In this document: positions 1 through 64,000 of the stretch, piece by piece
Layout: every line of letters begins with the position of its first letter
Position numbering within the stretch: position 1 is the first letter of the stretch
Assembly: GCF_014297575.1 (NCBI RefSeq)
Contig: NZ_CP060412.1
Location: 3,844,001-3,908,000, forward strand
Origin: Dyella telluris
GTDB lineage: Bacteria > Pseudomonadota > Gammaproteobacteria > Xanthomonadales > Rhodanobacteraceae
DNA length: 64,000 nt
Reading direction: 5' to 3'
Position numbers and translations under genes: made by a program
The notes under the pieces: model-generated
Database searches by the model: none
The model's input: the letters and a program-made list of their open reading frames with translations, nothing else
What the model was told of the DNA's origin: nothing

Positions 1-172
1 GAACTGACCGAACGCGGCCATATCGATGGCCCGATGGCGGTCTCACCAAGTCACGAGGAAGGGCGGGCCGCTGCCCGCACAGCGGTTTTCCGCGAGTCCG
101 GCCGCCCCGACGGTGCGCGGCACGATGGTTGCTTCGTGACACGGATCCCAAGCCACGCGCCACGAGCCGCCC
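1..172. other. Left edge, no gene assigned
   Basis: These bases precede the diguanylate cyclase. One forward frame is open from base 1 through this stretch and continues as an overlapping frame inside the cyclase gene. It could hold the tail of an upstream gene, but the encoded residues match no family I recognise. The bases just before 173 carry no strong Shine-Dalgarno sequence. The gene to the left lies outside the window, so nothing more can be said. Confidence 0.3.
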
Positions 173-1117
173 ATGTCAGACGTCGTCGAGAAGCTGGAAG
201 AAGAAAGCATGGTCTACAAGACCCTGCTGGAGTCCACCAAGGCCATTCCCTGGCGCATCCAGTGGGACAGCCTGTCGTTTTCCTATATTGGCCCGCAGAT
301 CGAGGAATTGCTGGGCTGGGCGCCGGACAGCTGGGTCAGCGTGCAGGACTGGGCCGAGCGCATCCACCCGGAAGACCGCGACTGGGCGGTGAACTTCTGC
401 GTGGCCCAGTCCAAGGCCGGCGTCGACCACGAGGCCGACTATCGCGCGCTGTGCAAGGACGGCAGCTACGTGTGGATCCGCGACGTAGTGCATGTGGTGC
501 GCAAGAACGACGGCAGCGTGGATGCACTGGTCGGTTTCATGTTCGACATCAGCGAGCGCAAGCGCACCGAGCAGCGCCTGATGGAACTGCAGCGGGAGCT
601 GGAAACCCTGTCCTTCAAGGACGGCCTCACCGGCATCGCCAACCGTCGCCGTTTCGACACCGTGTTCCAGGAAGAGTGGGATGGTGCCCGGCGCAGCGGA
701 CGCCCTTTGTCCCTGCTCATGCTCGATATCGATTACTTCAAGCAATACAACGACCACTACGGCCACGTGCAGGGTGATTACTGCCTGAAGGTGGTGGCCA
801 AGACGCTGGAGAAGGCCGTGCGCGGCCCGCGTGATTTCCTGGCTCGCTTCGGTGGCGAAGAGTTCGTGCTGGTGCTGCCGGACACGGATGCCGCCACCGC
901 GGCACAGGTGGCGGAGCGTTGCCACGAATTCATTCGCGGCGAGTGGATTCCGCACGAGCGCTCGATGGCCGGCATGGCGTTGAGCATGAGCATTGGCGCG
1001 GGCACCGTGGTGCCGATGCAGAACGACGAGCGCCAGGCCTTCCTTGAACTGGTCGACCGCCGGCTGTACTCGGCCAAGGTGCGCGGCCGCAACACCACGG
1101 TCAGCGGCGAGCAGTGA
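173..1117 (+). CDS. PAS-GGDEF diguanylate cyclase
   Basis: This 314-residue soluble protein should make cyclic di-GMP from two GTP. An N-terminal PAS_3-type sensor (about residues 16-130, with the HPEDR and KDGSYVWI signatures of that fold) is followed by a GGDEF domain (about 140-310). The catalytic signature is intact as GGEEF at 227-231, and the metal-binding Asp (LDID, 183-186) and Asn/Asp (QYND, 191-194) are present. The product-inhibition I-site (RxxD five residues before GGEEF) is degenerate: the four residues there read G-P-R-D, with an Arg one position too early. No membrane segment or signal peptide is visible, so it acts in the cytosol on an unknown PAS-bound signal. It converges on the RND gene at 1212 across a shared terminator. 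Confidence 0.93.
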   Translation: MSDVVEKLEEESMVYKTLLESTKAIPWRIQWDSLSFSYIGPQIEELLGWAPDSWVSVQDWAERIHPEDRDWAVNFCVAQSKAGVDHEADYRALCKDGSYVWIRDVVHVVRKNDGSVDALVGFMFDISERKRTEQRLMELQRELETLSFKDGLTGIANRRRFDTVFQEEWDGARRSGRPLSLLMLDIDYFKQYNDHYGHVQGDYCLKVVAKTLEKAVRGPRDFLARFGGEEFVLVLPDTDAATAAQVAERCHEFIRGEWIPHERSMAGMALSMSIGAGTVVPMQNDERQAFLELVDRRLYSAKVRGRNTTVSGEQ

Positions 1118-1156
1118 GCCGGGCGCTCGCCGTTCCGGCGAGCCATCCGCACAAAG

Positions 1157-1188
1157 AAAAAGCCCCGGTCTCGCGACCGGGGCTTTTT
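1157..1188. terminator. Bidirectional intrinsic terminator
   Basis: A perfect 10-bp stem (AGCCCCGGTC at 1161-1170 with GACCGGGGCT at 1175-1184) closes a TCGC loop. It is flanked by an A-run on the left and a T-run on the right, so it can terminate both the rightward cyclase gene and the leftward RND gene. Confidence 0.9.
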
Positions 1189-1211
1189 GTTCAACGACCG
1201 GTGGACCCGGA

Positions 1212-4200
1212 TTACGCGCCGCGGCGCGGATCCGAATCGAACGGCTGCATCGGGCCCTGCGTGGTGCCGCCACCGCCCTGCGGCGGGGTGCCGCCGTGGC
1301 TGTCTTCGGCAGCGCTGCCATGGGCCTGGCGGATGGTGTTCGATGCCTCATCCAGCTTGTCGCCGAGTAGGCGACGCACCGTCACGTAGAACACCGGGAT
1401 CAGCAGCAGACCCAGGAACGTGGCGAAGAACATGCCGCCGATCACGCCCGTACCGATGGAGTGACGGGAGTTGGCGCCGGCGCCGGTCGAGATGGCCAGC
1501 GGGAACACGCCCAGGATGAACGCCATCGAGGTCATCAGGATCGGGCGCAGTCGCAGGCGGGATGCCGTGACCACCGACTGGAACAACGAGTGCCCAGCCT
1601 GCTGCTGCTCCACTGCGAACTCCACGATCAGAATCGCGTTCTTCGCTGCCAGACCGATCACCGTGATCAGGCCGATCTTGAAGTACATGTCGTTCGGCAG
1701 GCCGCGCAACATCGAGAACACGACCGTACCCAGCAGACCCAGCGGCACCACCAGCAGCACGGCGACCGGAATCGACCAGCTCTCGTACAGTGCGGCAAGG
1801 CAAAGGAACACGATCACGATCGACAGCACCATCAACAGCGTTGCCGAGTTGCCGGCCAGGATTTCCTGGTACGACTGACCCGTCCAGTCCGCGCCGTAGC
1901 CCTTGGGCAGGTCGTTGTCCACGATGCCCTGCAGGGCGCTCATGGCCTGACCGGTGGAGAAGCCCGGCGCTTCGTTACCGACGATTTCCACGGCGGCGTA
2001 GCCGTTGTAGCGGGTAAGGGCAGGGGAGCCCATATCCCAGTTGGTCTTCACCACGCTGGAAACCGGGATCATGTTGTACGGGTTGACCGTGGACGCATAC
2101 GTCGACGTGGACGCACTACCCGAGGACAGGCTGCTGGGCGTGTAGATGTGCTGCAACGCATCCGGGCCCATGCGGTAGGCCTGGTCCGCCTGCAGGTACA
2201 CGCGCTTCACGCGGCCGGCATAGACGAAGTCGTTGACATACACCGGCGCCAGCATCAGCTGGATGGCGGTGTACACATCGCTCACCGACATGCCCATGGC
2301 CTGAGCCTGCACGCGGTCCACCTTCAGGTCCCACTGCGGCGCATCGGGCAGCGAGTTCGGGCGCACGCCGAACAGTGCCTTGTTGCCGGCGGCCTTGCCC
2401 ACCACGGTCGCCATGGCCTGCATCAGCTCGCCATGCGACTGGCCGGCGCGGGCCTGCAGGTACATGTCGATACCGCCGAACTGGCTGAGGCCACGGATGG
2501 TCGGCAGGTTCACCACGAAGATCTGCGCATCGCGGATGCCGTGGAACACGCCGTTGGCCTTCATGATCAGCTCGTCGGCGGTGATGTCGCGCTCCTTCCA
2601 GTCCTTCAACTTGATGAAGGCCATGCCGGTGCTTTCGCTCTGGCCGATGAAGCTGAAGCCGCTGATCTGGTACATGCCGACGACGTCGTCGTTGAGCGGA
2701 CTCTTCTTGAGGCGCTCACGCATCTCGGCCATCACCTCCTGCGTGCGGTGCAGGGTGGCACCCGGCGGCAGGTTGACGATGGCGAGGGCAAAGCCCTGGT
2801 CTTCGTTGGGCACGAAGCTGGTCGGCAGGCGCGTGTACAACAGGCCGGCCAGGCCAGCAACCAGCACGAACACCAGCATCCAGCGGGGCGCATGGCGAGC
2901 TGCGCTGCCGATGTGACCGCTGTAGGTGTGCGTGACCTTGTCGAAGATGTTGTTGAAGCCGCGGTAGATGACGTTCTTTTTGTGCTCGTGCGTCGGCTTC
3001 AGGATGGTGGCGCACAGCGCCGGCGTGAACGACAGTGCAAGGAACGCCGAGAAGCCCATCGACACGGCAATGGTCAGCGCGAACTGCTTGTAGATCACGC
3101 CCGAGGCGCCCGGCTGCAAGGCCGAGGGCACGAACACCGCCGCGAGCACCACGGTAATGGCCACCACTGCACCGGTGATCTGGCCCATCGCCTTGCGCGT
3201 GGCTTCCTTCGGCGACAGACCTTCCTCGGTCATGATGCGCTCGACGTTCTCGATCACCACGATCGCGTCGTCCACCACGATACCGATGGCCAGCACCATG
3301 CCGAACAGGGTCAGCTGGTTGATGGTGAAGCCCAGGGCCACCAGGCCGATGAAGGTACCCAGCAGCGCCACCGGGATCACTAGGGTGGGGATCACCGTGG
3401 CACGGAAGTTCTGCAGGAAGATCAGCATCACCAGGAAGACCAGGATGATGGCCTCCACCAGCGTGTGCACCACTTCCTCGATGGAGATCTTCACGAACGG
3501 GGTGGTGTCGTACGGTGCGAACCAGGTGACGCCTTCGGGGAAGTCCCTCGAAAGCTCGGCCATCTTGGCCTTCACCGCATCGGCTACGTCGAGCGCGTTG
3601 GCGCCCGGCAGCAGCTGCACGCCCAGGCCGCCCACCTGCTGACCATTCCACGTGGCGGCCAGGCCGTAGCTCTGCGGACCGAAGTCGATGCGGGCCACGT
3701 CGCTCAGCTTGACCACGGTGCCGTCGTTGTTGGCGCGCAGGATGATGGCGCCGAACTCCTCAGGCGTGGAGAAACGACCCTCGGCGGACACCGTGGCGGT
3801 AAAGCCCTGGTCCTTCGGGGACGGGTCGGCGCCCAGCGAGCCGGCGGCGAACTGCACGTTCTGCGCCGCCACGGCGGCGACGACCTGGTTGGCGGCAAGG
3901 CCATAGCCCTGCATCTTGTCCGGGTTCAGCCAGATGCGCACGCCGTACTCGGCGCCGATCAGGCGGGTGGCGCCCACGCCGGGGATACGGCCAACCTGAT
4001 CGGCGACCTGCGAGGCGATGATGTCGGCCAGGCGATTGCCATCGATGTCCGGGTTGCTGGACACCAGTGACACGAACATCAGGAAGTCAGGGTTGCTCTT
4101 GGCCACCACCACGCCCTGCTGGGTCACGGCGGTAGGCAGGCGCGGCTGGGCCAGCTGCACCTTGTTCTGCACCTGCACCTGGGCGATGTCCGGGTCGGTA

Positions 4201-4490
4201 CCCGTTTCGAAGCTCAGTGTGATCGTGGTGGTGCCGTTGGAGTTCGACGACGAGCTGAAGTACAGCAGGTGGTCGATACCCGTCAGCTGCTGCTCGATCA
4301 CCTGGGTGACGTTCTTCTCCATCGTGTCGGCGTTGGCGCCGGGATAGGTCGCCGACACCACCACCTGCGGAGGCGCGATGTTCGGGTACGACTCGATACC
4401 CATGTTCAACACGGAGATGGCGCCCACCAGAGTGATCAGGATGGCTACCACCCACGCGAAGATGGGGCGGTCAATAAAGAAACTCGGCAT
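1212..4490 (-). CDS. RND multidrug efflux inner-membrane transporter, AcrB/MexB type (HAE1)
   Basis: At 1092 residues this is a full-length RND pump, slightly longer than AcrB because of an extended C-terminal tail. It exports drugs and other amphiphiles by proton antiport as the trimeric core of a tripartite complex. The N-terminus (MPSFFIDRPIFAWVVAI) is the AcrB type. The TM4 proton-relay pair appears in GIVVDDAIVVIENV near residues 400-412, and the TM10 Lys in GLAAKNAILIVEFA. The two periplasmic porter regions and twelve-helix plan are complete. It lies 14 bp after the stop of the fusion-protein gene and forms a two-gene operon with it. No outer-membrane channel gene is adjacent, so it must borrow one, possibly the OprM-like protein at 15.8 kb. 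Confidence 0.95.
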   Translation of the reverse strand: MPSFFIDRPIFAWVVAILITLVGAISVLNMGIESYPNIAPPQVVVSATYPGANADTMEKNVTQVIEQQLTGIDHLLYFSSSSNSNGTTTITLSFETGTDPDIAQVQVQNKVQLAQPRLPTAVTQQGVVVAKSNPDFLMFVSLVSSNPDIDGNRLADIIASQVADQVGRIPGVGATRLIGAEYGVRIWLNPDKMQGYGLAANQVVAAVAAQNVQFAAGSLGADPSPKDQGFTATVSAEGRFSTPEEFGAIILRANNDGTVVKLSDVARIDFGPQSYGLAATWNGQQVGGLGVQLLPGANALDVADAVKAKMAELSRDFPEGVTWFAPYDTTPFVKISIEEVVHTLVEAIILVFLVMLIFLQNFRATVIPTLVIPVALLGTFIGLVALGFTINQLTLFGMVLAIGIVVDDAIVVIENVERIMTEEGLSPKEATRKAMGQITGAVVAITVVLAAVFVPSALQPGASGVIYKQFALTIAVSMGFSAFLALSFTPALCATILKPTHEHKKNVIYRGFNNIFDKVTHTYSGHIGSAARHAPRWMLVFVLVAGLAGLLYTRLPTSFVPNEDQGFALAIVNLPPGATLHRTQEVMAEMRERLKKSPLNDDVVGMYQISGFSFIGQSESTGMAFIKLKDWKERDITADELIMKANGVFHGIRDAQIFVVNLPTIRGLSQFGGIDMYLQARAGQSHGELMQAMATVVGKAAGNKALFGVRPNSLPDAPQWDLKVDRVQAQAMGMSVSDVYTAIQLMLAPVYVNDFVYAGRVKRVYLQADQAYRMGPDALQHIYTPSSLSSGSASTSTYASTVNPYNMIPVSSVVKTNWDMGSPALTRYNGYAAVEIVGNEAPGFSTGQAMSALQGIVDNDLPKGYGADWTGQSYQEILAGNSATLLMVLSIVIVFLCLAALYESWSIPVAVLLVVPLGLLGTVVFSMLRGLPNDMYFKIGLITVIGLAAKNAILIVEFAVEQQQAGHSLFQSVVTASRLRLRPILMTSMAFILGVFPLAISTGAGANSRHSIGTGVIGGMFFATFLGLLLIPVFYVTVRRLLGDKLDEASNTIRQAHGSAAEDSHGGTPPQGGGGTTQGPMQPFDSDPRRGA

Positions 4491-4504
4491 CTCAGTAGGC
4501 TCCC

Positions 4505-5704
4505 TTACTGCTTACCGGCCGGAGCCGGTTGCCCCTGCGCGCCGTTCTTCGGGCCCGGCTGCCACGGCGTGGCCTTGGCCGGCTTGCCGGGCTGCACCGT
4601 CTGCAGGCCGGACACGATCACCTGGTCGCCTGAGCTCAGGCCACTGGTGACGATCCAATTGCCGCCGCCCAGGTTCTCCGCGGCGACGTTCTTGCGTGCG
4701 ACGTTGCCGTCGGCGCCGACCACCAGCGAATAGGCGCCTGTCACATCGCGCAGCACGCCTTCCTGCGGGATCAGGAACACGTTGTGCTGCTCGCCGAGGT
4801 TGGCCGTGAGGGTGACGTAGGTGCCCGGCAGCAGGCGGCGCTGCGGGTTGGCCAGCTGGGCGCGCAGGTTCACCGCACCGGTGGTGGGGTCCACCGTGGC
4901 GCCGGAGAAGTCCAGCACGCCGTTCTGGTCGTACTTGCTGCCATCGGGCAGGGTGACCTTGATCGAGGTCTTGCCCTGGTCCGACAGCGATACGTTGCCG
5001 GCGGACTGTGCGGCGCGCAGGCGATCCAGGTCGGCGGAGCTGACGGTGAAGTTCACGTACAGCGGATCGAGCTGGTCCACCGTGGTCAGCAGGGTCGAGC
5101 TGGAGCCGGTATCGGCGGCGCCGGCGCCGACGATGGCGCCTTCGGTGACCTGCTGCTGGCCGGCGCGGCCATCGATGGGCGAGGTCACGCGGGTGTAGCC
5201 GAGGTTGATCTTGGCGCTTTCCACCGCTGCCTGCAGCTGCTTCACGGATGCGGCGCTGCTGCGCTCGTTGGCCTCGGCAGCATCCAGGTCGGACTGCGAG
5301 ATGTAGTTCTGCGGGCGCAGCTTGCGATAGCGGTCAGCCACGTTGTGGTAGTTCACATAGGTCGCCTGGCCGGCGGCCAGGTTGGCCTGGGCCGAGCTCA
5401 GCGCGGCCTGGTACACGGCCGGGTCGATCTCGAACAGGACCTGGCCCTGCTTCACGTCGGTGCCTTCCTGATAGACGCGCTTGAGCAGCACGCCCGCGAC
5501 GCGCGCACGCACGTCGGCGCTGCGATAGGCGGACACGCGGCCCACCAGGTCCTTGGTCAGCGGCGTGCTCTGCGACTGGGCCTTCACCACACCAACTTCC
5601 GGCGGAGGCATCTGCGCGGGGCCTTGTTCCTTGCCTTTACCACAGGCGGCCAGGGAGAGCAGGCCAAGGCACAGCAGGGGTGTGCGCAATGACGTGGACT
5701 TCAT
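4505..5704 (-). CDS. RND periplasmic adaptor lipoprotein, AcrA/MexA type
   Basis: This 399-residue membrane-fusion protein bridges the RND pump at 1212 to an outer-membrane channel. I start it at 5704 because that ATG follows a GGAG ribosome site and opens a lipoprotein signal ending LLSLAAC, which puts the acylated Cys at residue 21. The PPPEVGVV stretch starts the mature adaptor. The two lipoyl half-motifs, a coiled-coil hairpin rich in Ala/Gln and the beta-barrel domain (PDGSKYDQNG, LPGTYVTL) follow in the usual order. A longer open frame reaches 5797 but lacks a sensible N-terminus. The gene is the first of the operon, downstream of the operator-like palindromes at 5887-5913. Confidence 0.94.
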   Translation of the reverse strand: MKSTSLRTPLLCLGLLSLAACGKGKEQGPAQMPPPEVGVVKAQSQSTPLTKDLVGRVSAYRSADVRARVAGVLLKRVYQEGTDVKQGQVLFEIDPAVYQAALSSAQANLAAGQATYVNYHNVADRYRKLRPQNYISQSDLDAAEANERSSAASVKQLQAAVESAKINLGYTRVTSPIDGRAGQQQVTEGAIVGAGAADTGSSSTLLTTVDQLDPLYVNFTVSSADLDRLRAAQSAGNVSLSDQGKTSIKVTLPDGSKYDQNGVLDFSGATVDPTTGAVNLRAQLANPQRRLLPGTYVTLTANLGEQHNVFLIPQEGVLRDVTGAYSLVVGADGNVARKNVAAENLGGGNWIVTSGLSSGDQVIVSGLQTVQPGKPAKATPWQPGPKNGAQGQPAPAGKQ

Positions 5705-5886
5705 GTGGGCTCCAATCTCTATTTTTAATGTGGTCGGGGGATGCAGCACGCCGACGCCTCTCCGGGCGGCGGCAAATGGGGCTTGCGACGAACACACAGC
5801 GGCCCCGCAAGTCCTGGGGCGCCGTGCAGGCAGACTCAGGATGGCGGGGCCCGGAAGCCGTGGCTCGTTCAGGCAATCGAGCTAAG

Positions 5887-5913
5887 ACTATACCGTACAG
5901 TTTACAATTTGTA
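5887..5913 (-). promoter_or_regulatory. Operator-like palindromes and probable promoter of the AcrAB-type operon
   Basis: Two adjacent palindromes lie about 180 bp before the adaptor gene. ACTATACCGTACAGT (5887-5901) is an inverted repeat with six of seven arm positions matching, and TACAATTTGTA (5903-5913) has perfect 5-bp arms. On the minus strand the first contains TATAGT, a good -10 hexamer, although no convincing -35 is seen. TetR-family repressors of AcrAB/Mex/Ttg pumps commonly bind sites of this kind over the promoter. That function is inferred, and no TetR gene lies beside it. Confidence 0.45.
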
Positions 5914-6554
5914 GAGCCACCCCCGGTGCGCCGTGGGGCCTTGCAAGGGCCGAGGGGACACGAGTCGCGGGCTTGGTGAGAACAGGTTCCTGTACCCCGT
6001 AGCGGGTCATAGGGCACTAATGTTGGCTGAATTCCGTGAAGGAAGGGTGTCGGCGTCCGGAAACGGCATGGGCCCCGCGCCCATGGTGCCAGCCGGTCGT
6101 GACCAAACGCCTGTGCCGATGGTCCGGTTGTATCCGGCGGCCAGCTGTTGGCAACGACAACAGGGGTACCCGGAAGGGGACGGGCAGGATTTCGCGGCCT
6201 CGGGAATCGATGTTGTCTGCACCGTTTTTCATCTGTTGCGATGCAACGTTTTGCGGACGGAACGCCCGCGACATACGCACGGGTACTGCATCGCCCGCTC
6301 CGCAGCGGGTGCGCCGCGCAATGTCGGCAACACACGAGCGCGACAAGTTTTTCAAACGGTGCGCGCGCATCCCGGTTGCCGCAGGTTGTCACGGCAGCAT
6401 GGCGGAAACACCCCCGCTCATCTTTGCTGCACAGGCGTCATGGCCTGCCGCTAGCTGAAGTGCAGCGTTTGCAGAGGTGGATTAGGCATGACGCGAGGCG
6501 TATCCTTTTGAGGCTTTTTTAGCCTCATTCCGTCTCCCCAACACAGTAGATGCC
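5914..6554. other. 640-bp gene-free spacer between the AcrAB-type operon and glutamate dehydrogenase
   Basis: No frame in this stretch looks coding: the open frames are short and overlap, with no family signature or ribosome site. It must hold the promoter of the glutamate dehydrogenase gene. Visible elements are a GTTGC-GAT-GCAAC palindrome at 6235-6247 and a GAGGCT/AGCCTC hairpin with a five-T loop at 6510-6526, just ahead of the start codon. Confidence 0.5.
6510..6526. promoter_or_regulatory. Small hairpin in the glutamate dehydrogenase leader
   Basis: GAGGCT (6510-6515) pairs with AGCCTC (6521-6526) around a TTTTT loop. It lies 28 bases before the ATG and would be in the 5' leader. No T-run follows it on the plus strand, so it is more likely a leader structure than a terminator. 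Its role is unknown. Confidence 0.3.
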
Positions 6555-9500
6555 ATGAACGCGATTCGTGCGGCTAGCAACAGCTCTCTCCCCACAGCTG
6601 TTCTTGAAGAATTGAAGCAAAGCGGACTCACCCAGCGCCTTGATGAGGCGCAATTTTTTATCAGCGCTTTCTTCTCGCGCATCTCCGACGGCGATCTTGA
6701 ACTGCACACCGCCCGCGAATGGGCCGTGCTGATCGCCGACCTCCTCCATTTCATGCAGCAGCGCCAGCCGGGCCGTGCCTCGGTGCGCGTGGTCAGCCCG
6801 GCCACGGGCCACGCTGGCCGCAGCTATATCGAAGTCGTCACCGACGACATGCCCTTCCTGGTCGACACCGTCACCATGGTGGCCGCCGAGCACCTGCAGA
6901 TCCATGCGGTGATCCACCCGGTGGTGGAGGTTTCCCGTGATGCCTCCGGCAAGCTGCTGAAGATCGGCGCCGCCGACGGCCAGCCGGAATCGGTCATGCA
7001 CTTCGAAGTCGATCGCGTGGCGAACGACGAAGAGGCTGCCAAGCTCGCCTCCCGCCTTGAAGGCGCGCTGGAAGACGTGCGCGTGGTCGTGGCCGACTGG
7101 CCGAAGATGCGCGACCAGGCGCTGGCCATCGCCGATGACCTGCCGTCGCGCCAGCTGCCGCTGGATGCCGCGTCGGTGAAGGAAGCCGCGGAATTCCTGC
7201 GCTGGCTGGCCGACGACAACTTCACCTTCCTCGGTTACCGCGAATACGAAGTGACCGAGTCCGATGGCGAGGAAGTGCTGCGTGCGAACGAAGGTTCGGG
7301 CGCGGGCATCCTGCACAAGAGCGAGCGCTCGCTGGCGCCGCGTTCGCTGCGCTCGCTGGTCGCCAGCGACCTGCCGCAGTCCGGCTCCACCGATGCCATC
7401 ATCCTCACCAAGACCAATGCGCGCTCGCATGCGCACCGCCCGGGCTACATGGATTACGTGGGCGTGCTCAAGTTTGACGCCAAGGGCAAGCCGGTGGCCG
7501 AGCAGCGCTTCCTGGGCCTGTTCTCTTCCAATGCCTATATGGCCCGTCCGCAGGACGTGCCGCTGGTGCGCCAGAAGTTCGAGTACGCCATGGAGCGCTC
7601 GGGCCTGAAGCGCGATTCGCATTCGGGCAAGGCACTGCGCCACATCCTGGAAACCCTGCCGCGCGACGAGCTGTTCCAGAGCAGCGACGAAGAGCTGTTC
7701 AACACGGCGATGGGTACGCTGGAACTGCGTCAGCGCGCCCGCACGCGGATCTTCGTGCGTCGCGACCGCTATGGCCGTTTCGTCACCTGCATCGTCTACG
7801 TGCCGCGCGAACGCTTCAACACCACGGTGCGCGAGCGCATCGAATCCATGTTGAAGGACTCCATGCGCGGCGAGAGCCTGGATTCGTCCGTGCTGATGGG
7901 CGAAGCCGCGCTGGTGCGCCTGCATGTGGTGGTGCGCCCGAAGATCGGCGACCAGGTGCAGTACGACACGGCCGAGCTGGAGAAGGGCGTGGCCGCCATC
8001 GTGCGCAACTGGCACGACGACGTGCGCGACGAGCTGGTACGCAACCTGGGCGACCATGACGGCGTGGTGCTGGCCAACCGTTACGCCAAGGCCATGCCGG
8101 CCGGCTACATGGAAGACGTCACCCCGGCGGTGGCCGCGACAGACGTGCACCAGCTATCCCTGCTGAAGGGTGACGACGCGGTGCGCATGTCGTTCTATCA
8201 CCCGGCCTCGCGTCCGGAAGAACTGCGCTTCAAGATTTACCGCAGCGGCGGCGACATTGCCCTGTCCGAAGTGCTGCCGCAGCTGGAGAATCTCGGCCTG
8301 CGCGTGCTCACCGAGCACCTGTACGACATCAATGTCGGCGGCACCCAGCTCTACATCCAGGAATTCGAAGTGCAGACCGCCGGCAGCCTCGCTTTCAGCG
8401 TGGAGCAGGTGGGCACGCTGTTCGAGGATGCCTTCGAGCAGATCTGGCGTGGCCACGCCGAAAACGACGGCTTCAACCGCCTCGTGCTCGGCGCCAAGCT
8501 CAACTGGCGCCAGATCGCCATGCTTCGCGGCTACTGCAAGTACCTGCTGCAGAGCGGCGTGGCCTTCTCGCAGGCCTACATGGAAGACGCCTTCAACCGC
8601 TACCCGGCCATCGCCGGCCTGCTGGTGGAGATGTTCCTGGCCAAGTTCGATCCGCGCCGCGAAACGCTGTCGGCCGACGAACTCAAGCGTGCCGGCGACC
8701 TGCTGCGCGACGAAATGCAGGTGCTGATCCCCGAGTCGCTGCGCCATGCGCATCCGGCCCTCATCGACGGCCTGGTCGGTGCGCTGTCCAAGCCGCGCGC
8801 CGAGCAGATCACGATCATCGAGGAGGCCATCGGCACGTTGCTGGAGACTGTCTCCAGCCTCGACGACGACCGCATCCTGCGCAGCTTCATCGCGCTGATC
8901 CGTGGCACGCTGCGTACCAGCTTCTTCCAGCAGTGGAACGACCAGTACCGCAGCTACATCAGCTTCAAGTTCGACTCGCACCAGGTGCCCGACCTGCCCA
9001 AGCCCGTGCCGTACCGCGAAATCTTCGTGTGTGCGCCGCGCGTGGAAGGCATCCACCTGCGCTTCGGCCCGGTGGCCCGTGGTGGCCTGCGCTGGTCTGA
9101 TCGCCGCGAAGATTTCCGCACCGAAGTGCTGGGCCTGGTGAAGGCGCAGATGGTGAAGAACACCGTGATCGTGCCGGTGGGCTCGAAGGGCGGTTTCTAC
9201 GTGAAGCGTCCGCCCATCAACGGCGACCGCGATGCGCAGCTGGCCGAGGGCATTGCCTGCTACCGCATGTTCATCAGCGGCCTGCTGGACATCACCGACA
9301 ACCTGATCGAAGGCAAGGTGGTGCCGCCGCACGACGTCGTGCGCCATGACAACGACGACCCGTACCTGGTGGTTGCCGCCGACAAGGGCACCGCGACGTT
9401 CTCCGACATCGCCAACGCCATTTCGGTCGAGCACGGCTTCTGGCTGGGCGACGCGTTCGCGTCGGGCGGCTCGAACGGCTACGACCACAAGGGCATGGGC

Positions 9501-11486
9501 ATCACCGCCAAGGGTGCGTGGGAATCGGTCAAGCGCCACTTCCGCGCGCTGGGTCGCGACAGCCAGTCGCAGGACTTCACCTGCGCGGGCATCGGCGACA
9601 TGTCCGGCGACGTGTTCGGCAACGGCATGCTGTTGTCGCGTCACATCAAGCTGGTGGCCGCGTTCGACCATCGCCACATCTTCCTCGACCCGACGCCGGA
9701 CGTGGAGCGTTCGTTCGTGGAACGTGAGCGCATGTTCAAGCTGCCGCGCTCGAGCTGGGACGACTACAACAAGTCGCTGATCTCCGCCGGTGGCGGCGTG
9801 TACCCGCGTACGCTGAAGTCGATCCCGGTGTCGCCGGAAGTGCGCGCGGTGCTCGGCCTGAAGCCGGAAATCACCCAGCTGCCGCCGAACGAGCTGCTCA
9901 GCGCCATCCTCAAGGCTCCGGTGGACCTGCTGTGGAACGGCGGCATCGGCACCTACGTGAAGTCCAGCGCCGAAACGCATGCCGACGTGGGCGACCGCGC
10001 CAACAACGGCCTGCGCGTCAATGGTGCGGAACTGCGCTGCAAGGTGATCGGCGAGGGCGGCAACCTGGGCTTTACCCAGAAGGGCCGCATCGAGGCTGCG
10101 CAGCACGGCGTGCTGCTCAACACCGACTTCATCGACAACTCCGCTGGCGTGGACACCTCCGACCACGAGGTGAACATCAAGATCCTGCTGGGTGATGCCG
10201 TGCAGCGCAACGAGCTCACGCTCGACCAGCGCAACACGCTGCTCGCCAGCATGACCGACGAAGTGGGCCAGCTGGTGCTGTGGGACAACTACCGCCAGAA
10301 CCAGGCCATTACCTTGATGGAGCACCAGTCGGTGCACCGCATCGGCTCGATGGCGCACTTCATCCGGCAGCTGGAATCGGAAGGCCTGCTCGATCGCCAG
10401 GTGGAAAACCTGCCGAGCGAAGCGGAGCTGACCGAGCGCAAGACGCGTGGCATCGGCATGACGCGTCCGGAACTGTCGGTGTTGCTGTCGTACGACAAGA
10501 TCAAGCTGTTCCAGCAGCTGCTCGACTCGGACGTGCCGGAAGATCCGTACCTCTCCAAGGAGCTGGTGCGCTACTTCCCGGAACCGCTGCATTCGAAGTA
10601 TGCCGATCACATGCAGCGCCATCGCCTGAAGCGCGAAATCATCGCTACGGCCGTGACCAACTCCACCATCAACCGCATGGGCGCCACCTTCATGATGCGC
10701 ATGCAGGAAGACACGGGGCAGGGGCCGGCGGCCATCGCCAAGGCCTATACCGCCGCGCGTGAAATCCTCGATGCGCGCGAGCTGTGGGCGCAGGTGGAAG
10801 CGCTGGACGGCAAGGTGGCGGAAGCCACCCAGATCGACGCCATCCTGCAGATCTGGTCGTTGCTGCGTCACACCACGCGCTGGTTGCTGAACCGCCCGGG
10901 CGGCACGCTGGAAATCGCCGCCAACGTGGAGCGTTACCAGGCCGGTGTCACCGAGCTGCGCGCGGGCCTGCCGACCGTGCTCACCGAGACGGGCAAGCAG
11001 GAGTTCGCCACCAGCCAGGAGAAGTGGGAAGGCCTCGGCATGCCGGGTGAACTCGCCCTGCGCCTGGCCCGCCTGCCGGAACTGCGCGCCATGCTCGACA
11101 TTGTCGAAGTGGCACAGCAGAGCGGCCAGCCCATCGCCAAGGTGGCAAGCGTGTTCTACGAACTGGGTGAGTCGCTGGACCTGGAATGGCTGCGCAGCCA
11201 GATCGAGGCGCTGCCGGTGGAGGGTGCATGGCATGCGCAGGCACGCGGTTCGCTGCTGGACGAGCTGAACCACCAGCATCGTGCGCTGGCCCTGCAGGTG
11301 CTGTCGCTGACGGGTGCCTCGAAGGAGATCTCGCCGGTGCAGGCATGGCTGCAGCGTGACGACGCCACGCTGAAGTACACGCGCAACATGCTGGCGGAAA
11401 TCCTCACGCAGAACGCGGACTACCCGATCGCTTCGGTCGCCGTCCGTCGCCTGGCCCAGCTGGCACAGGTGCCGGTGACCCAGTAA
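6555..11486 (+). CDS. NAD-specific glutamate dehydrogenase, large (180 kDa) class
   Basis: This 1643-residue enzyme oxidatively deaminates glutamate to 2-oxoglutarate and ammonium with NAD+, feeding amino-acid carbon into the TCA cycle. The length fits the GDH-180 family (about 1600 residues). The N-terminal half holds ACT-like regulatory segments and long helices. The catalytic core begins near residue 850 (GPVARGGLRWSDRREDF), with the lysine-containing glycine-rich motif PVGSKGGFYVK near 873-883. The stretch ICGIGDMSGDVFGNG-like (here AGIGDMSGDVFGNGMLLSRH) marks the dinucleotide-binding part. A long helical C-terminal domain completes it. It is monocistronic and ends at a strong terminator. 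Members of this class are often allosterically controlled by amino acids, but the sequence alone does not show which. Confidence 0.96.
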   Translation: MNAIRAASNSSLPTAVLEELKQSGLTQRLDEAQFFISAFFSRISDGDLELHTAREWAVLIADLLHFMQQRQPGRASVRVVSPATGHAGRSYIEVVTDDMPFLVDTVTMVAAEHLQIHAVIHPVVEVSRDASGKLLKIGAADGQPESVMHFEVDRVANDEEAAKLASRLEGALEDVRVVVADWPKMRDQALAIADDLPSRQLPLDAASVKEAAEFLRWLADDNFTFLGYREYEVTESDGEEVLRANEGSGAGILHKSERSLAPRSLRSLVASDLPQSGSTDAIILTKTNARSHAHRPGYMDYVGVLKFDAKGKPVAEQRFLGLFSSNAYMARPQDVPLVRQKFEYAMERSGLKRDSHSGKALRHILETLPRDELFQSSDEELFNTAMGTLELRQRARTRIFVRRDRYGRFVTCIVYVPRERFNTTVRERIESMLKDSMRGESLDSSVLMGEAALVRLHVVVRPKIGDQVQYDTAELEKGVAAIVRNWHDDVRDELVRNLGDHDGVVLANRYAKAMPAGYMEDVTPAVAATDVHQLSLLKGDDAVRMSFYHPASRPEELRFKIYRSGGDIALSEVLPQLENLGLRVLTEHLYDINVGGTQLYIQEFEVQTAGSLAFSVEQVGTLFEDAFEQIWRGHAENDGFNRLVLGAKLNWRQIAMLRGYCKYLLQSGVAFSQAYMEDAFNRYPAIAGLLVEMFLAKFDPRRETLSADELKRAGDLLRDEMQVLIPESLRHAHPALIDGLVGALSKPRAEQITIIEEAIGTLLETVSSLDDDRILRSFIALIRGTLRTSFFQQWNDQYRSYISFKFDSHQVPDLPKPVPYREIFVCAPRVEGIHLRFGPVARGGLRWSDRREDFRTEVLGLVKAQMVKNTVIVPVGSKGGFYVKRPPINGDRDAQLAEGIACYRMFISGLLDITDNLIEGKVVPPHDVVRHDNDDPYLVVAADKGTATFSDIANAISVEHGFWLGDAFASGGSNGYDHKGMGITAKGAWESVKRHFRALGRDSQSQDFTCAGIGDMSGDVFGNGMLLSRHIKLVAAFDHRHIFLDPTPDVERSFVERERMFKLPRSSWDDYNKSLISAGGGVYPRTLKSIPVSPEVRAVLGLKPEITQLPPNELLSAILKAPVDLLWNGGIGTYVKSSAETHADVGDRANNGLRVNGAELRCKVIGEGGNLGFTQKGRIEAAQHGVLLNTDFIDNSAGVDTSDHEVNIKILLGDAVQRNELTLDQRNTLLASMTDEVGQLVLWDNYRQNQAITLMEHQSVHRIGSMAHFIRQLESEGLLDRQVENLPSEAELTERKTRGIGMTRPELSVLLSYDKIKLFQQLLDSDVPEDPYLSKELVRYFPEPLHSKYADHMQRHRLKREIIATAVTNSTINRMGATFMMRMQEDTGQGPAAIAKAYTAAREILDARELWAQVEALDGKVAEATQIDAILQIWSLLRHTTRWLLNRPGGTLEIAANVERYQAGVTELRAGLPTVLTETGKQEFATSQEKWEGLGMPGELALRLARLPELRAMLDIVEVAQQSGQPIAKVASVFYELGESLDLEWLRSQIEALPVEGAWHAQARGSLLDELNHQHRALALQVLSLTGASKEISPVQAWLQRDDATLKYTRNMLAEILTQNADYPIASVAVRRLAQLAQVPVTQ

Positions 11487-11510
11487 GCGCGGGGCGCAGG
11501 AAGTAAACGC

Positions 11511-11540
11511 AAGGGGCGGTGCCATGCACCGCCCCTTTTT
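11511..11540. terminator. Intrinsic terminator after glutamate dehydrogenase
   Basis: A perfect 10-bp stem (GGGGCGGTGC at 11513-11522 with GCACCGCCCC at 11526-11535) around a CAT loop is followed by five T. An AA precedes it, so it may also act weakly on the minus strand. Confidence 0.88.
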
Positions 11541-11557
11541 CGTTTCAGATAATCGCT

Positions 11558-11725
11558 TCAGGAGCTGGCAACCTCGCGCCAGGGCGTGATGCCGATGTCC
11601 TGAAAGAACACGTCGTCACGGGTGGCGCGGCTCAGGAAACGCTCCAGCAGCAGGCCCTGTGCTTCGGCGCCGCCAGGCTGCCAGTTCCGCGCTGGCATGG
11701 CGAAGGGCGATAGGCACACTGGCAT
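11558..11725 (-). CDS. Candidate small protein of 55 residues, unknown function
   Basis: A leftward frame opens with ATG at 11723-11725 directly after an in-frame TAG and ends in TGA at 11558. It encodes 55 residues. An internal ATG at 11698 would give 46. Codon third positions are strongly G/C, as in real genes here, and the composition is protein-like: an amphipathic stretch LLLERFLSRATRDDVFFQD, then a short tail ending TPWREVASS. No clear Shine-Dalgarno sequence is present. The gene would be divergent from NAD kinase and convergent with the glutamate dehydrogenase terminator, filling an otherwise empty gap. I do not recognise the family. Confidence 0.42.
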   Translation of the reverse strand: MPVCLSPFAMPARNWQPGGAEAQGLLLERFLSRATRDDVFFQDIGITPWREVASS

Positions 11726-11785
11726 GGCGGCAGGGTGGGGCTGCTATGCTCAGGCGACCTTCCGGCCGGCCGATGACCACGACCC

Positions 11786-12547
11786 ATGCGCTTCGCCTTC
11801 GTCGCCAGCGAAACCAACGTTGCCCAGCAGGCTCGTCGAAAGCTCGTCGATCGCTACGGCGATGAGGCACCCGAACAGGCCGACGTCATCGTGGCCCTGG
11901 GTGGCGACGGCTTCATGCTGCGCACCCTGCATGCCTACCGCGCCCTGCCGGCACCGGTTTACGGGATGAAGCTGGGCCGCGTCGGCTTCCTGATGAACAA
12001 GCATCGGCTGGACGAGCTGGAAGACCGCATTTCGCGCGCGCATGCCGCCGTGCTCTATCCGTTGGAAATGCGCACCGTCGACGCGCGCGGCGAGGTGCAC
12101 GATGCGCTGGCCTTCAACGAGGTCTCGCTGCTGCGCCAGAGCAACCAGGCCGCGCACCTGGAAGTAAAGCTCAACGACACGGTGAAACTGCAAAACCTGG
12201 TGTGCGACGGCATCCTGGTGTCCACGCCGGCCGGCTCCACGGCGTACAACCTTTCCGCGCATGGTCCCATCCTGCCGCTGGACGCCAATGTGCTGGCGCT
12301 CACCCCGATCAGCCCGTTCCGCCCGCGTCGCTGGCGTGGCGCGATCCTGCCGCACCGCACGCTGGTGACCCTGCGCATCCTCGATCCGGGCAAGCGCCCG
12401 GTAAGCGCCACGGCGGATTATCACGAGGTGCGCGACATCCGCGAAGTGGAAATCCGCCAGTCGGGCGGTCAGGGTGTACGCCTGCTGTTCGATCCGGAAC
12501 ACAATCTGGAACAGCGCATTCTTGACGAGCAGTTCGCGCAGGACTGA
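11786..12547 (+). CDS. nadK: NAD kinase
   Basis: This 253-residue cytosolic enzyme phosphorylates NAD+ to NADP+ and is the sole route to NADP in most bacteria. The signature GGDGF is at residues 39-43 ([10 protein letters not shown]). It is followed by the NE motif ([10 protein letters not shown]) and the Gly/Thr-rich substrate loop [17 protein letters not shown]. The length matches the short Xanthomonadales-type NadK (about 255 residues) rather than the 292 of E. coli. It starts with ATG at 11786 in an open stretch containing a possible TATGCT -10 element near 11746. It is a single gene, with an imperfect inverted repeat after its stop. Confidence 0.95.
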
Positions 12548-12554
12548 AGGGCAG

Positions 12555-12660
12555 GAGTGAGGAAATGGGCAGGAGTGAGAAAAATAGACGTGAGAAGTGA
12601 GAGAAACGCCGGTGATCCGGAGCGTTTCTCTCACTGCTCACTCCACTTAACTCACTTCTA
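12555..12660. repeat. Imperfect long inverted repeat with GTGAG motifs
   Basis: Between the NAD kinase stop and the 5'-nucleotidase start, a perfect 13-bp stem (GTGAGAGAAACGC at 12597-12609 with its complement at 12622-12634) is surrounded on both sides by further GAGTGAG/CTCACTC copies. Both arms therefore read as spaced GTGAG motifs in opposite orientation. It could serve as a factor-independent hairpin after the kinase gene, but no T-run follows. It differs in sequence from the REP family elsewhere in the window. Confidence 0.55.
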
Positions 12661-12683
12661 GCCGTTTGCGCTAAATTGCTCCC

Positions 12684-13613
12684 ATGACCCGCGCCACGAC
12701 CGACGCCCACGACCCCAACGCCGCCAGCGACAATCGCCTGGTCGTCGCCATTTCCTCGCGTGCCCTGTTTGACCTGGGGGACAGCCATGAGTTGTTCGAG
12801 CAGCAGGGGCTGGATGCCTATCGTTCGTTCCAGATCGACCACGAGAACGAGATACTCAAGCCCGGCGTGGCGTTTCCACTGGTGCAGAAGCTGCTGGATC
12901 TGAACAAGCTGGCCGGCGACGTGCCGCCGGTCGAGGTGATCCTGCTGTCGCGCAACTCGGGCGACACCGGCCTGCGCATCTTCAACGCGATCCAGCATTA
13001 CGGGCTGGAGATCAGCCGCGCAGCCTTTACCAGTGGCGCGCCAACCTCCGACTACATCGCGCCATTCAAGGCCGACCTGTTCCTCTCCGCCAACGCCGAG
13101 GATGTAGGTCGCGCGCTCGCGGCAGGCGTGGCCGCTGCCACCATCCTGCCTTCCACCGCGCCGCCGCGCGCCACCGAGCAGCTGCGTATCGCGTTCGATG
13201 GCGATGCAGTGATCTTTGGTGACGAGGGCGAACGTGTATCGCGCGAAGAGGGGCTGGAAGCCTTCCATCGCAGCGAGCGTGAGTTGGTCAATGAACCGCT
13301 GTCCGTGGGCCCGTTCCGCGGCTTCCTCTCCGCCGTGCATCGCTTGCAGGCAGCGTTTCCGGCGGAAGACTCACCCATCCGTACCGCCTTGGTCACCGCG
13401 CGTTCGGCACCTGCGCACAAGCGCGTGATCCTGACGCTGCGGCGCTGGGGTGTGCGCATCGACGAAGCCCTGTTCCTGGGCGGCCGCGACAAGGGGCCGT
13501 TCCTCGATGCCTTCGGTGCCGACATCTTCTTCGACGACTCCCCGGCCAACGTGGAATCGGCGCGCAAGCATGTGGCGACCGGTCATGTGCCGCATGGCGT
13601 GAGCAACCGCTAA
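12684..13613 (+). CDS. Cytosolic 5'-nucleotidase (PF06189 family)
   Basis: The 309-residue product matches the cN-I-like 5'-nucleotidase family, which dephosphorylates nucleoside monophosphates with a HAD-type fold. Visible family signatures are the N-terminal FDLGDSHELFEQQGLDAYRSF, the phosphate-binding RNSGDTGLR, the aspartate motif FDGDAVIFGDEGERVS, and the C-terminal GGRDKGPFLDAFGADIFFDD, which carries the last acidic metal ligands. There is no signal peptide, so it is cytosolic. It is a single gene that converges on the aldo-keto reductase, with a REP hairpin between the stops. Substrate preference cannot be read from the sequence. Confidence 0.88.
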   Translation: MTRATTDAHDPNAASDNRLVVAISSRALFDLGDSHELFEQQGLDAYRSFQIDHENEILKPGVAFPLVQKLLDLNKLAGDVPPVEVILLSRNSGDTGLRIFNAIQHYGLEISRAAFTSGAPTSDYIAPFKADLFLSANAEDVGRALAAGVAAATILPSTAPPRATEQLRIAFDGDAVIFGDEGERVSREEGLEAFHRSERELVNEPLSVGPFRGFLSAVHRLQAAFPAEDSPIRTALVTARSAPAHKRVILTLRRWGVRIDEALFLGGRDKGPFLDAFGADIFFDDSPANVESARKHVATGHVPHGVSNR

Positions 13614-13626
13614 GGCGAGAACCCCT

Positions 13627-13705
13627 TGTAGGAGCGCACCCTGTGCGCGACCCACGCTTGTAGCTCCCCGCCAGGACCGAGTCGCGCACAGGGTGCGCTC
13701 CTACA
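13627..13705. repeat. REP-type hairpin 1
   Basis: A long inverted repeat with arms reading GTAGGAGCGCACCCTGTG and its complement, separated by about 29 nt. It sits between the convergent 5'-nucleotidase and aldo-keto reductase genes. The same arms recur at 15182, 32530, 32706, 32882, 53330, 53541, 56032 and 59375. Confidence 0.9.
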
Positions 13706-13721
13706 GCGGGTATCGGTTCCG

Positions 13722-14600
13722 TCAGGGAACCGAATGGCCCTTGCCGGCGGTCCAGATCGCGTACCAGTCTTCCGCTTCGAGCTTCACGTCCAGGGCCGCG
13801 ACCGCTTCGCGCAGGCCGTCGATGCGGCCCGTGCCGGTGATCACGTGGGGGCGCGAGGGATGGCGCAAGGCCCATGCGAACGCCAGCGTGGTCAGGCTGA
13901 TGCCGTAGCTATGGGCGATGGCCGTCATGTCGGCACGCACGCGCAGCGACTGAGCGTCGTCACCGGTGAAAAGGCGCCCGCCACCCAGCGGTGACCAGAT
14001 CATCGGGCGCAGGCCCAGCTGCTGTGCCTGATCCAGCGTGCCGTCGTCCAGCGCATCCATCTGCAGCGGCGACAGCTCTACCTGATTGGTGAGCAGGGGA
14101 TGCTGCTGGTTGAGCAGCGCGAACTGGCTGGTGGTGTGGTTGGACACACCCCAATGCGCCACCTTGCCCTCACGCGTGAGCGTGGCGAAAGTGTCGGCCA
14201 GTGCGGCTGCATCCATCAGGTAATCAGGACGATGGATCAGCACCAGATCCAGCTGATCGGTATGCAGGTTGCGCAGCGACTGCTCGACCTGCGTGCGGAC
14301 GTAGGTGGCCGAGGTGTCGTAGTAGTTGATGCGGTAGGGGCGCTGCGCGGAACGCAGGCGGATGCCGCACTTGGTGACCAGCTGCATCTGTCCGCGCAGC
14401 GATGGCGCCGCCTTCAGTGCTTCGCCGAACTGCGCTTCCGCCTGGTAATCGCCGTAGATGTCCGCGTGATCGAACGAGGTGATGCCCAACTCCAGCGCCT
14501 GCTCGATCCAGCGCACCCGCTCCTGCACGCTGAGCTGCCAGCTGACGATGCGCCAGAGGCCGGCGACGATGGGGGAGAGGGTGAGGGGAGAGGTTGTCAT
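13722..14600 (-). CDS. Aldo-keto reductase, YdhF-like
   Basis: This 292-residue NADPH-dependent oxidoreductase reduces carbonyl substrates with a TIM barrel. The catalytic tetrad is visible: Asp and Tyr in FDHADIYGDY, Lys in LVTKCGIR and His in LVLIHRPDYL. The WGVSNHT and SPLGGGRLF stretches line the cofactor site and are typical of the E. coli YdhF subgroup. The start ATG at 14600 has no Shine-Dalgarno; the region before it is very C-rich on the coding strand. The physiological substrate is unknown. It is monocistronic and flanked by repeats on both sides. Confidence 0.9.
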   Translation of the reverse strand: MTTSPLTLSPIVAGLWRIVSWQLSVQERVRWIEQALELGITSFDHADIYGDYQAEAQFGEALKAAPSLRGQMQLVTKCGIRLRSAQRPYRINYYDTSATYVRTQVEQSLRNLHTDQLDLVLIHRPDYLMDAAALADTFATLTREGKVAHWGVSNHTTSQFALLNQQHPLLTNQVELSPLQMDALDDGTLDQAQQLGLRPMIWSPLGGGRLFTGDDAQSLRVRADMTAIAHSYGISLTTLAFAWALRHPSRPHVITGTGRIDGLREAVAALDVKLEAEDWYAIWTAGKGHSVP

Positions 14601-14638
14601 GGGGGGTATTGGCGTTGGCGGATGGGGAAGTTTGCCTT

Positions 14639-14689
14639 GGGTGTGGGGTGGGCGCCAGTTGTCTGGGGGGGGTGTTGGTAAGGGGTGGG
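14639..14689 (+). other. G-rich tract able to form a G-quadruplex
   Basis: Five runs of three or more G occur within 51 bases on the plus strand (14639-14641, 14645-14648, 14650-14652, 14665-14672 and 14682-14689 broken by one T). They lie 39-89 bp before the start of the leftward aldo-keto reductase, so the G-rich strand is the template strand of its promoter region. Loop lengths of up to 12 nt make folding plausible but unproven. Confidence 0.45.
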
Positions 14690-14853
14690 TGCTAGCTCAC
14701 GGTTACGTAAGAACCGTCATTCCTGCGGAGGCAGGAGGGGCTTTTTAACCGCCGTAGGGCGGGTCATCCAGTTTGGCCTCTGGTCTCGCGCGTGCCCGCG
14801 ATCGGGCCGCTTACGCAGCGGAGGCGTTTCGACCTCCTGCCGGAGGCCGAGTC

Positions 14854-14881
14854 ACTTTTCTTTGCTGGCCCAAAGAAAAGT
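14854..14881. repeat. ACTTTTCTTTG hairpin (left copy)
   Basis: ACTTTTCTTTG (14854-14864) pairs perfectly with CAAAGAAAAGT (14871-14881) around CTGGCC. Its inverted relative at 15514-15580 is interrupted inside the stem, so the two copies are not interchangeable as structures. From memory, similar blocks recur in Xanthomonadales and related genomes; copy number here was not measured. Confidence 0.6.
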
Positions 14882-15181
14882 AACCCAAAGAAATGGCCTT
14901 AAAGGCTGGCAGCATGCCGATGGGATAAGCCCGAGCGGCTGAGGAACGGTGTTGCTTGGCAACCTCCGCCTCTACACAGCGAGTACAACAAAGCGCTTCG
15001 CAACGCGCCCAAGCGCTGAGGGCTTAACGCGGAGCGTCGTGCCGCTTCGCGGCACCTCCTTCCTTGCCCCTAGGGTGTTCACGTTGAACATCCCCTGTCG
15101 CTCGTCCTCTCCCGTTCGGGAGAGGACTGGGGTGAGCACGGAGGCGAGAAAGAAACGGGCTTCACACGGTGCGAGAGACCT

Positions 15182-15266
15182 CTGTAGGAGCGCACCTTGT
15201 GCGCGACCGCAGCGCCATGTCGATACCGCTCCGTCAGGTTGTCGCGCACAGGGTGCGCTCCTACAG
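15182..15266. repeat. REP-type hairpin 2
   Basis: The same arm family as at 13627, with the left arm reading GTAGGAGCGCACCTTGTG and the right arm keeping the CACAGGGTGC form. The loop shares GCGCCATGTCG and a TCAGGT stretch with the hairpin at 59375, so those two copies are close relatives. Confidence 0.9.
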
Positions 15267-15400
15267 ACAAGCTAGCCGGCACGCGATACGCCGCCGAGAC
15301 ACGACGCAATGTGCAGCGCAGCTGCACGAGCCGTCGGCTCTGTGTTTTTGACCTTCTGACCCCTTGAGCGGCGGTGAGGGGCGGACGACAGGCCCGCAGG

Positions 15401-15496
15401 GGGATCGGCAAGGATGCCGATCCCTTTTCGACAGGGCAGGACGCCCTGTCGAAAAGCCCGGCCGACCCTCACGGACTGGCCGGCTTTGCCGGCCAG
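15401..15496. repeat. Three consecutive perfect hairpins
   Basis: GGGATCGGCA/TGCCGATCCC (15401-15410 with 15415-15424), CTTTTCGACAGGGC/GCCCTGTCGAAAAG (15424-15437 with 15443-15456) and CTGGCCGGC/GCCGGCCAG (15476-15484 with 15488-15496) follow one another. The middle one could terminate in either direction, having T- and A-rich stem ends. Their close packing suggests a structured RNA or DNA element. Confidence 0.55.
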
Positions 15497-15816
15497 CGCC
15501 GCGATGGGGTGCTCTTTCTTTTGGTTACTTTTGACGCGAAGCTAATCCCCGTGGGACTTTGAGCAAGCAAAGAAAAGTGACCCGGCCTCCGGCAGGAGGT
15601 CGGAACGCCCGCTGCGTAAGCGGCCAGGTCGCGGTATCACCGCAACCGAAGGCACAGAGCATAGGCGCTGGTTGACCAGCCTTGCAGCTGTTGAAACGCG
15701 CCTCCGGCTTCGCCGTGGATGACGACTCCGATGAACCGCGCGCCAGGAAAAAGCTACAGGCACAGCACAGGACTCCCAGTTAGAGCACACCAACCCTCAA
15801 CACCCCTCAAACCAGA

Positions 15817-17283
15817 TCACGGCGATCCCTTCCCCGGCCCCACCGCCACCGCCCCATGCCCCAACTCCTCCGCCGACCACCCACCCCCCAGATCTCCAAT
15901 CAACGACACCGCATCCAGCAACCTCTGCTGCTGGACATTCAACGCATCCTGCTCGGTACTCAGCTGCGTCGTCTGCGCCACCGCCGCCGTCGTGTAATCC
16001 ACCGTGCCTGCGTTGTATTCGTTAAAGGCGATCTCCGCGCCACGCGTGGCGTCTTTCACGGCGGCATCCAGCACCTGCGCCTGCTGCGCCAGTATCCGCA
16101 CGCCTGACAGATCATCCTCCACGTTCTGGAAGGCGGTGAGTACGGTGCCGCGGTAGTTGGCGACGGCGGCTTCGTAGTTGGCGCGGGCGGCGGCGACCTG
16201 CCCATGGCGGGCACCGGCGTCGAAGATTGTCTCGCTGACATCGGCGCCGAGTGACCACACGTGATTGGCTACGTGCAGCAGGCCGGCCAGTGGCGACTGC
16301 GAAAAACCTTCGGCTCCCGATAGCGAGATGGATGGGTAGTAGGCGGCGATGGCAACACCGATGGCGGCATTGGCCGAGGCCATCTGGCGTTCTGCCACGG
16401 CGATGTCGGGGCGTCGCTGCAGGAGTGTGGAGGGCACGCCGGTGGGTACCTGTGGCAGTGTGGGCAACGTGGCGTTGTGGGGAATATCGAGTTCTTCGGG
16501 GTTCTTGCCGACCAGCACGGCGATGGCGTGCACGTACTGCTCGCGTGACACACCCAGCGCAATCAGCTTGGATTGAGCGCTTTCCAGCTGGGTGCGCGCG
16601 GTGATCACGTCGGAGGGCGCCACGGTGCCGGCCTTGCCCTGGTTGTCGACCACGCGCAGGTACTCCTTGTACGCGTCGACAGTCTTCTGCAGCAGGTCGA
16701 TGTTGGCATCGGTGACGCGCAGATCGATCGCGGCGGTAGCCAGTGCGGTCTGTTCGGACAGCGTGGCGTTGGCCAGGGTGGCCTGGCTGGCCTGCGCGGT
16801 AGCCTTGTTCTCCTCCACGGTGCGGCGAACCTTGCCCCACAGGTCTGGCGCCCAGCTTACGTTGCCCTCCAGCGAACCAGATGTACTTACCGGGCTGAGG
16901 TGCTCCACTCCGCTGCCGGCATTGCCCGCGGCGGAGCGCTGCTTGCTGGCGCTGCCGCCGAGGCCGATGGTGGGGAACAGCGCGCTGCGCGCTACCTGCA
17001 CGTCGGCCATGGCGGCCTGGTAGTTGGCGTAGCTCTTGGCCACGGTCTGGTTGGATACCGCGACCTGCGGTTCCAGTTCATCGATCAGCGGATCGTTGAA
17101 CGCCTTCCACCAGTCGCCCTTGGGTGCGTCGTCTGAGGGCGTTGCCGCGGTCCAGCCGGGCAGTTCCTTGTACTGCGGCGGCGCGCTGACCTCGGGGCGA
17201 TGGTAGTCCGGCCCCACCATGCAGCCGCCGAGCACCATCGTCATCGACACGGCCAGGACGTTTCGAAGGGATGTCTTGTTCAT
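15817..17283 (-). CDS. Outer-membrane efflux channel lipoprotein, OprM/NodT family
   Basis: The 488-residue product is the trimeric TolC-like channel of the adjacent RND system. I start it at 17283, where ATGA overlaps the stop of the upstream RND gene by four bases. This gives a lipoprotein signal ending VLGGC (Cys 21) followed by the typical MVGPDYHRPEV of the NodT family. A start at 17307 is open but would precede the signal peptide with extra charged residues. Two internally repeated Ala/Gln-rich helical halves and the EYNAGTVDYTTAAVAQ stretch near the C-terminus are standard for outer-membrane factors. It is the last gene of the operon and may also serve the AcrAB-type pump at 1.2-5.7 kb. 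Confidence 0.93.
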   Translation of the reverse strand: MNKTSLRNVLAVSMTMVLGGCMVGPDYHRPEVSAPPQYKELPGWTAATPSDDAPKGDWWKAFNDPLIDELEPQVAVSNQTVAKSYANYQAAMADVQVARSALFPTIGLGGSASKQRSAAGNAGSGVEHLSPVSTSGSLEGNVSWAPDLWGKVRRTVEENKATAQASQATLANATLSEQTALATAAIDLRVTDANIDLLQKTVDAYKEYLRVVDNQGKAGTVAPSDVITARTQLESAQSKLIALGVSREQYVHAIAVLVGKNPEELDIPHNATLPTLPQVPTGVPSTLLQRRPDIAVAERQMASANAAIGVAIAAYYPSISLSGAEGFSQSPLAGLLHVANHVWSLGADVSETIFDAGARHGQVAAARANYEAAVANYRGTVLTAFQNVEDDLSGVRILAQQAQVLDAAVKDATRGAEIAFNEYNAGTVDYTTAAVAQTTQLSTEQDALNVQQQRLLDAVSLIGDLGGGWSAEELGHGAVAVGPGKGSP

Positions 17284-20200
17284 GCGCTTGCGTCCGATCG
17301 GTTCCACGGCAGACTTTCAGACCACCGCGCAAGCCGTGCGCGCAGGCGGTCGAGGTAGAGGTAGATCACCGGCGTGGTGTACAGGGTGAACACCTGACTG
17401 AGGATCAGGCCACCCATCACGGTGATGCCCAGCGGCTGGCGCAACGAAGCGCCCTGGCCAATGCCGATGGCCAGCGGCACGGCACCAAGCACGGCGGCGG
17501 CCGTGGTCATCATGATCGGGCGCAGTCGCACCACGGCTGCGTCATGGATGGCCTTGCGCGGTTCCATGCCCTCGTCGCGCTGCAGGTGGATGGCCACGTC
17601 GATCATCATGATGGCGTTCTTCTTCACGATGCCGATCAGCAGGATGATGCCGATCAGCGCGATCACCGAGAACGGCGTGCCGAAGATCAGCAAGGCCAGC
17701 GTGGCGCCGATACCTGCCGACGGCAGGGTGGAGAGGATGGTGATGGGGTGCACGGTGTTCTCATAAAGAATGCCCAGCACGATATAGACGGCCGCCAGTG
17801 CCGCGAGAATCAGCAAGGGCATGGTGCCCATCGACTGGGCATACACCTGCGCTGCACCCGCCGACGCACCGTGGATGGACGCCGGCATGCCCAGTTCCTG
17901 CCCGGCTTCGTTGATGGCGGCAAGGGCATTGCTCAGCGAGCCGCCGGGCGGCAGGTTGAACGAGATGGTGCCGGCCACCAGGCCGCCCTGGTGGTTCACC
18001 TGGGTAGCCGTGTGGTTGGTGATGTACGAGGCGAGCGCAGGGAACGGCACCATGGTCTCTTCCGCCGTGCTGTCCGCACTGCCGCTGGAGCTGCCGCCCT
18101 TGGCATTGGAGATGGCATTGGTCAGCTGGTTGGCCTCGGCATCGGCGTTGCGCGAGTTGGTGGTCGTGCTGGTGGCGCTGGTGGACGTGGTGCCGCTCAC
18201 CAGCGATTTTGACATCTGCGTCTGCGCGGTGCCGGTGGGGTTGCCGGCCGCGGTGCTGAAGCGGATGCGCTCGATGGACTGCGGGTACTGCCAGTACTTC
18301 GGCGCCACTTCCATCACCACGAAGTACTGGTTGAGCTGGTTGTAGATGGTGGAGACCGTGCGCTGGCCGAAGGCGTCGTAGAGCACGCTGTCGACCTGGT
18401 TGGGTGCGAAGCCGTAGCGCGCCGCGGTGGAGCGATCCATGTTCACGTACATCTGCAGGCCGTTCTGCTGCAGGTCGGAATTCACGTCGGTGATGCGGTC
18501 GTGGTACTTGCCCAGTGCGGTGATCAGCTTCGGTACCCAGGTATAGAGCGCTTCGGGATCATCGCTGGTCAGCGTGTACTGGTATTCGGAAGCCGACTGC
18601 CGCCCGCCGATGTGCAGGTCCTGCGCGGCCTGCAGGAACAGCTTGGCGCCGGACACCGCATTGAGGTGGGGGCGCAGGCGGTCGACCACCTGCGCGGCGG
18701 AGAGCTTGCGCTCGGCCAGCGGCTTCAGTTCGATGAACACGTTGGCGCTGTTGAGTGCGCGACCGCCAGTGAAACCCGCCACCGAGGCGACGGCGGGGTC
18801 CTTCTGCACGATGTCCTGCAGCTGGGCGAGCTTCTTCTCCATCGCCTGGAACGAGATGCTCTGGTCCGCGATGATCTGGCCCATCAGGATGCCGTTGTCC
18901 TGTTCGGGAAAGAACGTGGAAGGCACCAGCCGGAACAGCAGGACGTTCAACACGATCAGGCCGGCCAGCGTCAGGATCATCGCGAAGGCATGGTCCAGCA
19001 CCAGCGCGAGCGAACGCGAATAAGCCTGGCGGAATCGCTCGAACTGGCGCTCGTACCACACGGCCCAGCGGGCCTTTGAGTGCAGTGCCTTGCGGCTCAG
19101 CACGTAGGCCGCCATGGTGGGCGTGACGGTAAGCGAGATCACCAGCGACAGCAGGATGGCGATGGACAGCGTCATCGCGAACTCGTGGAAGAGCAGGCCC
19201 ACGATGCCCGGCATCAGCAGGATGGGCAGGAACACGGCGATCAGCGACAGGCTCATCGAGATCACCGTGAAGCCAACCTCGGCGCTGCCGACCATGGCCG
19301 CTTCGTGCACCTCCATGCCCGCTTCCACGTGGCGCACGATGTTTTCCAGCACCACCACGGCATCGTCCACCACGAAGCCGGTTCCGATGGTCAAGGCCAT
19401 CAACGACAGGTTGTCGATGCTGTAGCCCAGCAGGTACATCGGCCCGAAGGTGCCCACGATGGACAACGGCAGCGCCACCGCGGGCACCAGCACCGCGCGT
19501 GGCGACTGCAGGAACACGAAGACCACGCCGATCACCAGCAGCACCGCGATGAACAGCGTGCGCTCCGTGTCGCCCACCGCCGCGTTCACCGACTGCGAGC
19601 GATCCACCGCCACGCCGACATGGACGTTGTGGGGCAGGGTGGCCTCGATCGAAGGCAGCGATTTCCGGATCTGCGCCACCGTCTTGACGATGTTGCTGCC
19701 TGGCAGCGGATAGACGATGACCAGCACGGCATCGTGGCCGTTGTAGAGGCCGGCATTGCGGATGTTTTCGGCAGAGTCCAGCACCTGTGCCACGTCGCGC
19801 AGTTGTACGGGAGCGCCATTGCGATAGGCGACGACCAGGTCGCGATAGGGAGCGGCTTTGCTGATCTGATCGTTGGACTCCACTTCGTAGCGCACGCCGT
19901 TCTGGTCGATGTGGCCCTTGACGCTGTCTGCGTTGGCGGCGCTGATGGCCGCGCGCACGTCTTCCAGGCCGATGCCGTAGCTGTTGAGCTGGTCCGGCTC
20001 CAGTTCCACGCGCACCGAGGGCAGGGCACTGCCGCCCAGCGTGATCTGGCCCACGCCATCCACCTGCGACAGCTGTTGCTGGATCACCGAGTCCGCCGAG
20101 TCGTAAAGCTGCGCACGGGTGAGCGTCTTCGAGGTCAGCGCCAGCACCATGATGGGCGAGTCGGACGGGTTGTACTCGCGATAGGTCGGGTTGTTGCGCA

Positions 20201-20567
20201 GCGTGGTCGGCAGGTCGGCGCGCGCGGCCTGGATGGCGGCCTGCACGTCGCGCGCGGCGCCGTTGATGTCGCGATTGAGGCCGAACTGGATCACGATGCG
20301 CGCCGAGCCGACCGTGCTTTCCGATGTGAGCTCGGTCACGTCGGCAATCGTGCCCAGCCGTCGCTCCAGCGGCTCGGCCACCGTGGATGCCATGATGCTG
20401 GGGCTGGCGCCGGCCATGCTTGCCTGCACCACCACCACCGGGAAGGTGATGTTGGGGAGTGGCGCCACCGGCAGGTGGAAATAGGAGAGGGCACCCGACA
20501 GCAATATCGCCACGGCCAGCAGCGTGGTCGCCACGGGTCGCTTGATGAAGGCGCCCGGGATGTTCAC
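17280..20567 (-). CDS. mdtC: RND efflux transporter, second subunit (MdtC/MuxC type)
   Basis: This 1095-residue RND protein is one of two distinct pump subunits encoded back to back, as in MdtBC or MuxBC, which assemble as heterotrimers. The N-terminus MNIPGAFIKRPVATTLL is characteristic. The proton-relay Asp pair appears in GTGFVVDDAVVVLENIVRHVE, and the second half has GIVKKNAIMMIDVAIH. It carries a low-complexity Thr/Ser/Asn stretch (TTSTSATSTTTNSRNADAE) in the second periplasmic loop, longer than in E. coli MdtC and specific to this copy. It overlaps the next gene by four bases (ATGA) and the preceding one likewise, so the operon is probably translationally coupled. Confidence 0.93.
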   Translation of the reverse strand: MNIPGAFIKRPVATTLLAVAILLSGALSYFHLPVAPLPNITFPVVVVQASMAGASPSIMASTVAEPLERRLGTIADVTELTSESTVGSARIVIQFGLNRDINGAARDVQAAIQAARADLPTTLRNNPTYREYNPSDSPIMVLALTSKTLTRAQLYDSADSVIQQQLSQVDGVGQITLGGSALPSVRVELEPDQLNSYGIGLEDVRAAISAANADSVKGHIDQNGVRYEVESNDQISKAAPYRDLVVAYRNGAPVQLRDVAQVLDSAENIRNAGLYNGHDAVLVIVYPLPGSNIVKTVAQIRKSLPSIEATLPHNVHVGVAVDRSQSVNAAVGDTERTLFIAVLLVIGVVFVFLQSPRAVLVPAVALPLSIVGTFGPMYLLGYSIDNLSLMALTIGTGFVVDDAVVVLENIVRHVEAGMEVHEAAMVGSAEVGFTVISMSLSLIAVFLPILLMPGIVGLLFHEFAMTLSIAILLSLVISLTVTPTMAAYVLSRKALHSKARWAVWYERQFERFRQAYSRSLALVLDHAFAMILTLAGLIVLNVLLFRLVPSTFFPEQDNGILMGQIIADQSISFQAMEKKLAQLQDIVQKDPAVASVAGFTGGRALNSANVFIELKPLAERKLSAAQVVDRLRPHLNAVSGAKLFLQAAQDLHIGGRQSASEYQYTLTSDDPEALYTWVPKLITALGKYHDRITDVNSDLQQNGLQMYVNMDRSTAARYGFAPNQVDSVLYDAFGQRTVSTIYNQLNQYFVVMEVAPKYWQYPQSIERIRFSTAAGNPTGTAQTQMSKSLVSGTTSTSATSTTTNSRNADAEANQLTNAISNAKGGSSSGSADSTAEETMVPFPALASYITNHTATQVNHQGGLVAGTISFNLPPGGSLSNALAAINEAGQELGMPASIHGASAGAAQVYAQSMGTMPLLILAALAAVYIVLGILYENTVHPITILSTLPSAGIGATLALLIFGTPFSVIALIGIILLIGIVKKNAIMMIDVAIHLQRDEGMEPRKAIHDAAVVRLRPIMMTTAAAVLGAVPLAIGIGQGASLRQPLGITVMGGLILSQVFTLYTTPVIYLYLDRLRARLARWSESLPWNRSDASA

Positions 20568-23500
20568 GCCGTTTCCCCCGCGGCCACCTCAGGACGCTTG
20601 CGGCCAAAGCGTTGCGCGAGGCGATCGAAATACAGGTAGATCACCGGCGTGGTGAACAGCGTGAGCAATTGGCTCAGCAGCAGGCCGCCGATGATGGCCA
20701 GGCCCAGCGGGCGTCGCAGTTCCGAACCGGTGCCGGTGCCCAGCAGCATCGGCATGGCACCCAGCATGGCGGCCAGCGTGGTCATCAGGATCGGGCGGAA
20801 GCGCAGCAGCGATGCTTCGAAGATGGCCTCTTCAGCCGGCTTGCCTTCCACGCGCTCGGCTTCAAGCGCGAAGTCCACGATCATGATCGCGTTCTTCTTG
20901 ACGATGCCGATGAGCAGCACGATGCCGATGATGCCGATCACGTCCAGGTCGCTGCCGGCGATCATCAGTGCCAGCAGGGCGCCGATGCCCGCGGAGGGCA
21001 GGGTGGAGAGAATCGTCACCGGGTGGATGAAGCTCTCGTAGAGCACGCCCAACACGATGTACACCGCCACCAGTGCTGCAATCAGCAGGTAGACCTCGCT
21101 GGACAGCGAATCCTGGAAGGCCTGTGCCGCACCCTGGAACGAGGAGGTGATCGAACTGGGCAAGTGCATGGCCTGCTCGGCATCGTTCACCTCCTGCACG
21201 GCCTTGCTCAGCGAGGCATCCTTGGCCAGGTTGAACGACACGGTGACGGACGGGAACTGCGCGAGGTGGCTGATCACCAGCGGTGACTTGGTGATCTGGA
21301 TGTTGGCGATGCCCTTGAGCGGCACCTGGCCGCTGCTGGCGGTCTGGCTGGGCAGGTACAGGTCACCCAGCGATTCCACGGTGGGAAGGCTCTCCGGCTT
21401 GGCCACCAGGATCACGCGGTACTGGCTGGCCTGTTCGAAGATGGTGGATACGATGCGCTGGCCCAGCGTGTCGTAGAGCGCGTTGTCGATAGTGGCAGCG
21501 GTAATGCCGTAGCGCGCCGCAAGCTGGCGGTTCACGTCCACGTTGACTGCCATGCCGTCGTTGTTGAGGTCGCTGGTGACGTCGGTGATGGACTTGATGG
21601 TCTTCATCCGCGAGATCAGCTCGGGCACCACCTGCTGGAAGGCCTGCTGGTTCGGTCCGCGCAATACGAACTGGTACTGGTTCGGCGAGATGGTGGTGTC
21701 CAGCGTCAGGTCCTGCTCGGGCTGCATGTACAGCCGGATGCCCGCAATGGTCGCGGTTTCCTGCTGGATACGGCGGGCGATTTCCTCGGCGGTGGACGAG
21801 CGCTCGTCGCGCGGCTTCAGGTTGATCAGGAAGCGGCCGTTGTTGAGCGTGGTGTTGGTGCCGTCGATGCCCACGGAAGAAGTGAGGCTGGCGACGTCCT
21901 GGTCCTTGAGAATGGTATCGGCCAGCAGCTTCTGGCGATCGACCATGGCGCCGTACGACACGGAGTTGTCTGCGATGCTGATGCCCTGCAGCACGCCTAC
22001 GTCCTGCACCGGGAACAGACCCTTGGGGATCACCATGTACAACACGATGGTGAGCGCGAGGGTGGCGAAGAACACCAGCAGGGTGGCGCCCTGATGTGCC
22101 ATCACGACATGCAGCCCGCGCTTGTACGCCGCCAGCGTCTTGTCGAAAAGCGCCTCGCTGACGCGTTCGAAGCGGCTGGGGTGGCGATCCGCCTGCGCCT
22201 TGAGGATGCGCGCGCACAGCATCGGCACCAGGGTCAGCGAGACCACGGCGGACAGCACGATGGTCACGGCCAGCGTCACCGCGAACTCGCTGAACAGGCG
22301 GCCGATCACGCCACCCATGAACAGCAGCGGGATCAGCACTGCGATCAGTGACACGGTCAGCGACACGATGGTGAAACCGATCTGGCCCGCGCCTTCCAGC
22401 GCGGCTTCCAGCGGTGTGCGGCCTTCCTCCAGGTAACGCACGATGTTCTCGATCATCACGATCGAGTCGTCCACCACGAAGCCGGTGGCGATGATCAGCG
22501 CCATCAGCGACAGGTTGTCGATGGAGTAGTTGAGCTCGTACATCAATGCCAGCGTGCCGATAAGCGACACCGGCACGGAAATGCTGGGGATAAGCGTGGC
22601 GGGCACGTTGCGCAGGAACACGAAGATCACCAGCACCACCAGCACCACGGCCAGGATCAGCTCGAACGCCGCGTCGCTGACCGACGAGCGGATCACGCCG
22701 GTACTGTCGTTGACCACCTGCACCTTCATGCCGGCCGGTAGCGTGGACTCCAGCTGCGGCAGCTGCGCCATGATCTGGTTGACGGTGGCAATGACGTTGG
22801 CGCCCGGCTGGCGCTGCACGTTCAGCACGATGGCCTGGGTCTTGTTGAACCACGCTCCCTGTTCGGTGTTCTGCGCCGCCTGGGTAACGCGCGCCACGTC
22901 GCGCATGTAGACCGGTGCGCCGTTCTGGTAGGAGATGACGGTGTCCAGGTAATCCTGCGGATTGGTGATCTGGTCGTTCCCGTTGATGGTGTAGTCGAGG
23001 TCCGGTCCGTCGATGTTGCCCTTGGGCTGGCTCACGTTGACGTTGGCGATCAGCGAGCGGAGGTCGTCGATATTGAGCCCGTAGCCCGCCAGCTTCTTGG
23101 GGTCTGCCTCGATGCGGATGGCCGGCACATTGCCGCCCGCCGGTGTCACCAGGCCAACGCCGGGCACCTGCGAGATCTTCGCGCCCAGGCGGTTGTTCGC
23201 CACGTCCTGCAGCTGCGGCAGCGACATCGAGTTGGACGTGACTGCCAGTGTGAGGATGGGGCTGTCGGCCGGGTTCACCTTCGCATAGGTCGGCGGGGCA
23301 GGCAGGCCGGAGGGCAGCAGGCTGTTGGCGGCGTTGATGGCCTCCTGCACGTTCTGTTCGGCCACGTCCAGGTTCAGCGCCAGATTGAACTGCAACGTGA
23401 TCACCGAGGCGCCGGCCGAGCTGTTCGACGTCATCTGCTGCAGGCCGGGAATCTGGCCGAGCTGCACTTCCAGCGGCGCGGTGACCGTGGTCGCCATCAC

Positions 23501-23671
23501 CGAGGGACTCGCGCCCGGATAGAACGTCTGCACCTGGATCGTCGGGTAATCCACGTTGGGCAGCGACGACACCGGCAGGAAGCGCATCGCGACCAGGCCC
23601 ACCATCACCAGCGCGATCATCAGCAGCGAGGTGGCCACCGGCCTGAGTACGAACAGGCGGGAAATATTCAT
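20564..23671 (-). CDS. mdtB: RND efflux transporter, first subunit (MdtB/MuxB type)
   Basis: The 1035-residue product is the partner of the subunit downstream. I take ATG 23671, which gives MNISRLFVLRPVATSLLM and lies 19 bp after the adaptor stop. The open frame extends to 23737, but the extra residues are not RND-like and overlap the adaptor gene. Key features are the Asp pair in ATGFVVDDSIVMIENIVRYLE, the TM10 Lys in GIVKKNAIMIVDFALE, and the complete porter domains. A four-base ATGA overlap links it to the second subunit. Heteromeric pumps of this kind export bile salts, novobiocin and similar compounds in characterised species; substrates here are unknown. Confidence 0.93.
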   Translation of the reverse strand: MNISRLFVLRPVATSLLMIALVMVGLVAMRFLPVSSLPNVDYPTIQVQTFYPGASPSVMATTVTAPLEVQLGQIPGLQQMTSNSSAGASVITLQFNLALNLDVAEQNVQEAINAANSLLPSGLPAPPTYAKVNPADSPILTLAVTSNSMSLPQLQDVANNRLGAKISQVPGVGLVTPAGGNVPAIRIEADPKKLAGYGLNIDDLRSLIANVNVSQPKGNIDGPDLDYTINGNDQITNPQDYLDTVISYQNGAPVYMRDVARVTQAAQNTEQGAWFNKTQAIVLNVQRQPGANVIATVNQIMAQLPQLESTLPAGMKVQVVNDSTGVIRSSVSDAAFELILAVVLVVLVIFVFLRNVPATLIPSISVPVSLIGTLALMYELNYSIDNLSLMALIIATGFVVDDSIVMIENIVRYLEEGRTPLEAALEGAGQIGFTIVSLTVSLIAVLIPLLFMGGVIGRLFSEFAVTLAVTIVLSAVVSLTLVPMLCARILKAQADRHPSRFERVSEALFDKTLAAYKRGLHVVMAHQGATLLVFFATLALTIVLYMVIPKGLFPVQDVGVLQGISIADNSVSYGAMVDRQKLLADTILKDQDVASLTSSVGIDGTNTTLNNGRFLINLKPRDERSSTAEEIARRIQQETATIAGIRLYMQPEQDLTLDTTISPNQYQFVLRGPNQQAFQQVVPELISRMKTIKSITDVTSDLNNDGMAVNVDVNRQLAARYGITAATIDNALYDTLGQRIVSTIFEQASQYRVILVAKPESLPTVESLGDLYLPSQTASSGQVPLKGIANIQITKSPLVISHLAQFPSVTVSFNLAKDASLSKAVQEVNDAEQAMHLPSSITSSFQGAAQAFQDSLSSEVYLLIAALVAVYIVLGVLYESFIHPVTILSTLPSAGIGALLALMIAGSDLDVIGIIGIVLLIGIVKKNAIMIVDFALEAERVEGKPAEEAIFEASLLRFRPILMTTLAAMLGAMPMLLGTGTGSELRRPLGLAIIGGLLLSQLLTLFTTPVIYLYFDRLAQRFGRKRPEVAAGETA

Positions 23672-23690
23672 TGGATCGCGCGCCTGCGAC

Positions 23691-24926
23691 TCACGACGAA
23701 GTATTGGCGGCCGCGCCGTGCGCGCGCTTGCCACCATGCGCGGCGGGTGTGGCGCCCGTGCTGGCGGCGCCGGCCGGTTGCGCTTGTGCCACGCGGATCT
23801 TTGCGCCGTCGCTCAGGCGGTCCATGCCATCGGTAACCACCTGCTGGCCGGCATCAAGCCCGGCGAGAATGGCAGTGAACTGGCCATCGCTGGGGCCTGG
23901 CGTCACCTTGTGCACCGACACCGTCTGGTCCGCATTGACCAGATAAACGTAATCGCCCGGCGCACCGCTTTGCACCGCGGGCGTGGGCACCAGCACCGCC
24001 TGGTGCAGGGTATCGACCAGCATGCGCACGTTGACGAACTCGTTGGGGAACAACGCCTCGTCGTCATTGGCGAACGTGGCGCGGAGCGCGACCGTGCCGG
24101 TGCTGGTGGCCATCTGGTTGCTCAGCGCGTACAGCGTGCCGCTGGCGATCTGCCTGCTGTTGTCGCTGGCGTACGCAGCCACCGGCAGCTTCGCGCCGCC
24201 GTTCACCCGCTGCAGCACCTTGGCCAGCGAATTCTGCGGCACGGTGAACTGCACCGTGGTCGGCTTCATCTGCGTGATGGTGACGATGCCGGGCGAGGTC
24301 GACTGCGTGACGTAGTTGCCGGGATCAACCAGCCGCAGGCCCACCCGACCCGCGACCGGCGCGGTGATGTGGCAGTAGACGAGGTCGAGCTCGTCCTGCG
24401 CAACGGCGGCCTTGTCGGCCGCGACGGCGGCCTGCGCCTGTGCCACGGTGAATTTCTGGTCGGTGTAGGTCTGCTCGGCGATGGATTTCTGCTCGTGCAG
24501 CTGCGTGTAGCGGGCAAGGTCGGTACGTGCCTGATCAAGCGTGGCCTGGTCCTTCGCCAGCTGCGCCTGTGCCTGCTGCTTGTTGATCTCGTACTGGCGC
24601 GGGTCGATCTGCGCGAGGAACTGGCCCTTCTCGACGTCCTGGCCTTCTTGGTAACCCACCGCCGTCAGGTAGCCGCTCAACTGCGGCAGCACGTTGACGG
24701 TGGCGACCGGCGTGACCGTGCCCAGCGCGGTCAGCATCTCGGGCATGTCGCCGCGGGTGGCGACGGCGGCACTCACCACCTGTGGGGGCTGCCCTGTCTT
24801 CGCCTTCTGCCCGGTGAGGATGTGGACCACCATCAACACCACCAGAAGGACGACGATCACGATCGTGATCCATACACCGCGCTTCCTGCGTGGGTGCCCG
24901 GACGTTTGGACAGTGTCGGCACTCAT
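23691..24926 (-). CDS. mdtA: RND periplasmic adaptor, MdtA/MuxA type
   Basis: This 411-residue adaptor opens the four-gene operon. An N-terminal basic stretch (HPRRKRGVW) precedes one membrane anchor (about residues 17-38, ITIVIVVLLVVLMVVHIL). The lipoyl, coiled-coil (QAQAQLAKDQATLDQARTD) and beta-barrel domains (DDEALFPNEFVNVRML) follow. Unlike the adaptor at 4505 it has no lipobox, so it is anchored by the helix. The C-terminus is Ala/Gly/His-rich and probably disordered. The two-component regulator found next to mdtABC in enterobacteria is absent here. Confidence 0.93.
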   Translation of the reverse strand: MSADTVQTSGHPRRKRGVWITIVIVVLLVVLMVVHILTGQKAKTGQPPQVVSAAVATRGDMPEMLTALGTVTPVATVNVLPQLSGYLTAVGYQEGQDVEKGQFLAQIDPRQYEINKQQAQAQLAKDQATLDQARTDLARYTQLHEQKSIAEQTYTDQKFTVAQAQAAVAADKAAVAQDELDLVYCHITAPVAGRVGLRLVDPGNYVTQSTSPGIVTITQMKPTTVQFTVPQNSLAKVLQRVNGGAKLPVAAYASDNSRQIASGTLYALSNQMATSTGTVALRATFANDDEALFPNEFVNVRMLVDTLHQAVLVPTPAVQSGAPGDYVYLVNADQTVSVHKVTPGPSDGQFTAILAGLDAGQQVVTDGMDRLSDGAKIRVAQAQPAGAASTGATPAAHGGKRAHGAAANTSS

Positions 24927-25360
24927 GCACCATCTCCCAGCAACTCAAGTTCACAAGACATGCAGAGGTCACAGCAGCATGACGGTAACGTTCCACCGAC
25001 CACGCACGGCACAGTGCGTCGTCGACTGGTCTCTAACGATCCGTTGTCCTTGAGGTTGACCCGTCGAAGGGGCACCCGGGTGCGGCTTCCCGGCCGGCCG
25101 GGAGGCAGGCATTCACGCTGAAACGTGATGACACAAGCGCTGTCACGGACGAGTGATGCCTCGCGGCATGGCGGGTCCCGTTCATTAAGAAATGTTCATC
25201 TGGAACCACGCCGGTGCCCGGCTGCGGCCTGGTTCATCTCGAACGGGGGCACTCGATGCCCCGGTATGCAGGCGAGCGAAGGTTTTGAGATTGCTCCAAT
25301 AGTTCGAGCATCGACCGTCACAGAAGCTGTGCCCTTTCATTGCGGAAGGGATTCGAGGCC
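24927..25360. other. 434-bp divergent spacer
   Basis: This spacer separates the leftward MdtABC-like operon from the rightward exported orphan and must hold both promoters. I find no open frame of substance and no clear palindrome. It is less GC-rich than the coding regions near 25180-25330. No regulator gene lies in or next to it. Confidence 0.4.
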
Positions 25361-25972
25361 ATGAAGACGGTCTGGTCAGTTTGGTTCGTGGGCCTGTTGG
25401 GGCTGGCGTGGTGTGCCGGTGTGCAGGCCCAGCGCGTCGTTGATGCGCGTCCGGATCAGTGCAGGGAACCAAGTCATGGATTTTTCTGTTCGGCCGCAAG
25501 TCCCGAAGATATCAACGACCTGAAGGATTACATCACGCACCGCTGGCGAAGGGTCAAGGCAACGATTGACGAGGACCGCCGGCGTATGAGGCTGTATCTC
25601 GACCCCAACGCGCGCACGGCGTATGACAACGAGTTCAATCCGTCCGTTTCGATTCCCCAATACAAGCAATGTGCCGATTGCGAGGAGTTTGATAACCGCA
25701 TTACGGAGATCATCGATAACGGCTGCCACGCGTGGAAGGATGGCAGCATTCATTGCTACGTGGAAATACGCTCCGAGTCTGTCCCTGTTCGCCCGGCCAA
25801 TGCGGCGAAGAAACAATTCGTGAGTCCTGTTTCGTATGAGGAGGTCATCGATCCGGCAGGCAAGCCGGCGATCGCCATCTTCAGTGACGGCACTCAGATA
25901 CTGGATGACAACCAGCCAAGCATGGCCGATTGCCTGAGAGCCGCAGCGGATGGCGACGGTTGTTCTCGTTGA
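25361..25972 (+). CDS. Exported Cys-rich protein of unknown function
   Basis: The 203-residue product has a signal peptide ending VQAQR (cleavage near residue 24), chosen from ATG 25361 because GAGG lies just upstream. The mature part contains eight cysteines arranged as four close pairs: C-x9-C near the N-terminus, CADC in the middle, C-x9-C, and C-x10-C at the C-terminus. This suggests four disulfides in the periplasm or outside the cell. It is rich in Asp, Glu and Arg. I recognise no family. Codon use is looser than in its neighbours (more A/T third positions), which hints at a gene acquired by transfer. It stands alone between two leftward genes. Confidence 0.72.
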   Translation: MKTVWSVWFVGLLGLAWCAGVQAQRVVDARPDQCREPSHGFFCSAASPEDINDLKDYITHRWRRVKATIDEDRRRMRLYLDPNARTAYDNEFNPSVSIPQYKQCADCEEFDNRITEIIDNGCHAWKDGSIHCYVEIRSESVPVRPANAAKKQFVSPVSYEEVIDPAGKPAIAIFSDGTQILDDNQPSMADCLRAAADGDGCSR

Positions 25973-26024
25973 TGAGGCATCCGTGCATGCGTGGAGCGTG
26001 CGTCCGCGGAGGGCGCGCGGAGTT

Positions 26025-26900
26025 TCACACCATGCGCGCGCGTTTCCACCAGCCGGTGACTTTCTCCTCGCGCACCAGCGTGAACAGGCCCGAGCCGAGG
26101 ATGAGTGCGATGCCGATCAGCATGGGCCAGTCCAGCCGGTCGCCGAACAGCCAGTAGCCGAAGAAGATCGCCCACAGCATCTGGCTGTACTGGGCGGGGG
26201 CGACGCGGTTGGCCGGTGCATGGTGCGTGGCCAGCATCAGCAGCACGCCGGCCAGGCCTGCCAGCAGGCCGTAGCCGGCGAGCAACAGCCACTGGTGCAG
26301 GTCGGGCCAGATGAAGTGAGGCAGCATCAGCACGCCGCCGCTCACCAGCGGGCCGATGACGCCCGCGCCGTACAGACTTATGCGTTTCTCGTGCGGGCCG
26401 GCCATGCGCAGCGCCACCACCGACACGGCGCCCGAAAGGCCACAGGTCATGGCTGCGAGATGCCCCACGCCTAGCGCGCGAAAACCGGGGCGCAACACCA
26501 CCAGCACGCCGAGGAAACCCACGATCACCGCCGACCAGCGTCGCCAGCCCACGTGTTCCTTCAGGAAAATCACCGACAGCAGGGTCACGAAGATCGGCAG
26601 CAGGAAGATCAGCGCGAACGCTTCGGCCATCGGCAGCGCGGTGAAAGCGATCACCGCCGAGATATTGCAGATGGCACCGGTGATGGCGCGTATCCACCAC
26701 AGGTGCGGCTTCTTTGCCCGGAACACGTCGAGATAGCTGTCCCCCGGACTCCGGATGAAGGGCAGGGCGCTCAGCATCAGCACCGCACCGAAGAACACTG
26801 CTTCGTAGGCCGGCAAGGTGCCGTGCAGGGACTTCACGAATGCATCGCTGATCGCATAGGCGGCGTAGCAGGCGAAGCCGAGGAGAACACCTTTGAACAT
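26025..26900 (-). CDS. EamA/DMT-family inner-membrane transporter
   Basis: The 291-residue protein has about ten hydrophobic helices in two EamA repeats, as in the drug/metabolite transporter superfamily (RhaT/YdcZ-like exporters of amino acids or metabolites). The start at ATG 26900 gives MFKGVLLGFACYAAYAISDAFVK, a typical first helix with the family's Asp/Lys. Upstream in-frame codons to 27176 are Pro/Arg-rich and not membrane-like. Conserved stretches include PIFVTLLSVIFLKEHVGWRR at the end of the first repeat and YGLLAGLAG in the second. Substrate is unknown. It is divergent from glutaryl-CoA dehydrogenase, sharing a 274-bp spacer. Confidence 0.88.
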   Translation of the reverse strand: MFKGVLLGFACYAAYAISDAFVKSLHGTLPAYEAVFFGAVLMLSALPFIRSPGDSYLDVFRAKKPHLWWIRAITGAICNISAVIAFTALPMAEAFALIFLLPIFVTLLSVIFLKEHVGWRRWSAVIVGFLGVLVVLRPGFRALGVGHLAAMTCGLSGAVSVVALRMAGPHEKRISLYGAGVIGPLVSGGVLMLPHFIWPDLHQWLLLAGYGLLAGLAGVLLMLATHHAPANRVAPAQYSQMLWAIFFGYWLFGDRLDWPMLIGIALILGSGLFTLVREEKVTGWWKRARMV

Positions 26901-27134
26901 GGACGATCCGGCGGGGGCGACGTGCCCGACCGTCGTGCTGGCGCGTGCCGGGTCCGGCGGCCGCGGCCAGCCCGGGCGGGCGGCATGGCGGTCGGCCCGG
27001 ACCGGGCAGCAGGGCGACGACGCTGCGGTCCCAGCGGGGCTGGGACGACGGGAAGCTGCATGGTCCCACAGCCCGTCCTGCCCGCCTAGTCCGGCCCTGT
27101 TGCACCCCGCCATGACCGCCCCGCCGGGGCCGGC

Positions 27135-27140
27135 TAGAAT
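27135..27140 (+). promoter_or_regulatory. Possible -10 element of glutaryl-CoA dehydrogenase
   Basis: TAGAAT lies 35 bases before the ATG, inside a CCGGC-TAGAAT-GCCGG inverted repeat. No good -35 is found 16-18 bp upstream. The flanking palindrome could bind a regulator. Assignment rests on similarity to sigma-70 -10 hexamers only. Confidence 0.3.
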
Positions 27141-27174
27141 GCCGGATTGCCCCCAAAACCACGGAACTTCAAGC

Positions 27175-28344
27175 ATGTCCGCTCGCCTGAACCCCCTCGA
27201 TCTTTACGACGTACGCTCGATGCTGTCCGACGAAGAGCGCATGGTGCAGGACACCGTCGGCCGCTTTGTCGACGAGCGCGTGCTGCCGATCATCGGGGAC
27301 TGCTTTGACCAGGGTCGTTTTCCCAAGGAACTGATTCCGGAAATCGCGAGCCTTGGCCTGCTGGGCGCCACCATTCCCGAGAAGTACGGTTGCGCCGGCA
27401 TGAACGGCGTGAGCTACGGCCTGATCTGCCAGGAGCTGGAGCGCGGCGATTCGGGCCTGCGCAGCTTCGCCTCGGTGCAGAGCTCGCTGTGCATGTACCC
27501 CATCTACGCCTACGGCACGGAAGAGCAGAAGATGTACTACCTGCCGAAGATGGCGGCGGGCGAGATCATCGGCTGCTTCGGCCTCACCGAGCCGCACGGC
27601 GGCTCCGACCCGGCCAACATGAAGACGCATGCCAAGAAGGACGGCGGCGACTGGGTCATCAATGGCGCCAAGATGTGGATCACCAACGGCAACGTGGCGA
27701 ACATCGCCATCGTGTGGGCGCAGACGGAAGACGGTATCCAGGGCTTCATCGTGCCGACCGACACGAAGGGGTTCACCGCGCAGGAAGTGCACAAGAAGAT
27801 GAGCCTGCGCGCGTCGGTGACGTCCGCGCTGTTCTTCGACAACGTGCGCGTGCCGGAAGCCAACCGCCTGCCGAACGTGAAGGGCCTGAAGGGTCCGCTG
27901 GGCTGCCTCACGCAGGCCCGCTACGGCATTACGTGGGGCCCGATCGGTGCCGCGCAGGCCTGCCTGCAGGAAGTGCTGAACTACACGCAGGAGCGCATCC
28001 TGTTCGGTCGCCCGCTGGCGTCGAACCAGGCCGTGCAGATCAAGATGGCCGAAATGGCCCGCCGCATCACCATGGCGCAGCTGCTCTCGCTGCAGCTCGG
28101 TCGCCTGAAGGACGCCGGCAACATGCAGCCCACGCAGGTGTCGCTGGCCAAGTGGAACAACTGCCGCATGGCCATCGACATCGCGCGCGAGTGCCGCGAC
28201 ATCCTCGGCGGCGCGGGCATCACCACCGAACATGTGGCCATCCGCCACGCGCTGAACCTGGAATCGGTCATCACCTATGAAGGCACCGAAACGGTGCATC
28301 AGTTGGTGGTGGGGCGTGAGCTGACGGGTATCAACGCGTTCTGA
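27175..28344 (+). CDS. gcdH: Glutaryl-CoA dehydrogenase
   Basis: This 389-residue flavoenzyme of the acyl-CoA dehydrogenase family oxidatively decarboxylates glutaryl-CoA to crotonyl-CoA in lysine, hydroxylysine and tryptophan breakdown. Signatures are CFGLTEPHGGSDPANM for FAD/substrate binding, the WITNG motif, LGGAGITTEHV near the C-terminus, and the catalytic base Glu 369 in TYEGTETVHQLVVGREL, which is the GCDH-type position. The GITGINAF-like end (here LTGINAF) is typical. ATG 27175 is chosen over earlier in-frame codons because residues before it are low-complexity. It is monocistronic, followed by a CGTCAT-family hairpin repeat. Confidence 0.94.
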   Translation: MSARLNPLDLYDVRSMLSDEERMVQDTVGRFVDERVLPIIGDCFDQGRFPKELIPEIASLGLLGATIPEKYGCAGMNGVSYGLICQELERGDSGLRSFASVQSSLCMYPIYAYGTEEQKMYYLPKMAAGEIIGCFGLTEPHGGSDPANMKTHAKKDGGDWVINGAKMWITNGNVANIAIVWAQTEDGIQGFIVPTDTKGFTAQEVHKKMSLRASVTSALFFDNVRVPEANRLPNVKGLKGPLGCLTQARYGITWGPIGAAQACLQEVLNYTQERILFGRPLASNQAVQIKMAEMARRITMAQLLSLQLGRLKDAGNMQPTQVSLAKWNNCRMAIDIARECRDILGGAGITTEHVAIRHALNLESVITYEGTETVHQLVVGRELTGINAF

Positions 28345-28372
28345 GTTGCGAACTCGGCGGCAGCTTTATGTT

Positions 28373-28453
28373 CGTCATTCCGGCGAAAGCCGGAATCCAG
28401 TGACTTTCGCACGGCCCGAAGGCGCTGGATCCCTGCTTTCGCAGGGATGACGG
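28373..28453. repeat. CGTCAT-family double hairpin, copy A
   Basis: An imperfect inverted repeat has arms starting CGTCATTCC and ending GGATGACG. Each arm itself folds as a hairpin with a GAAA (or TTTC) loop: TTCCGGC-GAAA-GCCGGAA on the left and TCCCTGC-TTTC-GCAGGGA on the right. The stems differ but stay paired. It separates gcdH from the acetyltransferase gene. The other full copy is at 45124-45222. Confidence 0.85.
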
Positions 28454-28491
28454 TGAGGGCGATGGGCCATGAGGTGAAAACCTGCCAACCC

Positions 28492-29031
28492 ATGAACTAC
28501 CAAGACATCCACATCGAAACCGAACGCCTCATCCTGCGCCCGCCGCAGGCCGAGGACTTCGACGGCTGGGCAGCCAACATGGCCGACGCTGAGTCCGCGC
28601 GCTTCATCGGTGGCCAGCAGCCGCGCGCGGTGGCGTGGCGCGGCTTCCTCACCATGGTCGGCTCATGGGCTATCCAGGGCTTCGGCATGTTCTCGGTGAT
28701 CGAGAAAAGCACGGGGCAGTGGATCGGGCGCATGGGCCCGTGGTTTCCGGAAGGCTGGTCGGGTCGTGAGATCGGCTGGGGCCTGGCGCGGCCGGCCTGG
28801 GGCAAGGGCTATGCGCTGGAAGGCGCAACCGCCTGCATGGATTTCGCCTTCGACCATCTCGGCTGGGATGACGTGATCCACAACATCGATCCGGCCAATG
28901 CGCCATCGCAGGCGCTGGCCATGAGGCTGGGGTCGCGGTTGCGTGGTCCCGGGCAACTGCCTCCGCCGTTCCAGGATGCGCCTGTGGACATCTGGGGGCA
29001 GACCCGCGACGAATGGAAGCGACGCGCATGA
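28492..29031 (+). CDS. GNAT-family N-acetyltransferase, RimJ/RimL type
   Basis: The 179-residue protein starts IHIETERLILRPPQAEDFDGW, the standard opening of RimJ/RimL-like acetyltransferases, which move acetyl from acetyl-CoA to amino groups of proteins, antibiotics or small molecules. Motif A is visible as WGLARPAWGKGYALEGATACMDFAF (R/Q-x-x-G-x-G/A acetyl-CoA loop), and the IDPANAPSQALAMRLG helix is the conserved C-terminal part. An ATG at 28462 is in frame but adds non-family residues. Its stop overlaps the next start by four bases (ATGA), so the two are co-translated. Substrate is unknown. Confidence 0.88.
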   Translation: MNYQDIHIETERLILRPPQAEDFDGWAANMADAESARFIGGQQPRAVAWRGFLTMVGSWAIQGFGMFSVIEKSTGQWIGRMGPWFPEGWSGREIGWGLARPAWGKGYALEGATACMDFAFDHLGWDDVIHNIDPANAPSQALAMRLGSRLRGPGQLPPPFQDAPVDIWGQTRDEWKRRA

Positions 29032-29522
29032 GCCATGTCACCCCCGCGCTGTACGCCACGCTGGCCGAGATCGTGCCCGAGCTTCACGTGCACTGCCTGG
29101 AACCCTGGTGCCTGATCGGCAGCGCGGCAGCCCTGCTTGCCGGGGCGGATGTCACCGTGGCCGATGTCGATGTGCTGACCTCGCACGACGATGCCGAACG
29201 CCTGATGACGGTGTGGAGCGAGCGCCGCGAACCGTTGCACGAACCGGCCGGCGCCGAGCGTTTCCGCTCGCATTTTGCCCGCTTCCGTTTTCCCGGCCTG
29301 CCTGTCGAGGTGATGGGTGGGCTGGAGCTCAACCAGGGTGACGGCTGGATGCCGGTGCGGGCAGGACGCCTGACGCTGGCAGGCCTGAACGGCCTGGCCG
29401 TGCCGATGCCTTCGGTTGATGACCAGATCCGCATTCTTGAAAGCTTCGGGCGCGAGAAGGATGTGCAGCGGGCGACACTGCTGCGCAGGCTCGCAGCTTC
29501 GCCGTTGCGGATCGTGGAGTGA
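29028..29522 (+). CDS. Nucleotidyltransferase-fold protein, function unknown
   Basis: This 164-residue protein carries the minimal hallmarks of the polymerase-beta-type nucleotidyltransferase fold: a GS pair at residues 31-32 (LIGSAAALLAG) followed by the two-Asp motif DVDV at 46-49. It ends with a helical part (PSVDDQIRILESFGREKDVQRATLLRRL). It starts in the ATGA overlap with the acetyltransferase. Members with this pattern include antibiotic adenylyltransferases and minimal toxins, but no HEPN or antitoxin partner is seen, so neither role can be assigned. The fold call rests on the GS...DxD pattern and the length; the substrate is unknown. Confidence 0.65.
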   Translation: MSHVTPALYATLAEIVPELHVHCLEPWCLIGSAAALLAGADVTVADVDVLTSHDDAERLMTVWSERREPLHEPAGAERFRSHFARFRFPGLPVEVMGGLELNQGDGWMPVRAGRLTLAGLNGLAVPMPSVDDQIRILESFGREKDVQRATLLRRLAASPLRIVE

Positions 29523-29634
29523 GGCGACCTGGTCGCCCACCTGAATCGCCTCGCACGCTGTACTGGCGCGTGTGTCGCCCACGCTTCAATAATCCCCTGA
29601 TTGCCGCGACGCGGCTGTTCGTTGACGAGACACC

Positions 29635-31902
29635 ATGACCGCCATTCCGTATTCCCTCACGGGCCGCCACAAGGGTTTCAACCGCGCCGAGATCGTCGAC
29701 CAGAACTTCACCGAGTTCGTCCAGCTCTGGCAGGGTGAGGTGCACGAGCCGCGCGACGATCATGCGCCGGTGTTGCCCGGCAGCGGGCTCGATGGGCGGG
29801 GTTTTCGCGAACTGCTCGAATCGCAGCTGATCAGCCGCCACCTGGACCTGATGGCGCGCGTGTTGCGCGTGCAGAACAAGGTGTTCTACACCATCGGTTC
29901 CAGCGGCCATGAAGGCAACGCCATGGTGGCGCGCCTGACGCGTCATACCGACCCGGCGTTCCTGCACTATCGCTCCGGCGGCTTCATGGCCGAGCGCTTC
30001 CGCAAGCTGCCGGGCATGGATCCGGTGATGGATTCCGCGCTGTCCTTCGCCGCCAGCATGGAAGACCCTGCCTCCGGCGGTCGCCACAAGGTGTGGGGCA
30101 GCAAGCCGCTCTGGGTATTGCCGCAGACCTCCACCATTGCCTCGCACCTGCCCAAGGCGCTGGGCACGGCCGTGGCCATCGAGCAGGCGCGTCGCATCGG
30201 CCACAAGCTGCCCATTCCCGATGACAGCATTGCCGTCTGCTCGTTCGGCGATGCCTCGTCCAACCATGCCAGCGCGCAGACGGCGTTCAATGCTGCCGCA
30301 TGGACGGCCTACCAGAAGCTGCCCGCGCCCGTGCTCTACGTGTGCGAGGACAACGGCATCGGCATTTCGGTGAAGACACCGAACGGCTGGGTGGCGAACA
30401 ACTTCCGCCATCGCGCCGACCTGGACTATTTCTACGCTGATGGCCTGGACCTCGCGAACGGTTATGCGCAGGTGCAGGAAGCGGTTGAGCATTGCCGCAC
30501 CACGCGTCGCCCGACGTTCCTGCACCTGCGCACCACGCGCGTGATGGGGCACGCGGGTACCGATTTCGAAATCGAATGGCGCAGCGTGGAAGAGCTGTTC
30601 GCCGTCGAAGCCAGCGATCCGCTGCTGCGTTCGGCGGAGATTGCCCTGTCGTCGGGCCAGTACACCCGGGAGTCGCTGCTGGCGCTGTACGAAGCGACAC
30701 GCAAGCGTTGCTTCGAAGCCGCGGAAGACGCCGACCGCCGCCCGCGCCTGAGTTCGCTGGAGCAGGTGATGAAGCCGCTGGCGCCGTATACGCCATCGGC
30801 AGTGAAGGCCGAGGCCGAACGCAGCGATTACCAGGAGCGTCGCCTTGCGGCGTTCGGCAGCGAAGAGAAATTACCGGAAAACCAGCCGCCGCGCCATCTG
30901 GCCATCCAGATCGGCCAGGCGCTGCACGACATCATGGCGAAGTACCCCGAATCGCTGCTGTTTGGCGAGGACGTGGCGCAGAAGGGCGGCGTGTATACCG
31001 TCACCAAGGGGCTGCAGAAGGCCTTCAAGGGCAGTCGCGTGTTCAACACGCTGCTCGATGAAACCATCATCCTTGGCCTGGCGCAGGGCTACGCCAACAT
31101 GGGCATGCTGCCCCTGCCGGAGATCCAGTACCTGGCGTACTTCCACAACGCCTGCGACCAGATCCGTGGCGAAGCCGCTTCCTTGCAGTTCTTCTCCAAC
31201 GACCAGTACCGCAACCCGATGGTGATGCGCGTGGCCAGCCTGGGCTACCAGAAGGGTTTCGGCGGCCATTTCCACAATGACAACTCCATCGCGGCACTGC
31301 GTGACATCCCGGGCCTGGTGGTGGGTTGCCCGAGCCGCGGCGATGATGCGGCGAACATGCTGCGCACGATGACGGCGCTGGCCAAGGTGGACGGTCGCGT
31401 GTGTGCGTACCTCGAGCCCATCGCGCTGTACATGACCAAGGACCTGTACGAACCGGGCGATGGCCAGTGGCAGTTCGCCTATCCGGCGACGGGGGAGGCC
31501 ATGCCGCTGGGCGAAGGCCGCGTCTACAACGATGAGGCGAACGACCTGGTGGTGTTCACCTTCGGCAACGGCGTGCCGATGGCGCTGCGCGCGGCGCGCA
31601 CCATCGAGGCCGAACTCGGCTGGAAGGTGCGCGTGGTGGATCTGCGCTGGCTGGCGCCCCTGAACGATAACTTCATCGCGGCGCAGGCAAAGTCCGCCAG
31701 GCGCATCATCGTGCTGGACGAAGGTCGTCGCAGCGCCGGCGTGGGCGAGGGCATCATCACCGCCATCGTGGAAGGCGGCAGTGGTGCCACGCCACTGGAG
31801 CGCGTGGTGGGTGCCGATACCTACACGCCGCTCGCCGGCGCGGCCTTGCTGGTGTTGCCGGGCGATGCCGATGTGGTCGCCGCGGCCCGCAAGCTGGCCT
31901 GA
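29635..31902 (+). CDS. Branched-chain 2-oxoacid dehydrogenase E1, fused alpha-beta
   Basis: The 755-residue protein joins both E1 subunits in one chain. Residues 1 to about 395 form the alpha part, with HEGNAMVARLTRHTDPAF, the thiamine-diphosphate motif GDASSNHASAQTAFN (about 206-220) and the FEIEWRSVEEL end. From about 420 onward comes the beta part (FGEDVAQKGGVYTVTKGLQKAF, LDETIILGLAQGYANMGM, DLRWLAPLN). The complex decarboxylates 2-oxoacids from Val, Leu and Ile and passes the acyl group to an E2 lipoamide. No E2 or E3 gene is near, so those subunits must be encoded elsewhere. It is a single gene, followed by a GC hairpin. Confidence 0.9.
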   Translation: MTAIPYSLTGRHKGFNRAEIVDQNFTEFVQLWQGEVHEPRDDHAPVLPGSGLDGRGFRELLESQLISRHLDLMARVLRVQNKVFYTIGSSGHEGNAMVARLTRHTDPAFLHYRSGGFMAERFRKLPGMDPVMDSALSFAASMEDPASGGRHKVWGSKPLWVLPQTSTIASHLPKALGTAVAIEQARRIGHKLPIPDDSIAVCSFGDASSNHASAQTAFNAAAWTAYQKLPAPVLYVCEDNGIGISVKTPNGWVANNFRHRADLDYFYADGLDLANGYAQVQEAVEHCRTTRRPTFLHLRTTRVMGHAGTDFEIEWRSVEELFAVEASDPLLRSAEIALSSGQYTRESLLALYEATRKRCFEAAEDADRRPRLSSLEQVMKPLAPYTPSAVKAEAERSDYQERRLAAFGSEEKLPENQPPRHLAIQIGQALHDIMAKYPESLLFGEDVAQKGGVYTVTKGLQKAFKGSRVFNTLLDETIILGLAQGYANMGMLPLPEIQYLAYFHNACDQIRGEAASLQFFSNDQYRNPMVMRVASLGYQKGFGGHFHNDNSIAALRDIPGLVVGCPSRGDDAANMLRTMTALAKVDGRVCAYLEPIALYMTKDLYEPGDGQWQFAYPATGEAMPLGEGRVYNDEANDLVVFTFGNGVPMALRAARTIEAELGWKVRVVDLRWLAPLNDNFIAAQAKSARRIIVLDEGRRSAGVGEGIITAIVEGGSGATPLERVVGADTYTPLAGAALLVLPGDADVVAAARKLA

Positions 31903-31912
31903 GCGACCACCG

Positions 31913-31940
31913 GACGGCGCCGCTGTGGCGGCGCCGTCTT
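31913..31940 (+). terminator. Hairpin terminator after the E1 gene
   Basis: An 11-bp perfect stem (GACGGCGCCGC at 31913-31923 with its complement at 31928-31938) closes a TGTG loop. Only two T follow, so termination is probably weak or read through. Confidence 0.5.
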
Positions 31941-31988
31941 GCCTCCCCGGCGATCCGGCTGATGCGCGGACTCACTGAGGAGATTTGC

Positions 31989-32513
31989 ATGCGTCACCGT
32001 TTCATTGCCGCCCTGGGTATCGCCGCCGCCTGTGCTGCCTGTTCGCAGCAGCATGACGATCATGCGCCATCGGCGAGCGCGCCACCGGCCGCCGCATCGA
32101 CCGGCCCGGTGCTGGCAACCACGCCCAGCAGTCCCAGCGGCCTCACGTATCTCTACGACCTGATGCAGCGTCCGGACTTCTCCACGGCGTTCGCGGCGCT
32201 GTCGGGTGCCGATCAGTTGCCTGCATGGGCGAAGCAGGGAGGCGTGGCGACGCCCGCGCAGCAGGTAACGGTGGACGGCCATACGCTGCTGCTGGCAACG
32301 GCGTGCAAGCCGCACGACTGTCCATCCGAACGCATCCTGATTCTTTATGACGAGAACACGCATGCCATGTCCGGCCTGTTCGCGCGACGCAAGCCCAATG
32401 CCGTTAACAACGCAGACAGCAACGATCCGGCCAATGACGACCTGAGCTGGCTGGGCGCACCGGATGAGGCGACGAAGCAACTGCTGCAGCACAAGCTGTA
32501 TTCGCCAGACTGA
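31989..32513 (+). CDS. ivy: Ivy-type inhibitor of lysozyme, exported
   Basis: This 174-residue protein belongs to the inhibitor of vertebrate lysozyme (Ivy) family, which blocks C-type lysozyme in the periplasm. The diagnostic inhibitory loop CKPHDC is at about residues 107-112, and the surrounding VTVDGHTLLLATACKPHDC...ILILYDENTHAMSGLF pattern is conserved. An N-terminal hydrophobic signal ends in two cysteines (15 and 18), consistent with a lipoprotein though the lipobox is not ideal. A Ser/Ala/Pro-rich linker follows. GAGGAGA lies just before ATG 31989. It is probably independent of the E1 gene. It is followed by a tandem REP array. Confidence 0.87.
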   Translation: MRHRFIAALGIAAACAACSQQHDDHAPSASAPPAAASTGPVLATTPSSPSGLTYLYDLMQRPDFSTAFAALSGADQLPAWAKQGGVATPAQQVTVDGHTLLLATACKPHDCPSERILILYDENTHAMSGLFARRKPNAVNNADSNDPANDDLSWLGAPDEATKQLLQHKLYSPD

Positions 32514-32529
32514 GCCCCGGCCTGATTCC

Positions 32530-32974
32530 TGTAGGAGCGCACCCTGTGCGCGACTGGCCTCGCGGTAACGCTTCACCGAAGCCCATCGGTTGCCGATGTC
32601 GCGCACAGGGTGCGCTCCTACAGGAATCGATCACGGTCGCTGCAGACGCCACCACCCCGCCTCGACGAATCACGGCAACAGCCCGGATCGCGCCAGCGTT
32701 TTATTTGTAGGAGCGCACCCTGTGCGCGACTGGCCTCGCGGTAACGCTTCACCGACGCCGATCGGTTGCCGATGTCGCGCACAGGGTGCGCTCCCACAGG
32801 AATCGATCACGGTCGCTGCAGACGCCACCACCCCGCCTCGACGAATCACGGCAACAGCCCGGATCGCGCCAGCGTTTTATTTGTAGGAGCGCACCCTGTG
32901 CGCGACCGGCCTCGCGGTAACGCATCACCGGCGCCGATCGGTTGCTGATGTCGCGCACAGGGTGCGCTCCTACA
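32530..32974. repeat. Tandem 176-bp repeat carrying three REP hairpins
   Basis: Three REP hairpins (32530-32622, 32706-32798, 32882-32974) recur at an exact 176-bp spacing. Units 1 and 2 (32530-32705, 32706-32881) differ at only a few positions, including the 82-83 bp linker between hairpins; the third unit lacks the linker. The block fills the gap between the convergent Ivy and PAP2 genes. The identity of the linkers shows recent tandem duplication of the whole unit, not separate REP insertions. Confidence 0.92.
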
Positions 32975-32984
32975 AATGGGGCGG

Positions 32985-33767
32985 TTACTGCCGCCGCAGG
33001 CGCCACCATTCCGCGCCGGCAATGCACACCACCAGCCATGCCAGTCCGCTGACGTAACCGCCCACGACGTCGCTGAAGTAATGCACCTGCAGCACGATGC
33101 GACTGAGGCCGATCACGCCGATCATCATTACCGCAGCAGCGATCACCCAGCGGTGCCAGCGATGCGGCAGCAGTCGCAGCAGCACGTACGCCAGCATGCC
33201 GTAGAACACCATGGCGCCAAACGCGTGGCCACTGGGAAAACTCCAGCCGTGTTCCACCATGAAGCCGTGGTTGTGCAGCGGACGAGGGCGCTGGAAGACG
33301 GCCTTGAGGCCGCTGTTGATGGGCACGATGCCGGCCATGGCAACGGTCCAGCAGGTGGCCAGCCGCAGATGGCGGCGCAGCAGTAGCGCGGCAAGGATCA
33401 CCACGGTGGCTGCGGCGACGGTTCCCAGGTCGCCCAGGTGCGACACCGCTGCGACCAGCCGCAATACGCCCGGCTGCATGCTGTCATGCAGGTCGGTGGC
33501 AAGCGTCTCGTCGAAGGCCGGCAGCCAGCGCGTGGCTTCTTCCTTCAGGGCGATGGCGATGGCGGCGAACAGCAGGCACATCGACACCAGCAACAGCAAG
33601 GCCGTGGGGCCGCGCAGCGTGGCCGGCCGGCCGCCAGCCGCCTGCGCCCTTTCGCCGTGGCGCCGGTTCCATTGCCAGGCCACGTCGCCCGTTAGCAGGG
33701 CAGCCACCAGCAGCAGCGCCCAGACGGACAGGGCGTGGGTGGCGATCCATTCGGCCAGGTCGTTCAT
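32985..33767 (-). CDS. PAP2-family membrane phosphatase
   Basis: The 260-residue protein has about six membrane helices and the three phosphatase motifs of the PAP2 superfamily: KAVFQRPRP (motif 1), PSGH within WSFPSGHAFGAM (motif 2) and SRIVLQVHYFSDVVGG (motif 3, with the catalytic His). Members dephosphorylate undecaprenyl diphosphate, phosphatidylglycerophosphate or phosphatidate on the periplasmic side. The sequence does not separate these. It extends N-terminally by about 80 residues with a first helix and a basic cytoplasmic loop (WNRRHGERAQ). It is divergent from the serine hydrolase, with 138 bp between starts. Confidence 0.9.
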   Translation of the reverse strand: MNDLAEWIATHALSVWALLLVAALLTGDVAWQWNRRHGERAQAAGGRPATLRGPTALLLLVSMCLLFAAIAIALKEEATRWLPAFDETLATDLHDSMQPGVLRLVAAVSHLGDLGTVAAATVVILAALLLRRHLRLATCWTVAMAGIVPINSGLKAVFQRPRPLHNHGFMVEHGWSFPSGHAFGAMVFYGMLAYVLLRLLPHRWHRWVIAAAVMMIGVIGLSRIVLQVHYFSDVVGGYVSGLAWLVVCIAGAEWWRLRRQ

Positions 33768-33905
33768 GCGTACTCCTCGATACGACCTTGCATGATCCGG
33801 GCAGCGGCGCAGCGCGTCGAGAGGTCGGCAAGCGTGACTTTCAGTGCTGGATCAGGAAGGCCTTTGCCGCGATAGTGGGTTTCTTTACCGTGGTGGAGCC
33901 ACTGC

Positions 33906-35564
33906 ATGTTCCTGCGAACCCTTTCCCCGCGCGTGGCGGGTTGCTGCGCGCTGTTGTTTCTCACCGCGCCGGTGTGGGCACAGGCCGCGCCCGCGGCGGC
34001 TGCAACGCCGGTAGCCGTCGCCAGTCCGGCACAGCCGGCCTTGCCGGCCCAGTTGCAGGACTTCACCGCCTACGTGGACAGCGTGCGCAAGCAGTTCGAT
34101 GTGCCGGGCATTGCCGTGGCCATCGTGAAGGACGGGCAGGTGGTGCTTGAGCAGGGTTACGGCCTGCGCGAACAGGGCAAGCCGGAACCGGTGGATGCAC
34201 GCACGCGCTTCGCCATTGCCTCCAACACCAAGGCCTTTACCGCCGCGGCGCTGCAGATGCTGGCCGAGGAAGGCAAGCTCAACATGGACGATCGCGTGAT
34301 CGATCGCCTGCCGTGGTTCCAGATGTCCGATCCGTACGTGACGCGCGAAATGCGCATCCGCGACCTGCTGGCGCATCGCAGCGGCCTGGGCCTGGGTGCC
34401 GGCGACCTGTTGTACTGGCCGCCCACCACCTACACCACCAAGGAAGTGGTGCAACGTCTGCGCGACGTGCCGCTCGCCACCAGCTTCCGCAGCGCCTATG
34501 CCTACGACAACATCCTGTTTGGCGTAGCCACGCTGGTGATCGAGCAGGTCTCGGGGCAGAGCTATGCCGACTTCATCAGCCAGCGCATCTTCAAGCCGGT
34601 GGGCATGGACGAGTCGCTGATCGACATGACCCAGCTCAAGCCCGGCATGGACGTGGCCACCGGCCACGCCAAGTTCAACTTCACCGAGCTCAAGCCGGTG
34701 CCGCCGATGGCCTGGTCGAACAACCCCGGCGCGGGCGGCATCTACGCCAGCGTGCACGACATGGCCAAATGGATGAACGTGCAGCTTGCCGGTGGCAAAC
34801 TGCCGGATGGCAAGGCGCTGTTCTCCGCCGACAGCCAGAAGCAGATGTGGTCGATGCTGACGCCGATGAAGATCGGCGAGCCGCCAGTACCGGAATTGAA
34901 GGCGACGCGCCCGAATTTTGCCGGCTACGGAGAGGGCTGGTTCCTGTCCGACTACCAGGGCCAGCGGCTGGCGTGGCATACGGGCGGCTGGCCCGGCATG
35001 GTGTCGCGCGTGACCCTGGTGCCGGAGCTCAAGCTCGGCGTGGTGGTGCTGACCAACCAGGAATCCGGTGCCGCGTTCAACGCGGTGACCTATCGCGTGC
35101 TGGATGCCTACCTGGGCAAGGACAAGACCGACTGGGTGGCGGCCTATGCCGCGGCGGTGAAGAAGTCCGAAGGCAACGCCGACGACAGCTGGAAGAAGCA
35201 CGAAGCGTCGCGCGACAAGAACGGCAAACCGTCGCTGCCGCTGTCCGGCTACGCCGGCACGTTCCGCGACAAGTGGTACGGCGACGTGGTGGTGAGCCAG
35301 CAGGGCGGCAAGCTGCGCATGAGCTTCTCGAAGACCGCGCAGCTGGCCGGCACCATGACGCCGTGGCAGCACGACACCTTCATCGTGCGCTGGGATGATC
35401 GCTCGCTCAATGCCGATGCCTTCGTCAGTTACTCGCTGGATGCCGACGGCAAGATCCGCGAGGTGCGCATGGAGCCGATCTCGCCCATGACGGATTTCAG
35501 TTTCGACTTCCAGGATCTTCGCCTGTCGCCGGTGGCGGCGACGAAGACCTCCGGCACGCCCTGA
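33906..35564 (+). CDS. Exported serine hydrolase of the class C beta-lactamase fold
   Basis: At 552 residues it has a signal peptide (cleavage after VWAQ), a catalytic domain (about 45-375) and a C-terminal DUF3471-like beta domain (about 430-545). Active-site motifs are SxxK as SNTK (about 106-109), YxN as YDN in AYAYDNILFG, and HTGG in WHTGGWPGM. Enzymes of this design (Pab87/EstB/LACTB type) are peptidases or esterases acting in the periplasm; true beta-lactam resistance is not implied. The gene starts a run of three rightward exported hydrolases. Spacing of 69 bp to the next gene is compatible with co-transcription. Confidence 0.9.
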   Translation: MFLRTLSPRVAGCCALLFLTAPVWAQAAPAAAATPVAVASPAQPALPAQLQDFTAYVDSVRKQFDVPGIAVAIVKDGQVVLEQGYGLREQGKPEPVDARTRFAIASNTKAFTAAALQMLAEEGKLNMDDRVIDRLPWFQMSDPYVTREMRIRDLLAHRSGLGLGAGDLLYWPPTTYTTKEVVQRLRDVPLATSFRSAYAYDNILFGVATLVIEQVSGQSYADFISQRIFKPVGMDESLIDMTQLKPGMDVATGHAKFNFTELKPVPPMAWSNNPGAGGIYASVHDMAKWMNVQLAGGKLPDGKALFSADSQKQMWSMLTPMKIGEPPVPELKATRPNFAGYGEGWFLSDYQGQRLAWHTGGWPGMVSRVTLVPELKLGVVVLTNQESGAAFNAVTYRVLDAYLGKDKTDWVAAYAAAVKKSEGNADDSWKKHEASRDKNGKPSLPLSGYAGTFRDKWYGDVVVSQQGGKLRMSFSKTAQLAGTMTPWQHDTFIVRWDDRSLNADAFVSYSLDADGKIREVRMEPISPMTDFSFDFQDLRLSPVAATKTSGTP

Positions 35565-35633
35565 CCAATAGCAGGGGCGTTGCGTGCGGGACACTGCCTA
35601 TAGTGGCAGCGTCCCCACCACGGAGCGGTGCCC

Positions 35634-36908
35634 ATGAAAAACCTTGTCGCGGGCCTGCTGTGCCTGTCGTTTGCCGGCGTGGGTTGCGCCGCGCCCGTGT
35701 CCTGCGCCTATGGCGTGTACGGCGAGGCTGGCAAGGCGCCGGTGGTGATTTCCAACCCCACCGCCAAGGGCGCGCAGGCACCGGAACGCTATACCTTCAT
35801 CGATGGCCGGCGCGGCGACGTGAACGCTGTGGATGCGCCTGTGCGCTGCGCTCAAGGCGTGGTGAGCGTGCGCCAGGCGGATGGCCGTTTTCTCGCGCAG
35901 CCGAAGGTGGCTTTGCGTGAAACACCTACGCACTTCAAGAGCCACGGTACGGAACTGGCTGGCGTCTTGATCGAACCGGCGCAGCCCGGTGGCAGGTCGC
36001 CATTGGTGGTGTTCGTGCACGGTTCGGAAAAGACGCCAGGCATCGGTGGCTATTACCCGTACATGTTCGCCGCGCAGGGCCTGTCCGTGTTTGCCTATGA
36101 CAAGCGCGGCACCGGTGCTTCGGATGGTGATTACACGCAGAACTTTGAACTGCTGGCGGACGACGCAGCCGCCGCGCTGGACGAGGCGCGCAAACTCGGG
36201 GCGGGACGTTACTCGCGCGCCGGTTTCTTCGGTGGCAGCCAGGGCGGCTGGGTAGCACCGCGCGCGGCAGCGCTGGCGCACGCCGATTTCGTCGCCGTGG
36301 GTTTTGGCCTGGTGATGACGCCGCTGGAAGAAGACCAGCAGCAGGCCGTGCTGGAAATGCAGGAGAAGGGCTATGACGCGGCCAGCATGGCCCGCGTCCG
36401 CGAGGTCACCGACGCCACGGGCGCGGTGATGGCTTCGCATTTCACCAGCGGCTTCGACCAGTTGGCGGCAGTCAAGCGCAAGTTCGCCAACGAGCCGTGG
36501 CTGCACACCATCGAAGGCGAATACACCGGCGAGATGCTGGCGGAGAACGAAGCCGACCTGCGCCGCACCGGCGCGCCACGTTACGACAACCTCAACATCC
36601 TCTGGAACTACGACGCCGTGGCGGCCATCCGCGCGCTGGACATTCCCCAGCTGTGGGTGATTGCAGGAGAGGACCGTGATGCCCCGGGTGCGGTCACGCG
36701 CGAACGCCTGACGGTCCTGAAGCGGGCCGGCAAGCCGATCGACCTCTACGTGTTCCCGCACACTGATCACGGCATGTACGAGTTCGTGCAGGACAAGGAC
36801 GGCACCCGCCACGTCACGCGCATCACGGACGGTTACTTCCGCCTGCTGGCCGACTGGATCCGCCAGCAGGACAACCCGCCGTACGGCACGGGTGAACGCC
36901 TGCCGTGA
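35634..36908 (+). CDS. Exported alpha/beta hydrolase
   Basis: The 424-residue protein begins with a signal peptide ending GVGCAAPVSC, so it may be a lipoprotein or simply secreted. The nucleophile elbow is GGSQGG (Ser near 202), the oxyanion loop is VFVHGSEKTPG, and the C-terminal acid and histidine lie in VIAGEDRDAPG and FPHTDHGMYEF. The YDKRGTGASDG stretch is typical of the dienelactone-hydrolase/peptidase S9-like branch. A GTG six bases upstream is in frame, but ATG 35634 directly opens the signal peptide and follows CGGAG. The substrate is unknown. It lies between two other exported hydrolases on the same strand. Confidence 0.87.
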   Translation: MKNLVAGLLCLSFAGVGCAAPVSCAYGVYGEAGKAPVVISNPTAKGAQAPERYTFIDGRRGDVNAVDAPVRCAQGVVSVRQADGRFLAQPKVALRETPTHFKSHGTELAGVLIEPAQPGGRSPLVVFVHGSEKTPGIGGYYPYMFAAQGLSVFAYDKRGTGASDGDYTQNFELLADDAAAALDEARKLGAGRYSRAGFFGGSQGGWVAPRAAALAHADFVAVGFGLVMTPLEEDQQQAVLEMQEKGYDAASMARVREVTDATGAVMASHFTSGFDQLAAVKRKFANEPWLHTIEGEYTGEMLAENEADLRRTGAPRYDNLNILWNYDAVAAIRALDIPQLWVIAGEDRDAPGAVTRERLTVLKRAGKPIDLYVFPHTDHGMYEFVQDKDGTRHVTRITDGYFRLLADWIRQQDNPPYGTGERLP

Positions 36909-36994
36909 TGTCCTGCGCGGTCGCGCGGGGATGGACAACGGAACCCATTGGGCCGAATGTTCCGTCACTTGGGGAAAACCATCGGGGAGGGGGC

Positions 36995-38614
36995 ATGTCG
37001 TCATACCGACTGAAGCTTGGTGTTGTGCTTTGCCTGGGACTGGTCGCGGGCGCGGCATGGGCGGAGGGCGCCAGCGCGCCGCAGCGTTTCCACTTGGATC
37101 TTGGCGTGGCCGGCACGGACGCGGCCTCCGGTCGCCTGCTGGTATTCGCCGAGCCCGCGGCGGCCGCCGAGGCGGAAGCCAAGGGCGGCAAGATCGCCGA
37201 GGTGGATCTCGACCAGCTCAGGCCTGACAAGGTGAGCGTGGCGGGGCGCGAGGTGGCGCGGCTGGCCGCAGGCAAGGGCGTGGACATCGACGCGGACGAT
37301 CATGCGTTCCCGGTCGCGTTTACCCGGTTGCCGCCCGGCGATTACTACGTGCAGGCCGTGCTGGACACCAACCACAGCTACAACTACACCGGCCGCGACA
37401 CCGGCGACCTGCTCAGCGACGTCATCAAGGTGCACCTGCCGGCGTCCAGCGTGCCCGTGCTGAAACTGACCGCGGCCGTGCCTGCGCACGATGCCTGGGT
37501 GCTGTCGCCATCGACTCCGAAGGCCACCCGCGATGCGGCGCCCGAGGCGCGCAAGCACGTGCATGACATCGACTTCGTCAGCCCCGCGCTGACGGCGTTC
37601 TGGGGCCGCCCGGTACATATGCGCGGCTTTGTGCTGCTGCCGCCGGGCTACGACGCCAAGGCGGCCGCAACGTATCCGGTGGTGTATTTCACGCATGGCT
37701 TCGGTGGTGGCCTCGACCATTTCGTCGGCGCCATGGCCAACAACTGGCTGGCCATGTCCAAGGGCGAGATGCCGCCGATGATCTGGGTGTTCCTGGACGA
37801 GTCCTCACCCACCGGCACGCACGAATTCGCCGACTCGGTGAACAACGGACCGTGGGGCAAGGCGCTCACCGAGGAGCTGATCCCGCAACTGGAATCCACC
37901 TACCGGATGGATGCCAAGGCCTCCGGCCGTTTCCTCAATGGCCATTCGTCCGGCGGCTGGGCCACGCTGTGGCTGCAGACGCGTTACCCGAAGGTGTTCG
38001 GCGGCACCTGGTCCACCTCGCCCGACCCCAGCGACTTCCACGACTTCACCGGCATCGACCTCTACGCGCCGCATGCCAACGTGTACCGCAAGGGCGACGG
38101 TTCGGCGTACCCGCTGATCCGCGACCAGGGCAAGGTCATCGCCACCTTCCAGCAGTTCGCGCAGATCGAGCGCGTGCTGGGCAGCTATGGCGGGCAGATC
38201 GCTTCGTTCGAGTGGGTGTTTTCCCCGCGCGGCAAGGACGGCCGCCCACTGCCCATGTTCGATCGCGATACCGGCGACGTGGATGGCGCCGTGGTTGCCT
38301 ACTGGCGTGACCACTACGACATCGCCCACCGCCTGCAGGATCAATGGCCGGAACTGGCACCCGACCTGGACGGCAAGATCCACCTGATCGTGGGCACTGC
38401 CGATACCTTCTACCTCGACGGTTCCGCGCATCGGTTGAAGGCGGTGCTGGATGGCCTGCGCGCGCATTCGGACTTCCGCTTCCTGCCCGACAAGACGCAC
38501 TTCGACCTGTACGCCGTCGGCAAGGATCGCACCGCGCTGCTCAAGCAGATCGCGTGGGAGATGTATGCGGTGGCGCGTCCGCAGTCGTCGCTGAAGCGCG
38601 CTGCGGCCCCCTAG
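36995..38614 (+). CDS. Exported esterase of the esterase D/enterochelin-esterase-like family
   Basis: The 539-residue protein has a signal peptide (cleavage near AWAEG) and an N-terminal beta domain of about 200 residues that contains a GRDTGDLLSDVIKV stretch. The PF00756-type alpha/beta-hydrolase domain follows. Its nucleophile motif is GHSSGGW (Ser near 317), with the oxyanion region FTHGFGGGLDHF and a His in the final PDKTHFDLYAV. The start at ATG 36995 follows GGGAGGGGG and is preferred over earlier in-frame codons. An intrinsic terminator follows its stop, closing the three-gene hydrolase run. Confidence 0.87.
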   Translation: MSSYRLKLGVVLCLGLVAGAAWAEGASAPQRFHLDLGVAGTDAASGRLLVFAEPAAAAEAEAKGGKIAEVDLDQLRPDKVSVAGREVARLAAGKGVDIDADDHAFPVAFTRLPPGDYYVQAVLDTNHSYNYTGRDTGDLLSDVIKVHLPASSVPVLKLTAAVPAHDAWVLSPSTPKATRDAAPEARKHVHDIDFVSPALTAFWGRPVHMRGFVLLPPGYDAKAAATYPVVYFTHGFGGGLDHFVGAMANNWLAMSKGEMPPMIWVFLDESSPTGTHEFADSVNNGPWGKALTEELIPQLESTYRMDAKASGRFLNGHSSGGWATLWLQTRYPKVFGGTWSTSPDPSDFHDFTGIDLYAPHANVYRKGDGSAYPLIRDQGKVIATFQQFAQIERVLGSYGGQIASFEWVFSPRGKDGRPLPMFDRDTGDVDGAVVAYWRDHYDIAHRLQDQWPELAPDLDGKIHLIVGTADTFYLDGSAHRLKAVLDGLRAHSDFRFLPDKTHFDLYAVGKDRTALLKQIAWEMYAVARPQSSLKRAAAP

Positions 38615-38640
38615 CCTGACGGTCTATGTCATTCGTCATG

Positions 38641-38665
38641 ACGGGGCCTGCGGGCCCCGTTTTTT
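38641..38665 (+). terminator. Intrinsic terminator after the esterase
   Basis: ACGGGGCC (38641-38648) pairs with GGCCCCGT (38653-38660) around TGCG and runs directly into a T-tract. It closes the hydrolase run and isolates the chemosensory locus. Confidence 0.9.
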
Positions 38666-39015
38666 GTGAAGTCGATCACACTGTCTCGATCCAGGTTGTC
38701 CAGCGAGGGGACGCCTGAATCGATCCAGCCGTGAATCTCACGAAACTCACGGAAAACAGCGGTTTTCAAGGCAAAAAGGCGCCTCAAGCCCCTTCATCGC
38801 GGGCCGATACCCCTCAACGCAGGGGGAGGCGAATCCAAGGGACCTGGCTGTGCCACGCGGAAACGCCAGGGCAGGCCGGAGCATGCCCGGGAATCGTTGG
38901 AACAAAACGAACGGGTCGGCACGCTCCGGGGGGAGCGACCGCCCGGAATCTCCTCTCCCGCACTGACGTAACGAGACAAAACTGTCTGCGTTTTCACCAA
39001 TGATGGAGAGGGGTC
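38666..39015 (+). promoter_or_regulatory. 350-bp leader of the chemosensory locus with hairpins
   Basis: No coding frame is convincing. The stretch contains CCTGGC/GCCAGG (38843-38848 with 38865-38870), a nested stem GGTC...GCTCC/GGAGC...GACC (38914-38940), and a small palindrome AGACA-AAAC-TGTCT (38974-38987). GGAGAGG lies just before the receptor ATG. Promoter class is not evident: no sigma-28 or sigma-54 consensus was found. The folding pattern resembles a structured 5' leader, but it does not match a riboswitch class I know. Confidence 0.35.
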
Positions 39016-40713
39016 ATGGGAAAAGAGACACCGGATATCGTGCTTGAGCCGCATGAACTGCGTGCGGTCAACGAGGCGCTCAACCGCGTGCAGGCGGTGA
39101 TCGAGTTCGACCTGAAAGGGAAGATCCTCACGGCCAACGGCAACTTCCTCCATGCGCTGGGCTACACGCTGGAAGAGATCCGCGGCCAGCATCACCGCAT
39201 GTTCTGCGAGCCCAGCTACGCGGCCAGTGCCGAGTACAAGAAGTTCTGGGAAAACCTGGGCAAGGGCGTGCTCGATCGCGGCGAGTACAAGCGCATCGGC
39301 GGCGACGGTCGCGAGGTGTGGATCAATGCGTCCTACAACCCCGTGTTCGACGAGAACGGCAAGCCGTACAAAGTGGTGAAGTTCGCCACCGATGTCACCG
39401 CCAGCCGGCAGGAGCGCGCCGAGCACGAGGGCAAGATCCACGCCATCGACAAGGCGCAGGCCACCATCGAGTTCGACCTGGCCGGCCACGTGCTGACCGC
39501 CAACGACAATTTCCTCGGTGCCGTGGGTTACGCACTGGACGAGATCCAGGGCCACCACCACCGCATGTTCTGCGAGGAAGGCTACGCCGCCAGTCCGGCC
39601 TACGCCGAGTTCTGGGCCAAGCTCAACCGTGGCGAGTTCGATGCCGGCCGCTACAAGCGGTTTGGCAAGGGCGGACGCGTGATCTGGATCCAGGCAAGCT
39701 ACAACCCGATCTACGACGGCAACGGTCGCCTGTGCAAGGTGGTGAAGTTCGCCACCGACGTCACCGCGCAGGTGGAGCTGGAAGAAAGCGTGAAGCGTCG
39801 CGCCGCCGACGACCAGCGCAAGGTCGAGGAACTGCTGAAGGTGGTGCGCCGTGCCGCCGAGGGCGACCTCACCGGCGAAGTGCGCGTGGAGGGCAGTGAT
39901 CCCATCGACCAGCTCGCCGACGGCATCGGCCAGATGATGAGCGACCTGCGCAGCGTGATCGGCAAGGTGGTCGATTCCGCCGGCGGTTTCGCCGGCAGCT
40001 CGCAGGAGATCGCCGGCCGTTCCAGCAGCGTGGCCAGCGGCGCGCAGCTGCTGGGCGCCACGGTGGAGGAAATGAACGCGTCCATCGAAGAGCTCACCGC
40101 GTCGATCAACTCCATTGCCAACAACTCGCGCAGCGCCGACCAGCTCGCCAAGGACACGCATCAGGAAGCCGAACGCGGCGCCAAGGCCATCGCGCGCTCG
40201 ATCGAGGCGATGGACCTGATCAACAAGTCGTCCGAAGACATCAGCGAGATCATCAAGGTGATCGGCGAGATCGCCAGCCAGACCAACCTGCTGGCCTTCA
40301 ACGCGGCCATTGAAGCGGCCCGTGCCGGTGAACATGGCCTTAGCTTCTCGGTGGTCGCCGACGAGGTGCGCAAGCTGGCCGAGCGTTCCTCGCAGGCCAC
40401 CAAGGAAATCTCCAAGCTCATCAATGAATCGGTGAAGCGCGTGACGCAGGGCAGCGAGATCTCGCGGCAGGCGGGTGAGGCGTTCGAGAAGATCGTCGGC
40501 GGCGTCAGCCGCACCACCCAGGCCATCTCCGAGATCTCCTGCGGTGCGGACGAGCAACTGGTGGCGGCGCGCGAAGTGAGCGCGGCGATCCAGCAGGTGG
40601 CCGAGGAGACGGAGAAGTCCGCCGCCGCTTGCGACACCATTGCCCGTTCCACCACCTCGCTCACGCAGGGTGCGGAAGAACTGAACCGGATCGTCCGTCG
40701 CTTCGTGGTCTGA
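39016..40713 (+). CDS. Soluble double-PAS methyl-accepting chemotaxis receptor (BdlA-like)
   Basis: This 565-residue receptor has no membrane helix. Two PAS domains (about 14-135 and 136-257) repeat nearly the same sequence, including the HHRMFCE motif in each. A HAMP-like segment (about 268-325, [20 protein letters not shown]) is followed by the signalling domain. Its hairpin tip, near 420-450, is [20 protein letters not shown], with Phe and His where Leu and Gln are usual. No C-terminal CheR-docking pentapeptide is present. The two-PAS soluble layout is that of BdlA, which controls biofilm dispersal in Pseudomonas; BdlA itself is shorter. It is followed at 10 bp by cheR. Confidence 0.92.
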
Positions 40714-40723
40714 AGGAACGAGC

Positions 40724-41557
40724 ATGGAGATCGAGAACGATATCGACGTCGCCACCCAGCGTGCCTTGCTGGACAAGGTCCAGCGCCACACGGGCATCCA
40801 CATGGCGGAGCGCAAGTGGACGTTGCTGCAGGGACGGCTCCGCCGTCGCCTGCAGGCGCTGGAACTCAGCCGATACCGCGATTACCTCGCGGTACTGGAC
40901 GAGCGGCCGGACGAGGTGGGTGCCTTCATCAACCTGGTGACCACCAACGAGACTTCGTTCTTCCGCACGCCGCGCATCTGGGAACACTTCTGGCAGCAGT
41001 TGCTGCCGGAGTGGTACCGGCAGCATCCCGGCGCCACGCTGCAGTTGTGGTCGGCGGCAGCCTCCACCGGCGAGGAAGCCTATTCGATGGCCATGCTGTG
41101 CGAGGAATTCCGCGAGCGGCATCCGGCGTTCAAGTACCAGATCCTGGCCACCGACATCGCCAGCGACGTGCTGGCGGTGGGCAGGGCCGGGCATTACCAG
41201 GGCAAGAGCATCGAGGGGCTGCGGCGCAGCCGTCCCGATCTGCTGGCCAAGTACTTCCAGGCCTGTGGTGAGGGTTATCTGGTGGCGCCATCGCTGCGTG
41301 GTCACGTGCTGTTCCGCGGGCACCACCTGCACAAGCGCCTGGATGGTGCCGCGCGCTTTGACATCACGCTGTTGCGCAACGTGCTCATCTACTTCGACGA
41401 GCCCGGGCAGTGCAACGTACTGGAGAACGTGCGTCGTGCGATGGCACCGAACGGCATCCTGGTGATCGGTGAATCGGAATCGCTGACGCGGCTCAATGTC
41501 GGCTTCGATTTCGAGCAGCCCCTGATCTACCGTCGTAGCGAACATGCACACGCCTGA
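40724..41557 (+). CDS. cheR: Chemotaxis receptor methyltransferase CheR
   Basis: At 277 residues, this enzyme methylates receptor glutamates with S-adenosylmethionine. The N-terminal helical domain (about 1-75) precedes the SAM-binding domain with LQLWSAAASTGEEAYSMAM (about 105-123), the TDIASDVL stretch and the NVLIYFDEPGQ end, all standard for CheR. The preceding receptor is the likely substrate. It overlaps cheD by 14 bases, which points to coupled translation. Confidence 0.94.
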   Translation: MEIENDIDVATQRALLDKVQRHTGIHMAERKWTLLQGRLRRRLQALELSRYRDYLAVLDERPDEVGAFINLVTTNETSFFRTPRIWEHFWQQLLPEWYRQHPGATLQLWSAAASTGEEAYSMAMLCEEFRERHPAFKYQILATDIASDVLAVGRAGHYQGKSIEGLRRSRPDLLAKYFQACGEGYLVAPSLRGHVLFRGHHLHKRLDGAARFDITLLRNVLIYFDEPGQCNVLENVRRAMAPNGILVIGESESLTRLNVGFDFEQPLIYRRSEHAHA

Positions 41558-42026
41558 CGGTCAGGACATCCAGGTGCGCATGTGCGAGGTGAAGGTCGGC
41601 AGCGGCAACGACGTGCTGCACGCCATCCTCGGCTCGTGCGTGGGCATCGGCCTGCTGTGGCGTCGCCGTGGCCTGTACGGCATGGCGCATTGCCTGCTGC
41701 CCGAGTCGCCGCATGCGACCACGGCCGAAGGCGCCAAGTACGTCACCGGCGCCATGCCGACGCTGTTGTCGATGATGGAACTGGCGCCGCGGCACCAGGA
41801 GGAAGTGGAGGCGGTGATCGCGGGTGGTGCCTGCATGGTGCAGCACGCCACGCCGCCGCGCCACGGATTGATCGGCGAGCAGAACGTGCGCATGGCGCAG
41901 CGGCTGCTGGCCGAAACCAGGATCAGGGTCGTGCATGTCGAAGTAGGTGGCGAAAGCGGTCGCCAGCTCGTGATCGACTGCGCGCAACACCAATTTGCGG
42001 TCCGCACGATTGGCCGCACGACGTGA
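41544..42026 (+). CDS. cheD: Chemoreceptor glutamine deamidase CheD
   Basis: The 160-residue protein deamidates receptor glutamines to glutamate, creating methylation sites. The catalytic Cys 32 lies in ILGSCVGIGL and the catalytic His 49 in GMAHCLLPES, which is the standard spacing. The C-terminal NVRMAQRLLAETRIRVVHVEVGGESGRQL is conserved in CheD. The start overlaps cheR; the gene is followed at 14 bp by the CheW-repeat gene. In organisms with CheC or CheY, CheD can be controlled by them, but no CheC is seen here. Confidence 0.93.
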   Translation: MHTPDGQDIQVRMCEVKVGSGNDVLHAILGSCVGIGLLWRRRGLYGMAHCLLPESPHATTAEGAKYVTGAMPTLLSMMELAPRHQEEVEAVIAGGACMVQHATPPRHGLIGEQNVRMAQRLLAETRIRVVHVEVGGESGRQLVIDCAQHQFAVRTIGRTT

Positions 42027-42040
42027 ACCGGAGCATTGCC

Positions 42041-43552
42041 ATGGAATCCTCGAGCGCATTGACGGCCCGGCAGGACGCCACCGAAATGTTCGGCTCGTTC
42101 CACCTGGGAGACACCGAGCTGGTGCTGCCGGTGGCGACCGTGCAGGAGGTGGTGAACTACCCCTCCGTCGTCACGCAGGTGCCGCTGGCGCCGTCCTATC
42201 TGCTGGGCCTGTTCAATCTGCGCGGCCGGCTGATTCCCATCATCCATCTTGGCCAGTTGCTGCAGGTGGCCGATCGCGGTGCACGCGAAGGTTCGAAGAT
42301 CGCCATTGTCGAGTTCCGCCAGGGGCGCATCGGGCTGCTGTTCGATGCCACCGGCGAGATCCTTCGCGTGTCGGGCGAGCAGAAGGTGATGTTCAGTGAA
42401 GCCGGTGCGACGTCGTCGATGATCGGCGGTGCGCTGAAGCTGGATGGCGGCAACCGCATCCTGCAGATCCTCAACGTGGATGCCTTGCACGCCCTGCACG
42501 ACATGCCGATGCCCACGGGCGACGCACAGGCGCTTGAGCCCGCGCGGCAGCGCGCTGCGCAGGGGCAGCGCCGCCAGGGCGTGTCCTTCCGGGTGAACGA
42601 CACGCGCCTTGCCCTGCCGATGGGGGCCATCCACGAGATCATCCGCGTGCCCGAGCTGCTCACCTCCGTGCTGGCCAGTGAACTGTGCCTTGGCATGCTC
42701 AACCTGCGTGGCAATACCGTGCCGGTGGTCGACTTCGCGCGTTTCCTGGGGTTGTCGCGCGAAGGTGCCGTCGCCGTGGCGCCGGGAGATTTCGAGGACC
42801 CGCGACGCATCGTGGTGCTGCGCCAGAAAGACAGGGATGTCGGCCTGCTGGTGGACGATGTCGAGAGCATCGTCGGCTATCGCGACGAGGAGCTGCTGGC
42901 CATTCCTTCGTTCTGCGCGGAACGGCCGCAGCTGTTCACCGGCTGCATCAGCCAGCAGGGTGGCCCCGACATCCTGCTGATCGACGAAACCGCCCTGTTG
43001 AGCGATGCCATCGTGGCCGACCTGACGAAGGGGCATCGCGAGCTGTATCAGCTGGAGTCGGCGGCCGAACGTGGGCAGGGCAGGCGCCGCAGCGGCGTGC
43101 GCGAAACCTATGTGACGTTCCGGCTCGACCAGCTGATGGGCATGCGCATCGACCAGCTGCGCGAAGTCATCGATTTCCCCGCTACCGTGATGCAGCCGCC
43201 GGGTGCGCCGGACTATGTACGTGGCGTGCTCAACCTGCGTCGCAAGCTGGTCACCATCATCGACATGCGCGTGCTCTACGGCATGAAGGGCTACGCCAAC
43301 CTGCAGGCCGCCAAGGTGCTGGTGGTGGAAAACGACGAAGAAAAGTTCGGCCTCGTGGTGGATGCCATCGAAAATATCGTGACCATCGACGCGGCCGATA
43401 AGATCGGCGTGCCGGGCGTGCTGCGCAACCAGATCGACCGCTCGCTGCGCGATGACATGCGCGAGGTGGTGGAGCTGCCTGACCAGAGCACCTTGCTGTT
43501 GCTGGATGCCGCACCGTTGAAGCAGCGCCTGGGAGCCGCGCCGGTGCATTGA
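42041..43552 (+). CDS. Triple-domain CheW coupling protein
   Basis: The 503-residue protein consists of three consecutive CheW domains (about 16-150, 180-325 and 350-490). A single-domain CheW is about 160 residues, so this is a genuine threefold fusion. Each unit keeps the receptor/kinase contact core: GLFNLRGRLIPIIHLG near 55-70, GMLNLRGNTVPVVDF near 217-231 and GVLNLRRKLVTIIDM near 393-407. Receiver and HPt domains are absent, so it is neither CheV nor CheA. ATG 42041 follows CCGGAG and begins directly before the first domain. It closes the mcp-cheR-cheD-cheW cluster. It probably binds up to three receptors or kinase P5 domains, inferred from the intact NLR cores. Confidence 0.9.
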   Translation: MESSSALTARQDATEMFGSFHLGDTELVLPVATVQEVVNYPSVVTQVPLAPSYLLGLFNLRGRLIPIIHLGQLLQVADRGAREGSKIAIVEFRQGRIGLLFDATGEILRVSGEQKVMFSEAGATSSMIGGALKLDGGNRILQILNVDALHALHDMPMPTGDAQALEPARQRAAQGQRRQGVSFRVNDTRLALPMGAIHEIIRVPELLTSVLASELCLGMLNLRGNTVPVVDFARFLGLSREGAVAVAPGDFEDPRRIVVLRQKDRDVGLLVDDVESIVGYRDEELLAIPSFCAERPQLFTGCISQQGGPDILLIDETALLSDAIVADLTKGHRELYQLESAAERGQGRRRSGVRETYVTFRLDQLMGMRIDQLREVIDFPATVMQPPGAPDYVRGVLNLRRKLVTIIDMRVLYGMKGYANLQAAKVLVVENDEEKFGLVVDAIENIVTIDAADKIGVPGVLRNQIDRSLRDDMREVVELPDQSTLLLLDAAPLKQRLGAAPVH

Positions 43553-43822
43553 GCGAAAGCGTGTGGATGACCCTTGGTTTTTGCGCGAGCGGAGCGGGGG
43601 CTGGCCAGGGATGGCGCCATTGAACAGGACGACGGGGGTGATGGCCTGGCGTCCGCGAGACCAAACGCTGCTTCAACGCATGAACTTGCGTTGCGCGGCG
43701 TTTCGTTTTTGCGAGCCGATTCACTCATCGTGCATGGTTGCGAAACTCATTATGGCGCCGCCGTGGAAACGTGCGCCAGGGGGCGCGCCTGACTCCACGG
43801 CGTTCCCCGATGGAGAGTTCGC

Positions 43823-44266
43823 ATGAAGAAGACCCTGTTCGCACTGATGATTGGCGCAGTGATGGTTTCCGGCACGGTTGCCGCCTCGCCGCAGCAGTAC
43901 GACGACCACCATGATCAGCAGGACCACGATCGCTACGATCATGGGCACGACCGCGATCACGACCATGACCATGACCGTGGGCACGATCACGATCATGATC
44001 GCGACTACGACCGTGGTTACGACCACGACCATGATCGCCGCGACTACGTGATCGTGCACGATCGTGGCAACCATGAAGGCTGGTACCACCGTGGCGGCTA
44101 CGTTCCGGCGGAGTACTACCGCGACCAGCGCTATTACGCCGACTACCGCGTGTACCACCTTGCGCCGCCGCCGCCGGAGCACGTGTGGGTGCGCAGCGAT
44201 ACCGGCGATTTCCTGCTGGTGGCCGTCGCCACCGGCATCATTGCCGACATGGTGATCAACCACTGA
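43823..44266 (+). CDS. Exported RcnB-like protein with a His/Asp repeat
   Basis: A 147-residue periplasmic protein with a signal peptide (cleavage near AAS). Residues about 26-75 are almost only His, Asp, Arg and Tyr in short repeats such as DHDHDHDRGHDHDHDRDYD, which would bind divalent metals. The C-terminal half (RGGYVPAEYYRDQRYYADYRVYHLAPPPPEHVWVRSDTGDFLLVAVATGII) is the RcnB family core, linked to nickel/cobalt homeostasis in E. coli. The repeat is built from CATGAC/CACGAT-like hexamers. GGAGAG precedes the ATG. It is unlinked to any metal exporter here. Confidence 0.87.
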   Translation: MKKTLFALMIGAVMVSGTVAASPQQYDDHHDQQDHDRYDHGHDRDHDHDHDRGHDHDHDRDYDRGYDHDHDRRDYVIVHDRGNHEGWYHRGGYVPAEYYRDQRYYADYRVYHLAPPPPEHVWVRSDTGDFLLVAVATGIIADMVINH

Positions 44267-44274
44267 TCCACCCG

Positions 44275-44303
44275 GACCGCGCCGGGCGCCCTGACGGCGC
44301 GGT
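44275..44303. other. Stem-loop after the RcnB-like gene
   Basis: ACCGCGCC (near 44276) pairs with GGCGCGGT (44296-44303). No T-tract follows on either strand, so it may slow rather than end transcription. It lies 9 bases beyond the RcnB-like stop. Confidence 0.3.
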
Positions 44304-44539
44304 TCGCGTCGCACGATTTTGCGAAATGGCATCACACCAGATGAACGTCGTTTGGGGCAGCGTGATGAAGCGTCACGCAGCGGGCGCATAGTGGTTCGCA
44401 CAGGCGCCAGCGCGCCTGGTAAAGCGTCATGCGGCGATGGCGTTGGGGCCATGGCCGTGGATGCGGGAGGGAACGCAGGCCGCCATGTCGGATGCGTATC
44501 CCATGGCGGAAGGGCGACATCGCACGGGAGGGATCGCAT

Positions 44540-45019
44540 ATGAAGTCGTATGGTTTGATCGCAGTGTTGTTCGCAGGTCTTCTGGCCGGTCCGGCCATCC
44601 ACGCACAGCAGTCCGCCGCACCGGCCGGCTCGACCGGGCAGTGCAAGGACGGCAGCTATACCAACCACGCTACCAAGAAGGGTGCGTGCTCGGGTCACCA
44701 GGGCGTCAAGGAGTGGTACACCGCCGCTGCGCCTGCCGCCGCTGCCCCCGCCGCGGCTCCCGCAGCAGCACCTGCGGCAGCCCCGGCCGCTGCGGCAGCA
44801 CCCGCCAGCAAGAGCGCCAAATCCACAGGCACGCAACCGCCGGCCAACGCCGCGCCGGGTGGCGGCCCGGGCCTGGTCTGGGTGAACGACAGCAGCAAGG
44901 TCTATCACTGCCAGGGCGACAAGTGGTACGGCAAGACCAAGGCAGGCTCGTACATGAGCGAAGCCGATGCGAAGGCCAAGGGCTATCACGCGGATCACGG
45001 CAAGGCGTGTACGCAGTAA
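44540..45019 (+). CDS. Exported two-domain protein, DUF3761 plus C-terminal module
   Basis: The 159-residue protein starts at ATG 44540 after GGAGGGA. A signal peptide (cleavage near HAQQ) is followed by a DUF3761 module with CKDGSYTNHATKKGACSGHQG (two Cys). A 40-residue Ala/Pro low-complexity linker follows, then a second module ending VYHCQGDKWYGKTKAGSYMSEADAKAKGYHADHGKAC, with two Cys. This C-terminal motif recurs in secreted Xanthomonadales proteins. Function is unknown. It stands alone, 270 bp after the RcnB-like gene, and ends at a terminator. Confidence 0.8.
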   Translation: MKSYGLIAVLFAGLLAGPAIHAQQSAAPAGSTGQCKDGSYTNHATKKGACSGHQGVKEWYTAAAPAAAAPAAAPAAAPAAAPAAAAAPASKSAKSTGTQPPANAAPGGGPGLVWVNDSSKVYHCQGDKWYGKTKAGSYMSEADAKAKGYHADHGKACTQ

Positions 45020-45044
45020 CGTCTGTTGCTTGCGTCGCATGATG

Positions 45045-45072
45045 AAAAGGCCCGCGCAAGCGGGCCTTTTTG
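45045..45072 (+). terminator. Intrinsic terminator after the DUF3761 gene
   Basis: AAAAGGCCCGC (45045-45055) pairs with GCGGGCCTTTT (45060-45070) around GCAA, followed by further T. It has A- and T-rich ends, so it can act in both directions. Confidence 0.9.
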
Positions 45073-45123
45073 TTGGGTGCAGTGCGTGCCGCACCATCGA
45101 TGAACCCTCGCGGCTTCCTAGTC

Positions 45124-45222
45124 CTCACCGTCATCCCCGCGAAAGCGGGGATCCAGTGCCTTGGAGGCGGTGAGGAAAACCGAAAGACGCTGGATCCCCG
45201 CTTTCGCGGGGATGACGGTGAG
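45124..45222. repeat. CGTCAT-family double hairpin, copy B
   Basis: Perfect 33-bp inverted repeats (45124-45156 and 45190-45222) are separated by 33 nt. Each arm contains CCCCGC-GAAA-GCGGGG, a hairpin with a GNRA loop, so the element can fold as two small hairpins or one long one. The unit is related to copy A at 28373, in which the small stems have different but still paired bases. It lies after the DUF3761 terminator, in the 311-bp gap before the ABC permease stop; the rest of that gap shows nothing. Confidence 0.88.
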
Positions 45223-45330
45223 GGAGGTCGGGGCGCCGTGTTGAACTCGCGGCGTAAGCACGCCGAATCCGGGATAACGGCTGCACTAATGGCCCTTGTT
45301 CGCTATCCGGTTCCAGTGGCGATAGCCCGC

Positions 45331-46422
45331 TCAATCCAACCGCTTATGGAACAAGCGAATCGCCAGCGTCAGCATGATCGCGATGAAGGCCAGCAACGCC
45401 ACGCCGTCGTGCCACAGGTCGGCAAGGTCGGCGCCGCGCAGCATGATGCCGCGGATCAGCCGGATGAAGTGCGTCAGCGGCAATGCCTCGGAGATCCACT
45501 GCGCAGGCAACGGCATGCCGTCAAAGGGAAACATGAAGCCGGACAGCAGGATCGACGGCAGGAACACGAAGAACGTCATCTGCATCGCCTGGAATTGCGA
45601 GCGTGCCCGGGTGGAAATGAGCAGGCCCAGCGACAGGTTGGCGAGAATCAGCAGCACCGACGCCAGGTAGACATCCCACAGGCTGCCGCGGATAGGCACG
45701 CGGAACAGCCACACGCCCAGCATCAGCACCAGGGTGGTCTGCACCAGGCCGATGGCCGCATACGGCAACACCTTGCCAATCATGAGTTCCGTGCGGCTGA
45801 CTGGCGTGGTGATCAGCAGTTCCATATTGCCGCGCTCTGTTTCGCGCACGATGGCCACGGCGGTGAACAGCACCATGGTCATGGTGAGGATGACGCCGAT
45901 CAGTCCGGGCACGATGTTCACCGGGGAGCGTCGTTCCGGATTGTAGAAACTGACCACGCTGATCGGCGTCTGCGTCCGTGCGTGGAAATCGTCAGGCTGG
46001 TTGAGCGGGTATTGCGCCAGTTGCGCAGCGGCCGACTGCACCACGTTGTCGCTGCCGTCCACCATCACCTGGATGGCTTCGCGGCCGTCGAGCTTGCGGC
46101 GTTCGAAATCCGGCGGCACCGCGATGCCCACGCTGATGCGTCCTTCACGAAGCAGGTCCAGCAGTTGCTGCGGCGATTGCGCGCTGGCTTCGACCTTGAT
46201 GACGCCGCTGGCGAGCAGGTCCTGCACGGCGGCGCGCGAACCGGCGGTCTGCGCCTGATCGACGACGGCGGCGGGCAGGTCGCGCAGGTTGAGGTTGATC
46301 GCGTAGCCGAACAGCAGCAACTGCATGATCGGCATGCCCATGATCATGGCCAGCGTCACGCGGTCGCGGCGCAGCTGGCGCAGCTCCTTCATGATGATCG
46401 CCCACAGCCGCCGGAAGTTCAT
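45331..46422 (-). CDS. ABC-2-type exporter permease (YbhR/YhhJ-like)
   Basis: The 363-residue permease has an N-terminal helix (about 20-40), a periplasmic domain of roughly 130 residues and five further helices from about 175 on, as in ABC-2 exporters of the YhhJ/YbhR/DrrB group. The ERGNMELLITTPVSRTELMIGKVLPY stretch is the conserved cytoplasmic coupling helix. It should form a homodimer, since the second permease present in the E. coli ybhGFSR operon is missing. It starts in a four-base ATGA overlap with the ATPase gene and is the last gene of the operon. Confidence 0.9.
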   Translation of the reverse strand: MNFRRLWAIIMKELRQLRRDRVTLAMIMGMPIMQLLLFGYAINLNLRDLPAAVVDQAQTAGSRAAVQDLLASGVIKVEASAQSPQQLLDLLREGRISVGIAVPPDFERRKLDGREAIQVMVDGSDNVVQSAAAQLAQYPLNQPDDFHARTQTPISVVSFYNPERRSPVNIVPGLIGVILTMTMVLFTAVAIVRETERGNMELLITTPVSRTELMIGKVLPYAAIGLVQTTLVLMLGVWLFRVPIRGSLWDVYLASVLLILANLSLGLLISTRARSQFQAMQMTFFVFLPSILLSGFMFPFDGMPLPAQWISEALPLTHFIRLIRGIMLRGADLADLWHDGVALLAFIAIMLTLAIRLFHKRLD

Positions 46423-47363
46423 GCCGGTTGCCCTTCGTGCTGTTCCGGCTTGCGCGTGGCAACGACGAACACGTCCTCCAGGTTCGGCGTCACGCTTTCG
46501 ACGTCCATGGCGGTGTCCACGCCATGCAGACTCTGCCGGAACGCATCGAGGGTGACGTCGTCGCGGCGCATGAGCACGCGCAGTTCATTGCCGATCTGCG
46601 CCACGCTCAGGACGTCCGGATGGCCATCCAGCGCTTCCTTGGCCCGGCGGGGCGAGTCGGCACGGATCACGAACGTGCGGCCTTGCAGCTTCCCGGTGAG
46701 TTCCTTGGGTTGACCATCGGCGACCAGATTGCCGTTGTCGAGGATGGCCAGGCGGTGACAGCGTTCGGCTTCGTCCATGTAGTGCGTGGAGACGAGGATG
46801 GTGGTGCCCGCATCGGCGAGTTCGAACAGCTTCTCCCAGAAGTCGCGGCGCGACTCCGGATCCACCGCGCTGGTGGGCTCGTCCAGGAACAGCAGTTCGG
46901 GCTTGTGCACGATGGCGCCGGCCAGCGCCAGGCGCTGCTTCTGGCCGCCGCTCAGGGTGCCGGCCAGCTGTTCCTGCCGGTCGTCCAGGCGGTAGCGCTG
47001 CAGCAGTTCGTCCACGCGCGTGCGCGTGTCCTGGCGCGACAGGCCCTGCACGGTGGCGAGGAATTCCAGGTTCTGTCGCACCGACAGGTCGTCGAATAGC
47101 GAGAATTTCTGCGTCATGTAGCCGATGCGACGCTTCAGTGCTTCGGCCTGCCGTGGAATGGCCAGCCCCAGCACGTTGATCTCGCCGGCACTCGGCGTCA
47201 GCAGCCCACACAGCATGCGGATGGTGGTGGACTTGCCCGAGCCGTTGGGGCCGAGGAAGCCGTACACGCAGGCACGCGGCACATCGAGATCCACCTGGTT
47301 CACCGCCACCAGCGCACCGAAGCGCTTGGTAAGCCCCCGCGCGTGGATGGCCGTGTCAGTCAT
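46419..47363 (-). CDS. ABC transporter ATPase (YbhF-like, one domain)
   Basis: The 314-residue subunit powers the exporter. ATG 47363 opens MTDTAIHARGLTKRFGALVAVNQV and overlaps the HlyD stop by eight bases; the longer open frame to 47471 is inside that gene. Motifs are Walker A GPNGSGKST, signature LSGGQKQRLALAGA, Walker B LLFLDEPTSAVD and the switch His in STHYMDEAERCH. E. coli YbhF has two fused ATPase domains, this has one. The C-terminal 75 residues (FVIRADSPRRAKEALDGH...) form the small domain common to drug-type ATPases. Confidence 0.93.
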   Translation of the reverse strand: MTDTAIHARGLTKRFGALVAVNQVDLDVPRACVYGFLGPNGSGKSTTIRMLCGLLTPSAGEINVLGLAIPRQAEALKRRIGYMTQKFSLFDDLSVRQNLEFLATVQGLSRQDTRTRVDELLQRYRLDDRQEQLAGTLSGGQKQRLALAGAIVHKPELLFLDEPTSAVDPESRRDFWEKLFELADAGTTILVSTHYMDEAERCHRLAILDNGNLVADGQPKELTGKLQGRTFVIRADSPRRAKEALDGHPDVLSVAQIGNELRVLMRRDDVTLDAFRQSLHGVDTAMDVESVTPNLEDVFVVATRKPEQHEGQPA

Positions 47364-48321
47364 GAATGCGCTTGCCCGGAAACTCGGCGGAAACGGGGAA
47401 ACCCTGCGGGAGTTCGCGTGCATCCGTGCCCAGGGCAATTTCGGCCAGATAGCTGAGCCGCGTGGCGTCATCGCCGCTCAACGCGTAGTAGGGCGTGAAG
47501 GTGGGTTCGCTGCGAATCATGCGCACCTTGCCGCGAAACTGGCGCTTGCCGTCATGCAGGGTGACGATGGCTTCGTCACCCACCTGGATCGATGGCCGCA
47601 GCGCAGCGGGCACATACACACGCGCATAAGGCGTGTCGCTGGCAAGCAGGATCACCAGGGGTGTGCCCGGTTGCGCCTGGTCACCCAGCTTGTAGGGCAG
47701 GCTGTCCACGCGCACGTCGCGCGGCGCGGTGAGGTCCAGCTTTTCCCGGTCCACTGCACGCGATGCCGCGTTGGCGGCTGCGGCGGCCACCTGGGCCTGG
47801 GCCTGCGCGATGTCTTCCACGCGCGAACCGTTGACCAGCTGGTCCAGTGCGGCGCGGTCGGCTGCCACGGCGGCATCGGCATTGCCGGCGGATGCCTTCG
47901 CGCGATCCAGGTCTGCCGCGGAGATGTAGCGCTGCAGCGACAGGGCGGAGAGCCGCTGGTAATAGGCGTTCGCGTCGCGCGCCTGCGCCTGTGCGCCGGC
48001 GAGGTTGGAGCGCGCCTGGCGGATCTGTTCCTCGCGCGGGCCGCGCTGCAGTTCAAGCAGCGCCTGTTGCTGCTGCTGCAGGTCGGCACGCGCAGTGTCC
48101 AGCGCCGCCTGTGTGCGCGTGGTTTCCAGCTGCATGATGCGTGTGCCGGCGGGCACGTATTGGCCCTCGCGCACGTCGATGGTCACGATGTGTTCGGCGG
48201 CCGGCGCGGGCAGGGTGATGCGGTCGAATTCCACCGTGCCCAACACCTGAGGCGGCGCAGGATGGCAGCCGGCAAGCGCGATGGTGGCCAGCAGGCCCAG
48301 CAGGCGACGATCAGTCTTCAT
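47356..48321 (-). CDS. HlyD-family periplasmic adaptor lipoprotein (YbhG-like)
   Basis: The 321-residue adaptor has a lipoprotein signal ending ALAGC (Cys 19), a lipoyl domain (IVTIDVREGQYVPAGTRIMQLE), a long Gln/Ala-rich coiled coil (about 75-195) and a beta-barrel part ending near PVSAEFPGKR. It links the ABC exporter to an outer-membrane channel. It overlaps the TetR stop by 11 bases and the ATPase start by eight, so all four genes are tightly coupled. The layout matches E. coli ybiH-ybhGFSR, which exports some antibiotics and cations. Confidence 0.92.
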   Translation of the reverse strand: MKTDRRLLGLLATIALAGCHPAPPQVLGTVEFDRITLPAPAAEHIVTIDVREGQYVPAGTRIMQLETTRTQAALDTARADLQQQQQALLELQRGPREEQIRQARSNLAGAQAQARDANAYYQRLSALSLQRYISAADLDRAKASAGNADAAVAADRAALDQLVNGSRVEDIAQAQAQVAAAAANAASRAVDREKLDLTAPRDVRVDSLPYKLGDQAQPGTPLVILLASDTPYARVYVPAALRPSIQVGDEAIVTLHDGKRQFRGKVRMIRSEPTFTPYYALSGDDATRLSYLAEIALGTDARELPQGFPVSAEFPGKRIHD

Positions 48322-48967
48322 GACGCGGCTCCATGCCGTGCCCCAGCAGGGCGAGTGCGTGTTGCGCGAGAACCTCGGTACCCAGATCGGCCTGGAAGAT
48401 CTGCCGCCAGATCGGTGCGCCGGCGGCGGGGAACATGGTCAGTCCAATCAGCGAGACCACCAGCAGACGTGGATCGAGCGACGGGTTGATGACACCCTCT
48501 CGCTGCGCTTCGGCGAAGCGGCTGGCCAGGAAGCGCGGCAAGTCGGGCCCGATGCGGGTGAGCAGCAGTTCGCGCAGCGCGCCACCTTCGCACAGCACTT
48601 CGCGCACCCAAAGGGAAGGGAGCCATGGATGGGCGTCGACCAGGCCGAGCATGCCTTGTACGAAGCGCGTGACCATGGTGCGCACATCGTCGCCGGCGGT
48701 GGCGACGCCTTCGCGCAGCTGCATGATCGCGGGCATCAGGCGCTCGTCGAAGATCGCGTCGCGCAGCGCCTGCTTGCTGCCGAAGTAGTAGTTGAGCATG
48801 GCGGGCGTTACGCCGGCCTGCGCGGCGATGCCACGCAACGAGGTGGCCGCGATGCCGTCCCGGACGAAACAGGTCAGCGCCGCATCGAGCAGCTTGGCGC
48901 GCAGGTCAGGGCTGTCGGTGCCGGGGCGGCCGGGGGCGCGGCGAGGAGGACGGGTCGAGGAGGTCAT
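48311..48967 (-). CDS. TetR-family repressor of the ABC exporter (CecR-like)
   Basis: A 218-residue regulator with an N-terminal helix-turn-helix (about 23-70: TSLRGIAAQAGVTPAMLNYYFGSKQALRDAI) and an all-helical ligand domain that fits the CecR/YbiH type. It is the first gene of the four-gene operon, so it probably represses its own promoter and the exporter until an inducer binds. The palindrome at 48977-48996 lies just before its start. The ligand is unknown. Confidence 0.9.
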   Translation of the reverse strand: MTSSTRPPRRAPGRPGTDSPDLRAKLLDAALTCFVRDGIAATSLRGIAAQAGVTPAMLNYYFGSKQALRDAIFDERLMPAIMQLREGVATAGDDVRTMVTRFVQGMLGLVDAHPWLPSLWVREVLCEGGALRELLLTRIGPDLPRFLASRFAEAQREGVINPSLDPRLLVVSLIGLTMFPAAGAPIWRQIFQADLGTEVLAQHALALLGHGMEPRHED

Positions 48968-48976
48968 GGTGACCGT

Positions 48977-48996
48977 AATTAATCATATGTTTAATT
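48977..48996 (-). promoter_or_regulatory. AT-rich palindromic operator of the TetR-exporter operon
   Basis: AATTAAT-CATATG-TTTAATT is a 20-bp inverted repeat (six of seven arm positions match) in an otherwise GC-rich genome. It begins 10 bases before the TetR ATG and extends about ten AT-rich bases further. Size, symmetry and position are those of a self-controlled TetR operator. Binding is inferred. Confidence 0.65.
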
Positions 48997-49040
48997 AATT
49001 TCAAGTCATTGATGGGTGGTGATTTTGTCGCAGCACAAAA

Positions 49041-49070
49041 AAAGGCCGGCGCAATGGCCGGCCTTTGGGT
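49041..49070 (-). terminator. Intrinsic terminator after the CocE-type hydrolase
   Basis: AAAGGCCGGC (49041-49050) pairs with GCCGGCCTTT (49057-49066), and on the minus strand the stem runs into a T-rich tail. It ends the leftward hydrolase gene at 49090. Confidence 0.85.
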
Positions 49071-49089
49071 GAGGCAGTGACTGAGGGCT

Positions 49090-51015
49090 TCAGCCGTTGG
49101 GGACCACCGGCAGGCTGATCGAGCTGGCCGTGCCGGGGGTGTGCCACACGCGCTGCGTCGCCTTGCGGTAGTCGGCAGGCTTGGCGTCGAAGATGTTCGG
49201 CACGAAGGTCTGCGGGTTGCGGTCGTACAGCGGGAACAGGCTGGACTGCACCTGCACCATGATGCGGTGACCCGGCTGGAACACGTGGTTGGTGGTGGGC
49301 AGGCCGAAGCTGTAGAGCAGCGGCTGGTCGGGCGTGAGCGCGGCCGGGTGCTCGAAGCTGGTGCGGTAACGGCCACGGAAGATGTCCAGCGACACGGCCA
49401 GCTCATAGCCACCCATTTCCGGGTTGGACGGGACGGTATCGGGGTACACGTCGATCAGCTTCACCACCCAGTCGCTGTCGGTGCCACTGGTGGAGGCATA
49501 CAGGTTCACCTCCGGCGCGCCGCCGATGTGCACCGGTGCGGTGAGCGGCTCGGTCACATAAGTGAGCACGTCCGGACGCCCATCCGCAAAGCGCTGGTCG
49601 TTCACCAGCCAGCGGGTCCACGCGTCGTGGTCGGCGAAGTGTACCGGGCGCGGCTGGTACGGCACGGGCTTGGCCGGATCGGACACGTACTCGTCGAACT
49701 TGGCGGCGTCCGCGGCCGGCGCGTTGAACGACAGCGCACCGTTGGCGCCCAGATAAAGCGCCTTGGGCTTGTTCGCGCAGCCCTTGTCGCAGCTCAGCGG
49801 CCAGGACTTGTAGCGATCCCAGTGGTTTTCACCGGTGTTGTAGATCAGCACGGGCGGCGTGTTCGCCTTGGGCGCACCGGCTACCAGATACTGGTCGAAG
49901 AACGGCTTGAGCACGTCGCGGCGGAACTGCAGGGCGGTGTCGCCGTCCCATTGCAGCGGGCCCAGCGAGCGGCCTTCGTAATTCACCTGGCTGTGGCGCC
50001 ACGGGCCCATCACCAGGTAGTTCTTGTCGTTGCCCTTGTCCTTGGGTTCGGTGGCTTCGTAGCTGTGGATGGCACCCCACATGTCTTCCTGGTCCCACAG
50101 GCCCTGCAGCCACATGGTGGGCACGCTCAGCGGCTGCGCGGCCATGATCTTGTCCAGCGCCTGGCCCTGCCAGAACGCGTCGTAGGCCGGGTGTTCGTCC
50201 AGCTTGCGCCAGAACGGCAGCTGCTCAAGGCCGTGCGCACGCGCGTAATCGCCGGCGGAACCGGCGCTGAGGAAGTTGCTGTAATCGTCATAGCCCACGC
50301 GCGGCACGCCGCTGCCCTTGCCCTTCTTCTCGGTCTGGCCGGTGATGTAGTCGAAGTTGGTCTGGCGGTAGGCGCCGTAATGGAACCAGTCGTCACCCAT
50401 CCAGCCGTCCACCATCGGGCTTTCCGGTGCGGCCACCTTGAGCGCCGGGTGCGGGTGGATCAGCGCCATCACCACGGTGAAACCTTCATACGACGAACCG
50501 AGCATGCCCACGCGGCCGTTCGATTCGGGCAGGTTCTTCACCAGCCAGTCGATGGTGTCGTAGGCGTCGGTGGAGTGGTCCACTTCACTGGAGTTGAGCG
50601 GGCCGCGCAGCGGACGCGTCATCACGTACTCGCCTTCCGAACCGTACTTGCCGCGCACATCCTGGAACACGCGGATGTAGCCGCTGTGCACGAACACCTC
50701 GTCGCCCTGCGGCAGGGTGGCGTCCATGTGCGGCGAGACGAAGCGCTCGGTGCGGCCGCTGGCGTCATACGGCGTGCGCGTAAGCAGGATCGGCGCGTTG
50801 TGCGCGCCCTTGGGAATCACGATGACGGTGTGCAGCTTCACGCCATCGCGCATCGGGATCATCACCTCGCGCTTCACGTAGTCGTAGCCGGCGGTGTCGG
50901 CGACGAAGGCCTTCTGCGGCACGTCGGGCGTGAGCGGCGCCGTTTGCGCATGGGCCAGGGCGGCGGTGAACGCGGCAAGCGTGGCCACGGCGAGCAAGGT
51001 GTTGCGGATGGGCAT
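49090..51015 (-). CDS. Exported CocE/NonD-family hydrolase
   Basis: The 641-residue enzyme starts at ATG 51015, which follows GGAGG and opens a signal peptide ending ALAHAQ. The alpha/beta-hydrolase domain has the nucleophile motif GSSYEGF (in VGMLGSSYEGFTVV), with an N-terminal X-Pro-peptidase-type start (MRDGVKLHTVIVIPKG). The C-terminal jelly-roll domain (YVTEPLTAPVHIGGAPEVNLYASTSGTDSDWVVKLIDVYPD) is diagnostic of the X-Pro dipeptidyl-peptidase/cocaine-esterase/glutaryl-acylase group. Members hydrolyse peptides, esters or amides, and the substrate here is unknown. It is divergent from the AraC gene and ends at a terminator. Confidence 0.9.
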   Translation of the reverse strand: MPIRNTLLAVATLAAFTAALAHAQTAPLTPDVPQKAFVADTAGYDYVKREVMIPMRDGVKLHTVIVIPKGAHNAPILLTRTPYDASGRTERFVSPHMDATLPQGDEVFVHSGYIRVFQDVRGKYGSEGEYVMTRPLRGPLNSSEVDHSTDAYDTIDWLVKNLPESNGRVGMLGSSYEGFTVVMALIHPHPALKVAAPESPMVDGWMGDDWFHYGAYRQTNFDYITGQTEKKGKGSGVPRVGYDDYSNFLSAGSAGDYARAHGLEQLPFWRKLDEHPAYDAFWQGQALDKIMAAQPLSVPTMWLQGLWDQEDMWGAIHSYEATEPKDKGNDKNYLVMGPWRHSQVNYEGRSLGPLQWDGDTALQFRRDVLKPFFDQYLVAGAPKANTPPVLIYNTGENHWDRYKSWPLSCDKGCANKPKALYLGANGALSFNAPAADAAKFDEYVSDPAKPVPYQPRPVHFADHDAWTRWLVNDQRFADGRPDVLTYVTEPLTAPVHIGGAPEVNLYASTSGTDSDWVVKLIDVYPDTVPSNPEMGGYELAVSLDIFRGRYRTSFEHPAALTPDQPLLYSFGLPTTNHVFQPGHRIMVQVQSSLFPLYDRNPQTFVPNIFDAKPADYRKATQRVWHTPGTASSISLPVVPNG

Positions 51016-51212
51016 GAATCCTCCAGGCGGGCAGCCGCGCGGGCCGGTCCGGTGAGTGAAGCGGAAGGGTGGTTCAGTCATGGACTGTAAGCGAGCTGTC
51101 ATCCGGCTCCCACCATGACTTCCTGCCTATGCCGATCTTATGCGCAAGAATGGGAACGCCGTCATCGTCTGCGCTACCCACACTGGCTGCCACCGTACCG
51201 GAAGGCCCCGCC

Positions 51213-52100
51213 ATGAAAGCGAACACGCGAGAGGACTACCTGCATCGCATCGACCGCGTGGTCGCCGTGCTGCAGTCTGCGGTAGAGCAGGGCGGCGAGC
51301 TGCCCGAACTGGTGCAACTGGCCGAGGTGGCGCACCTGTCGCCGTTCCACTTCCATCGCATCTACCGGGCGCTGTCGGGTGAAACGGTGGGACAGACGGT
51401 GGCCCGCCTGCGCCTGCTGCGGGCCCTGCAGTTGCTGGCCGGGGCAGGCGAACGCATCACCGACACGGCGCTGGCCGTGGGCTATGAGACGCCGCAGGCC
51501 TTCGCCCGGGCATTCCGCCAGGCATTCGATGCCACGCCGAGTGAACTGCGTGGGCAGCGGGAACGCCTGCACGAGGCGATGCAGCGCCTGCGCCTTCCAG
51601 CCACGCCGGTGCAGGCGAGCGAGCCGGTGCTGAAGGTGGAGGTGGTGTCGGTGGAGCCGTTTCGCGTGGTGGCCGCCCGATACGTGGGCGATCACCGGGC
51701 GCTGGATCAGGCGTATGGACGGCTGTTCGAGTGGGCCGCCGGCCACGCGCTGCTCGAACGCATGGCCGGCATCTACGGTGTGCCGCACGACGGCATGCCG
51801 GACAGCGTCCCTGACGAGGGTGCCTTCGACTGCGCGCTCGCCTTCGCAGGCAATGAGGTGGCGATCGACGCCCATACCTTTGCGCTGCAGCTCGGCGGCG
51901 GCCTGTGGGCACGCTGGCGGCATATCGGTTCCTATGACCGCCTGGGCGTGCTCACCGACCGGCTCATCGCCGGCTGGTTGCCGGGCAGCGGTTACCGGCT
52001 GCGCGACGAGCTGCCGTTCCGGCACTTCCTGGACGATCCGGAGGACACGCCCGAAGCGGTGCTGCGGGCAGATATCTACCTGCCCGTGGCGCCTGTCTGA
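51213..52100 (+). CDS. AraC-family regulator with GyrI-like ligand domain
   Basis: A 295-residue regulator has an N-terminal double helix-turn-helix of the AraC type (about 7-110: LAEVAHLSPFHFHRIYRALSGETVG, ITDTALAVGYETPQAFARAFRQAF) and a C-terminal GyrI-like/small-molecule domain (about 140-292). This order (DNA-binding first) fits the Rob/TipAS-like group that responds to small molecules. ATG 51213 after GGAAGG is preferred over an in-frame start at 51069. It converges on the VOC gene with 12 bp between stops. Confidence 0.9.
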   Translation: MKANTREDYLHRIDRVVAVLQSAVEQGGELPELVQLAEVAHLSPFHFHRIYRALSGETVGQTVARLRLLRALQLLAGAGERITDTALAVGYETPQAFARAFRQAFDATPSELRGQRERLHEAMQRLRLPATPVQASEPVLKVEVVSVEPFRVVAARYVGDHRALDQAYGRLFEWAAGHALLERMAGIYGVPHDGMPDSVPDEGAFDCALAFAGNEVAIDAHTFALQLGGGLWARWRHIGSYDRLGVLTDRLIAGWLPGSGYRLRDELPFRHFLDDPEDTPEAVLRADIYLPVAPV

Positions 52101-52112
52101 AACTCGGTGGGC

Positions 52113-52547
52113 TCAGCCGCCGCCCCCGGCCCACGGGTCATAACTGCCGAACGACCACAGATGACCTTCCAGGTCGCGGCAGCTGTAGCCGGCGCCGCCG
52201 TAATCCTTCTCGGCGTATTCGTCGATGATGATGGCACCGGCGGTCCTGGCCTGTTCGTAATGCGCCTTGCAGTCCGTCACCACGACATAGGGACATTGCG
52301 TTTCGCGTCCGTCGGCCTGGTCCGGCTGGATCACGCGCTTGCCGAATTCGTTGTCCCGCACCGAGCCCAGCATCAGCATGCCGTTGCCATAGGTGAGCTG
52401 GGCATGCGCCACGCCGCCCTGGTCGTCGTCGTAGACCGCGTGTTTCTCGAACCCGAAGGCCTTGCACAGCCAGTCGATGGCGGCATGCGCATCGCGATAG
52501 CGCAGGCCGGGGATGATCGTGCTGCCGGAAACGCGAGATGTGCTCAT
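52113..52547 (-). CDS. VOC/glyoxalase-superfamily protein
   Basis: The 144-residue protein carries two beta-alpha-beta-beta-beta modules of the vicinal oxygen chelate fold (IIPGLRYRDAHAAIDWLCKAFGFE near the start, YGGAGYSCRDLEGHLWSFGSYDPW at the end). It resembles the PhnB-like/bleomycin-resistance branch, in which metal-dependent catalysis is often lost. ATG 52547 gives MSTSRVSGSTIIPGL; an earlier in-frame codon at 52640 adds non-family residues. Function is unknown. Confidence 0.85.
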   Translation of the reverse strand: MSTSRVSGSTIIPGLRYRDAHAAIDWLCKAFGFEKHAVYDDDQGGVAHAQLTYGNGMLMLGSVRDNEFGKRVIQPDQADGRETQCPYVVVTDCKAHYEQARTAGAIIIDEYAEKDYGGAGYSCRDLEGHLWSFGSYDPWAGGGG

Positions 52548-52757
52548 GGCCGTGGGCTCCGTGGTGGGATGCGTCCAGCCTAGCCCTTCCGCAAGCGTTG
52601 TCTTGTGGATTTTCCGAGTGCACGGGGGAGCAAGCCGCATCCCGGGCGGGGACGGTCTGGCGAAAGATCACAAGGCATGACAAGGGATCACGAGGGATTC
52701 ACCGGCCCGGGTGCCATGCTTCGTCTTCCCCATTTTTTCACCCTCGGGAGCAAAGGC

Positions 52758-53315
52758 ATGAGCAAGATCCGTGTGGCCGTCTTGGTGGGCAGCCTGCGCA
52801 AGGATTCCTTCAACCGCCATCTGGCGCGTGCGGTGGAACGGCTGTCGCCGGCCGACTTCAGCTTCGACCATGTGCGCATCGACAATCTGCCGCTGTACAA
52901 CCAGGATTTCGACGCCGACTACCCGCCCGAGTGCAAGCGGCTCAAGGACGAGATCGCCGCCGCCGATGCGCTGCTGTTCGTGACGCCGGAATACAACCGC
53001 TCCATTCCGGGTGTGCTGAAGAACGCCATCGACATCGCCTCGCGCCCCTGGGGCACCAACTCCTTCGCGGGCAAGCCGGGCGCAGTGATCGGCATTTCCG
53101 TGGGCGCCACCGGCACGGCGCTGTCGCAGCAGCATCTGCGCAACGTGCTCTCCTACCTCGATGTTTCCGTGCTGCCGCAACCGGAGGTATTCATCCAGAA
53201 CAAGGATGGCCTGCTCGATGCCGACGGCAAGATCGGCAACGAAGGCACGCAGAAGTTCCTGCAGGGGTTCGTGGACCGCTATGTGGCCTGGGTGAAGCTG
53301 CACCTCAGGCGCTGA
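52758..53315 (+). CDS. NADPH-dependent FMN reductase (ChrR/YieF-like)
   Basis: The 185-residue flavoprotein reduces quinones, chromate or azo compounds with NAD(P)H in the cytosol. The FMN-phosphate loop VGSLRKDSFNRHLA follows the first strand, and the signature PEYNRSIPGVLKNAIDIASRP is the conserved LFVTPEYN segment of the family. ATG 52758 after GGGAGCAAAGG is chosen over a codon at 52605. Its final residues (HLRR) are reproduced as a remnant in the duplication at 53502. It converges on polyphosphate kinase. Confidence 0.92.
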   Translation: MSKIRVAVLVGSLRKDSFNRHLARAVERLSPADFSFDHVRIDNLPLYNQDFDADYPPECKRLKDEIAAADALLFVTPEYNRSIPGVLKNAIDIASRPWGTNSFAGKPGAVIGISVGATGTALSQQHLRNVLSYLDVSVLPQPEVFIQNKDGLLDADGKIGNEGTQKFLQGFVDRYVAWVKLHLRR

Positions 53316-53713
53316 GCCTAATTGTCGTCTGTAGGAGCGCACTTGTGCGCGACAGCCGCGCCTCGTTGTGAGGCCGACATGCTGCGGTCGCGCACAAGTG
53401 CGCTCCTACATGGACACGGTGGCGTGTTACGCCTCGGTGCCCGCGGCCCCCGAGCCGCAGAGTTTCTCCAGCATCTGCACCTGCACGTTGCGCACCGCTT
53501 GGGAGAAGCTTCACCTCAGGCGCTGAGCATTACTGTCGTCTGTAGGAGCGCACTTGTGCGCGACAGTCGCGCCTCGTGGTGAGGCCGACACGCTGCGGTC
53601 GCGCACAAGTGCGCTCCTACATGGACAAGGTGGCGTGTTACGCCTCGGTGCCCGCAGCCCCCGAGCCGCAGAGCTTTTCCAGCATCTGCACCTGCACGTT
53701 GCGCACGGCCTGG
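53291..53713. repeat. 211-bp tandem duplication covering two gene ends
   Basis: Two direct units, 53291-53501 and 53502-53712, match at about 93% (roughly 14 differences). Each contains the 3' end of the FMN reductase gene, a REP hairpin (53330-53410 and 53541-53621) and the 3' end of polyphosphate kinase in reverse. Only the outer ends belong to intact genes: the reductase uses the left copy and the kinase the right one. The inner kinase end (about 53428-53500) and inner reductase end (about 53502-53530) are dead copies. Confidence 0.9.
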
Positions 53714-55818
53714 TTGCTGGCCGGCTTGATGCGGCTGTAGCGACCGTCGGCGTGCAGCATCCATGAGCTGGAGTTGTCCGCGAGGTAGAACTCCAGCTCC
53801 TTCTTCAGGCGAGCCTGCAGCTTCTTGCCTTCCACCGGGAAGCCAGTTTCCACGCGACGATCCAGGTTGCGTTCCATCATGTCGGCGCTGGCAAGGTAGA
53901 ACAGTTCGTCGCCGTTGTTGAGGAACCAGTACACGCGGCTGTGTTCCAGGAAACGCCCCACGATGGAGCGGACGCGGATGTTGTGCGACACCCCCGGCAC
54001 GCCGGGGCGCAGGCAGCACATGCCGCGTACAATCAGATCCACCTTCACGCCCGCGATGCTGGCCTTGTACAGCGCCTTGATCATCTTGGCATCGGTTACT
54101 GCATTGACCTTGATGATGATCTGCGCCGGCTTGCCCGCCAGTGCGTGCGCGGTTTCGCGGTTGATCATCTCCAGCAGCGTCTTCTTCAGGGTGAAGGGCG
54201 CATGCAGCAGCTTTTTCATCTGCAGCAGCTTGCCCATGCCGGTGAGCTGGCTGAAGAGTTTGTGCACGTCTTCGCACAGCGACAGGTCGGAGGTGAGCAG
54301 GCTGTAATCGGTGTAGAGGCGGGCGTTGCCGGTGTGGTAGTTGCCGGTGCCCAGGTGCGCGTAACGCACCAGTTCCTCGCCTTCGCGACGCTGGATCAGC
54401 ATGAGCTTGGCGTGTGTCTTCACGCCCACCACGCCGTAGATCACCATGGCGCCGGCCTGCTGCAGGCGAGAGGCGAGCGAGAGGTTGGATTCCTCGTCGA
54501 AGCGCGCACGCAGCTCGATCACCACGGTGACCTCCTTGCCCGCGCGCGCAGCGTCCACCAGCGCGTCGACGATTTCGGAGTTGGCGCCGCTGCGGTACAG
54601 CGTCTGCTTGATCGCCAGCACGTTCGGGTCTTTCGCTGCCTGGTGCAGCAGGTCCACCACCGGGGCGAATGATTCGTACGGATGGAGCAGCAGCACGTCG
54701 TGGCGGCCGATCACCTGGAACAGGTCTTCGGCCTTCTTCAGCGCCTTGGGAATGGATGGCGTGAACGGCGGGTACTGCAGTTCCGGGCGGCTGCTCTTGG
54801 TGATCAGGCCGAACAGGCGCGCGAGGTTTACCGGGCCGTTCACCTCGTACATCTCGGCGGCGGTCAGGCCGAACTGGCGCAGCAGGTAGTCGGTGAGTTC
54901 CGGCGGGCAATTGTCGGCCACCTCCAGGCGCACCGCGTCGCCGAAGCGGCGCGAATACAGCTCACCGCGCAGCGCGCGTGCCAGGTCCTCGACGTCTTCC
55001 GGGTCGATGGTGAGGTCGGCGTTGCGGGTCAGGCGGAACTGGTAGCAGCCACGCACGGACATGCCGGGGAACAGCTCCTCGGCATGCGCATGGATGATGG
55101 AGGAGAGCAGCACGAAGTTCTCGCCACCCTCGGACACGTCATCCGGCAGGCGGATCAGGCGGGGCAGTACGCGCGGCGCGGGCACGATGGCCAGGCCCGA
55201 ATCGCGACCGAAGGCATCGGTGCCTTCCAGCTGCACGATGAAGTTGAGGCTCTTGTTGACCAGCAGTGGGAACGGATGCGTCGGGTCCAGGCCAATGGGC
55301 GTCACCAGCGGCGCTACCTCATGGCGGAAATAGCGACGCACCCACATCTTCTGCTTGCTCGACCACTCGTTGCGGCGAACGATGCGGATACCGTTGCGTG
55401 CCAGCTCCGGCAGGATCTTGTCGTTGAGGATGGCGTACTGGCGTTCGATCTGCTTGTGCGTGATCTCGCTGATCTCGGCAAGCGCCTTGCGCGGCGTCAC
55501 ACCGTCGGAGCCGACGATTTCGTGGTCGAAGGCAATCTGGCTCTTCAGGCCTGCCACGCGGATCTCGAAGAACTCGTCCATGTTGCTGGAGAAGATCAGC
55601 AGGAACTTCAGGCGCTCCAGGATCGGCTTGCTCTCGTCCAGCGCCTGCTCGAGCACGCGGATGTTGAACTGCAGCTGGGAGAGTTCGCGGTTGATGTAGA
55701 GAGAAGGGTCGTTCAGGTCCGGAGCGACAGGTGCGCTCGGCACCTCGGGAGCCGCGGCGACGGGGCTGCTGGTTTCGGTGACGCGCTCTGCGCTCGGTCG
55801 GACGACATCAGTACTCAT
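53638..55818 (-). CDS. ppk1: Polyphosphate kinase 1
   Basis: This 726-residue enzyme makes long-chain polyphosphate from ATP, for stress and phosphate storage. The N-terminal and head domains ([29 protein letters not shown]) are followed by the catalytic phospholipase-D-like part with the autophosphorylated His in [21 protein letters not shown] (His near 488). ATP-binding arginines occur in this region. The N-terminal 30 residues are Ser/Pro/Val-rich. The last residues ([10 protein letters not shown]) are copied as a remnant at 53428-53500. No ppx gene is adjacent. Confidence 0.95.
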
Positions 55819-56031
55819 CGGTTCACCGTTCGATGGGCGGGCGCGAGGGGAGCCGCGCTGATCCGCGAAGAAACATAGTAAGGCGCGGATTACGACCGGG
55901 CCATGGCAGAACAGCGCGGCAGCGCGCTGTCACAGGATCGACATATTGACGAGTGGATCTGACCAAACCGTGACACTGCCTTCACGCATGTCACGAAGCC
56001 GTGATGTGCAAGGCCCAAGCCCCCGACTTTT

Positions 56032-56117
56032 CCTGTAGGAGCGCACCCTGTGCGCGACCTCCGACGGAGCGATATCGACACGGCTCTGCGGTCGCGCACA
56101 GGGTGCGCTCCTACAGG
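56032..56117. repeat. REP-type hairpin 8
   Basis: Inverted repeat with arms CCTGTAGGAGCGCACC and its complement, between the polyphosphate kinase start and the end of the AraC gene (both leftward). The loop ends GCGGTCGCG, as in other copies. Confidence 0.9.
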
Positions 56118-56131
56118 AGGCGCCACCGCGC

Positions 56132-56914
56132 TCAGGCGGCAGGCGATGCCAGGTAGCGACTCGGTGCCATACCCAGCACGCGGCGAAACGCGGCGGTGAA
56201 CGCACTGGGGTTGCCGTAACCCAGGTCCACCGCAACCTGGGTGATCGCTTCGCCGTTGCTCAGCCGCGTGAGTGCGGACAACAGGCAGGCCTGTTGCCGC
56301 CACGCGGTGAAGCTCATGCCGGTTTCCTCGCGGAAAGTGCGGGTGAAGTGGCGGCGGCTCATGCCGGCGCGGCGGGCCATGTCGTCGATCCGCACTTCCT
56401 GCGAAGGCTCCTCGAGCAGGGCGCGGCACAGTGCGGCGAGGCGCTTTTCGTGCGGCAGCGGCGTGCTGAGCGGCAATACCGGCATGCGCCGGATCTCGTC
56501 CAGCAGCAGCGCCATGATGCGTCCGTCGCGGCTGTCCAGCTCGTACTCGGGCGGCAGATCCACCGCTTCCAGCAACAGCTCGTGCAGCAGGGGAGAGACG
56601 GCGATGACCTGGCAACGATCCGAAAGACCGGCGGCCTGAGCGGCTTCCGGCGTGACATAGGCGCTGCGCGTGGTCACCGGGCCGCCCATGTGCACCTCGT
56701 GGGTGACGCCGGGGGGAATCCACAGTGCGCGCCGCGGCGGCACCACCCAGCTGCCTTCGCTGGTGATGGTGGTCAGCACGCCGGTGGTGGCGTAGAGCAA
56801 CTGCCCCCGGCGGTGGGAATGCGGGGGCAGCACATGGTGCGAGGGGTACTGGTTGCCCGTCGCGAGCACGTCGCGGGGCGTCTGGTCATACGCTTCGACA
56901 AGGGCGTTGCGCAC
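56132..56914 (-). CDS. AraC-family regulator with N-terminal cupin
   Basis: The 260-residue regulator has an N-terminal cupin domain (HHVLPPHSHRRGQLLYATTG with the typical His/Arg pattern; WVVPPRRALWIPPGVTHEV) and a C-terminal AraC-type helix-turn-helix pair (VRIDDMARRAGMSRRHFTRTFREETGMSF, ITQVAVDLGYGNPSAFTAAFRRVLG). This is the design of NimR/YdeO-like activators that control an adjacent pump. It is divergent from the Fsr-like MFS gene with 128 bp between starts, so it probably regulates that gene. The ligand is unknown. Confidence 0.9.
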   Translation of the reverse strand: MRNALVEAYDQTPRDVLATGNQYPSHHVLPPHSHRRGQLLYATTGVLTTITSEGSWVVPPRRALWIPPGVTHEVHMGGPVTTRSAYVTPEAAQAAGLSDRCQVIAVSPLLHELLLEAVDLPPEYELDSRDGRIMALLLDEIRRMPVLPLSTPLPHEKRLAALCRALLEEPSQEVRIDDMARRAGMSRRHFTRTFREETGMSFTAWRQQACLLSALTRLSNGEAITQVAVDLGYGNPSAFTAAFRRVLGMAPSRYLASPAA

Positions 56915-57042
56915 GGGTTTGGCCCATTTTCAACAGAAATTGACCCGGTGATGTGTGCGGGCCTGGCTCCCAGACTCTAAGGTGTCGTCCCGGGCGGCGC
57001 AACCGCGTCGTCCTGCCGCACCCGTCCCCTCTGCGAGTCCTC

Positions 57043-58308
57043 ATGCAAACCCGTGTCGAAGACGTAGCCCTGTCGCCCGCGCCGCCTGCCGCGCCGCTGG
57101 CCACCCCGCCGCCCGCCGCCTCTGCGGCCACTGCCGAGCACGCCACCGAGTTCGGCATCCTGGGCGCGATCAGCTTCTCGCACCTGCTCAACGACATGAT
57201 CCAGTCGTTGATCCTGGCCATCTATCCGCTGCTCAAGAGCGGTTTCAACCTGAGTTTCGGCCAGATCGGCCTGATCACGCTGACCTACCAGATCACCGCA
57301 TCGCTGCTGCAGCCGGCGGTGGGCATGTTTACCGACAAGAAGCCGATGCCGTATTCGCTGCCCATCGGCATGGGCTTCACGCTCTGCGGCCTGCTGCTGC
57401 TCGCGTTTGCACCGAATTTCCCGGTGTTGCTGGTGGCTGCCGCGCTGGTCGGTACGGGGTCGTCGGTGTTTCACCCGGAATCCTCGCGCGTGGCGCGCAT
57501 GGCATCGGGCGGGCGTCACGGCCTGGCGCAGTCGTTGTTCCAGGTGGGCGGCAATGCCGGCTCGTCGCTGGGGCCGCTGTTGGCGGCCTGGATCATCGTG
57601 CCGCATGGCCAGCACAGCGTGGCGTGGTTTTCGCTGGCGGCACTGCTGGCCATCGTGGTGCTGCTGCAGGTGAGCGCCTGGTATCGCGACCATCACGCCG
57701 TGCGTGGCAAGGCCAAGGCGCGCCATGCATCGCACGTGGTGCTGAGCAAGGCACAGGTGGCGTGGTCGATTTCGATACTCGGGCTGCTCATCTTCTCCAA
57801 GTATTTTTATCTGGCCAGCATCAGCAGCTATTACACCTTTTACCTGATCCACAAGTTCGGCGTGTCCGTGCAGAACGCCCAGACGCACCTGTTCGTGTTC
57901 CTGTTTGCGGTGGCGGCCGGTTCGCTGATCGGCGGTCCGGTGGGCGATCGCATTGGCCGCAAGTGGGTGATCTGGGCATCCATCCTGGGCGTGGCGCCGT
58001 TCACGCTGTTGTTGCCGCACGCCAGCCTGTTCTGGACCGGCGTGCTCACCGTGATCATCGGCCTGATCCTCGCTTCGGCGTTCTCGGCCATCCTGGTCTA
58101 CGCGCAGGAGTTGATCCCCGGTCGCGTGGGCATGGTGTCGGGCCTGTTCTTTGGCTTCGCCTTCGGCATGGGCGGCATCGGCGCGGCCGTGCTCGGTCAC
58201 ATCGCCGATGCGCGCGGCATCGAATACGTCTACGGCCTGTGCGCCTATCTGCCGCTGATCGGCATCATCACCGCGTTCCTGCCCAACCTGGAACGCAAGA
58301 CCGCCTGA
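57043..58308 (+). CDS. fsr: MFS exporter, fosmidomycin-resistance (Fsr) type
   Basis: This 421-residue transporter has twelve helices. The N-terminal stretch FGILGAISFSHLLNDMIQSLILAIYPLLK is the hallmark of the Fsr/YgcS-like branch that exports fosmidomycin and other compounds. The GSSVFHPESSRVARMASGGRHGLAQSLFQVGGN segment between helices 3 and 5 is also characteristic. A 35-residue Ala/Pro-rich tail precedes the first helix. ATG 57043 is chosen because earlier codons are Arg-rich and not family-like. The AraC/cupin gene is divergent. Only seven bases separate its stop from the convergent GH43 gene. Confidence 0.92.
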   Translation: MQTRVEDVALSPAPPAAPLATPPPAASAATAEHATEFGILGAISFSHLLNDMIQSLILAIYPLLKSGFNLSFGQIGLITLTYQITASLLQPAVGMFTDKKPMPYSLPIGMGFTLCGLLLLAFAPNFPVLLVAAALVGTGSSVFHPESSRVARMASGGRHGLAQSLFQVGGNAGSSLGPLLAAWIIVPHGQHSVAWFSLAALLAIVVLLQVSAWYRDHHAVRGKAKARHASHVVLSKAQVAWSISILGLLIFSKYFYLASISSYYTFYLIHKFGVSVQNAQTHLFVFLFAVAAGSLIGGPVGDRIGRKWVIWASILGVAPFTLLLPHASLFWTGVLTVIIGLILASAFSAILVYAQELIPGRVGMVSGLFFGFAFGMGGIGAAVLGHIADARGIEYVYGLCAYLPLIGIITAFLPNLERKTA

Positions 58309-58315
58309 GTCGGCC

Positions 58316-59290
58316 TCAAAGGGTGTGCGGTTGCACACCCTCGCGGGTCATCTTCACCGGCTCGATCGTGCCATCGGCATTGAAGATCATCTTGTCGATG
58401 CACACCTGGCGATGATTGCCGTTGGTGTCACCCAGCGGATGGCGGTGGTAGACGATGAACCAGCTGTCGTCGCGCTCGACATGGAACAGCGAGTGGTGGC
58501 CCGCACCGGTGCCGATGGTCGCATCCTGCTGCAGGATCTTCCCGATGCGCTTGAACGGTCCCATCGGCGAATCACCGATGGCGTAGGCCACCGAATAGTC
58601 GGGCCCCGTCCAGCCGCCTTCGGACCACATGAAGTAGTACTTGCCGTTGCGCTTGAACATCATCGGGCCTTCCACGTACTCCGGCGACGGCGTGATTTCG
58701 CGCCAGGTCTTGCCGTCGGGCATGGCTTCCACGCCGGTGAAATCCGGCTTGAGCTTGACGATGTTCGCGTGCTTCCAGCCGCCGTAGATGAGGTACCAGC
58801 TGCCGTCGTCGTCATGGAACACGTACGGGTCGATCGGCTGTGCACGGTTGTGGAAGGCATCCACCAACGGATGGCCGAGCAGGTCCTTGAACGGTCCCTC
58901 GGGGTGATCGGCCACCGCCACGCCAATGCCGCCGACCTCCTTGTCGCTCTGGATGTCGTTGGCGGCGAAGAAGAAGTAGTACTTGCCGTCCTTCTCGGCC
59001 ATGGCCGGTGCCCACATGGCTTTCTTCGCCCACGGCACATCGGCCATGCGCAGCACGCCCTCATGCCTGGTCCAGTGCACCAGATCGTCGGAAGAGAACG
59101 CGTCGAAGCGGGTCTGCTCGCTGTAGCGCTCCGACGTGGTCGGGTAGATCCAGTACTGGTGCTGGAAGATCGCCGCTTCCGGGTCGGCATACCAGCCGGG
59201 GAAGACCGGATTGGCGGCGTGCGCGAATCCGGTCAGGGCAAGCCCGGCGGTGAAAGCGGCGAGGTGGAACAACTTCCTGCACTGACGCAT
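58316..59290 (-). CDS. Exported glycoside hydrolase, GH43 family
   Basis: The 324-residue enzyme has a signal peptide (cleavage near FAHAAN) and a five-bladed beta-propeller of the GH43/arabinanase-xylosidase type. The catalytic Asp base is in PGWYADPEAAIF, the second Asp in AQPIDPYVFHDDDGSWYLIYGG, and the catalytic acid Glu in SPEYVEGPMMFKRNGKYYFM. It should release arabinose or xylose from plant polysaccharides. No transporter or other sugar gene is adjacent, so its job in this locus is unclear. Confidence 0.9.
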   Translation of the reverse strand: MRQCRKLFHLAAFTAGLALTGFAHAANPVFPGWYADPEAAIFQHQYWIYPTTSERYSEQTRFDAFSSDDLVHWTRHEGVLRMADVPWAKKAMWAPAMAEKDGKYYFFFAANDIQSDKEVGGIGVAVADHPEGPFKDLLGHPLVDAFHNRAQPIDPYVFHDDDGSWYLIYGGWKHANIVKLKPDFTGVEAMPDGKTWREITPSPEYVEGPMMFKRNGKYYFMWSEGGWTGPDYSVAYAIGDSPMGPFKRIGKILQQDATIGTGAGHHSLFHVERDDSWFIVYHRHPLGDTNGNHRQVCIDKMIFNADGTIEPVKMTREGVQPHTL

Positions 59291-59374
59291 GCGATGGGCT
59301 CCGGGCGTTTGACGAGAGCGTCCGAACCTAGCGCATTCTGCTTTTAGACGGGGCGATTATTGCGTGCCCCTCAC

Positions 59375-59457
59375 TGTAGGAGCGCACCTTGTGCGCGACC
59401 GCGGCGCCATGTCGTTTCGGTTTCGTCAGGTGGTCGCGCACAGGGTGCGCTCCTACA
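59375..59457. repeat. REP-type hairpin 9
   Basis: Inverted repeat with arms GTAGGAGCGCACCTTGTG and its complement, between the GH43 start and the murB stop (both leftward). Its loop shares GCGCCATGTCG and TCAGGT with the hairpin at 15182. Confidence 0.9.
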
Positions 59458-59489
59458 TGGGGAGCATCGAGCCATGGGGTGAGGCTGTG

Positions 59490-60530
59490 TCAAACCACCA
59501 CCGGCTCCGGCTCCAGCTGCACGCCGTACTTCGCGCGCACGCCCTCGATCACCTTCTGCGCGAAGGCCCACAACTGTGCACCCGTGGCACGCCCGTGGTT
59601 CACCAAGACCAGCGAGTGGCGGTTGGAGATGCCGGCGTCGCCATCGCGCTCGCCCTTGAAGCCGCTGGTTTCGATCAGCCACGCGGCGGAGAGCTTCCAG
59701 CGCCCATCACTGCCCACCCACGAGACCAGCTCGGGGTGTTCGCGCTTGAGCGATTCGCCCAGCGCAGCGTCGACGATGGGGTTCTTGAAGAAGCTGCCCG
59801 CGTTGCCGACCACCGCCGGGTCCGGGAGCTTCTTCGTGCGCAGGTGCACCACGGCCTCGGCCACGTGGAAGGGCGCCGGCTTGGCGATGCCCATGCGGGC
59901 CAGTTCCTCGCGGATGCCGGCGTAATCCATCCGCAGCTCGCGGGTGCGGGGCAGCGCGAAGCGCACGGCGGTGACGATGTAGCGGCCCGGCTCGTGCTTG
60001 AACACCGAGTCGCGATAGGCGAACTTGCAGGCGGTGCGATCGAGCACGGCCACGCGGTGCTCCTGCGTGTCCCAGGCTTCCACGCTTTCGATGAACTCGG
60101 CCACTTCCGTGCCGTACGCACCGATGTTCTGGATCGGCGCGGCACCGACCGTGCCGGGAATCAGGATCAGGTTTTCCAGGCCGGCAAAGCCCTGGCCCAG
60201 GGTCCAGCGCACGAAGTCGTCCCAGCGCTCGCCCGCGGCCACGGCAATGCGGGCCACGTCGCCATCCTGCTCCACCTGCACGCCGCGCGTGGCCATGGCC
60301 AGCACGGTGCCGTCGAAGTCGCCGGTGAACAGCATGTTGCTGCCTTCACCCAGCACCAGCAGCTTGCCGTCGCGCACGGCGGGGAAGTCGAGCAGTTCGG
60401 TCAGCTTGGTGGCGTCGTGGATCTCGGCCAGCAGGCGCGCACGCGCATCGACGCGCAGCGTATTGCGGCTGGCGAGCGAGGCATTTTCAATCAGCGTGTA
60501 GCCGCCCATGTCGATGCGTTCAGCCGGCAT
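59490..60530 (-). CDS. murB: UDP-N-acetylenolpyruvoylglucosamine reductase MurB
   Basis: The 346-residue flavoenzyme makes UDP-N-acetylmuramate for peptidoglycan. The FAD-binding region ([37 protein letters not shown]) and the catalytic Ser in NAGSFFKNP are present, and the length fits the E. coli type. ATG 60530 after GGGAAGA overlaps the pyrD stop by 11 bases. A second ATG at 60509 would shorten the N-terminus. It is the last gene of the leftward block. Confidence 0.94.
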
Positions 60531-61557
60531 GCGTGTCTTCCCGCTGGCGACGGATTTCGTCCACGCATTCGCCGACCAGCGCCGGTCCGCGATAGACCAT
60601 GCCCGAGTAGATCTGCACCAGCGAGGCACCGGCGTCGATTTTCTCGGCCGCATCGCTGCCGTCGAGAATGCCGCCCACGCCGATGATGTCCAGCTGGTTG
60701 CCTACGCGCTTGCGCATGCCGCGCAGCACGGCGGTGGAGCGCTCGAACAGCGGCTTGCCGGACAGGCCGCCGGTTTCGTTGCCGTGTGGGTCGCTGGCCA
60801 CGGCCGAGTGGTCGATGGTGGTATTGGTGCAGATCACGCCATCCACCTTCGCCGCCAACAGCACGTCGGCAATGGCGTCCAGTTCGGTCTCGCTCAGGTC
60901 CGGCGCAATCTTCAGCAGCATGGGCTTGCGCGCGCCGCTCTGCGAACCCAGGCGTTCCTGTGCCTCGCGCAGCGTATCGATGAAGCGGCGCAGCGTGGCC
61001 TCTTCCTGCAGGTCACGCAGGCCCTGGGTGTTGGGCGAGGAAATGTTCACCGTGATGTAGCTGGCCAGTGCGTAGACGCGCTCCAGGCAGAACAGATAGT
61101 CGTCCACCGCCTTGTCGTTGGGCGTGTCCTTGTTCTTGCCAATGTTGATGCCGAGCACGCCGCGATAGCTGGACTTCTGCACATTGCGCACCAGCGCATC
61201 GACGCCTGCATTGTTGAAGCCGAGGCGGTTGATCACGGCCTGGTGGTTCGGCAGGCGGAACATGCGCGGCTTGTCATTGCCCGGCTGCGGGCGCGGCGTG
61301 GTGGTGCCCACTTCAACGAAGCCGAAGCCCAGCGCGCCGAGCGCGTCCAGGTGGTCCGCGTTCTTGTCCAGGCCGGCCGCAAGGCCCACCGGGTTCGGAA
61401 AGCGGATGCCGAAGGCCGTGGTCGGCAGCTCGGCTGGCGGCTTGGCCAGCAGATGGATGAAGTTGCTGCGATGGGCAACGTCCAGGCCGTAAAGGGTCAG
61501 GCCGTGAGCGGTTTCCGCATCGAGCGCGAACAGTAGCGGGCGGATGAAGTTGTACAT
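60520..61557 (-). CDS. pyrD: Dihydroorotate dehydrogenase, class 2
   Basis: The 345-residue membrane-associated enzyme oxidises dihydroorotate to orotate with ubiquinone in pyrimidine synthesis. The N-terminal amphipathic part ([22 protein letters not shown]) is the class 2 membrane-binding extension. The catalytic Ser lies in [14 protein letters not shown], and [33 protein letters not shown] holds the FMN phosphate site. It begins two bases after the methyltransferase stop, so the two are co-transcribed. Confidence 0.95.
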
Positions 61558-61559
61558 GG

Positions 61560-62327
61560 TCAGGTCAGGGTGCCCACGAAAATAACGGTGTCGTAGTCGA
61601 AGCTGATGCGCCCGTCGACGGCGGTGCGGTCGAACAGGTCGCGCAGGGCGCGCATCATCGGTTCGTGTTGCGGATGGCCCTCGCGCGGTGCGTAGGACGA
61701 GGACAGCAGGCGTCCGGCCACGCCATCGTAGTCCAGCCGCTGGCCGTGGTCGAAACGGCCCATGGCGCGGTAGCCGCTGCCGAACCATGCACGCATGCCC
61801 GGTTCGTCGCCGTAGCGCTCGGCCACGCTGGTGTAATCGGTGCCGTACTGCTTCAGCAGGGCCTCGTAGCCTTCCAGGAACGGCGTGCCCAACAGACGGC
61901 GGGAATTCCAGATGATGGCTGCCAGCCCGTCGGGGCGCAGGATGCGGGCGAACTCGCGGCGGGCGGCGTCCTGGTCGAACCAGTGGAACGCCTGTGCCGC
62001 GATGACCAGATCGATGCTGCCGCTGTCCAGGCCGGTGCCGGTGGCCTGGCCGTCGACGGCCCTGAAGCGAGGGTTGTCGCCCAGCCAGCTCTCCGCGGCC
62101 TCGCGCATCGGCGCGTTGGGTTCCACGGCGGTCACGCGATAGCCGCCATCCAGGAACAGTTTGCTGGAGATGCCGGTGCCGGCGCCGATGTCCGCCACCT
62201 GCCACTGGGGCGTGACAGCGAAGGTGTCCTGCAGCCAGTGCAGCATGGCGACGGGGTAATCCGGCCGGTAACGCACGTACTCGACCACGCGGTCGCTGAA
62301 GCGCTCAGTCGATTTGAAGTCGGTCAT
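61560..62327 (-). CDS. SAM-dependent methyltransferase, class I
   Basis: The 255-residue protein has the motif [23 protein letters not shown] and motif IV-like [23 protein letters not shown] of UbiE/Tam-like methyltransferases (Methyltransf_11). ATG 62327 starts [25 protein letters not shown], common in this family. The substrate is unknown. It lies four bases after the SDR stop and just before pyrD, in the same leftward operon, but a link to pyrimidine or cell-wall synthesis is not shown. Confidence 0.9.
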
Positions 62328-62331
62328 GGCA

Positions 62332-63123
62332 TTACCCCGTGAGCAGTTGGCCGCCGTCGACACACAGCGTCTGGCCGGTGATCCAGCGCGCGAACGGCGA
62401 GGCGAGGAACAAGGCGGCGTGAGCGATTTCTTCGGGCTGGCCGAAGCGGCCGAACGGAATCTTGGCCAGGGTGCGCTGGTAAAGCTCGGGAGCGTCCGTC
62501 TTGCGGCGATCCCACAGCCCATCGGGAAACTCGATGGAGCCCGGTGCGATCGCGTTGACGCGGATGCGGTGTTCGGCCAGCTGCAACGCCTGCGACGTGG
62601 TGTACTGGTTCAGCGCCGCCTTGACCGCCGCATACGCAGGCCCGCGCACGCCGGGGTGAAACGCCGCAATCGACGAGGTATGCAGGATGCTGCCGTGCGA
62701 CGACTGTTGCAGCCAGGGCAGGGCATGGCGCGAGGCGCGCACCGCGGCCATCAGGTCCACGTTGAAACCGGCGGCCCAGCCTTCGTCGTCGTCGGCAAAG
62801 CCATAGCCGCTGGCATTGTTAACCAGCACGTCGATGCCACCGAGCACGTCGGCCGCTTCTTGTACGTAGCTTTCGATGGATGCCGCGTCAGCAAGATCGC
62901 AGGAGCGTGTGTGCGTCGTCACGCCGAACGCGGCCATGGCATGGCGCACCTCGTCCAGCGCGGCCGCACCGCGCGCGCAGGTGGATACCGACGCACCTGC
63001 TTCGGCAAAAGCGAGTGCGATGCTGCGGCCTATGCCCTTGCTGCCACCGCAGACGACGACGCGATACCCGTGGAAATCGAAGGGGCTGGAGGCCGCATTC
63101 GCTGGCGTGCGCGTGTCTGTCAT
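62332..63123 (-). CDS. Short-chain dehydrogenase/reductase
   Basis: The 263-residue SDR has the cofactor motif GGSKGIGRSIALAF, the NNASG motif, the catalytic Ser (TSSIAAF) and the Tyr-x3-Lys pair YAAVKAAL, and ends with the family's CVDGGQLLTG. It should reduce or oxidise a small carbonyl/alcohol with NAD(P)H. I choose ATG 63123; a TTG at 63135 is in frame and overlaps the upstream stop but is less likely. Substrate is unknown. Confidence 0.9.
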   Translation of the reverse strand: MTDTRTPANAASSPFDFHGYRVVVCGGSKGIGRSIALAFAEAGASVSTCARGAAALDEVRHAMAAFGVTTHTRSCDLADAASIESYVQEAADVLGGIDVLVNNASGYGFADDDEGWAAGFNVDLMAAVRASRHALPWLQQSSHGSILHTSSIAAFHPGVRGPAYAAVKAALNQYTTSQALQLAEHRIRVNAIAPGSIEFPDGLWDRRKTDAPELYQRTLAKIPFGRFGQPEEIAHAALFLASPFARWITGQTLCVDGGQLLTG

Positions 63124-63131
63124 GGACGTGG

Positions 63132-63443
63132 TCAATGCGGAAGGTTGTGAAGCAGGCTGGCCCCGAAGCCGAAACCGAACACCAGCAGGACAATGACGAA
63201 CACGGTGCAGGCCAGTGCAAAAGCCACCTGCGCATAGCCAAGCACCAGCCCGGCCACGGCCAGGCCGTCACCGTCGACCGAGCCGGGCTGAGCCCGCCGG
63301 ATTTCGCCGCGGGCCATATGCCCGCAGACAATCGCTACGATGGAGCCGATCAGCGGCAGCAGCGTCCATCCAGCGATGCCGAAGACCAGACTGAGCACGG
63401 CCAGGGTGCTCGTGGTGCGTTGGGCGGTGGGCTGGTAGCTCAT
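63132..63443 (-). CDS. Small DUF4190 membrane protein A
   Basis: A 103-residue protein has two hydrophobic helices separated by a short loop, with the GIAGWTLLPLIGSIVAIVCGHMARGEIRR pattern of DUF4190 proteins. A further ATG at 63461 would add six residues. Function is unknown. It is followed at eight bases by the SDR gene and preceded by a paralogue. Confidence 0.75.
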   Translation of the reverse strand: MSYQPTAQRTTSTLAVLSLVFGIAGWTLLPLIGSIVAIVCGHMARGEIRRAQPGSVDGDGLAVAGLVLGYAQVAFALACTVFVIVLLVFGFGFGASLLHNLPH

Positions 63444-63479
63444 GTCACGCGAGTCCTGCATGCAGTGGAAAGGGGTGAG

Positions 63480-63830
63480 TTACCAGCGGGTGGCGTGGTT
63501 TTTCAACACCACCACCTGCAACACGACGAACGTGGCGATGAGAACAAGCAATGCGACCTGCGTGTATGCCAGGAGACGTGCAGCCTTGGCCAGGCCCGCA
63601 CCGAGCAGTGCACCGTTGGCGCGGCGGATCTGCCGCTGTGCCGTCAGCCCGCAGATCAATGCAATGAACGATCCGGTCAGTGGCAGGGCGATGAAGTTGT
63701 AGAGCCACATGCTGGCCATGAGCATCCCGGCCACTGGCAACGCCGTCCAGGCCAGGACTCCAAAAGCCAGCCCGAAAATGGCCAGGGAACTGTACGTGGG
63801 TACTGCCTGGATTGCCTGCGCCTGCTCCAT
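63480..63830 (-). CDS. Small DUF4190 membrane protein B
   Basis: The 116-residue paralogue of the gene at 63132 has GVLAWTALPVAGMLMASM, ICGLTAQRQIRR and a final hydrophobic helix (VALLVLIATFVVLQVVVL). ATG 63830 follows GGGGAG. The two are 36 bp apart and probably arose by tandem duplication. Function is unknown. Confidence 0.75.
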   Translation of the reverse strand: MEQAQAIQAVPTYSSLAIFGLAFGVLAWTALPVAGMLMASMWLYNFIALPLTGSFIALICGLTAQRQIRRANGALLGAGLAKAARLLAYTQVALLVLIATFVVLQVVVLKNHATRW

Positions 63831-63880
63831 CGTTACAACTCCCCTGTCGTTGTGAGGCGTGCCGGACTTCCCGTGTCCAC

Positions 63881-63904
63881 GCACCCCGGCCTGGGCCGGG
63901 GTGC
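63881..63904. other. Strong GC hairpin near the right edge
   Basis: GCACCCCGGCC (63881-63891) pairs with GGCCGGGGTGC (63894-63904) around a two-base TG spacer. No T-run follows in either direction. It lies between the DUF4190 gene and the partial leftward gene. Confidence 0.4.
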
Positions 63905-63917
63905 GCCTGTTACCGTG

Positions 63918-64000
63918 TTACAGATCGAACTTGATGCCCTGCGCCAGCGGCAACGAATTCGAGTAGTTGATGGTGTTGGTCTGGCGGCGCATGTAGACCT
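63918..64000 (-). CDS. C-terminal end of an unidentified gene (partial)
   Basis: A leftward frame enters from the right edge and stops with TAA at 63918-63920. Its last visible residues read QTNTINYSNSLPLAQGIKFDL. I do not recognise the family. The final GIKFDL could be the last beta-strand of an outer-membrane protein, but such proteins usually end in an aromatic residue. The rest lies outside the window. Confidence 0.5.
   Translation of the reverse strand, partial: VYMRRQTNTINYSNSLPLAQGIKFDL

Follow-up and report, generated by a model that had tools for sequence, protein, structure and literature searches.

A recurrent chemosensory gene cassette that joins a soluble PAS receptor to a triple-CheW protein with no CheA gene beside it

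CheA is regarded as a core chemosensory component; what, then, can a chemosensory gene set do that has none beside it? Such a set occupies positions 39016 to 43552 of a 64,000-nucleotide stretch of the Dyella telluris genome (the window, C1:3844001-3908000). The ORFs and Pfam assignments agreed with its first-pass annotation, in which a soluble receptor with two PAS domains is accompanied by CheR, CheD and a 503-residue protein built from three CheW domains:

39016..40713, + strand: soluble chemoreceptor, PAS-PAS-(HAMP-like)-MCPsignal, 565 aa (ORF, Pfam)
40724..41557, + strand: CheR methyltransferase, 277 aa (PF01739, E=1.7e-44)
41544..42026, + strand: CheD deamidase, 160 aa, with the GSC-motif Cys in place
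42041..43552, + strand: triple-CheW coupling protein (CheW3-like), 503 aa (PF01584 matched three times, E=3.8e-74)

The start of cheD lies inside cheR (14 nt overlap), and the four genes likely form one operon because the gaps between them are only 10 nt (receptor/cheR) and 14 nt (cheD/triple CheW). No sigma-70-like promoter site was found, an upstream alignment of 11 loci was partly misaligned, and Rfam gave no match within the 64 kb window.

A homology scan of the whole window, in which CheC was not queried, identified these four Che proteins only, and Pfam analysis of 23 further ORFs, a subset of those in the window, gave no CheA, CheB, CheY-type receiver or CheC. The earlier statement that kinase, CheY, CheB and CheC are missing held for these window scans; for the kinase it does not extend to the genome (4.99 Mb, one contig), which has CheA-type genes at C1:1129118-1131112, 1140930-1142903 and 3318584-3324760 (ChpA). 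A CheA operon just beyond the window, of which the cluster might be an extension, was looked for and is excluded, the nearest CheA-type gene being that of ChpA at a distance of 0.56 Mb. The gene at C1:1129118 belongs to a cluster with the order STAS, receiver frame, cheA, mcp, mcp, cheW, mcp, cheR, cheD, cheB, mcp, STAS, which is similar to the order published for stage 1 F7 clusters.

Pfam assigned two PAS_3 stretches and one MCPsignal domain to the receptor, and a HAMP stretch, at 24.9 bits, fell just short of the cut-off of 25. No transmembrane segment was assigned because the highest 19-residue hydropathy was just 0.96. The following features were located in the receptor gene:

39079..39792, + strand: tandem PAS pair, residues about 22-136 and 144-259; by sequence, 3ewk, DosP and the aerotaxis receptor are the closest solved structures
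40066..40068, + strand: first Glu of the methylation-type motif ATVEEMNAS, 88 residues ahead of the tip Glu, as in Tsr
40330..40341, + strand: receptor tip, Glu (Tsr E391), His, Gly, then Leu replacing Tsr R394

Over 248 residues the signalling part aligned to 248 of E. coli Tsr (query 2-249 versus Tsr 267-514), which corresponds to the 36H length. A second methylation motif follows the first by 7 residues, which puts it 81 ahead of the tip, again the Tsr spacing; a third lies 74 residues past the tip, and the Tsr positions hold only for the two pre-tip motifs. The residue at the R394 position was Leu or Val in all 45 receptor rows, taken from 40 distinct loci. In excerpts of modelling studies, R394 of the E. 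coli receptor touches E18 of CheW (PMC6954272) and D316 of the CheA P3 domain (PMC6746300).

The three CheW units of the coupling protein differ in what they retain of the E. coli CheW contact surface:

42080..42496, + strand: unit 1, residues about 14-152; equivalents of E38, R62, G63, P67, D107 (as Glu) and R140 kept
42569..43006, + strand: unit 2, residues about 177-322; E38, R62 and G63 kept, Ser at D107, no Arg at R140
43097..43537, + strand: unit 3, residues about 353-499; E38 and R62 kept, Arg401 replaces G63 and Thr405 replaces P67

Among 34 aligned rows, the E38 equivalent was present in all for each unit, and that of R62 in 34, 34 and 32 rows for units 1, 2 and 3; D107 (or Glu) and R140 were constant across rows in unit 1 only. 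The Glu38/Arg62 pair has been described as holding the receptor and kinase sites of CheW in alignment (PMC3828127, in excerpt). The first-pass annotation had proposed an intact receptor- and kinase-contacting core in every unit; this stood for Glu38/Arg62, whereas units 2 and 3 have lost other contact residues, unit 3 also G63 and P67, so that binding-surface residues, whose loss from a unit the annotation had named as counting against its proposal, are in part missing from both. The view of three equal units consequently appears only partly right. Around R117 and F122, which are interface 2 residues (PMC5181776, in excerpt), the alignment was ambiguous for unit 3. In the alignment, no unit showed an equivalent of E18 or R40, both contact residues in E. 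coli. A change of these residues in concert with receptor R394 was our first reading, and it is weak, since the ordinary CheWs of the Dyella genome also lack one or both. An AlphaFold2 model of the protein reached a mean pLDDT of 83.0 and a pTM of 0.61, which leaves the arrangement of the three units unfixed. In a tree, units 1, 2 and 3 each formed a clade of their own with 13 rows (support 100/99, 100/99 and 100/97), and chance triplication was rejected on account of these separate unit clades. A receiver domain fused to CheW, as in CheV, was absent (Pfam).

The quartet, in the same order on one strand and with three CheW domains each, was found at every one of the 35 distinct complete loci, in Rhodanobacteraceae, Burkholderiales, one further family of the class and on a megaplasmid of Ruegeria sp. 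TM1040, whose receptor carries four PAS domains. Because it recurs at so many distinct loci, the cassette is more than a chance assembly. The genome search suggested by the first-pass annotation, for three-CheW genes beside PAS receptors and for whether a CheA is nearby, returned 35 quartet loci with cheA beside none; at none of them did the stretch that was read match CheA or CheB. The number of PAS domains per receptor ranged from 2 to 6, and a single tip was present wherever the cassette receptor tip was read. At a threshold of E<=1e-50 for the receptor signalling domain, this domain and the triple CheW were found in the identical 14 of 117 family genomes, with 15 copies each, which bears out the proposed dedicated link between them; in a sample of the phylum the domain occurred in 4 of 398 genomes, adjoined by a triple CheW in 4/4. 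Pairwise distances of the four cassette genes correlated with r=0.80-0.96 (34 loci). A conserved fifth gene was rejected as a candidate: all-against-all comparison of the flanking ORFs within 8 kb gave no such cross-lineage neighbour, the cross-lineage matches being mainly a LysR-type regulator, an ABC ATPase and other MCPs, inconstant in place and side.

Methylation motifs flank the tip on both sides in 35/35 quartet receptors. In loci consisting of receptor and triple CheW without cheR and cheD, these motifs are gone and the C-terminal arm is shorter in four of five cases, the fifth (L122) being intermediate. By this comparison of sequences, CheR and CheD go with receptors that still have putative methylation sites. 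Such two-gene versions, mostly minus motifs and adaptation genes, represent a natural experiment on adaptation.

Because both occur in the same genomes, and because the receptors share a tip without R394 and mostly lose the motifs where cheR and cheD are missing, we consider receptor and triple CheW very probably a dedicated pair that is inherited together, and CheR and CheD most likely tune it. The PAS domains would sense an internal cue (redox, oxygen or similar), and the triple CheW would tie the receptors into a cytoplasmic cluster, where each three-unit chain might make up one half of a CheW ring with six members. CheW-only rings of this size exist (PMC6746300, PMC10653900, both in excerpt). 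Methylation by CheR and deamidation by CheD may set the state of the receptor, and the cluster may then recruit or bias a CheA encoded elsewhere. Crosslinking of an array or coupling to a distant kinase, as the first-pass annotation had suggested, is a plausible role for which partial F9 sets offer a precedent: F9 arrays form without the F9 CheA, and use of another class's CheA has been proposed for the partial sets (PMC9321776, in excerpt). Coupling to a distant host CheA is our best guess for the output and is unproven; the likeliest partner is the CheA at C1:1129118, because of its F7-like cluster order and the signalling length that the cassette receptor shares with Tsr, an F7 receptor. 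For the whole chain, a kinase-free cassette with pair, tuning and coupling to a host CheA, we estimate a probability of roughly 0.5.

A CheA-type P3 domain (PF02895) was present in 34 of 35 genomes carrying the cassette or the two-gene form. A CheA besides ChpA was found in 14/14 family cassette genomes versus 14/20 chosen controls without the cassette; all 20 controls had some CheA, in 6 only one of ChpA length. The presence of some CheA barely discriminates cassette genomes from controls. The exception, G167, is a quartet genome (99% complete, 180 contigs) without a PF02895 match, in which the sole long CheW-bearing frame besides the triple CheW has 1507 aa and looks ChpA-like by length.

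Alternatively, receptor and triple CheW might build a cytoplasmic assembly of their own in which CheA is never used, with an output by direct effector binding or by an effect of its methylation state on further proteins, such as titration of host CheR, CheB or CheD. We regard this as possible and rather unlikely. It would fit the lack of CheA and CheB matches at the 35 loci and of CheY inside the cassette, the one quartet genome without a detected flagellar-type CheA, and the assembly of F9 arrays without their own CheA (PMC9321776, in excerpt). The loss of R394 from the tip and of contact residues from units 2 and 3 also points this way; both were counted against coupling too, as were G167 lacking PF02895 and the absence of cheB from the cassette. 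Against it speak Glu38/Arg62, retained in all three units, the P3 domain in 34/35 genomes, and the finding that no effector gene beside the cassette is conserved. Further-reaching still is a mobile, self-contained 'plug-in' array with a half-ring lattice and private tip, insulated from host arrays and signalling free of CheA, which we hold to be unlikely.

Less probable is that the cassette is an offshoot of the F9 class, with a CheW3 working as in partial F9 sets and without DosM, CheA, CheB and CheY. Three concatenated CheW domains, cytoplasmic receptors, a patchy distribution and clusters that can lack cheA and cheY are common to both. CheW3 is a hallmark of F9, with examples in Vibrio cholerae, and partial sets without cheA exist in Nitratiruptor and Nautilia (PMC9321776, in excerpt, also for the F9 features below). 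The profile of the cassette protein matched the triple CheW of an F9-like operon (E=8e-64), and a common origin of the triplication was not rejected (p-AU 0.139, 0.111 and 0.107). However, cassette units and F9-like units fell into separate clades in both trees. F9 is built on DosM with two signalling domains, and 98% of DosM are without sensory domains; in contrast, the cassette has a single-hairpin tandem-PAS receptor with one MCPsignal stretch and a single tip in each receptor read, while the F9-like receptors at L108 and L110 showed two tips each as positive controls. Partial F9 sets comprise dosM, cheW3 and cheBR without cheA, whereas the cassette has CheR and CheD, without CheB, and full F9 clusters contain the cheA and cheY that it lacks. 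Relative to known CheW3 sets, the novel features are a receptor with tandem PAS domains and a single hairpin where F9 has DosM, the presence of CheD, and the private tip. The statement that a triple CheW is unique to F9 (PMC9321776, in excerpt) needs broadening if the cassettes fall outside F9. As a cross-class cassette that keeps receptor-adaptor pair and adaptation enzymes without CheA, these genes represent a natural test of the CheW layer alone.

The first-pass annotation had also likened the receptor to BdlA of Pseudomonas aeruginosa and suggested a link to biofilm dispersal; the layout, presumably soluble PAS-PAS-MCP in BdlA as well, is shared, the likeness is by layout alone, and we know of no triple-CheW, CheR or CheD partner of BdlA. 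A BdlA-like dispersal regulator acting on c-di-GMP enzymes, as BdlA works via the phosphodiesterases DipA and RbdA (PMC7798462, in excerpt), is very improbable, given that an NCBIfam search gave no BdlA model match, that the PAS number varies among cassette receptors, that excerpts of the BdlA literature name none of these partners, and that no neighbour gene, and hence no c-di-GMP gene, is conserved across lineages.

Likeness to three further systems is partial. F7 clusters with Aer2-like receptors share the order PAS receptor-cheR-cheD and, with Tsr, the 36H signalling length, whereas the cassette lacks cheY, cheA, cheB and STAS, has a triple CheW for single CheWs and carries another tip (PMC7184735, in excerpt). 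CheV is likewise an adaptor derived from CheW and co-evolving with a single group of receptors; the cassette protein differs by its missing receiver, its three CheW units and its position beside its own receptor (PMC4742279, in excerpt). Caulobacter McpR is a cytoplasmic receptor feeding chemotaxis; however, the Caulobacter che operons include CheA, and the excerpted source mentions no triple CheW for McpR (PMC10579534). The receptor tip together with the three CheW units offers a ready set for asking how arrays stay mutually insulated.

ORF calls and Pfam searches placed all four genes of the cassette exactly where the first-pass annotation had located them:

39016..43552, forward strand: the cassette, comprising
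soluble receptor, 565 residues: two PAS domains plus a single MCP signalling domain; no transmembrane segment
CheR, 277 aa
CheD, 160 aa, with its start codon within cheR
triple CheW, 503 residues, with three CheW domains

An AlphaFold2 model of the triple CheW (mean pLDDT 83.0) contained three confident CheW folds at about residues 14-152, 177-322, and 353-499; given loose linkers and an only moderate pTM of 0.61, the model does not settle the relative placement of the units. The Cys motif of CheD was seen in 37/37 copies inspected, 32 of which also matched the usual His-Leu-Pro stretch. The claim that the window lacks CheA, CheB, and CheY was borne out: when the entire window was searched by similarity using CheA, CheB, CheY, CheW, CheR, CheD, CheZ, and MCP queries, the cassette's four proteins were the only matches. 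Pfam scans of 23 further ORFs of the window identified no member of the CheA, CheB, CheY-type receiver, or CheC families.

By triple CheW, the closest named relatives were ten Dyella loci, and the protein was present in 14 of 117 genomes of the family; of the nine listed genomes from the same genus, five have it. It was scarce in both wider samples, with 5/369 genomes of the class (E ≤ 1e-40) and, using a profile, 10/398 of the phylum (E ≤ 1e-35). It also occurred in 14/116 genomes of the family of genome G757, which probably belongs to the Burkholderiales, as judged from the relatives of one member (Janthinobacterium, Duganella, Rugamonas, and Undibacterium). Paraburkholderia and Pandoraea are also named for close homologues of the window's triple CheW, seen as protein matches only. 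The Dyella loci and 19 plus 22 more were read, giving the full quartet in 40 rows, or 35 distinct loci after subtraction of five duplicate copies of the same records; L116 is truncated within the receptor, and two more loci (L012 and L077) are cut by contig ends. At all 35, the four genes share one strand and are arranged identically, and each triple CheW contains three CheW domains. The survey for CheA near such pairs of three-CheW protein and PAS receptor, suggested in the first-pass annotation, gave no CheA or CheB match at any of the 35 loci in the 5-8 kb of upstream and 8-12 kb of downstream sequence read (window, 39 and 20 kb; L076, 1.4 kb upstream; L116, 0.1 and 1.2 kb). L107, L127, and L128 have receiver-type matches of 34-41 bits in their flanks, and L073 and L075 are flanked by ordinary MCP genes; no neighbour gene conserved across lineages was seen in the cassette flanks. 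In Ruegeria sp. TM1040, the quartet is located on a megaplasmid (L080, NC_008043.1 235967-261268) with an IS3-family transposase gene approximately 0.3 kb downstream. Genome G052 of the same family as Dyella carries two complete quartets approximately 100 kb apart (L068, C1:128904-148388; L069, C1:229909-249372), which differ in both their receptors and their triple CheWs.

The receptor signalling domain (E ≤ 1e-50) was retrieved from the same 14/117 family genomes as the triple CheW, at 15 places each, though these genomes of one family are not independent. It was found in 4/398 phylum-sample genomes, and the triple CheW adjoins it in all four; G388 and G550 have such receptors below this cut-off beside a triple CheW. 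As the initial scoring covered at most six candidates per genome in the phylum sample and at most 23 in the 117 family genomes, these counts may include misses. The receptor tip (Tsr numbering) contained His 392, Leu/Val 394, and Ser 397 in 45/45 cassette or two-gene receptor rows (40 distinct) and Phe 380 in 44/45; of the eight other receptors in the Dyella genome, the seven that were read all have Arg 394. Pairwise distances across 34 loci correlated for every gene pair of the quartet (r = 0.80 to 0.96). As judged from these sequence data, receptor and triple CheW are a dedicated pair.

In 35/35 quartet receptors, a methylation-type motif precedes the tip by 88 and/or 81 residues, the positions of Tsr, and another follows it by 74, and the C-terminal arm was exactly 126 residues long. 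The same motif search gave no counterpart of the post-tip motif in Tsr or Tar; another receptor of the Dyella genome has one at +73. Among the five two-gene loci (receptor and triple CheW without adjacent cheR/cheD), four (L109, L112, L113, and L115; L112 and L113 match Kushneria) lacked all of these motifs, and their arms were 92-110 residues long. At the fifth locus, L122 (G924:C7:61700-81600), the receptor retained the full arm and a pre-tip motif but not the post-tip one, which possibly represents a half-way stage in the loss of adaptation. Thus, the motifs are present with cheR/cheD and mostly lost without them, which links CheR and CheD of the cassette to its own receptor.

Contact residues (E. 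coli CheW numbering) were counted in 34 rows, representing 27 loci (one being the two-gene L122) and seven proteins of unseen context; an 84-row alignment agreed with the pattern obtained.

Conservation of CheW contact residues in units 1, 2, and 3 (rows of 34)
Glu38: 34, 34, 34
Arg62: 34, 34, 32
Gly63: 30, 33, outside the four letters displayed (covering 32 rows)
Pro67: 34, 24, absent from the letters displayed (33 rows)
Asp/Glu at 107: 34, 3, 6
Arg140: 34, not among the four commonest letters, 5
Glu18: not seen in any unit (33, 34, and 34 rows displayed)
Arg40: 0, 0, 0

According to published work, Glu38-Arg62 holds the receptor and kinase sites in line (PMC3828127), modelled CheW-receptor contacts comprise R40-E402, D107-R404, and E18-R394 (PMC6954272), and receptor R394 also faces CheA P3 (PMC6746300). 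Because ordinary CheWs of the Dyella genome also lack some of these residues, weight is given only to the altered receptor tip and to the residues that units 2 and 3 have lost. Each unit formed one clade in a 55-row tree (support 100/99, 100/99, and 100/97), and a 136-row tree concurred with weaker support (94/76, 94/97, and 85/70). The fusion is thus old and was inherited whole.

Triple CheWs ('CheW3') are known from F9 systems, which also have DosM, a receptor with two signalling domains; PMC9321776 terms this CheW architecture unique to the class. The same text reports partial F9 sets without cheA in 8/2781 species, suggests that they borrow CheA of another class, and states that F9 CheA is unnecessary for array formation in V. 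cholerae. The F9-like operons L108, L110, and L114 encode triple CheW, CheA, CheB, and CheR, and the receptors of L108 and L110 have two tips 300 residues apart; L111, at a contig end, groups with L110 in the tree. In contrast, the cassette has no DosM and contains CheR and CheD without CheB. A shared origin of cassette and F9 CheW units was not rejected (AU test, p-AU 0.107-0.139). Searches of open-licence literature yielded no publication describing the quartet.

The Dyella genome, a single contig of 4,991,029 bases (window, 3844001-3908000), contains CheW domains at 11 places, three of them those of the triple CheW; genome-wide totals were nine places for MCP, three for CheR, and two for CheD. 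A cluster at 1.118-1.132 Mb comprises STAS, an incompletely covered receiver-like frame, cheA, mcp, mcp, cheW, mcp, cheR, cheD, cheB, mcp, and STAS, an arrangement that resembles the 'stage 1 F7' order of PMC7184735. A second CheA at 1.141-1.143 Mb adjoins a receiver protein, CheZ, and motA/motB-like frames (by eye), and the CheA-type protein ChpA is encoded at 3.32 Mb. Thus, the genome does encode kinases, but far from the cassette. At 1313198-1319295 (L040), apart from other che clusters, a 1222-aa frame is followed by a CheR match, with CheB-like and receiver-like frames assigned by eye. The MCP gene at 4475361-4476902 (L042) contains one in-frame TAA, reads as two frames, and is perhaps a pseudogene.

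In the best-supported reading, receptor and triple CheW would build a cytoplasmic cluster in which CheR and CheD modify the receptor, and which couples to a host CheA encoded elsewhere. Gene linkage, co-occurrence, the joint loss of methylation motifs and cheR/cheD, and the retention of Glu38/Arg62 were observed, and ring building, coupling, and the cue are inferred. By analogy to CheW rings, each triple-CheW chain might provide half of a CheW-only hexagon. A CheA-type P3 domain was present in 34/35 genomes with the cassette or the two-gene form, and its lack in G167 may reflect an assembly gap. CheA besides ChpA was found in 14/14 cassette genomes of the family versus 14/20 control genomes, a weak hint. 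The nearest solved PAS relatives by sequence, a sensor-protein PAS pair (3ewk), DosP, and aerotaxis receptors, suggest a redox or gas cue. The number of PAS domains ranged from 2 to 6, the arm after the tip keeping its length in quartets; six in tandem were present in the receptors of L109 (G550) and L076 (G167), which have the same kind of tip.
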